Positions 1-37,407 of a stretch of DNA of 37,407 nt are shown one piece after another. The stretch covers positions 1-37,407 of the forward strand of contig WHTU01000030.1 in assembly GCA_009377575.1 (NCBI GenBank), in the 5' to 3' direction. The stretch's first letter is position 1. The number at the start of each line of letters is the position of its first letter. Origin of the DNA: Nitrososphaeraceae archaeon. Lineage in GTDB: Archaea > Thermoproteota > Nitrososphaeria > Nitrososphaerales > Nitrososphaeraceae. The notes below the pieces were generated by a model. That model had not been told where the DNA came from, did not search any database, and worked only from the letters and a program-made list of their open reading frames with translations. A program made the translations under genes and the position numbers.

Positions 1-175
1 CATGATATGATCCATATGACTATTAGAATAGTACTGGAATTGGTACTAGTTATATTTAGCAGACTAATCGAGTCTTAGGTCTATCCATCTAATATGGTGG
101 GGAATGTATTAATTAAGATGAAAAATAAGAGAAAATAATCTAATTAGGTTATTTTAACGATATAAACGAACAACC

Positions 176-412
176 TCAAGTCGTATCTGTTGAACCTGCT
201 ACTTTTTCTGCAGTAGCAAATCTATCACCCACTGAATTAATCTTAATCTTTATGTTTTTGTCTCCAGCTTTTGCATTTTTTACAAAAATCACTAGGCCGC
301 CTATTTTCGCAATACCGTCTCCACTTCTACCCGTGTCAGTAATGTCTACCGTGTACTCTTTGCCTGTTTCTACAGGTTTTGAGGAACCTCCCGTGTTCTG
401 TCCATAACTCAT
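176..412 (-). CDS. Stand-alone TRAM-domain RNA-binding protein
   Basis: A 78-residue protein that is almost entirely one TRAM domain. After about 15 polar residues it reads EYTVDITDTGRSGDGIAKIG, then VIFVKNAKAGD and a final strand with RFATAE, which is the classic TRAM beta-barrel pattern. TRAM domains bind RNA; in larger proteins they sit beside methyltransferase or radical-SAM modules, while archaea also have free-standing copies, reported to act as RNA chaperones in cold-adapted methanogens. The length matches these solo proteins. The ATG at 410-412 is the only sensible start. The gene stands alone: the next gene upstream (516-1130) is about 100 bases away on the same strand. Family call secure; the specific RNA target is unknown. 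Confidence 0.9.
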   Translation of the reverse strand: MSYGQNTGGSSKPVETGKEYTVDITDTGRSGDGIAKIGGLVIFVKNAKAGDKNIKIKINSVGDRFATAEKVAGSTDTT

Positions 413-515
413 TAAAAGTCAATAATTGAGTAGGCATTATAGTATATGAACTAATGTATTAACATAATAAAACCTGTCACCGTCAAAACGGTTCTAATGT
501 TTTTTCTGTTGACAT

Positions 516-1130
516 TCATTTACCCATTCGCTTTAGTTGTTGGTTTTTAATGTCGATAGCTCTCCCGAGATCTGACAGTTGTGCATTCCATAGAATTAGC
601 TTATCCAATAGATTTCTCTTTTGGCCTTCTAAATTTATTACGTCATTTGTAAGACATTGAACTCTGTTCATTAAATCAGATAAATCATAATTTGCGTATC
701 TGAGGAACTTAAAAATATGTTTTTCATCCAACACACGACGCTCTTTCAAACAATGAAACAACTTCAGAAACGACGGCAGAAAGGCTTTAACCTCATTGTA
801 CACGACTGCCAATTCATGATCATTTAAGGCCCAAAACTCTTCTAACAAGCTTTGCACTTCAGAAGCTGACAGATTAAGTTCTATTGCAACCTCAATAGGT
901 TTTTTACCAACCGAAAATAGAAATAACGCTTTCGTAGCCGTGGACTTGTCTTTCAAGTCTTTTGTTTCGATGTCACCATCTTTGTCATGACCATTCGCTC
1001 TTCGTATTATCATTCCAATATCGCTAAATGACAGATGTGCTGCATGAGCAATCTCACGAATAGTCTTTCCCTGTTGGTGTAGCTTAATTACTAACTGCTC
1101 TTTATCTCGTCTGGTTAGTACCACTTGCAA
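516..1130 (-). CDS. Two-HTH protein with C-terminal coiled coil
   Basis: A 204-residue protein. Residues 6-45 (TRRDKEQLVIKLHQQGKTIR, then EIAHAAHLSFSDIGMIIRRA) form a resolvase/transposase-type helix-turn-helix. A second HTH-like segment at about 68-97 contains LFLFSVGKKPIEVAIELNLS. The rest, from about residue 110, is predicted helical and ends in a likely coiled coil with regularly spaced leucines. No catalytic domain is visible, so it is more likely a DNA-binding or regulatory protein than a transposase. The architecture resembles HTH proteins I associate with Nitrososphaerales genomes, but I cannot name a characterised member. It has its own promoter region and no operon partner. Function unknown. 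Confidence 0.75.
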   Translation of the reverse strand: MQVVLTRRDKEQLVIKLHQQGKTIREIAHAAHLSFSDIGMIIRRANGHDKDGDIETKDLKDKSTATKALFLFSVGKKPIEVAIELNLSASEVQSLLEEFWALNDHELAVVYNEVKAFLPSFLKLFHCLKERRVLDEKHIFKFLRYANYDLSDLMNRVQCLTNDVINLEGQKRNLLDKLILWNAQLSDLGRAIDIKNQQLKRMGK

Positions 1131-1289
1131 TGTGTTTTATTGGGTAGACATCACAGATAGCTTTTGCTGTCTGTTATTAGTTGTTACCTACTGTTACACA
1201 CCAATATCAGCCGTTATTTTGTACTATTTTATACTCAATGGCCTTAGTACGTATCTGCCGATTTGCCGACGGCGCATTTGGTGTCTAGG

Positions 1290-1730
1290 TTAACTCGCGG
1301 CTATCACCGGCGAGAACGGAAAAACTAAGCCTTCGCTAATATTACTCCATATCTCATCAAATGTCTCTCCATTATCTGTTGACGGCCGGTACACTATCGA
1401 TCCACTGTCTGCCCATACAACATAGACGTTACTATCTAATACTGCAATATCAGGCCATTCTGAATTTCCAGAATTAGTACTCAAATTTACCCCTGGACTA
1501 GAGAACGTATTTCCACCATTTAGGGATCGAACGTAGAAAATATCGCTTGGAACATTCTCCTGCCAGACAATATGTATATTCTGGCCCGAGACTGCTATTC
1601 TAGACCTAATGGATTCAGAAAATGCAGTCAGACTTAAATTCTCTGTATTAGAAAATGTAACTCCACCATCAACTGATCTTCTGTAAAAGATATCCGTTCC
1701 GGAGCCAAATGAGTCATCGTCCCAGGCCAC
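1290..1730 (-). CDS. C-terminal part of frameshifted propeller protein
   Basis: This frame continues the beta-propeller of the upstream ORF (1714-2910) after a one-base shift near position 1737. It opens as a GTG-started 146-residue ORF, but its first residues ([18 protein letters not shown]) are the middle of a propeller repeat, so it is not an independent gene start. It carries the last three repeats, each with a VHV/IHIVW-type strand and an Asp-box-like turn such as [16 protein letters not shown] and STDNGETF. Removing one base at about 1737 would join SGET to VHVAW and give one protein of about 539 residues with seven repeats. Explanations are a recent mutation, a sequencing error or recoding; sequence alone cannot decide. 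Confidence 0.7.
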
Positions 1731-2910
1731 GTGTACTTGTTTCGCCTGATAGAGCTATCGATGCAAATCTTGAGCCACCAGGACTATCGCTCAGATTTAC
1801 CTCACTGGTGAACGTAACTCCACCATCAACTGACATTCTGTAATAGATATCCAGATTGGTAACTTGTGGTATCCAATCTTGCCAAATTACATGTACACTA
1901 TTACCGATAGCAGCTATTGCAGGGAGTTCAGAAGATCCATTATTATTGCTCAAATTCTCTGTAGGCTCTACAAAGCTAATCCCACTATCTGTGCTTCTTT
2001 TATACAAAATTTCATTATTGCCAGGTGTGTCATCTGTCCACACTACATACACATTATTACCTGATACAGCTATAGCCGGGGCTTCAGACTCTCCATCATT
2101 GACACTTAGATTTATTGGCTCACCAAACGTGGCTCCACCATTCGTGCTCCTCTTATAAAAGATATCACCGTTTCCAGAGGTATCATCTTCCCAAACAACA
2201 TGCACATCACTACCAGAGACAGCCATCGCTGGACTACCAGAACTTGCAGGGGTACCACTTAGATTTATTGTACTCGGATCAAAATCAGCTCCATCTCTTT
2301 TGAGAAATATATCATTAGCACTAGCAGCGGATGTTCTAGCTTCCCACACAACATGAATCAAATCCTGGGAAGTTGGTGGGCCTGGAGGTCCTGGGGGACC
2401 GGGATCTCCCTGCGAACCAGCTGGACCTTGTGATCCAGTAGCACCAGTCTGACCCGGTGGACCCTGTGAACCGGTTGGTCCAGCTGGTCCTGGCGGGCCT
2501 TGTGGACCTTGTGGACCTTGTGCTCCAGTAGCTCCAGTAGCTCCAGTAGCTCCAGTAGCTCCAGTAGCTCCAGTAGCTCCCGTTTGGCCTGGCGGACCTT
2601 GTGGCCCGGCTGGTCCCGCTGGTCCTGGCGGACCTTGTCCACCTTGCGAACCATCTTCTTCGCTCTTTATAGAAGTCTGTCTGACTTGTGGGTTTACAAT
2701 ATTCTCATCTCCAATTGTTTCTGCATTGTTATTAGCACAGTTTGTAATGCCGTCTTCTGATGAGCATTCATTTTGCAGCTGTGCGGAGCTAGAATACGCT
2801 TTAGCGTAAACTGAAAAAGGCATTAATTTAGTTAACGGATCTGCTAGAGGCATAAACATAACTATTACCAGGAAGAGAACTGTTAACATAGACATGGTCT
2901 TGTTATTCAT
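1714..2910 (-). CDS. Secreted collagen-like protein with beta-propeller
   Basis: The N-terminal and larger part (398 residues) of a secreted surface protein. Residues 1-37 form a signal peptide or membrane anchor with a strongly hydrophobic core, ending near VYAKA. Residues of about 90-180 are a collagen-like Gly-X-Y stretch ([16 protein letters not shown], then seven GAT triplets). After it come propeller repeats of about 47 residues with VHVVW strands and Asp-box-like turns ([16 protein letters not shown]), like BNR/sialidase-type repeats. No sialidase catalytic residues can be assigned, so an adhesive or structural role is more likely. The ORF runs out of frame after IALSGET and ends in STRGLGR; the missing three repeats continue in another frame at 1290-1736. 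It is probably one gene with a frameshift. Confidence 0.8.
2522..2580. repeat. 9-bp tandem repeat in the collagen-like region
   Basis: Six perfect copies of GCTCCAGTA (2522-2575) followed by a partial copy to 2580. On the coding strand each unit encodes one Gly-Ala-Thr triplet. The flanks hold related Gly-Pro-Gln units (GTGGACCTT). Because the unit is nine bases, slippage would change the number of Gly-X-Y triplets without breaking the frame. Confidence 0.95.
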
Positions 2911-3191
2911 GTATGATATGACTAATGGCTTAATGAGATCTTCATTTATGTGAATTCATATTGATAACATTACCAGTTTAATCTTATATCTTTTCTAGTG
3001 AATAGTACATAATGATAGTCTGATTCAATATCATTTTTGGACAATGTATATGTCTTTTAGTTGGCTTCAAGATATTGGTTTCAAATATTCAGCATTAGTA
3101 TCAATAGTGTGTACCTGAAATATCCTAGACTGTAGTCTCATAGTAGAATTTATCACTCAGTTAATATAGGCAATTTTACTATATATTTCTG

Positions 3192-3443
3192 ATGTCCCAA
3201 ACATTCGAAGATTGTATAAGATCATTCTATATTCGCTGCGAGGATGTAGGGCTGGACTGTAATTGCATTATTAATGGAAACACGGAAGAGAAAGTCGCGA
3301 ATGAGACATTCCTGCACATGTTCGAATATCACGCCATAACTCCAGATGAAATGACTACGTGTATGAGATTGAAGATTAAAGAGAATATGCAAATATATTC
3401 TCATAGTGATTGTCTGTCAAGATTAAATTGTAATATCTTTTAG
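3192..3443 (+). CDS. DUF1059 small protein
   Basis: An 83-residue protein whose core, FYIRCEDVGLDCNCIINGNT, then a helix with HMFEYHAITPDEM, matches the DUF1059 pattern: Cys-x-Asp-x-Gly-x-Asp-Cys near the start, followed by a Gly-x-[TS]-x-[DE] turn and a helix containing a His pair. The conserved Cys and His residues suggest a small metal site, but the function of the family is not known. ATG at 3192 gives the expected family length. The gene stands alone between long intergenic regions. Confidence 0.75.
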   Translation: MSQTFEDCIRSFYIRCEDVGLDCNCIINGNTEEKVANETFLHMFEYHAITPDEMTTCMRLKIKENMQIYSHSDCLSRLNCNIF

Positions 3444-3890
3444 AAAATTCAAACAAACGTGAGACTTGTTTATTTCGGATATGTTTACCGATTACAATTA
3501 GCCTCCATCTTTTAACTACCCCGCTCTGCCGTCTAAATTAGAATCGTATAAATTTGCAATATATAGCCCCGTAACGCTATCAGCTAGTCAAACTTTTTTC
3601 CAGAGAAATAGCATAAGACGGTAGTTTGACGAATCATAGCAACTTATGTAAAAAGAGTGCACGACGGATAAATTTTAAGATTACTCCATGATAGTTAAAA
3701 AGCGCCAGACGCTATTGATCACCGAACAATAGCGGATGTATAAACCAGCTGCAGTCCATCCGGCAGCAAAGTCCACCTCATATGCTGCGTAATAAACCGC
3801 CGGATTTTCTGCATTATTATAGGGATCACAATAGGTATGGCCTTGTATGTGTTCTCAGTCTATTATTTTTTGACCTACATCAACGATGCT
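3444..3890. other. Intergenic stretch with two inverted repeats
   Basis: About 450 bases with no convincing gene. It contains an 8-bp inverted repeat (GTCAAACT at 3587-3594 and AGTTTGAC at 3623-3630) and a 7-bp one (GCTATTG at 3711-3717 and CAATAGC at 3727-3733). These could be terminators or an unrecognised small RNA; neither is followed by a clear T tract. Confidence 0.4.
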
Positions 3891-4325
3891 CTAGTTCCCT
3901 CCTCTTCTATCGTTACCGATAATAGCATCGCCTCCATCGCCTCCATCTGCTCCTCTTCCACCATTACCGCTATGATCTCCATTACCAGTACGGTGTTCAT
4001 TACTGCCGGTACTTCCAGTACAATCGCGTCCAATGTTTTTGCCAGATTGATCAAACGAAGGTTCACCGTCAATACTGCTTGAGTCTCTTATTTTTGCATT
4101 ACAATCACCAGATGGTCCAATTTCTCCACCGAAGGCGTCTCCTGTGTCTCCTCCTCGACCGCCTTCTCCTCCTGGACCACCATCACCTCCTGTTGCTATA
4201 CATACGCTTGAGCTGCTGCATATGTCTCCGAATACCATTTGTGTTTCAGATATAGCCATGAAACTACTCATAGTTGTCATGGCTAAAATTCCTAAATACA
4301 GTACATATGAAATCTTATTCACCAT
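3891..4325 (-). CDS. Secreted glycine-rich (collagen-like) protein
   Basis: A 144-residue protein with an N-terminal signal peptide (hydrophobic residues 6-25, likely cleavage near QMVFGD). The mature part has two Gly/Asp-rich blocks, GGDGGPGGEGGRGGDTGD and NGGRGADGGDGGDAI, flanking a Ser/Asp-rich linker with two Cys. The repeats are GGX-like rather than a strict Pro-rich Gly-X-Y collagen. It is probably a surface or matrix protein. It lies in the same stretch as the collagen-propeller gene (1290-2910) and shares its glycine-rich style. Confidence 0.7.
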   Translation of the reverse strand: MVNKISYVLYLGILAMTTMSSFMAISETQMVFGDICSSSSVCIATGGDGGPGGEGGRGGDTGDAFGGEIGPSGDCNAKIRDSSSIDGEPSFDQSGKNIGRDCTGSTGSNEHRTGNGDHSGNGGRGADGGDGGDAIIGNDRRGGN

Positions 4326-4584
4326 TCTGTAGTAATATAATGATCGATTATTTGTGAGTTTTAATCATCTTTCATATATAAATAATAGATACCAAAAGAC
4401 AGTATTTTCTATGTAAATAAATATAACAAATAGATCATTGCTAACATTTGATAGTATTAAATTTGGACTTTGACCTGAACGTCTTAGTGTTCAACCGTTG
4501 TCCAGAGTGTCGTTCCAAGTTGTTCTGACAGCTCGATGGAGATATCATACAACAATTCAGCTATTACCAGTCTGCTTGTTCTGG

Positions 4585-4875
4585 TTATTGATTGGCTTCA
4601 TCTGCCTTTGGAGTATTAGGAGATACATCAGATTTGTTTGCAACCCCCATATGTTCATGATGCATGCTATTGCTGTCATCGTGGTTTAATGAGGCGGTAG
4701 AAAGTTTCTCTTCTGTCATACAATCATTGCATGTCCATGAACCGTCGATATATTTACCCAATTTTACTCTTCCATGATTTTCTATTTCTATTTCTATAGA
4801 ATCGGTAACAGGCGAACTACATTGGTCGCATTGAGGTAGGGAATTTTCCATAGTAATAACTTTACAAAATGTCAT
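4585..4875 (-). CDS. Small zinc-ribbon protein
   Basis: A 96-residue protein with two CxxC knuckles, CDQC (about residues 16-19) and CNDC (about 49-52), separated by about 30 residues, the spacing of a single zinc ribbon. The C-terminal half is hydrophilic, rich in His, Asp, Asn and Ser (HHEHMG), with no recognisable fold. The start could be the first ATG or the internal Met at residue 9 (MENSLPQC), which would remove a short N-terminal tail. Function unknown. Confidence 0.6.
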   Translation of the reverse strand: MTFCKVITMENSLPQCDQCSSPVTDSIEIEIENHGRVKLGKYIDGSWTCNDCMTEEKLSTASLNHDDSNSMHHEHMGVANKSDVSPNTPKADEANQ

Positions 4876-4921
4876 AAATATTAATTAGATCGATCGTTTT
4901 GAACATTAAACGTTCAGTGGT

Positions 4922-5004
4922 TAACATATATGTTAGCAAGATAACTATGGCGGCCGGAATGACAGTCAGTACTACAATCGTGGATTTATTTCTATTCATT
5001 CCGG
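4922..5004. terminator. Palindrome and inverted repeat behind 5019-5651
   Basis: A perfect 14-bp palindrome, TAACATATATGTTA, lies at 4922-4935. A 9-bp inverted repeat, CCGGAATGA at 4954-4962 and TCATTCCGG at 4996-5004, lies just beyond the stop of the minus-strand gene at 5019. The repeat could fold in its 3' untranslated region; the palindrome may be a protein-binding site for the gene starting at 4875. Confidence 0.35.
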
Positions 5005-5018
5005 TTCAACACAGAATA

Positions 5019-5651
5019 TTAGACCGAATCTTGGTAGGCCGGTAATACCATTACTATCTTCCATTCAGCGCTTGATGTGTCTATTGCAACATCACAACTT
5101 TCATTGTAGTCGACGGTTTGTGCTCTGAGACAACCAACGATGAATGCCTCGCAGAGTTCATTCGTGTTGGCGTTGTCTATTCCCATACAACCTTGCACGA
5201 AACCATCATAGTACGCTTTATCGCCGTTTGCGTGAATTTCACAGTTTTCATATGCAAAGGTGTCAAATTGTAACCCTCCGCCAGCTTGTTTGCCTCCACC
5301 CTCACAATTGTTGTACCAGCGAGTTTCATTAACTGCTGTATTTTGTACCGCTAACGCCGGGGCATTTTCAATCGATGGTGATTCAACATTATTACTGCCA
5401 CCGTTGTCTTTTTCATCGTCATCATCGTTCCTGTCCCCTGGTCTACCTGCGTCTTCCCAGGCCTCTTGCTCTTGTTCATCAATTTCCTCTTTCTCTTCAT
5501 CACTCGAGTCATCTGGATATGTATAACCGTCATCTTCCGTTGTTGGCGATGCATATGTTGACAACTGATTCGATGTTATCATGGTTATTGCCATCACGGC
5601 TATCAAAGAACAGAATGCTGCTTTCCGAATATTATTCATTTTTACCATCAT
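5019..5651 (-). CDS. Secreted acidic Cys-containing protein
   Basis: A 210-residue secreted protein. The signal peptide spans about residues 1-35 (AAFCSLIAVMAITMI core, cleavage near TYAS). It is followed by a very acidic low-complexity segment (about 36-85, rich in Asp and Glu) and a C-terminal domain with six Cys, consistent with disulfides outside the cell. The C-terminal domain includes the motif KAYYDGFVQGCMG, similar to WYRNGYEQGWNV in the neighbouring secreted protein at 5729-6031, so the two may share a small domain. The likely start is the first or second Met (MMVKMNN). I do not recognise a named family. Confidence 0.7.
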   Translation of the reverse strand: MMVKMNNIRKAAFCSLIAVMAITMITSNQLSTYASPTTEDDGYTYPDDSSDEEKEEIDEQEQEAWEDAGRPGDRNDDDDEKDNGGSNNVESPSIENAPALAVQNTAVNETRWYNNCEGGGKQAGGGLQFDTFAYENCEIHANGDKAYYDGFVQGCMGIDNANTNELCEAFIVGCLRAQTVDYNESCDVAIDTSSAEWKIVMVLPAYQDSV

Positions 5652-5728
5652 TAACCCGGTTTCTCAAAAAAAGAAAAAGTTAGCTGCCATCATTGTAATC
5701 GCTCCCTCACATACAGCAGAAATCATAA

Positions 5729-6031
5729 TTATTGCGGATCACTACCCTGCTGTCTTCCCAAGCCTATTTGTACATTCCATCCCTGTTCATAACCGTTCCG
5801 ATACCATTTACAATATGTATCAGGATTGTTTGATGAACATTCATATTCTTTTGCATCACCATTTAGGTAGTCATTCTTTCCCTCTTTCCACCCAGCGCTT
5901 ACAGCATCATCATTTGAGTTAACTTCTCTGTCGTTAGATGCTTGTATAGGCTGTTGTTGTGTTGCTAAAATGACAGTGACGAGCAATATTGCAGCGATTA
6001 TTCCAGTTTTTAGAGCTTTTTGGTGTGCCAT
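5729..6031 (-). CDS. Small secreted protein with YxxGYxxGW motif
   Basis: About 100 residues from the ATG at 6029-6031. A further 30 upstream residues are open, but the internal Met gives a clean signal peptide: KALKTG, a hydrophobic core IIAAILLVTVILA, and cleavage near PIQAS. The mature part contains AVSAGWKEGKNDYLNG and YRNGYEQGWNVQ, a pattern of aromatic-x2-Gly-aromatic found in small secreted archaeal proteins of unknown role. It shares a related motif with the product of 5019-5651, about 80 bases away on the same strand, so the pair may work together. Function unknown. Confidence 0.65.
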   Translation of the reverse strand: MAHQKALKTGIIAAILLVTVILATQQQPIQASNDREVNSNDDAVSAGWKEGKNDYLNGDAKEYECSSNNPDTYCKWYRNGYEQGWNVQIGLGRQQGSDPQ

Positions 6032-6301
6032 ATCGTATATGTGGATATACAGTAATATATAGCTGATTATTTGTAGTATTATGTAGTCAGATAATAAAAT
6101 TATTGAACGCAATAGGGTCATGCTCTGTGTATGTACATTGAGTGGTATAGCTGTGCCGCTTGTGCCAGATTACGAGCAAGTCTTTTTCTGGCTATAGAAT
6201 GTGAAAATCGTCAGATATTGGCCGGTCATCAGATAGATACTGGAATTGAAGATAAGAGCGCACATACATACGTCATTCTCGTAAATGGCTTACTAGGCTA
6301 C

Positions 6302-6622
6302 TCACAATTCACTGTCTTCAAACTCATACATTTTCTTTTGTTTGCCCAGATGAATTAGTCTATTATCCGTCTGCTTAGATTGTATCATCGACTTCAAATG
6401 GATGATGAGTTTGTGCTGTGACAATAGCAAAGCTAGAATCAAAGACTCAGTTGGAAATGCATGCGTTTGTGGATGGTTATTTATCGCAAGAGAATATTTA
6501 TAACAATCATCGAGCAATTGAGTAAATACAACCTTATCCTCGTCTGACGGAAGTTTATCTATGAAGCCTCGCCAACTCTCAATCTCTCTAGTGAGAATGT
6601 CTTCATCCGGAAATAGACTCAT
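6302..6622 (-). CDS. Hypothetical helical protein
   Basis: A 106-residue, mostly helical soluble protein with no signal peptide and no recognised motif. Leucine-rich helices (LILALLLSQHKLIIHLKSMI) lie in the middle. The ATG at 6622 is clear. It sits 19 bases downstream of the polymerase-thumb ORF (6642-7070) on the same strand, so the two are probably co-transcribed. I take it as the left-most gene of the integrated element, though that boundary is not proven. Confidence 0.55.
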   Translation of the reverse strand: MSLFPDEDILTREIESWRGFIDKLPSDEDKVVFTQLLDDCYKYSLAINNHPQTHAFPTESLILALLLSQHKLIIHLKSMIQSKQTDNRLIHLGKQKKMYEFEDSEL

Positions 6623-6641
6623 TAACTAACCCTAATCATTT

Positions 6642-7070
6642 TCATAATTCTGATTTTGCAGATTCGATGTCTTTCGCGCGTTGCTGGTAAATCTCATTCC
6701 ACCAGTGGTAGGCTTTTTTTCTATCAAATCCATATGATGACCTATTAAACCCAAATACTGATAATACTGCCTCAGCAGAATCGAGGAGCATTTCTAAATA
6801 TTTCTCTCTATCATACTCTTCAGAAGAGATTAGCTTGGCGGGGGTTATTCGTTGCAGCGGATCAGCATGATTTGAATCTGAGTGAACATACTGTATATTA
6901 TCTCCCCTGCCAGCAATAACTCCGGAAATATTTAATCTAATAGCTGCTGCGACATGGGGGAATAAACTTCTATATTTTTCTATATTTTGTCGTAGTAACT
7001 TAGAGATAACCAGATCAGTAATTTGTATCTCTCCGTTCATAATTTTATCAATACTATGAGTAATATACAA
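6642..7070 (-). CDS. Stand-alone thumb domain of family B DNA polymerase
   Basis: A 142-residue protein that aligns by eye with the extreme C terminus of archaeal family B DNA polymerases. It starts in the helix after the palm (DKIMNGEIQITDLVISKLLR), continues with EKYRSLFPHVAAAIRLN, then RGDNIQYVHSD, PLQRITPAKL and EYDREKYLEMLLDSAEAVLS plus VFGF. These are the LVISK, PHV-A-A, GD-I-YV, EYD-xx-Y and FGF landmarks of the thumb. There is no exonuclease or palm sequence upstream: the frame closes about 12 codons before the start, so the active site is absent. The start is TTG at 7068-7070 or ATG at about 7040. It cannot polymerise alone. It could bind DNA or a processivity factor, or be a captured fragment of the host gene. 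Confidence 0.7.
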   Translation of the reverse strand: MYITHSIDKIMNGEIQITDLVISKLLRQNIEKYRSLFPHVAAAIRLNISGVIAGRGDNIQYVHSDSNHADPLQRITPAKLISSEEYDREKYLEMLLDSAEAVLSVFGFNRSSYGFDRKKAYHWWNEIYQQRAKDIESAKSEL

Positions 7071-7173
7071 GAGTGCATTTTGATATCCTGTATTAGAACT
7101 TCTTTAATATAATTAGGCATGTGCTTAAATCTCTTGTTAACTTATTTTGACTTATTGTTAATATTGTCTATAG

Positions 7174-7230
7174 CCAGCCATAGGAGGGGAGTGGGGGTGC
7201 TAGCTCCCCCGTCCCCCCATGGTCAGCTGG
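7174..7230. other. GC-rich imperfect hairpin in a divergent promoter region
   Basis: In an otherwise AT-rich stretch, a 57-base segment can fold into a long imperfect hairpin. The outer stem is CCAGC (7174-7178) with GCTGG (7226-7230), then CAT with ATG, a G-run/C-run stem (GGGGAGTGGGGG against CCCCCGTCCCCC), and a GCTAGC palindrome at the tip. It lies between a minus-strand gene starting at 7070 and a plus-strand gene starting at 7262, so it is not a terminator for either. A replication origin, a recombination site or a structured RNA are possible. Confidence 0.6.
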
Positions 7231-7261
7231 AATATAATAACTCTTTTTGATAAATATCATT

Positions 7262-7495
7262 ATGCCCAAACAAGGCCGTGCTAAACTCGTTTCTCCTGAC
7301 ACGAGAACTGAAAATCAGGCACTCGAAATAGTGGAAGAGTCTAGCCCACAGGAGCAAAAAGATGAGTTAGTGTTATCGGAATTGGATAATGAAATTGAAT
7401 GCCCGCGATGTAGCGATTTAATGGAATTGTGCTCCAGCTTCGATAAGTTAGTATACTCTTGCGAGAGTTGCAGCTTCTTGTTGAAATGTGTTTAG
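7262..7495 (+). CDS. Small zinc-ribbon protein
   Basis: A 77-residue protein from the ATG at 7262; an upstream in-frame TTG at 7247 is less likely. The C-terminal half is a zinc ribbon: CPRCSDLMELC, then YSCESCSFLLKC, giving two CxxC knuckles about 20 residues apart. The N-terminal half is charged (Glu, Lys, Gln). It is the only plus-strand gene in the putative mobile element, transcribed away from the GC-rich hairpin at 7174-7230. Such mini-ribbons in mobile elements often bind DNA or act as transcription regulators, but this one has no known homologue that I can name. Confidence 0.65.
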   Translation: MPKQGRAKLVSPDTRTENQALEIVEESSPQEQKDELVLSELDNEIECPRCSDLMELCSSFDKLVYSCESCSFLLKCV

Positions 7496-7533
7496 AGAGA
7501 AGACATACGATCTTATCGTAAGATTTTGTCCAA

Positions 7534-8073
7534 CTAAGATGTCCATCTTAACTTAGTATTTGAACATTGAGCGCTGATTTCATCTTCAGTATCTTGAATT
7601 TTGATTATCTGCTTTCGTAGACGTATTGCTTGTTTGAAATCATTGTTTGCTTCTGCAATCTCGATGGCTCGTGCTTTATCTCCATATTTAAGATCGGAAA
7701 GGCGTTCCAAGATACTCTCAAGCAAATCAATTTCATTAATTAAAATGTCAGATTCTCTAAGATTATTGCAGTCTTTTAATTTCAAATTTAGCTCTTGAAT
7801 TCTGTTCTGCAATGTATTTTCGAATTCTATCGTGTCTGCCAAATCCAATCGTATTTTGGTTGTTCCAATTTGTACCTGTTTTCGGTCAATATCTTGATTT
7901 AAAATTGAGTAAATAACAGTTGCTGTCCAACGTAAAAATTCAATTTCATCTTTACGGTCGGCTATGTATAATGGGTTCAGTTTCACGTTAGTTGCTATTT
8001 CCACCTCTTCAGTTAGTGATCCAATTCTTTCTTGAATTATTTTCTGGAGTTCAATGAGTTTGTGTTTTGACAT
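7534..8073 (-). CDS. Coiled-coil hypothetical protein
   Basis: About 179 residues from the ATG at 8071-8073; six more upstream residues are open. It is almost entirely alpha-helical with heptad-like Leu/Ile spacing and strongly charged segments (LQNRIQELNLKLKD, LLESILERLSDLKYGDKA), so it probably forms coiled coils or a helical bundle. No membrane segment, signal or metal motif. It lies in the mobile-element block, convergent with 7262-7495. Function unknown. Confidence 0.6.
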   Translation of the reverse strand: MSKHKLIELQKIIQERIGSLTEEVEIATNVKLNPLYIADRKDEIEFLRWTATVIYSILNQDIDRKQVQIGTTKIRLDLADTIEFENTLQNRIQELNLKLKDCNNLRESDILINEIDLLESILERLSDLKYGDKARAIEIAEANNDFKQAIRLRKQIIKIQDTEDEISAQCSNTKLRWTS

Positions 8074-8272
8074 GCACCAATAACTCACCAACTTGCGATA
8101 TAATCAGTGAGATACTAGATGCACGGGGAGAGTCTCAATATGATTTACAGAAGCAGAATGCATTATGAGTTTCTGTTAGGTTTCCGGGTGTTCTTATGCT
8201 GTAAAGCTCGGTCGACAGACAGCTAAATATGATATAAAGCTATTGACTCTCGTATTTTGTTAACAGCAGTTT

Positions 8273-8983
8273 TCAATGCAATTGAATATCAATTGCATGT
8301 TCAGAGCCTGTAAACGATGACGAACCGCCTATTTCATTACTCCCAATCTTTATTGATTTACTACCAATTGATATTGGGAAACCATTAAAATATAACCTAC
8401 CAGTTATGAAAACTTCTTCGTTCTTTATCCCAATGTCGAATAGTATATTCCGACTTGCACAGTATATTTTAAGCTGTTGTGGTTTGTACTGAATATCCCA
8501 CGCATACCTCTTGTCTACTAACCAGTTATTTTCATGAATTATCGCAATAAACCCATTTAATATATCAAACAGATTTACATCTAATAATAGGAACCCATCC
8601 TCTTGCTTCGTAATTGAAATTAGATCGAAGTCATTAGCGGTCATAATCCTATGGGTATCAGTGAAATTAACAGACCCCAAATGAACAATAGTCTTTTCAC
8701 CTGTAATCAGAAATCGTTTACCAATGGTTTGTCTCTTTTTGTTGAACGGCTCTTTTTTAACTTGTCTCAAATACCATTTTTGAAATCTACCGATATCCGC
8801 TTCGGTGTGACAGTTTGGACACAATGCAACCATATCTTCTGGCGGGAATTGGCGTGTAAGACTGTACTCGATGATGTGGGCATTTTCTATGAGTGGATTA
8901 CCACATATCGCACAACCGAATCCCGCTTCTTGTCTAAGATGTCTTCGAATATTAGCTGGTGCTGTCCTACATCTCTTATACAT
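8273..8983 (-). CDS. HNH endonuclease family protein
   Basis: A 236-residue protein with an N-terminal HNH nuclease domain. Visible are CAIC (Cys24, Cys27), the AHI motif (ENAHIIEYS, His36), and LCPNCHTEAD (Cys55, Cys58, His59), which is the zinc-stabilised beta-beta-alpha metal fold cutting DNA phosphodiesters. Residues 70-236 are beta-rich with no recognised family and may bind DNA or recognise a substrate. HNH nucleases are common in mobile elements as homing, packaging or defence enzymes; no terminase or modification methylase is nearby to choose among them. The ATG at 8981-8983 fits; a small ORF ends 21 bases upstream on the same strand and may be co-transcribed. Confidence 0.85.
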   Translation of the reverse strand: MYKRCRTAPANIRRHLRQEAGFGCAICGNPLIENAHIIEYSLTRQFPPEDMVALCPNCHTEADIGRFQKWYLRQVKKEPFNKKRQTIGKRFLITGEKTIVHLGSVNFTDTHRIMTANDFDLISITKQEDGFLLLDVNLFDILNGFIAIIHENNWLVDKRYAWDIQYKPQQLKIYCASRNILFDIGIKNEEVFITGRLYFNGFPISIGSKSIKIGSNEIGGSSSFTGSEHAIDIQLH

Positions 8984-9004
8984 CGGTTAAGAGAGAAAAT
9001 AGTG

Positions 9005-9196
9005 TTATTCGTCCAATATATCATTAATGACTCTCAATACCTGCCTATATGCAATGTCTTTGCCGTCCCAGAACGTCCCATTATTATGTTCAGCATTAGT
9101 TGTTAGCAACTCAATGACTTTTTTAAATATGAAACGGGCAGTTTTTTTATCTAGAGATTGAGTTTTTTTTTGGCAATCTAAATCAATGTAACCCAT
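9005..9196 (-). CDS. Small hypothetical protein
   Basis: A 63-residue protein, charged and helical (LDKKTARFIFKKVIELL, then VLRVINDILDE), with no known motif. The ATG at 9194-9196 is clear, and the gene ends 21 bases before the HNH nuclease gene on the same strand, suggesting co-transcription. It could be a partner or regulator of that nuclease, but nothing in the sequence shows this. Confidence 0.5.
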   Translation of the reverse strand: MGYIDLDCQKKTQSLDKKTARFIFKKVIELLTTNAEHNNGTFWDGKDIAYRQVLRVINDILDE

Positions 9197-9373
9197 TTGT
9201 TTTCACCCCTCGATTTTAATTCCGTACTTACCCGCTGGTAAATCTCCGATACTATGATGCTTCAGTATACAGTTATGATAAATCGGATATCCGGTTAGTA
9301 TCGAAGTTGTCTTCATGTACTACACATAATGGACCTGGGCGACTTTATTGTGAAACTTACTCATCATATCATT

Positions 9374-11689
9374 TTACTGGCTCGTAGAATTGTAAATATT
9401 CAACGACTTCAACATCAGAGATTCATGCAGCTTGGCATCTTTGTATTTGATATGATGTTCTATTGTCTCCAAATGGATGTTTCGAAAATGCGGGTGCAGG
9501 GTACAGTAATAAAAAGAATGATTGTCTATCCTGATTATCGACTTACACGGGCTTGCATCTAACGTATGTAGAGTAGGAGGGCGATATGGTAGCCCGTCAT
9601 CATAGAAAAACTCTTCAATGATTTCCCTAGTTAAGTTAATAGTTGATTGTTTTGGTGTATGGGATAGATGGGATACATGGGATAGATTTGTGGTGGTGGT
9701 AGTATTATGTGCTAAAGTTGAAACAGCTTTTCTTAACTGACTATTAGAATTAGAGAGAGATTGCTTAGTTTCAAACATTTGTGAGTTAGCGTTATGATGA
9801 TTCGTTGATGATGGGCAAATGGTAGAACCATCACTATCTAGATCTTTATTATCATTAGTTTCCTCACGGCCACCTAGGCCATCTTTATCTTCTCTAATAT
9901 CTATCCCATCATCCCCATCTATCCCAATGCTTTGATTACTGCCCAGTTTTTTAATATTCATATCGTCAGACTCTGGTATTTCTGGATCTGTGGTATGTGT
10001 ATCATGGTTATCTCCCAAGTTGTCTTTATCTATCCCATCTATCCCAACGTCCCCATCTATTTGATTGTCTTCGAGTTTTACTGTTTCATTTGAGCTATTA
10101 TTTGATACATCATCGCTATTACTACTATCTAACTTCTCAGTCGACACATTTACATCAGTAGATTTAGAGCTATGATTATCTTCGACAAACACATCCATTC
10201 CATATCTAGAATCATCCCCATCATCCCCATCTATCCCAATTGCTGAGTCGATGGAAACCTCATAAGTCATCTTTAGCCGTTCCAATATTTCACTATTGAA
10301 GACTATCATGTTCGCATCTCCATGATGCCCTAGTTTGTTTGCTCCAAAATTTTCTGTTAGTATCTTCGTAACTTGTTTCTGACTGATGGTTCCATATCGT
10401 TGAGTCGAATATGAACACGGTCTTGATAGAATATCTTCACCATCTAACTCAGATTTTAGTTTGTTCCATATATCAGACGATTTTATCTGGAGAGAATTAT
10501 TCTCTCTTATTAGTCTCTTAACGAGTCCATACAAATATGAGTACAGAGTATCCATCTGCCTTCCTCTACGTTCTAAAATATAATGTCTAATCGCAGACTT
10601 AATCTCTGGCCAAACACCTTCACCATGATACATTCGTATTAATGAAATGAAAAGTTGTTTTTCTCGCCTTTTCAGATGGATTTTGGGTATGAGGATTGGT
10701 TTAAATCGGTGAATTATTCTATGGATAAATAACAAGTTCCGTGTATGCTCTAATCGATCTAATAATTGCTGATATTCCTGCTCTCCTGCAGGACTAACTA
10801 TTTCCGCAATATCATATTTCGGATTACCGTCATAGCAATTAATTGGTACAGTACGTTCATTGAAACCATTGGCTGTAACAGAGTCAGGTAATCGCTCGCC
10901 AGCAAAAGCCTTATGACAAAATGTGAAATACGCATTTTGAATTCTGCCATTATGGGTGTCAGTGCGTGCTACCTTACCACCGGTAATGTAACCAGTTTTA
11001 TATATTTCCATAAGCCTATTATTTTCGTCGATAGTATTAGCTTCATCTATACATAAGGTTCCTATCGCTTCCTCTTGACTTCCGAGAAATTGATAGATGT
11101 TTGCAGGTGTCATATCAGTACTCATAAACGTTCGATAGCCTAGTAATTTTATTAGAGTTAGATTATTACTCTTACCTGAGCCGGGTTTTCCAATAAAAAA
11201 CAGGTAATGTGTCAATCCAAGTCGGTCTTGGTAATATGTATATGTGATATCAGCTGATAAGAGTGTGATATGATTCTCATCTCCAACGATAAATAGTTTG
11301 CAATGGGATTTTACATTAGTATATAGATCACTTAATGACATATTTTGAGCTTCATTTCCAAAATCAAAAATCTCTTGTTCCGACGAAAATGAATATGGTT
11401 TAGATAGGTATGTCTCTTTTTTCAATGGTTTTAAAATTTTACCTTCCACGTTTACGGAACTTTTTATGGATATTGAACTAGAATCTCTCTCAACAACGAG
11501 AAACATTGGCTGTCCTGCAATTAAAATAGCTTCTGCGAGAAAGTCTGCAGATGAATACCTTATAGCATAGGAGGTGCCAGATCCGCTGTTATCGTTGCCG
11601 CTATCACTATTATTATTACTACCTTTACTACCACTATCATCATTATTGCTATTAGACGTACGCCCAATAAGATCTTCAGGTTTTCTCAT
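9374..11689 (-). CDS. P-loop replication ATPase/helicase of a mobile element
   Basis: A 771-residue protein. After a Ser/Asn/Asp low-complexity tail (residues 11-40) comes an ATPase core: Walker A GKPGSGKS (167-174), Walker B TLCIDEAN (212-218), then a probable sensor and arginine finger (FTFCHKAFAGERLPD and NGFNERTVPI, Arg279). This resembles AAA+/SF3-like helicases of plasmids and viruses. Residues of about 480-690 are an acidic Asp/Asn/Ser linker, and the C terminus has a Cys/His cluster (SFYYCTLHPHFRNIHLETIE, then HH), probably a zinc finger. It is the likely replication initiator or helicase of the element and is translated directly after 11693-12211 (3 bases apart). The linker DNA contains repeated 9-bp units, described separately. 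The exact helicase family is not certain. Confidence 0.75.
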   Translation of the reverse strand: MRKPEDLIGRTSNSNNDDSGSKGSNNNSDSGNDNSGSGTSYAIRYSSADFLAEAILIAGQPMFLVVERDSSSISIKSSVNVEGKILKPLKKETYLSKPYSFSSEQEIFDFGNEAQNMSLSDLYTNVKSHCKLFIVGDENHITLLSADITYTYYQDRLGLTHYLFFIGKPGSGKSNNLTLIKLLGYRTFMSTDMTPANIYQFLGSQEEAIGTLCIDEANTIDENNRLMEIYKTGYITGGKVARTDTHNGRIQNAYFTFCHKAFAGERLPDSVTANGFNERTVPINCYDGNPKYDIAEIVSPAGEQEYQQLLDRLEHTRNLLFIHRIIHRFKPILIPKIHLKRREKQLFISLIRMYHGEGVWPEIKSAIRHYILERRGRQMDTLYSYLYGLVKRLIRENNSLQIKSSDIWNKLKSELDGEDILSRPCSYSTQRYGTISQKQVTKILTENFGANKLGHHGDANMIVFNSEILERLKMTYEVSIDSAIGIDGDDGDDSRYGMDVFVEDNHSSKSTDVNVSTEKLDSSNSDDVSNNSSNETVKLEDNQIDGDVGIDGIDKDNLGDNHDTHTTDPEIPESDDMNIKKLGSNQSIGIDGDDGIDIREDKDGLGGREETNDNKDLDSDGSTICPSSTNHHNANSQMFETKQSLSNSNSQLRKAVSTLAHNTTTTTNLSHVSHLSHTPKQSTINLTREIIEEFFYDDGLPYRPPTLHTLDASPCKSIIRIDNHSFYYCTLHPHFRNIHLETIEHHIKYKDAKLHESLMLKSLNIYNSTSQ
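9661..10237. repeat. Four clusters of tandem 9-bp units (possible iterons)
   Basis: The 9-mer ATCTATCCC and close variants occur in four tandem clusters inside the ATPase gene. They are at 9661-9687 (three units, inverted, as GGGATAGAT/GGGATACAT), 9899-9925 (three units), 10028-10063 (four units, the last two degenerate) and 10211-10237 (three units). Three clusters are read on the coding strand as Gly-Ile-Asp/Gly-Asp-Asp; the inverted one is read as Leu-Ser-His. The DNA unit is thus kept although the peptide differs. Confidence 0.8.
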
Positions 11690-11692
11690 AAG

Positions 11693-12211
11693 CTATTCAA
11701 CTATTTTCCATCGTAACCGATTTCTGATACTAAGATTGTATTGCTGCTCACTGGTTATACATTCAAACACCTTCCCAATAGCATCCCGTATTACATCATC
11801 CAGTATTTCGTCGTCAAGCTCTGCTAATTCCTGTTTGATCTTGTCATCTTGTATATGGGAAAGATGTAGGATGAAAACAGGAGTTGGCATATAAAATAAG
11901 ATTCGTGCATGGCGCTCGTATGTTCGCTTTATGAGCCCTGTTTTTTCATCTAGATATGTATGCCTTACTATATTCAGAAATAAGCCTTCAATCAGTCTGT
12001 CTATCGTAAGATCGTCTGTCTTTTCCATGATGTCGTAACCAAAACATTTATGGTGTTTGCCATCGTAATCCCATGGAATTAAATTTCCATTATCATCAAG
12101 TTTTGTAGGGCTATATACAATTATCTTGTAACATTTGACACATCTGGAAAGACTATGCCCACCAATATCATCGATGATAGATTTATTAGTACTACTAATA
12201 TTATGATCCAT
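11693..12211 (-). CDS. Zinc-finger hypothetical protein of the element
   Basis: About 172 residues from the ATG at 12209-12211; an ATG six codons upstream would lengthen the overlap with the preceding gene. A CVKC pair and a later HHKC (about 30 residues on) could bind one zinc. The C-terminal two thirds is mixed alpha/beta with an aromatic strand (ARILFYMPTPVFILHLS) and an acidic helix. The gene overlaps the end of 12201-12467 and ends 3 bases before the ATPase gene, so the three form one operon. It probably supports replication of the element; no named family. Confidence 0.6.
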   Translation of the reverse strand: MDHNISSTNKSIIDDIGGHSLSRCVKCYKIIVYSPTKLDDNGNLIPWDYDGKHHKCFGYDIMEKTDDLTIDRLIEGLFLNIVRHTYLDEKTGLIKRTYERHARILFYMPTPVFILHLSHIQDDKIKQELAELDDEILDDVIRDAIGKVFECITSEQQYNLSIRNRLRWKIVE

Positions 12212-12467
12212 AAGTCTCTGAATAGCCACTCGATGTCATAGATTCGGAAACTCGGGTATCGAGTGAGTTTTTATTTTTTATTTCAACCTCGGGGAACTTC
12301 GATTTGATGTCAATCCGCTCTTGTTTCATAAGACGGATCATCTTTGGTAGATAGATAGTCATTTTACAACGTGGACAACATGCAATGTATTTGCTGTTTC
12401 CACGATACTGCCATTGATAATTACACCGATGACAGATACATTCTAAACTTTTTGTTTCAACTTGCAT
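12201..12467 (-). CDS. Zinc-ribbon protein, first gene of replication operon
   Basis: An 88-residue protein with a zinc ribbon at residues 10-36: CHRCNYQWQYRG, then ACCPRCKMTIYLPK. This pattern (CxxC-x-x-x-W-x-Y-x-G followed by CPxC) resembles small ribbon proteins I associate with thaumarchaeal mobile elements and chromosomes. The C-terminal part is charged and Ser-rich. It is the promoter-proximal gene of the operon with 11693-12211 and the ATPase, and it overlaps the next gene by about 11 bases, indicating coupled translation. Likely a DNA-binding accessory or regulator. Confidence 0.7.
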   Translation of the reverse strand: MQVETKSLECICHRCNYQWQYRGNSKYIACCPRCKMTIYLPKMIRLMKQERIDIKSKFPEVEIKNKNSLDTRVSESMTSSGYSETYGS

Positions 12468-12800
12468 TAAGCTTGTGTGGTTTTCAGTTTGTATTGCTAG
12501 ATTGAGTTATTTATAGTTAACATGATTGATCGTATGAATACTGAATATCTATGTATAGTTCATATCAGAAGATTATGCGGCCTAAACTAACATATTACTG
12601 ATGATGATTACAGTTTTTACACACAGCAGCATGTATTGAATATATGAGATCATCTAAGCTTTCAGTCGCATTAACTTGCGCTCAACTTCGAGCGTGCCGC
12701 TCGTTTTGACATAATAAATGATGCGTTATTTCGAGGTGTTTGAACTTTGACGACCCCCAGAGGTTCAGGTTTTATGAGCAGACGGCTCTTAATCCGGGGT
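12468..12800. other. Intergenic region behind the integrase; candidate att area
   Basis: About 330 bases without a gene. It holds a short perfect hairpin, GAGCG-TGC-CGCTC (12690-12702), followed by GTTTTGAC. Next to the integrase stop, at 12751-12800, is a segment with a tRNA-Lys-like anticodon region (GAGCAGACGGCTCTTAATCC) but no matching acceptor or T arm. Attachment sites often lie next to an integrase gene, so this is where I would look for one. It also contains the promoter of the operon starting at 12467. Confidence 0.35.
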
Positions 12801-14015
12801 TCATTTTCTGCTAGATGTAGAAAATCTCGTTAATAGTTCACGCATGGATTTCATTTCTGTCTCATTTTCTCGAATATGTTGATCTTGTAACTCTTTTTCT
12901 CTTTGTAACTTTTCGACAGTTTTTTTAATCGAATCCTGTTCAATGCTTCTGCTGGTAAGCAGCTCTTGAAGTTGTTCCAATCTAGGCATGTTTTTTTGTT
13001 TATCTTCATAATCAGTGATTTGACTTCGGAGTCTATGCTCATCAGTAATGGTTAATGAATTAACAGCCTTCATATATTCGAGCTTAATCTGTTTGCATGA
13101 TTCCTCGTTATTTTCGTCGTAATAGGCCTCGTCCAGTCCAACGCTATGTCCCATCATCAGCTCTTTGAACTCTCCGTCAACTTTGGAGTTTACTAATGCA
13201 GTATCAAAAAATTTTCTCGCAGCATGATCTGGTTGCAGCTCCTCAAAAGCAAGACCAGCTTTTCGAATTAAATGCCTAATCTGTTTATTTATCGCCCGTT
13301 CTCTGGGACATTTGGGCGCATTTATTCTCTTAGAGTAGATGGAGTATTTGTCCCTGATAAGGCACGATCTCTCATTTATTTTCTCACCTAGTTTTCTCCT
13401 CTGTTCCAAATATTCATCAATTGTCAACATACATTCGGGGGTAACCAGCGTAACATATCTTGACTTCTTACTCTCTCCGTACACGGTTAATACACCCAAA
13501 CCCTCATCCAGTCTCTCTAGTGATTTGATAGTTAAAGAGGGAATAGCTCCAACTCTAATGCCACCCGAAGCCATCAGTAAGATAACACATCTATCTCTAA
13601 GGTCAGCTAAAGAGATAAGTTTTGAGAGCTCCTGTCTAGTATATGATCTAAACTCATTTGTTACCTCATCTGGATATAATTTGGCTATCTTATTCCACGG
13701 TAAATTGATTTCATGTTCATTTAGAAATGATTTAACGCCAGCAAGATACTGCTTTATACTATTGACGGACATCTCGCCCATTTTTGGCTTACCTGCGATT
13801 TTTTTACTCTTATTCCTCAATTCTAAGGTATAGTTTATTACCATTTGTTTGAGTTCTTCAGATCTTCTCTTAACTAAATCATCAGGGTTTGTGTGATAGA
13901 ATTTACAGAATAATGAGAGATGAACTGCATATACTGCCTTTGTGCTTTCTGATCTTAAACCATCGAGCCAAAGGTTGCATGATTTATACCTAGATATAGA
14001 TGTAATAACGTTCAT
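12801..14015 (-). CDS. Tyrosine recombinase (integrase)
   Basis: A complete 404-residue site-specific recombinase. Residues 1-120 form the core-binding SAM-like domain. The catalytic domain shows all the expected residues: Arg154 (ASGGIRVGAIPSL), Lys183/184 (YGESKKSRYV), His264-x-x-Arg267 (PDHAARKFFD), His290 (MMGHSVGLDEAYYDEN) and the nucleophile Tyr299 (or Tyr298). A C-terminal extension of about 75 residues is a coiled coil (LEQLQELLTSRS and TVEKLQREKELQDQHI). The enzyme breaks and rejoins DNA through a covalent phosphotyrosine link, integrating or excising an element. The gene is not split, unlike integrases of the fusellovirus type that are divided on integration. It lies at one end of the element block; the ATG at 14013-14015 is good. 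Confidence 0.92.
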   Translation of the reverse strand: MNVITSISRYKSCNLWLDGLRSESTKAVYAVHLSLFCKFYHTNPDDLVKRRSEELKQMVINYTLELRNKSKKIAGKPKMGEMSVNSIKQYLAGVKSFLNEHEINLPWNKIAKLYPDEVTNEFRSYTRQELSKLISLADLRDRCVILLMASGGIRVGAIPSLTIKSLERLDEGLGVLTVYGESKKSRYVTLVTPECMLTIDEYLEQRRKLGEKINERSCLIRDKYSIYSKRINAPKCPRERAINKQIRHLIRKAGLAFEELQPDHAARKFFDTALVNSKVDGEFKELMMGHSVGLDEAYYDENNEESCKQIKLEYMKAVNSLTITDEHRLRSQITDYEDKQKNMPRLEQLQELLTSRSIEQDSIKKTVEKLQREKELQDQHIRENETEMKSMRELLTRFSTSSRK

Positions 14016-14234
14016 GTATATTGCAGGTTTGTAAAGTTCAACTATTAAACGTATTATTTAATTCAGTTAATGCACATTAAGTGTCCAATATCAAAGTGTG
14101 GATATGGGAAAGTAGTCGCTCGACGCCATACACTCCGGAAAGCAACTGAACATTCTGCGCAATAAGAATGTCTTTGCCGTGCAAAATGGACAAGCGCAAG
14201 AATACTTAAGTAAATTTGAGGAGTAAATATACCA

Positions 14235-14801
14235 ATGAGAAGGACGCATAGCCCAGGCACTACCAGTTCATCTAACCCCACATCGAGCGCACAGCTAAAA
14301 AATGAAGCAGAAGAAACTGCTAAAGCTGTCAAAAATGTAGCAAAGGTAATACGAGACGCAGCTATTTCCACACGAGAAGCGGTCAAAGCATTTAGTGATA
14401 GTGGTGTTGTTATGGAGCTCGCTGAATCAATACAAGCAGCAGCGTTGGCAGCTAGAGACACAGCACAAGGCGTCAGTGCTACAACCAGAGAGCTTCGTGA
14501 AAATCGAACTGCGCCTGAAGTCGCTGGTGCTGTACAACAAACGTTGTCATCGGTGGAAGAAACAGGAGACATAGTTAATCAGACAGCAGAGCAAATTTCA
14601 AAGGCTGCCCCCAGAAAGACAGGAACATCTGTAAAGGTAGTCAACAGGATAACGAAATCAAGAAGACTCACCGCTTCGAAGCATGCTAGGAAACCATCAA
14701 CAACGGATAAGACTAAAGCTCAAAATGAATCCAAGAGATTGAAAAAAAAGACCAATATGACAACCAAAGTTAAGAAGAAGAAGAAGAATAAGAAGAAATG
14801 A
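14235..14801 (+). CDS. Helical protein with Lys-rich C-terminal tail
   Basis: A 188-residue protein. Residues 20-125 are a chain of Ala-rich amphipathic helices (EAEETAKAVKNVAKVIRDAA, TREAVKAF, then IQAAALAARDTAQG). The last 65 residues are basic and end in runs of Lys (KKKKKNKKK). There is no signal peptide or enzyme motif. The layout resembles histone H1-like or nucleoid proteins in charge pattern, and phasin-like helical proteins in the first part; neither is proven. ATG at 14235 is preceded by GAGGAG, a good ribosome binding site. It lies just outside the integrase on the opposite strand. Confidence 0.65.
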   Translation: MRRTHSPGTTSSSNPTSSAQLKNEAEETAKAVKNVAKVIRDAAISTREAVKAFSDSGVVMELAESIQAAALAARDTAQGVSATTRELRENRTAPEVAGAVQQTLSSVEETGDIVNQTAEQISKAAPRKTGTSVKVVNRITKSRRLTASKHARKPSTTDKTKAQNESKRLKKKTNMTTKVKKKKKNKKK

Positions 14802-15230
14802 TTGTCGAAGCGACAAGCAGATGTGGTAGGTCGTGACGTGTAAAATAGTGTATTTGAAATTTGCTTGATCGAAAAATATTATTTCTTGCTACGAATGAAT
14901 TGAGAAATCTTCAGCGACTGCGAAAGAATTTTTTATCCCGTGTGGTCGAATTAATAATGCTAAAAATAGCTCAGCACTTCATGCTTTAGCTTCACCACAA
15001 CCACCAATTATGCATCTAACACCTATCAGAGTTTCCATTACCATTTCCATAATTTTAAAACAGACAGAAGGTGAGCAAATTATTAGATCGTATTTTCTAG
15101 AACTTCAGGGAGATCTATGCTTCTCCCCGTTTGAAACACTTGAGATTTTAGAACATTTTTCTCTGACCTCTGTATTTAACTCTGTATTCATACCAGTCTC
15201 CCTCGATCTATTTTCCCAGTATTCCCAATA
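14802..15230. other. Intergenic, no supported gene
   Basis: About 430 bases between two convergent genes. A 74-residue open frame at 15010-15234 has no recognisable motif, no ribosome binding site and an unlikely composition, so I do not call it. I saw no strong repeat or RNA. Confidence 0.4.
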
Positions 15231-15857
15231 TTAGAATACATTCCGGCATTCTGCAGACCGTATAACGTTCGTATCACCACTTTCTACGATTCGCTTAATA
15301 CCTGATTGCATGAAACTACTGATATTCTGAACGATCTCTCTGTTCTCATCTTCAGAAAGAAATGCGTTGGGTCGTATTCCTATACTGCTTTTTACTGTAT
15401 TATTCAGAGGATCAAAATCTTGAATAGTTAATCCTTCTACAAGACGTTTGAATTGCACCTTTGGTACATTTCCATCTACAATATATTTGTCAACGTTGCC
15501 CTTATTTTCAGGTATATTACCTATTCTATTGCTCTTGGTTATTTCGAGATTACAGAGAGCGCTAAACTTTGAGATTTCATCTTTTGTTCCGCTGAAACTG
15601 ATTGGTATTAAGTCAACATGTGATTCCATCGCATCCAATTGCAGTCCTAAAATCCTTATTGCTCTTTGTGCATCCAAATTCTTATATTGATTAAACGCTG
15701 AGCCGACCAATTCAAAGCATAAGCCATCGACATTCACATTCACATTCTTCTTAGGATAAAAACTGTATGCAAGAAAAAAACTTATGATACCCCCAATCGC
15801 TAGAATAATGATGATTGGAATGGCGAGTCTGTGAAAATCAACCAAGTGGCCTGGCAA
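15231..15857 (-). CDS. Membrane-anchored extracytoplasmic protein
   Basis: A 208-residue protein with one N-terminal membrane segment (residues 11-32, LAIPIIIILAIGGIISFFLA) and a soluble domain outside the membrane of mixed alpha/beta content with three Cys. It has no recognised family. The start is TTG at 15855-15857, chosen because AAGGTG lies about 5 bases upstream and no ATG is available before the membrane segment. That ribosome binding site is inside a hairpin (15859-15884). The gene is monocistronic, with a long gap to the histidine kinase gene upstream. Confidence 0.65.
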   Translation of the reverse strand: MPGHLVDFHRLAIPIIIILAIGGIISFFLAYSFYPKKNVNVNVDGLCFELVGSAFNQYKNLDAQRAIRILGLQLDAMESHVDLIPISFSGTKDEISKFSALCNLEITKSNRIGNIPENKGNVDKYIVDGNVPKVQFKRLVEGLTIQDFDPLNNTVKSSIGIRPNAFLSEDENREIVQNISSFMQSGIKRIVESGDTNVIRSAECRNVF

Positions 15858-16264
15858 AGCACCTTATACAATTTGTAAGGCGCTACATATGATTCATACT
15901 GTTTTATACCATTTAATCCAGACTGAAAATATGTTCTGACGCGACACAGAATTTAGTACAACATTGAAAGCGATAGGAAAACCAACAAGATTTTTCATAT
16001 ATAAGACTGAAGACCAGCGTAAAAAATATTTTTATTGATCAAATTGACACTACTATGATTTCTGCAATTTGAATAGTAGAGTGTTTTTTTAACATTTGAT
16101 TGCATTTCTTACTAAAATGATCCAGTATCAAGAGATAGAAAGATAGAAAGTTTCAAGATTTGTACAGACGAAGCAAAGGTGGTCGAGAGTGATGCTACAA
16201 AGTGCCCTTTCTTTAATTAAATGCAGCTGCATCATGAACAGCTAGTAAATCCAAAGCCACAGAG
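15858..16264. other. Intergenic, no gene seen
   Basis: About 400 bases, AT-rich. It contains the hairpin described at 15859-15884 and a short purine repeat, GATAGAAAGATAGAAAG, near 16135-16151. No ORF or RNA gene was recognised. Confidence 0.4.
15859..15884 (-). promoter_or_regulatory. Hairpin covering the ribosome binding site of 15231-15857
   Basis: AGCACCTTA (15859-15867) and TAAGGCGCT (15876-15884) pair at eight of nine positions, the ninth being a possible wobble, with an 8-base loop. On the mRNA the 3' arm is the AAGGTG ribosome binding site directly before the TTG start, so folding would hide it. This could reduce translation or respond to a ligand, protein or temperature. Confidence 0.4.
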
Positions 16265-18223
16265 CTAATCAACCGGTAAACTAAATGTAAAAGTAGCTCC
16301 TCCTCCATCTTTATTATTTTCAGCAGATATTTTGCCACCATGAGCCTCTATTATACTCTTTGCTATGAATAACCCAAGACCAGTCCCAATATCTGATTTA
16401 GTTGCAAATTTTGAAAATAAGCTAGATTGAATTTCTGGATCTATGCCACTGCCATTGTCCGTTATACTAATGAATGCGTATCCGTTCTTCTCTACAGTAT
16501 CACTAATATTGGACAAAAGAGAGTATGTCTTGTTTATTGATATAGAGATAACTCCATTCACACCTGTAAACTTAATTGCATTATTAATTAAATTTGATAA
16601 TATCTGGAAGACTCTTGATTTATCGGCATTGACGTAATAGTCAATACCATCGTTATTCTTGTCATTTAGAAATTGAATCTCTAATCCTTTCTCTCCAACC
16701 TGGAGATTAGTATTTGATAAATCTTTTACCACATTTCTTATCTTTTCATTTAGATTCAATCTTGCCCTGTTTAATTTTAGCGTACCTGCTTCGATTCTTG
16801 ATACATCAAGGATATCATTTGTAAGGTTCTTAAGTCTAATGGCATTCCTTCTTAGAGCCTCCAAAGAGTCCTGTGTACTACAATCTTTATCATTAAGACC
16901 TTGTTTAGTAAAATTGTAGTCGTGTTGAAGTAGCTCAGTATATCCAACTATTGATTGAGTTGGCGTTCTTAATTCATGTGCTGCTATGTTGATAAAATCT
17001 TGCTGCATTCTCTCATGAACTTTTAGCTGCTCGTACGCTTCGAGTAATTCTTTGTTAATAGTGGTCAGTTGCATTTGTTTATCTTTTAGGGAATGCTCAG
17101 TTGAAGTGAGGATGTCATTAGAGGCACTTAGCTTTCCGATCGTCTTTCTAAGCTCGTAAGTCTTTGAATCTAACGCCGCATGAAGTCTTTTATTTGAAGT
17201 GAGGATAACGAATGCAATTCCTACAGCAATTGATGCAATAACAATGTAAATAATAATACTAAAAAAAAACTCTTGGTTGATTAGCTTCTGTACATTCTCA
17301 GCAAGGTTATGCGAAGCACTAATATATAATGTTCCGATGCTATGATTCTCTAAAGATACCGGTTGAGACGCGATAGAAGTAGTATTGCCTTGGTATGCGA
17401 TATCATATACATTAGCGGTAGGATTTGTCAGCGAATCTCGCAGCCTATTGAAAGATTCGCTGACCTGCGATGGTAATATTGATTGGAACTCGTCGCTAAA
17501 CGCATTAAGTCCTATTAGAGATTGATTTGCAGAAGTGTAAAGAATTGTACCATCATTATCAATTAATCCAATGGAGGAATTATATTTTTCGGGAACGGTG
17601 CTTTGAAGGAAATTCCCAAGTTTATCAATGCGTATTCCTGCAGTTACGATACCATCGAATTGTACATTCCTTGATGACGGAGCACTGCCTGTAGTGCTAT
17701 TATTAAAAATTGGATATGAAATATAAAGTCTAGAAATATTATCATTAGAATCTATGACGCTACTGTAATAGGCCTCTGTGGTTTCCTTAGGAACTGAAAA
17801 GTACTCTCTATAGCTAAGGTGAGTTCCCTTGTATCTTTGATAGCTACTCTCATTTAAATTGCTTATCCACACTATTTTACCCCCGGCATCAAGCCACATG
17901 TAAAAATCTGTTAGATTGGCTGAAATGTCTTGTCCCAAATTGATTAGGTTAAATCCTGAAGTATCATTATTCCGTACAGAAGGAGCTTCTGCAATTAGCT
18001 GTAGGTTATCTGTAATAGCGTCAACAGATTTCTCCAAGATTTCTGAAATAGCATGGGCTTCGATTTCTGCATTAGATCTTATATCAGTAGCCGCTTGATT
18101 AAGAATTTCATTAGAAAGGGAATTTTGATATATGCTAAAAGCAATACCAAGCATAATAGCTGAGATTCCAACAATTAATAGCATAATCGTCGTAGCGTGA
18201 CTTTTGTAAAAGCGCTGGTCCAT
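16265..18223 (-). CDS. Membrane sensor histidine kinase
   Basis: A 652-residue two-component sensor. Membrane helix 1 spans about residues 12-31 and helix 2 about 319-342 (IIIYIVIASIAVGIAFVIL), enclosing an extracytoplasmic region of about 285 residues that looks like a double Cache ligand-binding domain (DFYMWLDAGGKIVWISN and SSIGLIDNDGTILYTS). Inside are a coiled coil (about 345-400), the HisKA domain with the H-box FINIAAHELRTPTQS (phosphorylated His about 417), and a HATPase domain with LINNAIKFT (N box), DNGSGID (G1) and GTGLGLFIAKS (G2). It senses an external small molecule and passes phosphate to a response regulator, most likely the divergent gene at 18569-19255. All catalytic motifs are present. 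Confidence 0.93.
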   Translation of the reverse strand: MDQRFYKSHATTIMLLIVGISAIMLGIAFSIYQNSLSNEILNQAATDIRSNAEIEAHAISEILEKSVDAITDNLQLIAEAPSVRNNDTSGFNLINLGQDISANLTDFYMWLDAGGKIVWISNLNESSYQRYKGTHLSYREYFSVPKETTEAYYSSVIDSNDNISRLYISYPIFNNSTTGSAPSSRNVQFDGIVTAGIRIDKLGNFLQSTVPEKYNSSIGLIDNDGTILYTSANQSLIGLNAFSDEFQSILPSQVSESFNRLRDSLTNPTANVYDIAYQGNTTSIASQPVSLENHSIGTLYISASHNLAENVQKLINQEFFFSIIIYIVIASIAVGIAFVILTSNKRLHAALDSKTYELRKTIGKLSASNDILTSTEHSLKDKQMQLTTINKELLEAYEQLKVHERMQQDFINIAAHELRTPTQSIVGYTELLQHDYNFTKQGLNDKDCSTQDSLEALRRNAIRLKNLTNDILDVSRIEAGTLKLNRARLNLNEKIRNVVKDLSNTNLQVGEKGLEIQFLNDKNNDGIDYYVNADKSRVFQILSNLINNAIKFTGVNGVISISINKTYSLLSNISDTVEKNGYAFISITDNGSGIDPEIQSSLFSKFATKSDIGTGLGLFIAKSIIEAHGGKISAENNKDGGGATFTFSLPVD

Positions 18224-18568
18224 CCGCGTCAGCCATTTAGACGAGCCTAGTAAATAAATACATATTTCTTCTAAGGCGTATTTCTTCTAAGGCACATTTT
18301 TATTAATTGTCGTGTCGAAAGTATGCAAACCCGTTCTTGTTGAGGCCTTTAACAAGCAATCAAGTTTAGTGCATGCGAGAAATGATATTTTTTGCTGATT
18401 AGGAGATATCCCCATCAGGCTTTGATTGAGAGGTAGATATTAAGTAATATGGAGCAACTCCGTCCTCATAATTATAGTGCTCTATAATCTTCTTGTTAAG
18501 GTAGATCTACTAAAGCCTAAATACATCACTGGTGTAGTTATAGAGATCAAGTAGGGCATACTAAGTAA
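18224..18568. promoter_or_regulatory. Divergent promoter region of the two-component pair
   Basis: About 345 bases between the kinase (minus) and the regulator (plus). Besides the 15-bp direct repeat it has AT-rich stretches that could serve as TATA boxes on both sides; none stands out enough to place a start site. Confidence 0.4.
18263..18293. repeat. 15-bp direct repeat upstream of the kinase gene
   Basis: TATTTCTTCTAAGGC occurs at 18263-18277 and again at 18279-18293, a spacing of 16 bases. It lies 40-70 bases upstream of the kinase ATG in the divergent region with the response regulator gene. Its position suits a regulator-binding site, but a chance duplication is possible. Confidence 0.5.
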
Positions 18569-19255
18569 ATGAAAACTAAAGATACCTCTTTCCTCAAGAT
18601 TATGCATGAAATGCATAGGAGGAGGACGGGTAAAGGATTTAATTTAATCGCGAGTAACGAATTATTGTTGGTTGCCCCTAGTTTCTTGCCTTCTTGGTTG
18701 CCAAGTCGTAAACCCGACATGCGTCATGATTTCTCCTCCAATGCCAACTCTAAAAAACAAATAAGAGATCATGACCTGACTAGAGCCGGAACAAATACAG
18801 CGGGTGTGGCCGCAGATGATGAGTTTAATAATCAGGCAATTTCTGCTAGCAGCGGCGCTAAAAGAATTTTAATCGTAGATGACGATCAGGATATTGCATT
18901 ATTTTATAAGATGGCGTTAGAACGCGCCGGATTTGTGGTTGACGTTTTCTCTGATCCATTGAAATCCTTCTCTAACTATAGGATAGGGGTCTACGATTTA
19001 TTACTGCTGGACGTAAGGATGCCTCAAATGAGCGGTTTTGAATTATACAGTAAGATTAAAGGAATTGATGATGGGGTCAAGGTATGTTTTATCACTGCCT
19101 TTGAGGATTACCACAACGAATTCAAGAAATTATTTCCTCATCTAGATGAATCTGAATGCTATGTTAGAAAACCAATAACGATGGAAGATTTGATTAGAAT
19201 CGTAAAGTCAAAGGTGGAATATGATAAGAGTCAAAATTCCCACCAGCAGATATAA
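18569..19255 (+). CDS. Response regulator, receiver domain only
   Basis: A 228-residue protein. A receiver domain fills about residues 97-215: the acidic pair in ILIVDDDQDIALFY, the phosphorylated Asp (about 147) in LLLLDVRMPQMSGFE, the Thr/Ser position in VCFITAF, and the conserved Lys (about 200) in CYVRKPI. No DNA-binding output domain follows. The first 95 residues are polar and probably disordered, with an odd hydrophobic patch (LLVAPSFLPSWLPS). Thaumarchaeal regulators are often receiver-only and act through protein contacts. It is divergent from the sensor kinase, its likely partner. The upstream ATG gives the long form; a later start near the receiver domain is possible. Confidence 0.88.
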   Translation: MKTKDTSFLKIMHEMHRRRTGKGFNLIASNELLLVAPSFLPSWLPSRKPDMRHDFSSNANSKKQIRDHDLTRAGTNTAGVAADDEFNNQAISASSGAKRILIVDDDQDIALFYKMALERAGFVVDVFSDPLKSFSNYRIGVYDLLLLDVRMPQMSGFELYSKIKGIDDGVKVCFITAFEDYHNEFKKLFPHLDESECYVRKPITMEDLIRIVKSKVEYDKSQNSHQQI

Positions 19256-19285
19256 TCCTCTCTTACCGTCAGTACCAAACTATTC

Positions 19286-19603
19286 ATGACATACAGTGAT
19301 AGATTAATAGTGGATTTATTGTTTGTTTCCACTACGAAAGAGTCAGAAAGAATCAAAATCATAAAGTCAACACTAGGTTTTGCCTTATTCATATCATTGA
19401 TTCTCCTAGGAATTGTTCCAACAACAGTCAGTGCTCAGCGAGTGACAAATAATACCACGAGTGATAGCACAGACTTTGGGGGATTGTCTACAGAATCAAT
19501 AGATATTTCAAAAGTAGATAAATCGGATCTGATCAGAAATGCTACTGGTAACAATCCCATTTTTGGCGGATTATCAACGAAATCGGCATATATCACTAAA
19601 TGA
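19286..19603 (+). CDS. Secreted protein with two short repeats
   Basis: A 105-residue protein. A hydrophobic stretch at about residues 28-49 (STLGFALFISLILLGIVPTT) ending in VSAQ looks like a signal peptide preceded by a long N-terminal tail. The mature part has two copies of a short motif, DFGGLSTESIDISK and IFGGLSTKSAYITK, separated by about 20 residues. It starts about 30 bases behind the response regulator on the same strand and could be co-transcribed with it. No known family; perhaps a small surface protein. Confidence 0.55.
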   Translation: MTYSDRLIVDLLFVSTTKESERIKIIKSTLGFALFISLILLGIVPTTVSAQRVTNNTTSDSTDFGGLSTESIDISKVDKSDLIRNATGNNPIFGGLSTKSAYITK

Positions 19604-19831
19604 TCCTCCTTTCGATTGCCTCAAGTATTACTATTTACCTATGAAGAGCGAGAGGCTACTCTAAATGTTAATACTGATATAGAAATCAGTATGTTACATT
19701 TCGAATGACAGTGCAGGCAATTCCATGTGCCTTCCAGTAAGACGAGGCAATCTCTACTTATCAAATGAAGGAGGGGTTTTCGATAATAACTTGATCTGAA
19801 TTTCCTAAACGATCAAGACCAATAAAAGATA

Positions 19832-20199
19832 GAAGCAATTGCAATATTACCAGATATATTATTCAAAGTCGGTTCCCTACTTGATTTACAACCTGCGAAA
19901 GATGCCGCTAAACTCTGGGATCTCAGACACCATGCAAATGATCTAAGTCTCGCAATAGCTTTATGACTGAAGCCCTTTATACTCTCCATGAAGTGCACGA
20001 ATACCAAAGCTGACCCAATTGTGCTCCGGCTGCCATCGTGCTTTCCAGTGAGATAATAATGACCCCAACGGAAAATGATCTAGTTTCTGTAGGAGTTATT
20101 CAGAAAAGAAAAGCAGTGGCAGTTTTTCGGTTCGGAAAAGAGGATCGTACATCTATTAGAAAAATCGTTCATAGTGTGATTTTGGAGTTTCATGATTGA
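19832..20199 (+). pseudogene. Possible decayed ORF fragments
   Basis: Two short open stretches on the plus strand have protein-like composition but no full gene. One, at 19832-19963, reads EAIAILPDILFKVGSLLDL without a start. The second, an ATG ORF at 20059-20199 (46 residues), reads TPTENDLVSVGVIQKRKAV and then VFRFGKED. They are in the same orientation and frame-interrupted, which may mean a degraded gene. Weak evidence; the second could also be a genuine small protein. Confidence 0.25.
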
Positions 20200-20260
20200 G
20201 CAGGAAGCTATAACACTCTGGATTTATAGGTTTATAAGAATCCATTCCAAGATACGTAAC

Positions 20261-20653
20261 ATGCCAGAATTTCCTGATACCTCTGCATGGATCAAATTGA
20301 TCGATCAAAGCAATGGTAAAGCGATTCCTAGTGGATCAACACTAAATCATCCTTCTAGTGTTACAATCCGCTACGTTGTGGCTAATGACAGCAACCAGCC
20401 TGTGGGAGAAATAGCTGTAATGGGAGTTCTCTACAAGGATGATGTAAAGGTTGTTCCTAGCCCGTTACCTATCACATGGATTAAGCTGCAGGCGAACCAG
20501 CTTTGGAAGCATGAATACACCGTAACTAGCACGGGAGATTCAAATGAATTTCGTGCCACGTTCTTTGGAGGTGTTGGCAGCTCTATCACAGAGGAGGATG
20601 AGAAGAATAACATTTTTAACACGAAATTTTCCTTTTCGGCCATCCATAAATAA
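20261..20653 (+). CDS. Beta-sandwich hypothetical protein
   Basis: About 130 residues from ATG 20261; 23 upstream residues are open but unlikely to be translated because the internal Met gives the compact domain. The sequence alternates strands and turns (SSVTIRYVVANDSNQPVGEI, WKHEYTVTSTGDSNEFRATF) like a CARDB- or Ig-like beta-sandwich. It has no signal peptide with the chosen start. No enzyme motif. The role is unknown; such domains often mediate protein contacts. Confidence 0.55.
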   Translation: MPEFPDTSAWIKLIDQSNGKAIPSGSTLNHPSSVTIRYVVANDSNQPVGEIAVMGVLYKDDVKVVPSPLPITWIKLQANQLWKHEYTVTSTGDSNEFRATFFGGVGSSITEEDEKNNIFNTKFSFSAIHK

Positions 20654-20821
20654 TAAACGCGAACGGTCATTATTTCTTCCTAAACGCTAGCGTTGTATCG
20701 ATCCATTAGTTGGGACTCTTATTTGAAATCGTTGTTGTGACTACTAAGGTCCTGAAATTTTGCTCTCAATTCTACCTCTGAGGAAGCCAATTAAGGTGTT
20801 GGTTCGTTCCAAACACTTTTC

Positions 20822-21112
20822 ATGCATGAATATCATCTTGATTTCCGGAATAATATTAATAAGATTGGAGCAATACCTAGGATGCAACAAGGATCGATGC
20901 GAAGAGCATACTGCACCAATTGTAAACTTGAAGTAGAGATTAGATCATCCAACTACGTAAGACTTGCTAATCACAGAGTTGCTGTCGAAGGGTCATGTCC
21001 TGTCTGCAATTCAATTCTTTTCAATACCCGCGTTATGCCAACTTCTTCTAGAAAGCCAACGAGTAGAAAAAAGAAAAGGAAGAAATTGAGTATCTACTCG
21101 CAACCAAACTGA
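20822..21112 (+). CDS. DUF5679-like zinc-ribbon protein
   Basis: A 96-residue protein with the zinc-ribbon core RRAYCTNCKLEVEIRSSNYV, then GSCPVCNSILF, matching the DUF5679 type (AYCxxCK ... GxCPxCG). A basic tail of Lys/Arg follows, as expected for nucleic-acid binding. The first 20 residues are probably not part of the domain, and the ATG at 20882 (MQQGSMRR) may be the true start. Related proteins are widespread in archaea; the function is unproven. Confidence 0.7.
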   Translation: MHEYHLDFRNNINKIGAIPRMQQGSMRRAYCTNCKLEVEIRSSNYVRLANHRVAVEGSCPVCNSILFNTRVMPTSSRKPTSRKKKRKKLSIYSQPN

Positions 21113-21829
21113 ATTGACACTGATTGCAACGACTCATTGCTCGAGTACCTTTATTACAAATTTTTTGATATCAACAAAATTAGTACATTTCAAGGAAGTA
21201 GTAATGAAAGCCCCTTAACGTGTTACGAGATCTAAGTCCTAGAGGTGATTTGATCCCGTGAAATAATTTTTTTGATAATTTAGTGAATTCCCGATGTGGA
21301 AAGTATTTGAATGCCTCCTATTTGGGCATTGATAATTGTGGTGCATGTGTCAGATACAAGTCAAAATGTGTCAGATACAAGTCAAAATGTGTCAGATACG
21401 ACAGTCGCTTTTTGTCATCAATGACGTTAGTGCTAAGATAACAAATTGAAAATTCTCTTTTTCTTGACATTATCGATTCATTCTTCTAATCAGTAGTTAC
21501 GATCGCCGGTATCGATCGGTGAGCAAATTTTTTTTCATTGATCTAGTGTGATACTTGATAAATATCTTGCAGTGTTTAATGATATGGGATTAGTAAACTT
21601 AGGATTATATGCTCTTTTACGGAGTCATTTTTGGAGCATTGGAAGTTGTAGTTCATACCGATTGATCATTTTAGAGCCATAAAGGATTAGTCAGAATCGA
21701 TTGTGTTAATGACCCTTGTAATGATATATTTGCATGCGTATTTAAATTGAACACGAGCAGTTACATAATCTCAATAAGGACATAGCCTGTGCGAAGATAT
21801 ATAGAGCAGCAAATCATTTACTGACTCAA
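21113..21829. other. Long intergenic region with 21-bp tandem repeats
   Basis: About 700 bases with no gene. The only clear structure is the tandem repeat at 21345-21399. The rest is AT-rich with no recognised RNA. It includes the promoter of the NHL gene at 21830. Confidence 0.5.
21345..21399. repeat. 21-bp tandem repeat, 2.6 copies
   Basis: Two full copies of ATGTGTCAGATACAAGTCAA plus A (21345-21365, 21366-21386) are followed by a 13-base partial copy (21387-21399). The copies are identical, so the duplication is recent or maintained. There is no spacer, which excludes a CRISPR array. Confidence 0.9.
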
Positions 21830-22873
21830 ATGAATCATACACGTCAAGCGATCAATTATATTAATTCTGCATCACCTTTATTTTCTATCATAATCGGTAT
21901 TCTATTGCTATCTCTTTATTTGGGTCAAACAGGCTCAATAATACCAAAGGCGGATGCGTCAAATTTAGCCAAGAATTATACTTTCCTGATGGCTTTGGAT
22001 TCTCCAAACTCTGGGGATGAGGAGACGAATACAGAGGATCTACTTCCACAACCTGAAGGGATTGACGTAGACAGAGATGGTAATGTATTTATAAATGAGA
22101 TTGGAGAAAATCGTATCAATATATTTGATGCCAATGGGACGCTCAAATCAACTTGGGGTTCATCGGGGGAGGATCTTGGACAATTTAGTCACCCTCATGG
22201 AAATGAAGTTGAAGACGAAAATAATGAAGATGTCATTGGTGTATATATCTATATTGCAGATCAAAACAATGACCGGATTCAGAAGTTCTCTAAGAATGGA
22301 ACATTCATAACAACTTGGGGTGAAGAAGGCGAGGGTAATGGCCAATTTCTGCATACACATGGAATAGATCTTGACTCAGACGGGAATGTATATGTAAGTG
22401 ACCGAGATCAACCAAGTATCCAAAAATTTTCTAGTGATGGGACATTTATTAAGAAGTGGGGATCAGAGGGAACAGCTGATGGGCAATTCATACAACCGTG
22501 GGATGTTAGTGTTAGTCAGGATGACAGAATTTTTGTACCTGACTTCGGAAACAACCGGATACAGATATTCTCAAAGGACGGTGATTTCATAACCTCTTGG
22601 GGAACAGCTGGATCTGGCCCTGGGCAATTTGATGGGCCAGCAGTAGTAGCGTTCGATTCCGAGGACAATGTGTATGTAACTGACTCTGGTAACCATCGTG
22701 TACAGAAATTCACGAGTGATGGAACATTTATTACCGAATGGGGTGAAGAGGGGCAAAGCAACGGACAATTTTCTATGCCTGAGGGACTTGCGGTAGATAT
22801 CTCATCAGGTAAAGTGTACGTATCTGATACTAGTAATAATAATGTACAGGTCTTTTCCCCTTCCGAGAGCTAA
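21830..22873 (+). CDS. Secreted NHL-repeat beta-propeller protein
   Basis: A 347-residue secreted protein. The signal peptide covers about residues 1-43 (SIIIGILLLSLYLG core, cleavage near PKADA). The rest is six NHL repeats of about 45 residues, each with a DxxGNVYVxD strand, a QxF strand (IQKFSSDG) and a WG turn before GQF (TTWGEEGEGNGQF), predicting a six-bladed propeller. NHL proteins bind ligands or partners; some are lactonase-like, but no metal-binding residues are evident here. Start ATG 21830 gives the only sensible signal peptide. It is monocistronic. Confidence 0.88.
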   Translation: MNHTRQAINYINSASPLFSIIIGILLLSLYLGQTGSIIPKADASNLAKNYTFLMALDSPNSGDEETNTEDLLPQPEGIDVDRDGNVFINEIGENRINIFDANGTLKSTWGSSGEDLGQFSHPHGNEVEDENNEDVIGVYIYIADQNNDRIQKFSKNGTFITTWGEEGEGNGQFLHTHGIDLDSDGNVYVSDRDQPSIQKFSSDGTFIKKWGSEGTADGQFIQPWDVSVSQDDRIFVPDFGNNRIQIFSKDGDFITSWGTAGSGPGQFDGPAVVAFDSEDNVYVTDSGNHRVQKFTSDGTFITEWGEEGQSNGQFSMPEGLAVDISSGKVYVSDTSNNNVQVFSPSES

Positions 22874-23369
22874 ATTATTTCCACCGTTAATACATACACG
22901 AGACAGAATCATGCGTTGTCTTCCAGATATAACCACTTGAAATCTGCCCAAATCCAGCGTAGAGGAAGTTGGTATCGAAATTCAAGCTACAGTCTTGAAT
23001 TGAATTCTGTAGGCATTATAAGAGGAAATTGCTATTTATTGTCTAGGTATTCTTCTTATGCTGGATTGAAATCATGTGTATTAACCCGTGTCTATTGCAT
23101 TCAATTATTAATTTCAAATCAATCTCAGACGATCTCGAATTTGTTGGATTCTGTTAAAAACAGCAAGGATGACTACGGTGCTGTATGATTTTTGACAGAT
23201 ATTCTTGTGATCTTCCAGACTAATATATGCTACTTAAACCAATAAGTGTCAACCAGATTTTTTCGTTGGATTGTGTGAAACATTTTTCAATACTTTTCGT
23301 GGGAAGATTTCGGATTACTTGTCAAAATTGTATGATCTAATCCTTGACCAGTTAACAATCTGTTCCTTC
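22874..23369. other. Intergenic, no convincing gene
   Basis: About 500 bases. A 90-residue open frame at 22916-23188 begins with TTG, has no ribosome binding site and no recognisable motif, so it is left out. No strong repeat was seen. Confidence 0.4.
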
Positions 23370-23534
23370 CTAATCGGGTCTGAGTTCGCTCCCACAATTG
23401 CGGCATAATCTGCAATGTTTAATATTAAAACGGCCACAATGCTTGCAGATGACATTCTCGCATATCTCTGCAACTTTCTTTAGATATTCTTCTTTTTCCC
23501 TTGTTACGAATTTCTGCTTATTCTTTGAGACCAT
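23370..23534 (-). CDS. Small zinc-ribbon protein
   Basis: 54 residues from the ATG at 23532-23534 (an upstream in-frame Met adds 13 residues). The C-terminal half is a zinc ribbon: VICKHCGRFNIKHCRLCRNC then GSELRPD, with CxxC pairs 11 residues apart. The N-terminal half is a charged helix (REKEEYLKKVAEICENV). It resembles double zinc-ribbon mini-proteins of archaea. Function unknown. Confidence 0.6.
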   Translation of the reverse strand: MVSKNKQKFVTREKEEYLKKVAEICENVICKHCGRFNIKHCRLCRNCGSELRPD

Positions 23535-23662
23535 TTCAGATCGATAAATATACCGAAATGGAATATAATTCATTCAGAAATTCTTTTTTTATCGGGATAA
23601 ATAATATTGAAAAGGTCATTCGCAAATCGCAAATAAAAAGCAAGATCGAAATCTTTTGATAA

Positions 23663-24790
23663 TTACCTTGGCCTGTTAACTTTGTAGATCTCATTCTCCC
23701 ATGACATGGTCAATCCTGGATTTGGTCCCCCTCCAATTACATATATTTGATCATCAATAGATGCTACTTCTAATCCATGCCGTGCGGTTGGCATTGATGC
23801 TTCGATGGTCCACGTATTATTGATAGGATCAAATCGTTCATTATTATCAAAGGTTCCTTGACGCCGTTCTCCACCCAATACATAGATGGCTCCGTCGATG
23901 CTAGTGGCTGCAATTCCACTTCTTTTTGAGGGCATTGGTTCAAGATCTGTGGCCCATTTGTCTAAGACCGGATCGTATTTTTCAACAATATCCGTGCCTT
24001 CATATGAGCTGTCTAACCTAGCCCCAATTATATATATTTCCCCACCTCCCGCCGCGGAAGCTGCGTGATGTCTAGATGTAGGCATGGGCGTATGAGTGGT
24101 CCATTGGTTCGCAACAGGGTTATAAGATTCTACCACATTAAGTGATCGGTCGTTCATATCTCCGCCTACTACATAGAGCATTCCATTCACAATGTTTGCA
24201 TTAGGTGAACCCCTTGGAGTAGGCATAGAATTACTTTGAGTCCAAATATTTGTGGTTGGATTGTAAATATACAATCTATCGCTTGGATTCGAATTCCCCA
24301 TATAGCCTCCGACTACATAGATTTTATTTTGAAACGAAACAGAGGAGGCATGATGAAGTGGAACAGGTAAAGGTGCTATGTCTGTTCTCCACGAATCAGA
24401 TGTAGCGTTATACATTTCAACGATAGCAGAATTTTTATCATCTGAAGTAAAGCCTCCGATGACATATACGCCATCATTTAAATTTGCAGCAGTGACTTCT
24501 GTTCGAGGACTAGGCATTGGTGTTCCAACCGTCCAACCACTCTCTGAAGCTTGTCCTTGAGCAAAAAGGGTGTTGATGTTGTGTGTTGAATGTACCAGAA
24601 TGAAAATTGAAACTGACGCAAGCATGGATAGGGAAATTTGCCGGATAAATATTTCCACAATTCTCGTAGAGAAGTGGCTAGTATAAAAGATAGGTGACAA
24701 TCCTCTACTATGAGAACAATTAATGTTATAGGACTTATTGGGGTGATTTGATTTAGAAATAAGGAGGAATAACACAAGGTGTGGATCCAT
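23663..24790 (-). CDS. Secreted Kelch-repeat beta-propeller protein
   Basis: A 375-residue protein with six Kelch repeats at about residues 85-370. Each has the pattern of two glycines after hydrophobic residues (VYVIGG, IYVVGG, LYVVGG, IYIIGA, IYVLGG, IYVIGG) and a conserved Trp (DSWRTD, NIWTQS, NQWTTH, DKWATD, NTWTIE), giving a six-bladed propeller. A hydrophobic segment (ISLSMLASVSIFILVHS) before FAQGQ is a signal peptide or anchor. The ATG at 24788-24790 gives a long N-terminal tail; the Met at 24625 would shorten it but leaves no basic n-region. Likely binds a surface partner or a ligand. Confidence 0.85.
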   Translation of the reverse strand: MDPHLVLFLLISKSNHPNKSYNINCSHSRGLSPIFYTSHFSTRIVEIFIRQISLSMLASVSIFILVHSTHNINTLFAQGQASESGWTVGTPMPSPRTEVTAANLNDGVYVIGGFTSDDKNSAIVEMYNATSDSWRTDIAPLPVPLHHASSVSFQNKIYVVGGYMGNSNPSDRLYIYNPTTNIWTQSNSMPTPRGSPNANIVNGMLYVVGGDMNDRSLNVVESYNPVANQWTTHTPMPTSRHHAASAAGGGEIYIIGARLDSSYEGTDIVEKYDPVLDKWATDLEPMPSKRSGIAATSIDGAIYVLGGERRQGTFDNNERFDPINNTWTIEASMPTARHGLEVASIDDQIYVIGGGPNPGLTMSWENEIYKVNRPR

Positions 24791-24961
24791 TAGATACTTC
24801 TTTGTTCAAATATTGGGAGACTATCATTAAAACCTTGCCTAATTGATACCCCGCTGTGAGTTAGAAATGATAAATTGTTAGTTTATTCAAATAATGTAAC
24901 TCCTTAAAGAATAATATTCCGGTTCTCAATCATTAGTTTAAATAAAGGTAAATGTTGATAA

Positions 24962-24975
24962 TTAGGTGACACTAA
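24962..24975 (+). promoter_or_regulatory. Metal-box-like operator of the hydantoinase-like gene
   Basis: TTAGGTGACACTAA, 18 bases before the ATG at 24994, with a TATA-like GTTTAAATAAAGG about 20 bases further upstream. It differs at two positions from the first operator copy at 28715. Single copy. It fits the TTAG-N6-CTAA pattern found at five other promoters in this window. Confidence 0.5.
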
Positions 24976-24993
24976 TTCGAGAGTAAACAAGGA

Positions 24994-27591
24994 ATGTCTG
25001 CCGAACAACGTGAATATTTGAACCAAAATAAGATTGGAGAATCTGATGATCATGGCCAGAATATCGATATTTCTCCTCATACCAATTATCAGACCAATCC
25101 AGATTCTAAGAAAAGGCGGATAAGAGTTGGTATCGATGTCGGCGGCACGTTCACCAAAGCAGTTGCAATCGATATGGTCACAGGGAGTATTCTAGGACAG
25201 TCTACTCTTCCTACCACCCACAAATCAGATCAAGGTGTTTCAACAGGCATTTTACAAACACTATCATGTGTCATGAATGAATTTCATATACAAAATTCTG
25301 AAGTGGAACTCATATCTCACAGTACTACTCAGGCTGTGAATGCCCTGCTCGAAGGTGATACAGCTAATGTGGGAATCTTAGGAATGGGTGTTAGCTTAGA
25401 GAAGTCCAATATCATTAAACGCACACATATAAAAGATATTCTACTCGATGGTAACGGAAAAAAGTATATCAAGACTTGTTATAGGTACTTGGACACTTCC
25501 TCCTATTTGAGCGAAGAAAGGGTGAGATCTTTAATTTGCGAATTAGTACGCGAAGGAGCTGAGGTACTTGTAATCAGCGAAGCATATGGTGTAGACGATC
25601 CCAGTAACGAAGATTTCGTAGAAAATGTTGCAAGGTCAAGTAATATGGGAAGTGACGACAAGAAAGTTCCAATAATTGCAGCACATGATCTGACCGGGAT
25701 TTACGGTCTTGAGATCCGAACTATGACTGCAGTGATTAATGCAAGTATACTACCCAAAGCTGCCAGTACAGCAAAGTTTGTTGAATATGCCGTAAGAGAA
25801 AAGCTGGGAATTCCCAAGAATATATCAATAAAGGTAATGAAAGGTGATGGAGGAGTTACAGATATCAGTGCGTTTGAGACAAAACCCATTATAACTGTTC
25901 TTTCAGGGCCTGCTGCAAGTGTAGCGGGGGCTCTTCTTCACTTAAGGGTACTAAATGGGGTATTTGTAGAGGTTGGAGGGACTTCGACAAATGTGTGCGT
26001 AATAAAAGATGGTAAACCCAAAGTCAACTACGCAACCATTGTTCAACATCCAACATGTATTAGATCATTGGATGTGAGAGTTGTGAATGTCGCTGGAGGT
26101 TCTATTGTGATGTTGTCAAGAGATAAGCGAAAAATATTAGATGTGGGTCCACGATCCGCGCACATAGCGGGCTTGGAGTATTCCTGTTTTGCAGAGCCTT
26201 CCCAGCTCGAGGGAGGAACGATTGTACGATTTAGGCCTGAGATAGAAGATGACTCTGCTCTCAAAAACTCAACCAGTGTAAATGAGTCCAATAACAATGT
26301 CGAAGATCAAAGCATGGTCTACGCTGTAATTAAAGGCAGAGATCGGAATGATGAATCAGGAAAAGACGGGGACTTGAGAGAAAGGCTATTTGCCATAACT
26401 ACTACATGTGCAGCTAATGCGCTTGGTTTGATCTCTGATGACGATTATGCCAAAGGCAATTCCGAATCTGCTAAGATCGCCTTATCAATCCTTGCCAGAG
26501 AATTAGGTACTTCGGTGGAAAAAGCTGCCAACCAGATACTCGATATCGCGACCGACAAGATCTTGCAAATCATGAATCCTATGTTGAAGGAATATGCTTT
26601 AACCTACAATAGACCAAGAGGGTTTTTACTGAATAGGACGGAGAATAAAAACCGTTTTGGAAATAAGGAAGGAAATACTGCTAACTGTAATTTTTTATTA
26701 GTGGGAGGAGGCGGAGGTGCATCAGTCCTAGTTCCTCATCTAGCCAAGACACTTAATATGAATTATAAAAAAGCAGAACATGCAGAAGTCATATCTTCTA
26801 TCGGTGTAGCTGCAGCTATGATTCATGAAGAACTTGAGAAAACAGTTGATATGAATCCCAAGCCAGAAGAGGTCTCACTTATGATGGATGAAGTGAAAGA
26901 TCTAGCCTTAGCTAAAGGCGCTCTACCGGAGTCTATTACCGTACAATCAGAATATGTTAGCGATCGATCTCTCCTGCGAGTAACCGCAACAGGTAATATG
27001 AGCTTAGACATAGGCACAGCGAATTCTAGGGAGATTAGCATACTTGAAGCTGAAAACATCGCCAAGAGTCTATTTGGAACAACGACGAGCTCGAATTCAG
27101 AAGGTCCAGGTGGCGACATAAGGGAAGTAAATCGGAATGTGACCGTAAAACGAATTGATTTTAATATGAAGAATTATCATATATTTGAATGTGAAAAAAA
27201 AGTCAAGAATCTGTTGGGCTTTATCCCGCGTTCTCAGAAAACGCAAATTTCTATATTGATTCTCGATAAGTTTGGACGGGTAAGACTTTCCTTAGCAGGT
27301 GTAAACATTATCAAAGGTACCAAACAGGAAGTCTTGACTGGCCTGCTCACATTGCTAGGAAGTTCTGTTGGTCATACTAAGGAAAATGATGATGATAAAA
27401 ATAGTAGGTCCCAACACAGCAAAATTACAAAAGACAATCGCTGGGATCTTCCACCACAGGTGCATCTATTGGATGATATACGACTAATAGATTTTTCGAA
27501 TCTCACATCATCAGAAAATCTTTCTAAGGTCATCAGGGATGAGGTTCAAAAATCATCTTCGAAAGATGTTCTTGCTGTAATCAAAAAGTAA
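24994..27591 (+). CDS. Hydantoinase/oxoprolinase (HyuA)-like protein
   Basis: An 865-residue protein of the HyuA/oxoprolinase family, which hydrolyses hydantoin- or 5-oxoproline-type rings with ATP using an actin-like ATPase fold. After about 40 disordered residues comes the phosphate-binding loop VGIDVGGTFTKAVAID (about 45-60), then SHSTTQAVNALLEG, GDGGVTD (about 288) and VEVGGTSTNVCVIKDGK (about 325). A glycine-rich segment (LLVGGGGGASVLVPHLA) closes the ATPase core. Family members are usually about 650-720 residues; the extra 150-200 at the C terminus, after about 640, are specific. The HyuB partner is not in the window, so the substrate is open. A metal-box-like operator (24962) suggests metal-linked expression. 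Confidence 0.82.
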   Translation: MSAEQREYLNQNKIGESDDHGQNIDISPHTNYQTNPDSKKRRIRVGIDVGGTFTKAVAIDMVTGSILGQSTLPTTHKSDQGVSTGILQTLSCVMNEFHIQNSEVELISHSTTQAVNALLEGDTANVGILGMGVSLEKSNIIKRTHIKDILLDGNGKKYIKTCYRYLDTSSYLSEERVRSLICELVREGAEVLVISEAYGVDDPSNEDFVENVARSSNMGSDDKKVPIIAAHDLTGIYGLEIRTMTAVINASILPKAASTAKFVEYAVREKLGIPKNISIKVMKGDGGVTDISAFETKPIITVLSGPAASVAGALLHLRVLNGVFVEVGGTSTNVCVIKDGKPKVNYATIVQHPTCIRSLDVRVVNVAGGSIVMLSRDKRKILDVGPRSAHIAGLEYSCFAEPSQLEGGTIVRFRPEIEDDSALKNSTSVNESNNNVEDQSMVYAVIKGRDRNDESGKDGDLRERLFAITTTCAANALGLISDDDYAKGNSESAKIALSILARELGTSVEKAANQILDIATDKILQIMNPMLKEYALTYNRPRGFLLNRTENKNRFGNKEGNTANCNFLLVGGGGGASVLVPHLAKTLNMNYKKAEHAEVISSIGVAAAMIHEELEKTVDMNPKPEEVSLMMDEVKDLALAKGALPESITVQSEYVSDRSLLRVTATGNMSLDIGTANSREISILEAENIAKSLFGTTTSSNSEGPGGDIREVNRNVTVKRIDFNMKNYHIFECEKKVKNLLGFIPRSQKTQISILILDKFGRVRLSLAGVNIIKGTKQEVLTGLLTLLGSSVGHTKENDDDKNSRSQHSKITKDNRWDLPPQVHLLDDIRLIDFSNLTSSENLSKVIRDEVQKSSSKDVLAVIKK

Positions 27592-27927
27592 CACATATCG
27601 AGTCACATTAGTAGAGAATATAATAGAACGATCTAATAGAACTATTATAAATATTCAAGAGGCATTGCAGCAAAAAGTACAGCAGCCTATAGAGACTACT
27701 TTCTTCTATTCTATGAGGCTAATATACTTATTATTAACGTCGGCATGGTATAAGGAGCGAAACGAGTCATTGTTAGCTAGATCGGGATTCATGTTATCAG
27801 GATATCCGAATAGACAGGATTAAGGCAAGAAACAAAGTACCAAAATAAGGGTGATTGTATTTCCACGTTTCCTCCATTAGCCCCCAAACCTTCAAGGATG
27901 TGCATAGTTCCTCTCATATACGTCCCT
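27592..27927. other. Intergenic, nothing recognised
   Basis: About 335 bases between the hydantoinase-like gene and the uncertain ORF at 27928. It is AT-rich, with no ORF, repeat or RNA that I could support. Confidence 0.4.
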
Positions 27928-28254
27928 TCATCCATGTGTATAGTCGAGTACGTACGGGATTCCAAAAATGAATAACTGTCGATACAATTTGTGCCTGCAC
28001 AGTAAGACAGGAAATCTCCGATTAGTACATTCGTAATGCGCGTTGTGAAAAGGTCTTGATGTCAAAGGGCAAACAAATCTAACAGGACCTGTTCTTAGAT
28101 AGTGCTTGAGGATATAAACTATTTTACAGTTCTCTATTTGAAGAACAGGAACCTCTGATATAATCGAACAATCATTGTTGTCCATGATATGCATTCCTGT
28201 TACTAGTCGATTGGCAGGGATCGACTTAGATTTGATAATAAAATAGGAGAACAA
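27928..28254 (-). CDS. Uncertain ORF, possibly degraded
   Basis: A 108-residue frame beginning with TTG. The first half looks like a real protein (SIPANRLVTGMHIMDNNDC, then VPVLQIENCKIVYILKHYL), a strand-rich pattern reminiscent of small barrel domains. The second half (about residues 70-108) looks random, rich in Arg, Cys and His. It may be a gene that lost its proper C terminus. No promoter or partner was identified. Low confidence. Confidence 0.35.
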   Translation of the reverse strand: MFSYFIIKSKSIPANRLVTGMHIMDNNDCSIISEVPVLQIENCKIVYILKHYLRTGPVRFVCPLTSRPFHNAHYECTNRRFPVLLCRHKLYRQLFIFGIPYVLDYTHG

Positions 28255-28714
28255 TTCCTAAAAAACTGATCCAGAGCTTCTGAATAACGAAAGTTAGTTA
28301 ATACATTACTACTTGGGGCTAATGTGGGTTCAAGAGCGTGTAGAATCGAACTAATCTGAAATATTTTAGAAGCTGACAAAATATACAGTGGTGTCTTCCA
28401 ATTATGATAACAGAATGATCCTAACTATCTCAAAATATTCTCATAAAGAGGTTGATTTTTAAGGTCTTGCCAATGTATCCCACGAATAGTATACGGGGTA
28501 TATTCACAAATATTGTATACTCTACAGAAAAGATTGCGTGCGTCGTCCCATACTTGAGCTTTGCGGTCGCTTAAACGAATATGCCAGAACAGGTTAATTG
28601 TCTGGATATTTGATAATTCAATTGAGAAGCACTAAAAATACGAAGACAAGCTGCAAAATCTGAAGTTCATTAGTTATTGATATTGTTGGATATCAGATGG
28701 ATAGCATTTAAATA
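28255..28714. other. Intergenic, one inverted repeat
   Basis: About 460 bases without a gene. A 7-bp inverted repeat, AGTATAC (28488-28494) and GTATACT (28515-28521), is the only structure seen. The right end carries the TATA-like ATTTAAATA (28707-28715) of the gene at 28749. Confidence 0.4.
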
Positions 28715-28742
28715 TTAGGCTACACTAATTAGGTTAGTCTAA
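28715..28742 (+). promoter_or_regulatory. Tandem 14-bp metal-box operator of the winged-helix gene
   Basis: Two abutting 14-mers, TTAGGCTACACTAA (28715-28728) and TTAGGTTAGTCTAA (28729-28742). They lie between the TATA-like ATTTAAATA and the ATG at 28749, so a bound repressor would block transcription initiation. The same TATA-box-box-ATG layout occurs on the minus strand before 33953 and 30473. Confidence 0.75.
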
Positions 28743-28748
28743 TCTGAA

Positions 28749-29063
28749 ATGAGCCTTTCAACTGATTACGAAGAAAAAAAATCACTATTGTTGTTGAGGG
28801 AGGTTGCAGAAATGATTACTTATAAAATAATTACATCAACCATGTACTCGGCTAAGAGTGTGCTCCAGATCTCTACTGAGAATAAGCTGCCATTGAGCTC
28901 AACTTACAAGAAGATAAGTAGTTTATGCAAAGCTGGAATTTTGTCTGTAGAAAGAGCTTCGATAGATGATAACGGAAAGAAGGTTCTCTATTATAGAAGT
29001 AAGATAAAAGCGATCGAGGCTTGTTTGAATAAAGATGGACTCGCTGTTCACATTAGGAAGTAG
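28749..29063 (+). CDS. Winged-helix DNA-binding regulator
   Basis: A 104-residue protein that is essentially one winged helix: helix 1 (LLLLREVAEMITYKIIT), helix-turn-helix (SAKSVLQISTENKLPLSSTY, then KKISSLCKAGIL) and a wing (VERASIDDNGKKVLYYRSK), in the style of small ArsR-like archaeal regulators. No metal-binding Cys/His cluster or DtxR-type dimerisation domain is present. The tandem operator overlapping its start suggests it is part of a metal-responsive circuit, as target or as autoregulator. ATG at 28749 is 6 bases behind the second box, so the transcript is leaderless or nearly so. Confidence 0.8.
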   Translation: MSLSTDYEEKKSLLLLREVAEMITYKIITSTMYSAKSVLQISTENKLPLSSTYKKISSLCKAGILSVERASIDDNGKKVLYYRSKIKAIEACLNKDGLAVHIRK

Positions 29064-29488
29064 ATGTCGTCAAGATTCTAACAAATAATTATTTGATTTT
29101 GCTTATAATTAAGAAATTGTCAGTTATGAATCCAGATTGAAATTGCTGAGGAAAATAGGCCAACTCATGTCTATTATTATGAGATGACTTGGATAATATT
29201 AGGAAGGACCCACCTACTGAAGTTGTGATGATTCAGCCATCTAAGCATCGTTACAGATATTGTTCCTGATTTTTTTATGGTAACTCATTCTTTTCTTGAT
29301 TTATAATAAACCAGAGCTGCTAGCAACAATTGAATACTATCATGATCTAAAGAATTATAACTAAACACACCAAAATCGGGATCGAACCAAAAATCTGCAT
29401 GTAATTTATACGAGCGTCAACTATCTTGTGAAATGATGCTGCATAGCAACAATGAAAAGACTAGAAAATGTGTTGCAAATGACTATAG
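29064..29488. other. Intergenic, no gene recognised
   Basis: About 425 bases, AT-rich. A T-arm-like sequence on the minus strand near 29365-29385 was examined and rejected as a tRNA. No ORF of note. Confidence 0.4.
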
Positions 29489-29504
29489 TTCTCACAATTG
29501 AGAA
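29489..29504. promoter_or_regulatory. Palindrome upstream of the secreted FTR1-like domain gene
   Basis: TTCTCA-CAAT-TGAGAA, a 6-bp inverted repeat with a 4-base centre, about 40 bases before the ATG. A TTAGG half-site lies at 29532-29536. It may be an operator different from the metal box; chance is not excluded. Confidence 0.3.
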
Positions 29505-29542
29505 ACAGCTATCAATTTTAATAACAACTACTTAGGAAATTT

Positions 29543-30010
29543 ATGGTCATGAATAGACAAGCATTGAACAGGAAATCCATGTTGATTATCTATGTGTGTC
29601 TTTTAGTTGCTGTATCTCTATTAGTAGACTCTATGACAAGTGGTTCTGTATTCGCTCAAGGTACAACTGAAAGTGACGCCGCAGAAGCAAGCGAAGAAGC
29701 CCAAGATACTGCCGAACCACTAGAACTAATCTGTACAATTCAGAGCTTGTTAAACCAAGCTGTAATAGAATACGGTGATCAGAATTTCACAGGTGCAGCA
29801 GAGCTTGCTCAAACCGCTTATTTGGATAATTATGAGCATCTAGAGACTCCTTTGGGTCAACTAGATCCAGCTTTGAAGGAAGCAACTGAAACAATGATCA
29901 GGGAAGACGTGCAAAGTGCAATAGAAACCAAAGCACCGCTTAGTGAATTGCAACAATTGGTCACTGCCATTGATGGCAATCTGACTACCGCTCAACAACT
30001 GTTCGATTGA
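29543..30010 (+). CDS. Secreted stand-alone copy of the FTR1 extracytoplasmic domain
   Basis: A 155-residue secreted protein: signal peptide at residues 8-33 (MLIIYVCLLVAVSLLV, cleavage near VFAQG), a short acidic linker, then one helical domain (about 60-154). The domain contains AAELAQTAYLDNYEHLETPL, LDPALKEATETMIREDV and VTAIDGNLTTAQQLF. It aligns by eye with the repeats of the FTR1 permease at 34073-36484 (AADATAIKAYLDNFEYLEAP and ALLAARSAYLDSYETVEIPL), sharing AYLDxxE-x-x-E-x-P and the following x-DP. In FTR1/EfeU-type transporters this part lies outside the membrane and may handle iron. A separate secreted copy could capture or deliver metal. Start is ATG 29543 or 29549. Confidence 0.8.
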   Translation: MVMNRQALNRKSMLIIYVCLLVAVSLLVDSMTSGSVFAQGTTESDAAEASEEAQDTAEPLELICTIQSLLNQAVIEYGDQNFTGAAELAQTAYLDNYEHLETPLGQLDPALKEATETMIREDVQSAIETKAPLSELQQLVTAIDGNLTTAQQLFD

Positions 30011-30335
30011 GACGTCATAAGCCAATTCTTTTAAGAACCGCCGCTTTTTTTACTCTATCCTGTTTTTCACGTCAAGGACAGAATAGTCCCTACGAGAAAT
30101 ATTAGGGAAACTATTGTGAATAGCCTCATTGGCTATAGGGCATTTTAGAAATAACAACAAAGAATGATCAATGGAGATATTCAACTATTTCTGTGAAATG
30201 AGGCTTCATTTTCATAATGGTGGTTTTGGGATTAACATAGCCCTCTTGAATTATAACAGGAATGTTAGCCACAACTGGTGAATGTCCTTCATGTTAGATA
30301 TCAGATTTATTTTTTTAGTTCAATATACCAGCTAG
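30011..30335. other. Intergenic, no gene seen
   Basis: About 325 bases between the secreted FTR1-like domain gene and the short ORF 30336-30473. A TTTTTT tract near 30046 may help end the upstream transcript. Nothing else was recognised. Confidence 0.4.
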
Positions 30336-30473
30336 TTAGAAACCTACTCGATTGGATCGATGGTTTTTAGTCAAATTCCAATCGAGTAGGAGGTGTATTT
30401 TCTGACCTGGCGTTTGCAGTGTTCTTCTATCGGAATTTCCATAGATGCCAATCCCAGACATTCCAATAGTCAT
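30336..30473 (-). CDS. 45-codon ORF behind a tandem metal box
   Basis: A short ORF on the minus strand with ATG at 30471-30473 and TAA at 30336-30338, too short for usual gene finders. It encodes MTIGMSGIGIYGNSDRRTLQ and ends in NRVGF; no family is recognised. The reason to consider it is its promoter: a TATA-like ATAAATA, two abutting 14-bp boxes (30486-30513) and then the ATG 12 bases later, the same layout as at 28749 and 33953. Its last 16 codons overlap a perfect 14-bp inverted repeat. It could be a small protein, or the transcript could be a metal-regulated small RNA ending in a hairpin. Confidence 0.4.
   Translation of the reverse strand: MTIGMSGIGIYGNSDRRTLQTPGQKIHLLLDWNLTKNHRSNRVGF
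30343..30390. repeat. Perfect 14-bp inverted repeat
   Basis: CCTACTCGATTGGA (30343-30356) and TCCAATCGAGTAGG (30377-30390) are exact reverse complements with a 20-base loop. A stable RNA hairpin is expected on either strand. It lies at the 3' end of the ORF 30336-30473 and has no strong T tract on either side. Confidence 0.9.
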
Positions 30474-30485
30474 TGGTTCACCGTA

Positions 30486-30513
30486 TTAGTTAATCCTAAT
30501 TAGGTTAGGCTAT
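30486..30513 (-). promoter_or_regulatory. Tandem metal-box operator of a small ORF or RNA
   Basis: Two abutting 14-mers on the plus strand, TTAGTTAATCCTAA (30486-30499) and TTAGGTTAGGCTAT (30500-30513). The second matches the start of the mycobacterial IdeR iron-box consensus (TTAGGTTAGGCTAACCTAA) over 13 bases. A TATA-like ATAAATA lies on the right side, so transcription is probably leftward, towards 30473. Confidence 0.65.
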
Positions 30514-30679
30514 TATTTATCCTTGCTTATGATTCTCTTTTGGGAGAACTTTTACAGTTAATGCTCCTCAAATAGAAGGCATATGATTTTGATTGTCGCA
30601 TCAATTTATCTGATTTATGGAGATAAAAGTAGGAATATATGCATATTACAATACGGGCTATGAGGAAGATTAACGCGGA

Positions 30680-30871
30680 TTATTGCTTTCCATGTTCTTC
30701 ATACATATGTTCATTCAACAAGTCTCCAGATCTACACCTAGCTTTACACTCGGAACAAACGAAAAACTCGTTATCCCTAGACGTGTCGCTTTTACTGCGT
30801 ACCTTAGTATTGGTCAAGATCGTTCGACTTATGTGCACAATGGGTTTTATATAGGTATAAGGCGTTCTCAT
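30680..30871 (-). CDS. Small C2H2 zinc-finger protein
   Basis: A protein of about 63 residues with a C-terminal classic C2H2 finger: FFVCSECKARCRSGDLLNEH followed by MYEEH, that is Cys-x2-Cys-x12-His-x4-His. The N-terminal part is basic. Single-finger proteins of this size are common in archaea and likely bind nucleic acid or protein. The start is uncertain: ATG at 30871, TTG at 30886, or a leaderless TTG at 30817 about 30 bases behind a TATA-like CTATATAAA (near 30848). Confidence 0.6.
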   Translation of the reverse strand: MRTPYTYIKPIVHISRTILTNTKVRSKSDTSRDNEFFVCSECKARCRSGDLLNEHMYEEHGKQ

Positions 30872-31040
30872 GCAATGTTTTACCAAAGAAATTTCTTGTC
30901 ATTAGGACTATTTCACTAGTGATATTTTAACACCTTCACACTCAGGATTTTGTGAGTATCGAACTAGTAACAAAATAAAGTCGGACTCATTCTATTACTC
31001 CATCTGAGTATGCACTATGATTTAAGGAGGTGGTGCTATC

Positions 31041-31307
31041 CTAGACTCGGTAAATTCGCATGTCACCTCGAATAAAAAACCGATCAAGAGTGGTCCACAA
31101 TCTGGATCTTGAGACTGCAACAAAATTAATCCATCCGGAGTCGGTGGAGCTGGCCATATTATTATAATTTATTTGAATCTTATTAAAACATTTAGATTTA
31201 TTTTTATATCTGGGTAAGATGTTAAACTTAAACTTACATATTGGTTTCCCATCTTCATAATATGACTCATCACTAATTCCTCCAATTGTTGATCTATTCA
31301 GAATCAA
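31041..31307 (-). CDS. Uncertain small ORF
   Basis: An 88-residue frame opening with TTG. The composition is plausible (basic, aromatic) but no motif is recognised, no ribosome binding site is seen, and the start lies only about 10 bases from the TATA-like run shared with the divergent glycosyltransferase gene. It could be spurious. Confidence 0.25.
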   Translation of the reverse strand: MILNRSTIGGISDESYYEDGKPICKFKFNILPRYKNKSKCFNKIQINYNNMASSTDSGWINFVAVSRSRLWTTLDRFFIRGDMRIYRV

Positions 31308-31309
31308 AT

Positions 31310-31349
31310 AGGAGTATATATATATAATATTTTATTACATATTCGGCCA
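31310..31349 (+). promoter_or_regulatory. TATA-like promoter of the glycosyltransferase gene
   Basis: A run of TATATATATATAAT centred near 31318 ends about 25 bases before the TTG at 31350. This spacing fits an archaeal TATA box and a leaderless transcript, which supports the unusual TTG start. Confidence 0.45.
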
Positions 31350-32603
31350 TTGAGGGATCAAAAAGCAGCTGAAATATTTCAATCTCATCAAGAAAATGAG
31401 ACATCTCGTATCGAAGAAATGTTCTCAACATTCTTGTCAATTGTCATACCTACCTATAATGAAAGCGAAAACATTATCAGACTCGTAACAGAAATTGTGA
31501 ACAGGGTCCCAAAAGATGCTAGGACAGAGATTTTGATAGTTGATGATAATTCTCCAGATGGAACTAGTTCTCTGGTTGAAAAGTTTGTATTAGAGAATAA
31601 TTTTGACATAATCCATAACGAGAGTCGAACACTGACGATCAAGGTTATTCGTAGGCAGAGACGTGATGGCTTGATGTGTGCAGTGCTCGATGGCATCAAG
31701 ACTTCAAGGGGTAAGAATATACTAGTAATGGATGCTGATTTTTCTCACCCTCCTCAACTTATACCCCGAATAATAAGCGAACTCAAACACGAATCTAATT
31801 GTGTCGTGATCGGGTCAAGGTATGCAAAGGGGGGGACTACTGTGGGTGTACCATTGAAGAGACTCATAATTAGTTTTGGTGCAACTGGAATTGCTAGGTA
31901 TGGTCTCAACGTAAAAGAAGTTCGAGACCCAATGTCCGGATTTTTTGCTGTACCTCGTCACGTATTAAAAGACATTGAATTTAATACCCAAGGGTTCAAG
32001 ATTTTGCTTGAAATATTGGTTAAGAAACAGCGACATGTTACCGTAAAAGAGATTCCATATACCTTTACTGATAGAAAATATGGACATAGTAAACTGGACC
32101 TGAAGGTCTTCGTGGATTATACGAGGGCAATTTGGAGTCTATACAAGTACGGAAGAAGATCGCAAAAAAGATTGGAAACTTCAGAGCACAGAGGGTCTGT
32201 ATTGTTCTTGTCGAAAGCAGCTAGGTTCTTCACCGTAGGAGCCACCGGGCTAGTAGTCAATTTCTTGGTTTCTTTTTTACTCTCTAACGGAACTTTGGCT
32301 AATTTTTGGTATGTTCAGGCGACCGCAATAGGAATAGCTATTTCGATAACCACTAATTTCATCTTGAATAAGATTTGGACGTTTGAAGACAAAAAGTTTT
32401 CCGTACTTTATACTTTGAAACAATACGGCTTATTTCTACTCTTCAGCTCTTTAGGTATCTCTATACAGCTCTCATTAGTCTACCTCTTGGTGGAATCTGG
32501 AATGTCATACAATATATCGCTCGTTTGCGCAGTAGCTGCAGCTTCAATAAGTAATTTTATACTTAATAAGAAATGGACTTTCAGGGAGAAAGTGTGGGGT
32601 TGA
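31350..32603 (+). CDS. Polyprenyl-phosphate glycosyltransferase fused to GtrA
   Basis: A 417-residue fusion. Residues of about 28-265 are a family 2 glycosyltransferase like dolichyl-phosphate mannose synthase: LSIVIPTYNESENI, ILIVDDNSPDGT, the DxD-type metal site VMDADFSHPP, and RDPMSGFFAV. It moves a sugar from a nucleotide donor to a polyprenyl phosphate carrier. Residues of about 290-417 are a GtrA-type four-helix membrane domain (FFTVGATGLVVNFLVSFLLS, then FILNKIWTF and a repeat FILNKKWTF), thought to help move or place the lipid-linked sugar. It is a step in surface glycan or protein glycosylation. The start is TTG 31350, or ATG 31419 just before the catalytic domain. Not obviously part of the metal circuit. 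Confidence 0.88.
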   Translation: MRDQKAAEIFQSHQENETSRIEEMFSTFLSIVIPTYNESENIIRLVTEIVNRVPKDARTEILIVDDNSPDGTSSLVEKFVLENNFDIIHNESRTLTIKVIRRQRRDGLMCAVLDGIKTSRGKNILVMDADFSHPPQLIPRIISELKHESNCVVIGSRYAKGGTTVGVPLKRLIISFGATGIARYGLNVKEVRDPMSGFFAVPRHVLKDIEFNTQGFKILLEILVKKQRHVTVKEIPYTFTDRKYGHSKLDLKVFVDYTRAIWSLYKYGRRSQKRLETSEHRGSVLFLSKAARFFTVGATGLVVNFLVSFLLSNGTLANFWYVQATAIGIAISITTNFILNKIWTFEDKKFSVLYTLKQYGLFLLFSSLGISIQLSLVYLLVESGMSYNISLVCAVAAASISNFILNKKWTFREKVWG

Positions 32604-32711
32604 GCCACTTTCTACAAGATTATTCCTGATCCTATTGAGATCCTTCAATAACTTGCCGGCTAATTTTGAAGAAATAAAAGAAAAAAGTTTCAAAAAATAT
32701 TGTAGAAATAT

Positions 32712-33197
32712 TTAATGGATTTCCAGCTTTGCGAGAATGTCCTCGATAGTCTGTTCGTCTTCCAGTTCCGCGTCAAGTAGGTCTAGTGCTAGATGATAAC
32801 TGCCGTGATCTTTGTCCTTAACATTATTGGCAAGATCATTGTACAACTTGATAACGCTTCTTTCGAATTCCAAAGCTTTTTCTAAAGCACTGCGAAGTGT
32901 CAAATACCTTGAAGGTTGTAGCTTGCCCAATCCGCTTTCTTGTTCCCACAAGGAAGGGTCATCTTTGGCATTAGTTCCAAGCTGCATCAGCCTAACGGAG
33001 ACTTTTTTGGCATGTCCCAATTCTTCATCTGCTCGTTCTTCAAAAAACTTTTGTTCCAGCACACCCAATCCTTCTATATTCTGAGAAACGTACCAGAAAT
33101 AATGAAATGCCGATAACTCTCCAGCATATGCAGTCTTCAGCATCTCTATTGTGCCTTCAACGCCAGAGCCTGCTATTTCTTTTCCCATTTTGCCCAT
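32712..33197 (-). CDS. Ferritin-like iron-storage protein
   Basis: A 161-residue four-helix bundle of the ferritin/Dps-like group. Di-iron ligands can be placed: Glu27 (YAGELSAFHYFW), Glu59 and His62 (ADEELGHAKK), Glu112 (LEFERSVIKLYNDLA) and the Glu pair near 144-148 (DAELEDEQTIED). This E, ExxH, E, ExxE set is the ferroxidase pattern, so it should oxidise Fe(II) and store it or protect against peroxide. Length and the ELGHA motif resemble archaeal Dps-like and bacterioferritin-like proteins without a haem site. The ATG at 33195-33197 is clear. A single metal-box-like site directly behind a TATA-like element upstream (33250) ties it to the local metal circuit. Confidence 0.85.
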   Translation of the reverse strand: MGKMGKEIAGSGVEGTIEMLKTAYAGELSAFHYFWYVSQNIEGLGVLEQKFFEERADEELGHAKKVSVRLMQLGTNAKDDPSLWEQESGLGKLQPSRYLTLRSALEKALEFERSVIKLYNDLANNVKDKDHGSYHLALDLLDAELEDEQTIEDILAKLEIH

Positions 33198-33249
33198 ATT
33201 ATAATCAATATGTATATGGATAAACTCCTATTTAATAATTTTCAACAAT

Positions 33250-33263
33250 TTAGTACGAACTAA
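33250..33263 (-). promoter_or_regulatory. Metal-box-like operator of the ferritin-like gene
   Basis: TTAGTACGAACTAA, about 53 bases before the ATG of the minus-strand ferritin-like gene. On that strand it follows a TATA-like TTTATAA directly, as in the other promoters. It lacks the GG/CC of the stronger boxes, so it is a weaker member. Confidence 0.45.
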
Positions 33264-33491
33264 TTATAAAGAGTAGATAGATTTGTAGAAATCGCAAAAT
33301 AATTTCAAATAATATTAAAAATATCGTCCAACACTTTCGCCTGCTGATATCACAAAATTGATGATCTTTCTAAGCCCTAATATCAGATCTATATAATACA
33401 TTTTAATATATTCAAAGAAATGAATAATTTTACTTCAAAACGTAATATAAGGAAATTTTAGCCTTTAAATATAGACAACATATGACTGCAT

Positions 33492-33752
33492 TTAAGTTTG
33501 ATTCTGCGTTATATCCTTTTCTTTCTTCCTATGAGGAAATTCTAATCCAATGGTTCCCATTATAGAGTCACCTATTGGTTCGAAGATAATTCTAAGAGAT
33601 TCGATGTCATAGTATTTTATTACCTCATTCAACTTATTCTCGATCTTTCTTTGTTCAATTTTCAAAAGCATATATCTAGATATTAACGCCTTCACCTCAT
33701 CGGCCTTGTCATCCTCAATTGGATTTTTATCCGAAGTGTTTGGCGGAGACAT
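33492..33752 (-). CDS. Unknown small protein, second gene of metal-box operon
   Basis: An 86-residue soluble protein: a polar N terminus, a helix (KALISRYMLLKIEQRKIENK), then a strand-rich part (LRIIFEPIGDSIMGTIGLEF) and a basic tail. No known family and no Cys. It begins 6 bases after the stop of 33759-33953 and is surely co-transcribed with it under the tandem box at 33956-33983. It is opposite to FTR1 in orientation, sharing the same intergenic region. Confidence 0.6.
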   Translation of the reverse strand: MSPPNTSDKNPIEDDKADEVKALISRYMLLKIEQRKIENKLNEVIKYYDIESLRIIFEPIGDSIMGTIGLEFPHRKKEKDITQNQT

Positions 33753-33758
33753 TTTTCA

Positions 33759-33953
33759 TCAAGGTGCATCTTTCAAGACTATCACATTGCCATACGTAAC
33801 CTGAACCTCGTTCATTCCATATGTAATCTGGTCCAAAGGATCTAAAATCCCATCAGTATTGTCACAAATGTAGGTCGTTAAATCTATTTCTTCAACTTTT
33901 TCAATTTTTTCATTCTTATTTATACTTTCGAGAAATTTGAAAGCCTTTTTCAT
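33759..33953 (-). CDS. Unknown small protein, first gene of metal-box operon
   Basis: A 64-residue soluble, acidic protein (FLESINKNEKIEKVEEIDLT, then DNTDGILDPLDQITYG and VQVTYGNVIVLKDAP), probably a small alpha/beta or beta-rich fold. One Cys only, so no obvious metal site. It is the first gene of a two-gene operon whose ATG lies 2 bases behind a tandem 14-bp operator, so transcripts are almost leaderless. It is divergent from FTR1. I do not recognise a family; its control predicts a role during metal limitation. Confidence 0.6.
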   Translation of the reverse strand: MKKAFKFLESINKNEKIEKVEEIDLTTYICDNTDGILDPLDQITYGMNEVQVTYGNVIVLKDAP

Positions 33954-33955
33954 TG

Positions 33956-33983
33956 TTAGACTTTCCTAATTAGGATATCCTAA
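33956..33983 (-). promoter_or_regulatory. Tandem metal-box operator of the 33953 operon
   Basis: On the minus strand the order is TTTAAATA, then TTAGGATATCCTAA (33983-33970, a perfect palindrome), then TTAGGAAAGTCTAA (33969-33956), CA and the ATG at 33953. The layout and bases match the promoter at 28707-28749 almost position for position. Confidence 0.8.
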
Positions 33984-34055
33984 TATTTAAACAGTATTAT
34001 TTTCATCTATGACCTAATCGATGTTTAATAAAAGAAATCTATTTATTTGTGATTC

Positions 34056-34069
34056 TTAGGTTAGCCTAA
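34056..34069 (+). promoter_or_regulatory. Metal-box operator of the FTR1 gene
   Basis: TTAGGTTAGCCTAA, 3 bases before the ATG at 34073, identical to the first 14 bases of the bacterial DtxR consensus (TTAGGTTAGCCTAACCTAA). It lies where transcription should begin, about 25 bases behind TTTAATAAAAG (34024-34034). A bound protein would block initiation. Confidence 0.75.
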
Positions 34070-34072
34070 TAG

Positions 34073-36484
34073 ATGAGTCTGAGCAGACGCTTAACAGAAT
34101 CGTTATTTTTAGCGTTTTTGATTCTTGTAGCTAGTAATTTAGTTATTTCCTCGTTTTTTATCGACGATGGAATCGCGCAGCAATTAGCCGAAAACCAACA
34201 AGCGGCAGATCCACTTATAGTTTTCATCAATCTAGAAAGGATTGGAACTCAACTTAACCTCACGCAATACAGTTTAAACAGCGGTGACCTCGAATCTGCA
34301 TTCCAACATGCCTATATTCCTCATTCGGTCACCTTCCCAGTAATTAAGCCCATATTAGGCCAAGCAGACCCAGCTTCTTCAAAAAGTCTTGAAGCACTGC
34401 TTACTGATCTTCCAATTAAGATTCGAACCTCAAATAGTCCAGAAGTGGCAAATACCAATATAGAATCTGATGTTGCAACGATAAACAACTTACTGAACAG
34501 CTTCTCGAACTCGACTGCGGGACAAGTGGCTGTTGAAGATAAGGGATTTTTCCTGCAAGCCTCAGCTGTGCTTCTGGAAGACGCAATTCAATCCTACAAG
34601 CTAGCTAACGCTTCATCTACCCAGGATGGATCTAGCACATTTAATCTTCAGAATTCGTTAGGGTTGGTAAACACGTCACTTGCAGATTTTGAAAGGATTT
34701 CGGACTCAGTTGATGAGCGGAGACGGGATGAAATTAGATCTTTTTATCAACAGATACAAGAAAGCATGAACAATGATACTCCATTTGATACCGTGGCAAG
34801 TGTTGCTTCTGCAATTGAACGAGACTTTACAGAGGAACTAACTTTAAGTGGTGGCAGCGAGAGCGCATCAGAACAGGCAATATACTTTTCTACTATAAGG
34901 GATCTGCTTAACAGTACTATTGCATCGGTGAACGAGGGCGACTATGAAGCTGCAGATGCAACTGCAATCAAAGCATATCTAGATAACTTTGAATATCTGG
35001 AAGCGCCTATCGAAAAACATGACCCCGAGTTGATGCTTGATATCGAAATAGAGATGAGGGAAGAACTTCGTCAAATGATAAGGGAGGAACGTTCTCCACA
35101 AGAGATTAGTGGTTTTATCACAGCTATCATAGGCAAATTGGACCAAGCTGAAGATTTGCTCAAAAATGATCCTGAATACCGTTCGAATTTGAATACTAAC
35201 ACAACAGCTAGCGGGTCTTCACTTGCAAATATTCAAGGATTGAGGGAAGGCTTCGGTACTTATACTGGTGAAATTCGGCAGATGGGAAAAGCAGATGATC
35301 CAGCAAAGGAATCTGTGAGAAACAACATAGACCAGATAAGATTGAAACTAAGTGAGATGCTTAGATTATATGAGAATAAGAATTACGAAGGTGCACTTTT
35401 GGCCGCACGGTCGGCATATCTAGATAGTTATGAGACCGTTGAAATTCCACTTAGGCCAATAGACCCTGATTTCACACTCGAGATGGAGATTAGATTTGCA
35501 GAACTAAGGAACCTACTTCAGCAGCATGTGCCATTACAGGAGGTCGAGGGAAAGACCATAGAGATTAGAAGAGGATTAGACGAATCAGAGAGGCTTGTGT
35601 CGGGTGTGGGAATTGTAGCACCTGCAATTGCATTCTCAACTTCATTTTCCATTATATTCAGAGAAGGCCTTGAATCAGCCTTAATAATAGGCGCGATTCT
35701 TACATATCTGCAAGCAACAAGAAATAACCGCTTCAAAAAGCATGTCTACTACGGTATTCTAATTGCAGTAGTGGCTACAGCTGCAACATGGTTTGTGGCA
35801 CAATATATCATAGAAATATCTGGGGCCAACAGAGAACTAATAGAAGCTGTTGCTGGCCTTTCTGCTGTAGCAGTTCTTTTCTGGGTAAGCTTCTGGGTAT
35901 TAAACAAGATCGAAACCAAAAAATGGATCGAATTCGTTAAAGCAAAGGTCTGGAAGGCCACTACAACAGGAAGTGTAATTGTATTTGTTGCTCTGGCATT
36001 TTTCACGGTCTATAGAGAAGGTTTTGAGACCGTCTTGTTTTACCAGGCCATGCTATCCTTTGCAAAGTACATGGAGTTATACGTTATTGCTGGTATGATC
36101 ATAGGACTTGCGGTTATCATTGGAGTAGCTATCTTAATCAACAGACTTGGCAGAAGATTGCCCCTAAGAGTACTCTTCGCCTTAACCATGGGAATTGGAG
36201 CTTATATGTCCATAGCATTCATGGGCAATGCAGTTAGAGAATTGCAAGAATTAGGAGTGGTGCCTACTACTCCGTTGGTCGGCATAGTTCCAAGGTTGGA
36301 TATTAACTTAGCTACTATGACCGGAATTCATCCGACATTAGAATCGGTTATAGCTCAGATTGTTCTCCTTTCCATATACCTGATAGGTTCCCTTTATATA
36401 CTGGTTCTGAAGCCCCGGAGGCAGAAAGCTATCGAAAGTGCACGAAAGTCGATGGCAGAGCTTCACGGAAAGAGAGAAGGATGA
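34073..36484 (+). CDS. FTR1-family iron permease with large extracytoplasmic region
   Basis: An 803-residue high-affinity iron permease. A signal/anchor segment (residues 8-30) is followed by about 480 residues outside the membrane with at least three copies of one helical domain (AYIPHSVTFPVIKP near 79, AYLDNFEYLEAPIEKHD near 301, AYLDSYETVEIPLRPID near 448). The C-terminal third is the FTR1/EfeU membrane domain of about seven helices with both hallmark iron motifs, REGLE (about 529, IIFREGLESALIIG) and REGFE (about 647, VYREGFETVLFY). It transports iron, probably Fe(III) or oxidised Fe(II), across the membrane. A DtxR-like box overlaps its start. The gene is divergent from the two-gene operon at 33492-33953. 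Confidence 0.93.
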   Translation: MSLSRRLTESLFLAFLILVASNLVISSFFIDDGIAQQLAENQQAADPLIVFINLERIGTQLNLTQYSLNSGDLESAFQHAYIPHSVTFPVIKPILGQADPASSKSLEALLTDLPIKIRTSNSPEVANTNIESDVATINNLLNSFSNSTAGQVAVEDKGFFLQASAVLLEDAIQSYKLANASSTQDGSSTFNLQNSLGLVNTSLADFERISDSVDERRRDEIRSFYQQIQESMNNDTPFDTVASVASAIERDFTEELTLSGGSESASEQAIYFSTIRDLLNSTIASVNEGDYEAADATAIKAYLDNFEYLEAPIEKHDPELMLDIEIEMREELRQMIREERSPQEISGFITAIIGKLDQAEDLLKNDPEYRSNLNTNTTASGSSLANIQGLREGFGTYTGEIRQMGKADDPAKESVRNNIDQIRLKLSEMLRLYENKNYEGALLAARSAYLDSYETVEIPLRPIDPDFTLEMEIRFAELRNLLQQHVPLQEVEGKTIEIRRGLDESERLVSGVGIVAPAIAFSTSFSIIFREGLESALIIGAILTYLQATRNNRFKKHVYYGILIAVVATAATWFVAQYIIEISGANRELIEAVAGLSAVAVLFWVSFWVLNKIETKKWIEFVKAKVWKATTTGSVIVFVALAFFTVYREGFETVLFYQAMLSFAKYMELYVIAGMIIGLAVIIGVAILINRLGRRLPLRVLFALTMGIGAYMSIAFMGNAVRELQELGVVPTTPLVGIVPRLDINLATMTGIHPTLESVIAQIVLLSIYLIGSLYILVLKPRRQKAIESARKSMAELHGKREG

Positions 36485-36776
36485 ACTCCTAAAGATTCGA
36501 GATACCAGCACTTACCTTCGAAAGGAAGAGACAAGCGGCGACTATTCACTAACTAGAACTCAGTGTAAGGTTTGGTCCCTTTCGTGCCTCCACCTTCAGA
36601 TTTAGTAGTTGGTTCAGAGTAGGACTTTCTCATATAAAGTGCTTTGAATGCCAACGCAAACCTTACAAAGTGTTGACTAACCAGAATATTTCCGCTGATG
36701 GTCTTCGCGATGACAAAATATATCTAAACCTACCACCTAAATCGATCAAAAATAATAAATTGACTTCTGATGATTA

Positions 36777-37142
36777 ATGTCGCATACCCTGCCAATGATG
36801 CGATCAAGAACCAAGGAGAAAGGAAAGCATGCTCACTCTACACACTATCGAAGATTGGTATGGGAGAATATAGTATGGCCTCTCCTCATACAAGTAAATC
36901 GTCCTTACTTTACACTTGAAGAATATCAGTTCAAAAGGAATGAATTTTGTAAAATTAATAATATCCCTGTGTCCAAGCTATCCGGCGGATTAGTGTCATT
37001 AATCATAAAGGATATCCTGAAAAAGGATTACGAGCATAGAACTTGGATTTACTCAATTCATTATAGGCTCATTCCCTATATGCGCAAAAAAACAAGGGTT
37101 GAATATGGTGTTGCAGTCAGGGAATCATCTGGAAAACGATAG
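36777..37142 (+). CDS. Conserved-looking hypothetical protein
   Basis: A 121-residue basic protein with regular helical segments (HYRRLVWENIVWPLLIQ, YFTLEEYQFKRNEFCKIN) and a C-terminal strand-like part (IYSIHYRLIPYMRKKTRVEY). It resembles small DNA- or RNA-associated archaeal proteins in composition, but I cannot name a family. ATG 36777 is used; no close partner. It follows FTR1 by about 290 bases and has its own promoter region. Confidence 0.6.
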   Translation: MSHTLPMMRSRTKEKGKHAHSTHYRRLVWENIVWPLLIQVNRPYFTLEEYQFKRNEFCKINNIPVSKLSGGLVSLIIKDILKKDYEHRTWIYSIHYRLIPYMRKKTRVEYGVAVRESSGKR

Positions 37143-37407
37143 TATGGAAATCTAAAAGGATCCGTGTTTTCGCTGATCACATTTTACCGCAAGCGAACTT
37201 TATTAAAAGAATTGAAATTGTATCTTATCATAAGTACTTAATGACTACTGGTACTCTTTTTTGAAGCACTGGATGACTGATGAATGACGTACGCACACTT
37301 TAGGCCCTCTATCACGCTACAGAACAATTGAGGGAGACAAATCATTCTCAATGGTCGCTTTCATCTCTATTCTCAAAGAAACCAATGCTAGGTTTCAGAG
37401 CAATTTT

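Follow-up and report, generated by a model that had tools for sequence, protein, structure and literature searches.

A secreted copy of the FTR1 ectodomain bundle suggests a home-made iron-catching partner of the permease in a soil ammonia-oxidising archaeon

Introduction

The closest described systems to the locus reported here are those of EfeO and EfeM, secreted all-helical proteins of two bundles that partner an FTR1-type permease, and that of P19, a beta-sandwich, copper-dependent protein. FetP/P19 of the FetMP system is a small exported periplasmic iron-binding partner of FetM (PMC10783030), and of the other pair EfeM shows a preference for copper, iron and zinc, whereas samarium binding in vitro is described for EfeO (PMC9174327). 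Iron uptake of ammonia-oxidising archaea is poorly understood, which sets the context of the present finding. The copper demand of ammonia oxidisers is large (PMC7785015). For IdeR/DtxR regulators, the minimal site is a 14-bp box, TTAGGNNNNCCTAA (PMC8464063). The DNA analysed in this work is a 37,407-nucleotide stretch of a Nitrososphaeraceae archaeon (contig WHTU01000030.1), referred to throughout as the window, which encodes an FTR1 permease and a small secreted protein homologous to the ectodomain of that permease.

Results and discussion

The secreted protein is encoded on the forward strand by an open reading frame listed at 29543–30010. Its true start is probably 29549 rather than 29543, giving a gene of 29549–30010 and a product of 153 aa, because the ATG at 29543 is replaced by ATT in an 84%-identical congener and sits within a decayed regulatory box. 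The N-terminal signal peptide (residues 1–36; 29549–29656, forward strand) reads SLLVDSMTSGSVFA followed by Q, with the predicted cut between the VFA of GSVFA and that Q, and both the hydrophobic run and the A-x-A end before Q are shared in the aligned family. A mature domain of roughly 96 residues follows. Besides the signal peptide the product contains no further hydrophobic helix or membrane domain, and the PF03239 membrane domain with its REGLE motifs was absent by Pfam search and by sequence. The FTR1 permease (34073–36484, forward strand) was assigned by profile search and modelling, and consists of an ectodomain of about 515 residues, predicted to form four four-helix bundles, coupled to a PF03239 membrane part. 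In BLASTP against this FTR1 the secreted protein aligned over 91 aa with repeat R2 (residues 271–360; 34883–35152, forward strand) at 34% identity (E=7e-14), and it also matched repeat R3 (residues 419–506; 35327–35590, forward strand) with E=2e-9; R2 is the nearest FTR1 repeat both by BLASTP and in the domain tree. A preliminary description of this DNA had proposed a match between the mature part and the FTR1 repeats, a signal peptide with no membrane domain, and a position 4 kb from the permease, all of which was borne out, the distance being 4.06 kb. A whole-genome search with the secreted protein returned, in addition to its own entry, the two FTR1 repeats; it also recovered a domain of 45% identity within a 427-aa protein on contig C99. 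Profile searches of the secreted domain against Pfam, NCBIfam and the PDB returned chance-level matches only, and no family covers the domain.

An AlphaFold model built with 32 homologues showed a single four-helix bundle at residues 57–152 (29717–30004, forward strand), a span also marked by conservation, with helices at 57–76, 80–105, 107–126 and 131–152, pLDDT of 95–99 within the domain and a disordered linker between the signal peptide and the bundle. The FTR1 model, of lower confidence (mean pLDDT 63.6, ectodomain blocks mostly 75–89), contains four consecutive four-helix bundles, of which R2 (267–364) and R3 (410–510) have the same helix pattern as the secreted bundle. The structure prediction proposed as a check in the preliminary description thus gave a confident bundle whose helix boundaries parallel those of R2 and R3, an agreement of secondary-structure pattern rather than of superposed coordinates, and set against an FTR1 model of moderate quality. 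On these models, the view that the secreted bundle has the fold of R2 and R3 is supported. Foldseek against the PDB gave no significant match to the secreted domain, the hits being generic helical bundles with a best E of 0.09. Within the bundle, residues Tyr91, Asp93, Glu96 and Glu99 of helix 2 and Glu114 and Arg118 of helix 3 are invariant in 32 of 32 single-bundle proteins, and R2 and R3 of FTR1 retain an almost identical acidic set. Bundles 1 and 2 of the three-bundle free proteins bear additional invariant GH, HxxHPIxE, EYxE and E(Y/F)QD motifs. Judged by sequence conservation, these acidic and histidine residues look like candidate metal ligands.

The preliminary description had drawn a parallel with EfeO. 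Like EfeO and EfeM, the window protein is a secreted all-helical protein with a Y-E-x-x-E motif, and genetic linkage to an FTR1-type permease is present in the window and in relatives. In contrast, EfeO and EfeM have two bundles where the window protein has one, and the window protein carries no cupredoxin domain. The paired four-helix bundles with a GxHxxE motif that characterise M75 proteins were not found, the window protein being a single bundle with no HxxE; HxxHPIxE is confined here to the three-bundle relatives, where it is invariant. Comparison with an alignment of seven real EfeO proteins led to rejection of homology to EfeO/M75 (hhalign probability 1–2%, hmmsearch E above 0.3), and the FTR1 ectodomain model gave only weak, non-significant Foldseek matches to Algp7, EfeM and EfeO (E 0.4–1.9). 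Since profile comparison gave no homology, the protein is at most a functional analogue of EfeO. An EfeO-like role stays plausible; it is the kinship with EfeO/M75 that was not found. Like FetP, the protein is small, exported and associated with an FTR1 that bears an ectodomain.

The repeat itself also occurs in bacteria. A profile of the free proteins matched E. coli FetM in three copies (3e-11, 1e-7 and 1e-5), Deinococcus FTR1 in two (5e-19 and 2e-16) and Sphingorhabdus FTR1 in one (1e-12). Permeases of the FTR1 type that bear an ectodomain thus have this repeat as a general component, and it is not specifically archaeal. In these bacterial FTR1 ectodomains the repeat is fused to the permease, whereas the archaeal copy in the window is a free secreted protein. 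On plasmid p_TS293_3 of Deinococcus taeanensis, however, the ectodomain is annotated as a separate CDS ahead of the FTR1 CDS, and a hydantoinase gene comes next; this ectodomain is multi-bundle, unlike the single bundle of the window protein. The ectodomain and permease CDSs of this plasmid (NZ_CP083457.1, locus L152, 4914–7109) are split by one in-frame stop with three bases between them, and may represent a mutated fusion. The preliminary description further suggested that the protein may be built from the permease's own repeat. A FastTree tree of the domains argues against an excision directly from the window FTR1, which is now improbable: most single-bundle proteins cluster (support 0.89) with the C-terminal domains of long free proteins, and the FTR1 R2 clade is their sister (0.88), in a tree whose deeper nodes are weak. 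The single-bundle forms are thus probably derived, perhaps repeatedly, from longer free ectodomains.

Free forms of the ectodomain fall into three size classes: single-bundle (about 135–187 aa), three-bundle (about 360–430 aa) and longer. A PEFG-CTERM anchor signal (TIGR04296, E=1e-9) ends one protein of the longest class. The domain was found in 34 of 61 genomes, comprising the source genome and 60 relatives, and many free one- and three-bundle versions are carried by Nitrososphaeraceae and Nitrosopumilaceae, with few exceptions alongside an FTR1 that bears this ectodomain. A scan of one genome per species across 84,980 species yielded 170 encoding stretches, and all but one of the 80 kept are titled as groups of ammonia-oxidising archaea. 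The proposed survey supported co-occurrence with ectodomain-bearing FTR1, in counts combined by hand from the domain and PF03239 tables and uncorrected for shared descent. Within the window's family, a free copy is present in 25 of the 28 genomes with an FTR1 (PF03239) hit, absent from G013 and G017 and unclear in G034; eight of the nine genomes with no FTR1 hit have no free copy, and in the ninth (G035) there are fragments at the ends of contigs, among them possibly a truncated FTR1. In other families, six genomes (G039, G041, G047, G051, G055 and G060) encode a short FTR1 of about 277–313 aa with no ectodomain, and the domain was found in none of them. The exceptions are G037 and G053, which show weak domain matches and no FTR1. 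As separate observations, a free three-bundle protein closely like Nitrosopumilaceae copies lies on a contig labelled Gammaproteobacteria BBSC-SA02 (L116, 7281–8501), possibly mislabelled or contaminating, and one genome (G015; L040, 2272–7309) encodes a cluster of free ectodomain proteins of 725 aa and 412 aa, after which comes another FTR1-like ectodomain, broken into two reading frames of 251 aa and 114 aa.

Two further genes accompany FTR1 and the free ectodomain. One encodes a hydantoinase/oxoprolinase-like protein (24994–27591, forward strand), homologues of which lie directly 3' of FTR1 in Nitrosopumilaceae and on the Deinococcus plasmid; the other encodes a winged-helix (HTH) regulator of 104 aa (28749–29063, forward strand), whose homologues occur alongside FTR1 and genes for free ectodomains. 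In the Nitrosopumilaceae type of locus the order is HTH, free ectodomain, FTR1 and hydantoinase/oxoprolinase-like gene (L098, L099, L102 and L112; partial in L039, L089 and L145), and the free ectodomain gene lies directly upstream of FTR1 in six loci (L039, L089, L098, L099, L102 and L112). In L066 a single-bundle gene is found just upstream of FTR1 with the HTH homologue next. Hydantoinase, HTH and single-bundle gene follow one another in this order in the window and in two congeners, L055 and L060, and the window FTR1 lies 4 kb further on. From the orders in both locus types, the four genes are therefore linked in both families. The hydantoinase-like gene was seen linked to FTR1 in the window, in L039, L089, L098, L099, L102, L112, L145 and L077, and in Deinococcus (L152, 7106–9175), with a box of its own in some. 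Around FTR1 of a Nitrososphaera-like genome (G027), the stretch read contained no trace of the copC/D cluster published as copper-responsive.

Seven TTAGGNNNNCCTAA sites with at most one mismatch were found in the window against 1.1 expected: two are perfect (34056 and 33970) and five carry a single mismatch (24962, 28715, 28729, 30486 and 33956). Immediately 5' of the FTR1 start lies a perfect box matching the published IdeR/DtxR consensus (PMC8464063), TTAGGTTAGCCTAA (34056–34069), preceded by the tandem boxes TTAGACTTTCCTAA and TTAGGATATCCTAA (33956–33983) between the reverse-strand ORF at 33953 and FTR1. Tandem boxes also lie 5' of the HTH gene (28715–28742) and in the intergenic stretch that follows the secreted gene on its 3' side (30486–30513), and the one-mismatch box TTAGGTGACACTAA (24962–24975) lies 5' of the hydantoinase-like gene. 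Related loci contain 40 perfect boxes in 858 kb compared with 0 in Markov shuffles, and boxes with at most one mismatch stand 5' of 26 of 30 FTR1 genes, 8 of 41 single-bundle genes and 8 of 39 long free genes, compared with 12 of 446 other ORFs. Seven loci of other species (L021, L023, L024, L025, L079, L108 and L111) show a perfect box at −16/−17 relative to the single-bundle gene, and 33 of the 41 single-bundle genes have no box inside 200 bp. Perfect boxes were not enriched genome-wide (5 versus 9 for the reversed control), so that the box is meaningful only jointly with its position and conservation; two of the five are at the FTR1 promoter. The window genome encodes five DtxR-family proteins.

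At the secreted gene itself, comparison with congeners revealed only a degenerate box, TTAGGAAATTTATG (29532–29545, forward strand), so that TTAGGNNNNCCTAA is found at the FTR1 promoter of the window and not at that of the secreted gene. Across the genus the site reads TTAGGCTAACTTAA (L007), TTAGGTTAATTTAA (L055) and TTAGGAAATTTATG (window) and is gone in L060; in L007 and L055 it is off by one to two mismatches. The description of a single box-controlled region consequently stands for FTR1, the HTH and hydantoinase genes and small ORFs, which have perfect or near-perfect boxes, and fails for the secreted gene. Elsewhere in this genome, on a different contig, a three-bundle paralogue has a one-mismatch box, TTAGGTTCAACTAA, just 5' of its likely start. 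It was also observed that, in many relatives, homologues of the 104-aa HTH gene of the window likewise have tandem boxes and neighbour FTR1 or a free ectodomain gene; this regulator may be autoregulated or form a second switch.

As a functional analogue of EfeO or FetP, the window protein would most likely serve in extracytoplasmic capture of a metal, iron, that feeds FTR1. We lean, with somewhat better than even confidence, towards a route in which the secreted bundle takes iron outside the cell and passes it to the FTR1 repeats under IdeR/DtxR-type control. We infer that expression would depend on iron, with shortage relieving an IdeR/DtxR-type repressor and the free ectodomain then being produced. 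The invariant acidic cluster of Asp93, Glu96, Glu99 and Glu114 would bind iron outside the membrane, and the bound iron would be handed, by docking, from the free bundle to the homologous repeats on FTR1. In this genus the secreted protein would be an auxiliary, partly relaxed component. Why a free bundle should be required is not obvious, as FTR1 itself already contains four.

The strongest challenge to iron capture, in our judgement unlikely yet the first to be weighed, is that the protein is a relic: a once co-regulated free ectodomain with little function left, which is being lost in the genus as the three-bundle paralogue suffices. The degenerate box points this way, as does the longer paralogue, which is intact and has a one-mismatch box elsewhere in this genome. 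Between the window and L055 the dN/dS of the secreted gene reaches 0.32 over the whole gene and 0.21 in the mature part, compared with about 0.10–0.12 for FTR1 in comparable congeners, and the ORF is interrupted in two congeners (G003/L054 and G001/L060). Selection on the gene is thus purifying but weaker than on FTR1, and the protein is seemingly dispensable in some congeners; from these sequence comparisons the gene seems partly relaxed or decaying in this genus. Against a relic, however, the window ORF is intact, its mature part is still constrained (dN/dS 0.21) and all invariant acidic residues are present, and in other genera the family is well conserved, with dN/dS mostly 0.04–0.22.

Less probable still is a regulatory or structural partner: as a subunit for assembly or gating, the free bundle would dock on the FTR1 ectodomain and carry no metal. 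Its homology to the bundles of the ectodomain and the gene linkage seen in relatives would fit such a role, but the invariant DxxExxE and E/R cluster probably resembles a ligand set more than a mere packing interface. That the same carrier architecture serves copper, manganese or a lanthanide, FTR1 being named by homology only, accords with the metal preferences of EfeM and EfeO and the copper demand noted above, but is very improbable given the IdeR/DtxR consensus of the box, the assignment of PF03239 as an iron permease family, and the copper-limitation promoter motif of N. viennensis, which occurs in the window no more than expected by chance.

Extending the iron-capture reading to ammonia-oxidising archaea at large is more tentative, with chances a little short of even: they would possess a self-contained iron uptake in which the soluble capture partner consists of free copies of the permease ectodomain, co-regulated through IdeR-type boxes with FTR1, the HTH regulator and the hydantoinase-like enzyme. 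Such an arrangement suggests one fold common to the soluble carrier and the permease dock, and the linked box-controlled set of four genes offers a directly testable iron system in soil and some marine lineages.

Two other features of the interval between the secreted gene and FTR1 were observed. A ferritin-like protein (PF00210, 6.5e-18) is encoded on the reverse strand at 32712–33197 and is conserved at 95–99% in congeners. Directly behind the tandem boxes at 30486–30513 is an ORF of 45 codons (30336–30473, reverse strand), with congener identity of 94% in L054 and 57% in L060, which is possibly an unannotated iron-responsive small protein; in the same region, at 30343–30390, lies a perfect inverted repeat of 14 bp, CCTACTCGATTGGA, whose loop spans 20 nt.
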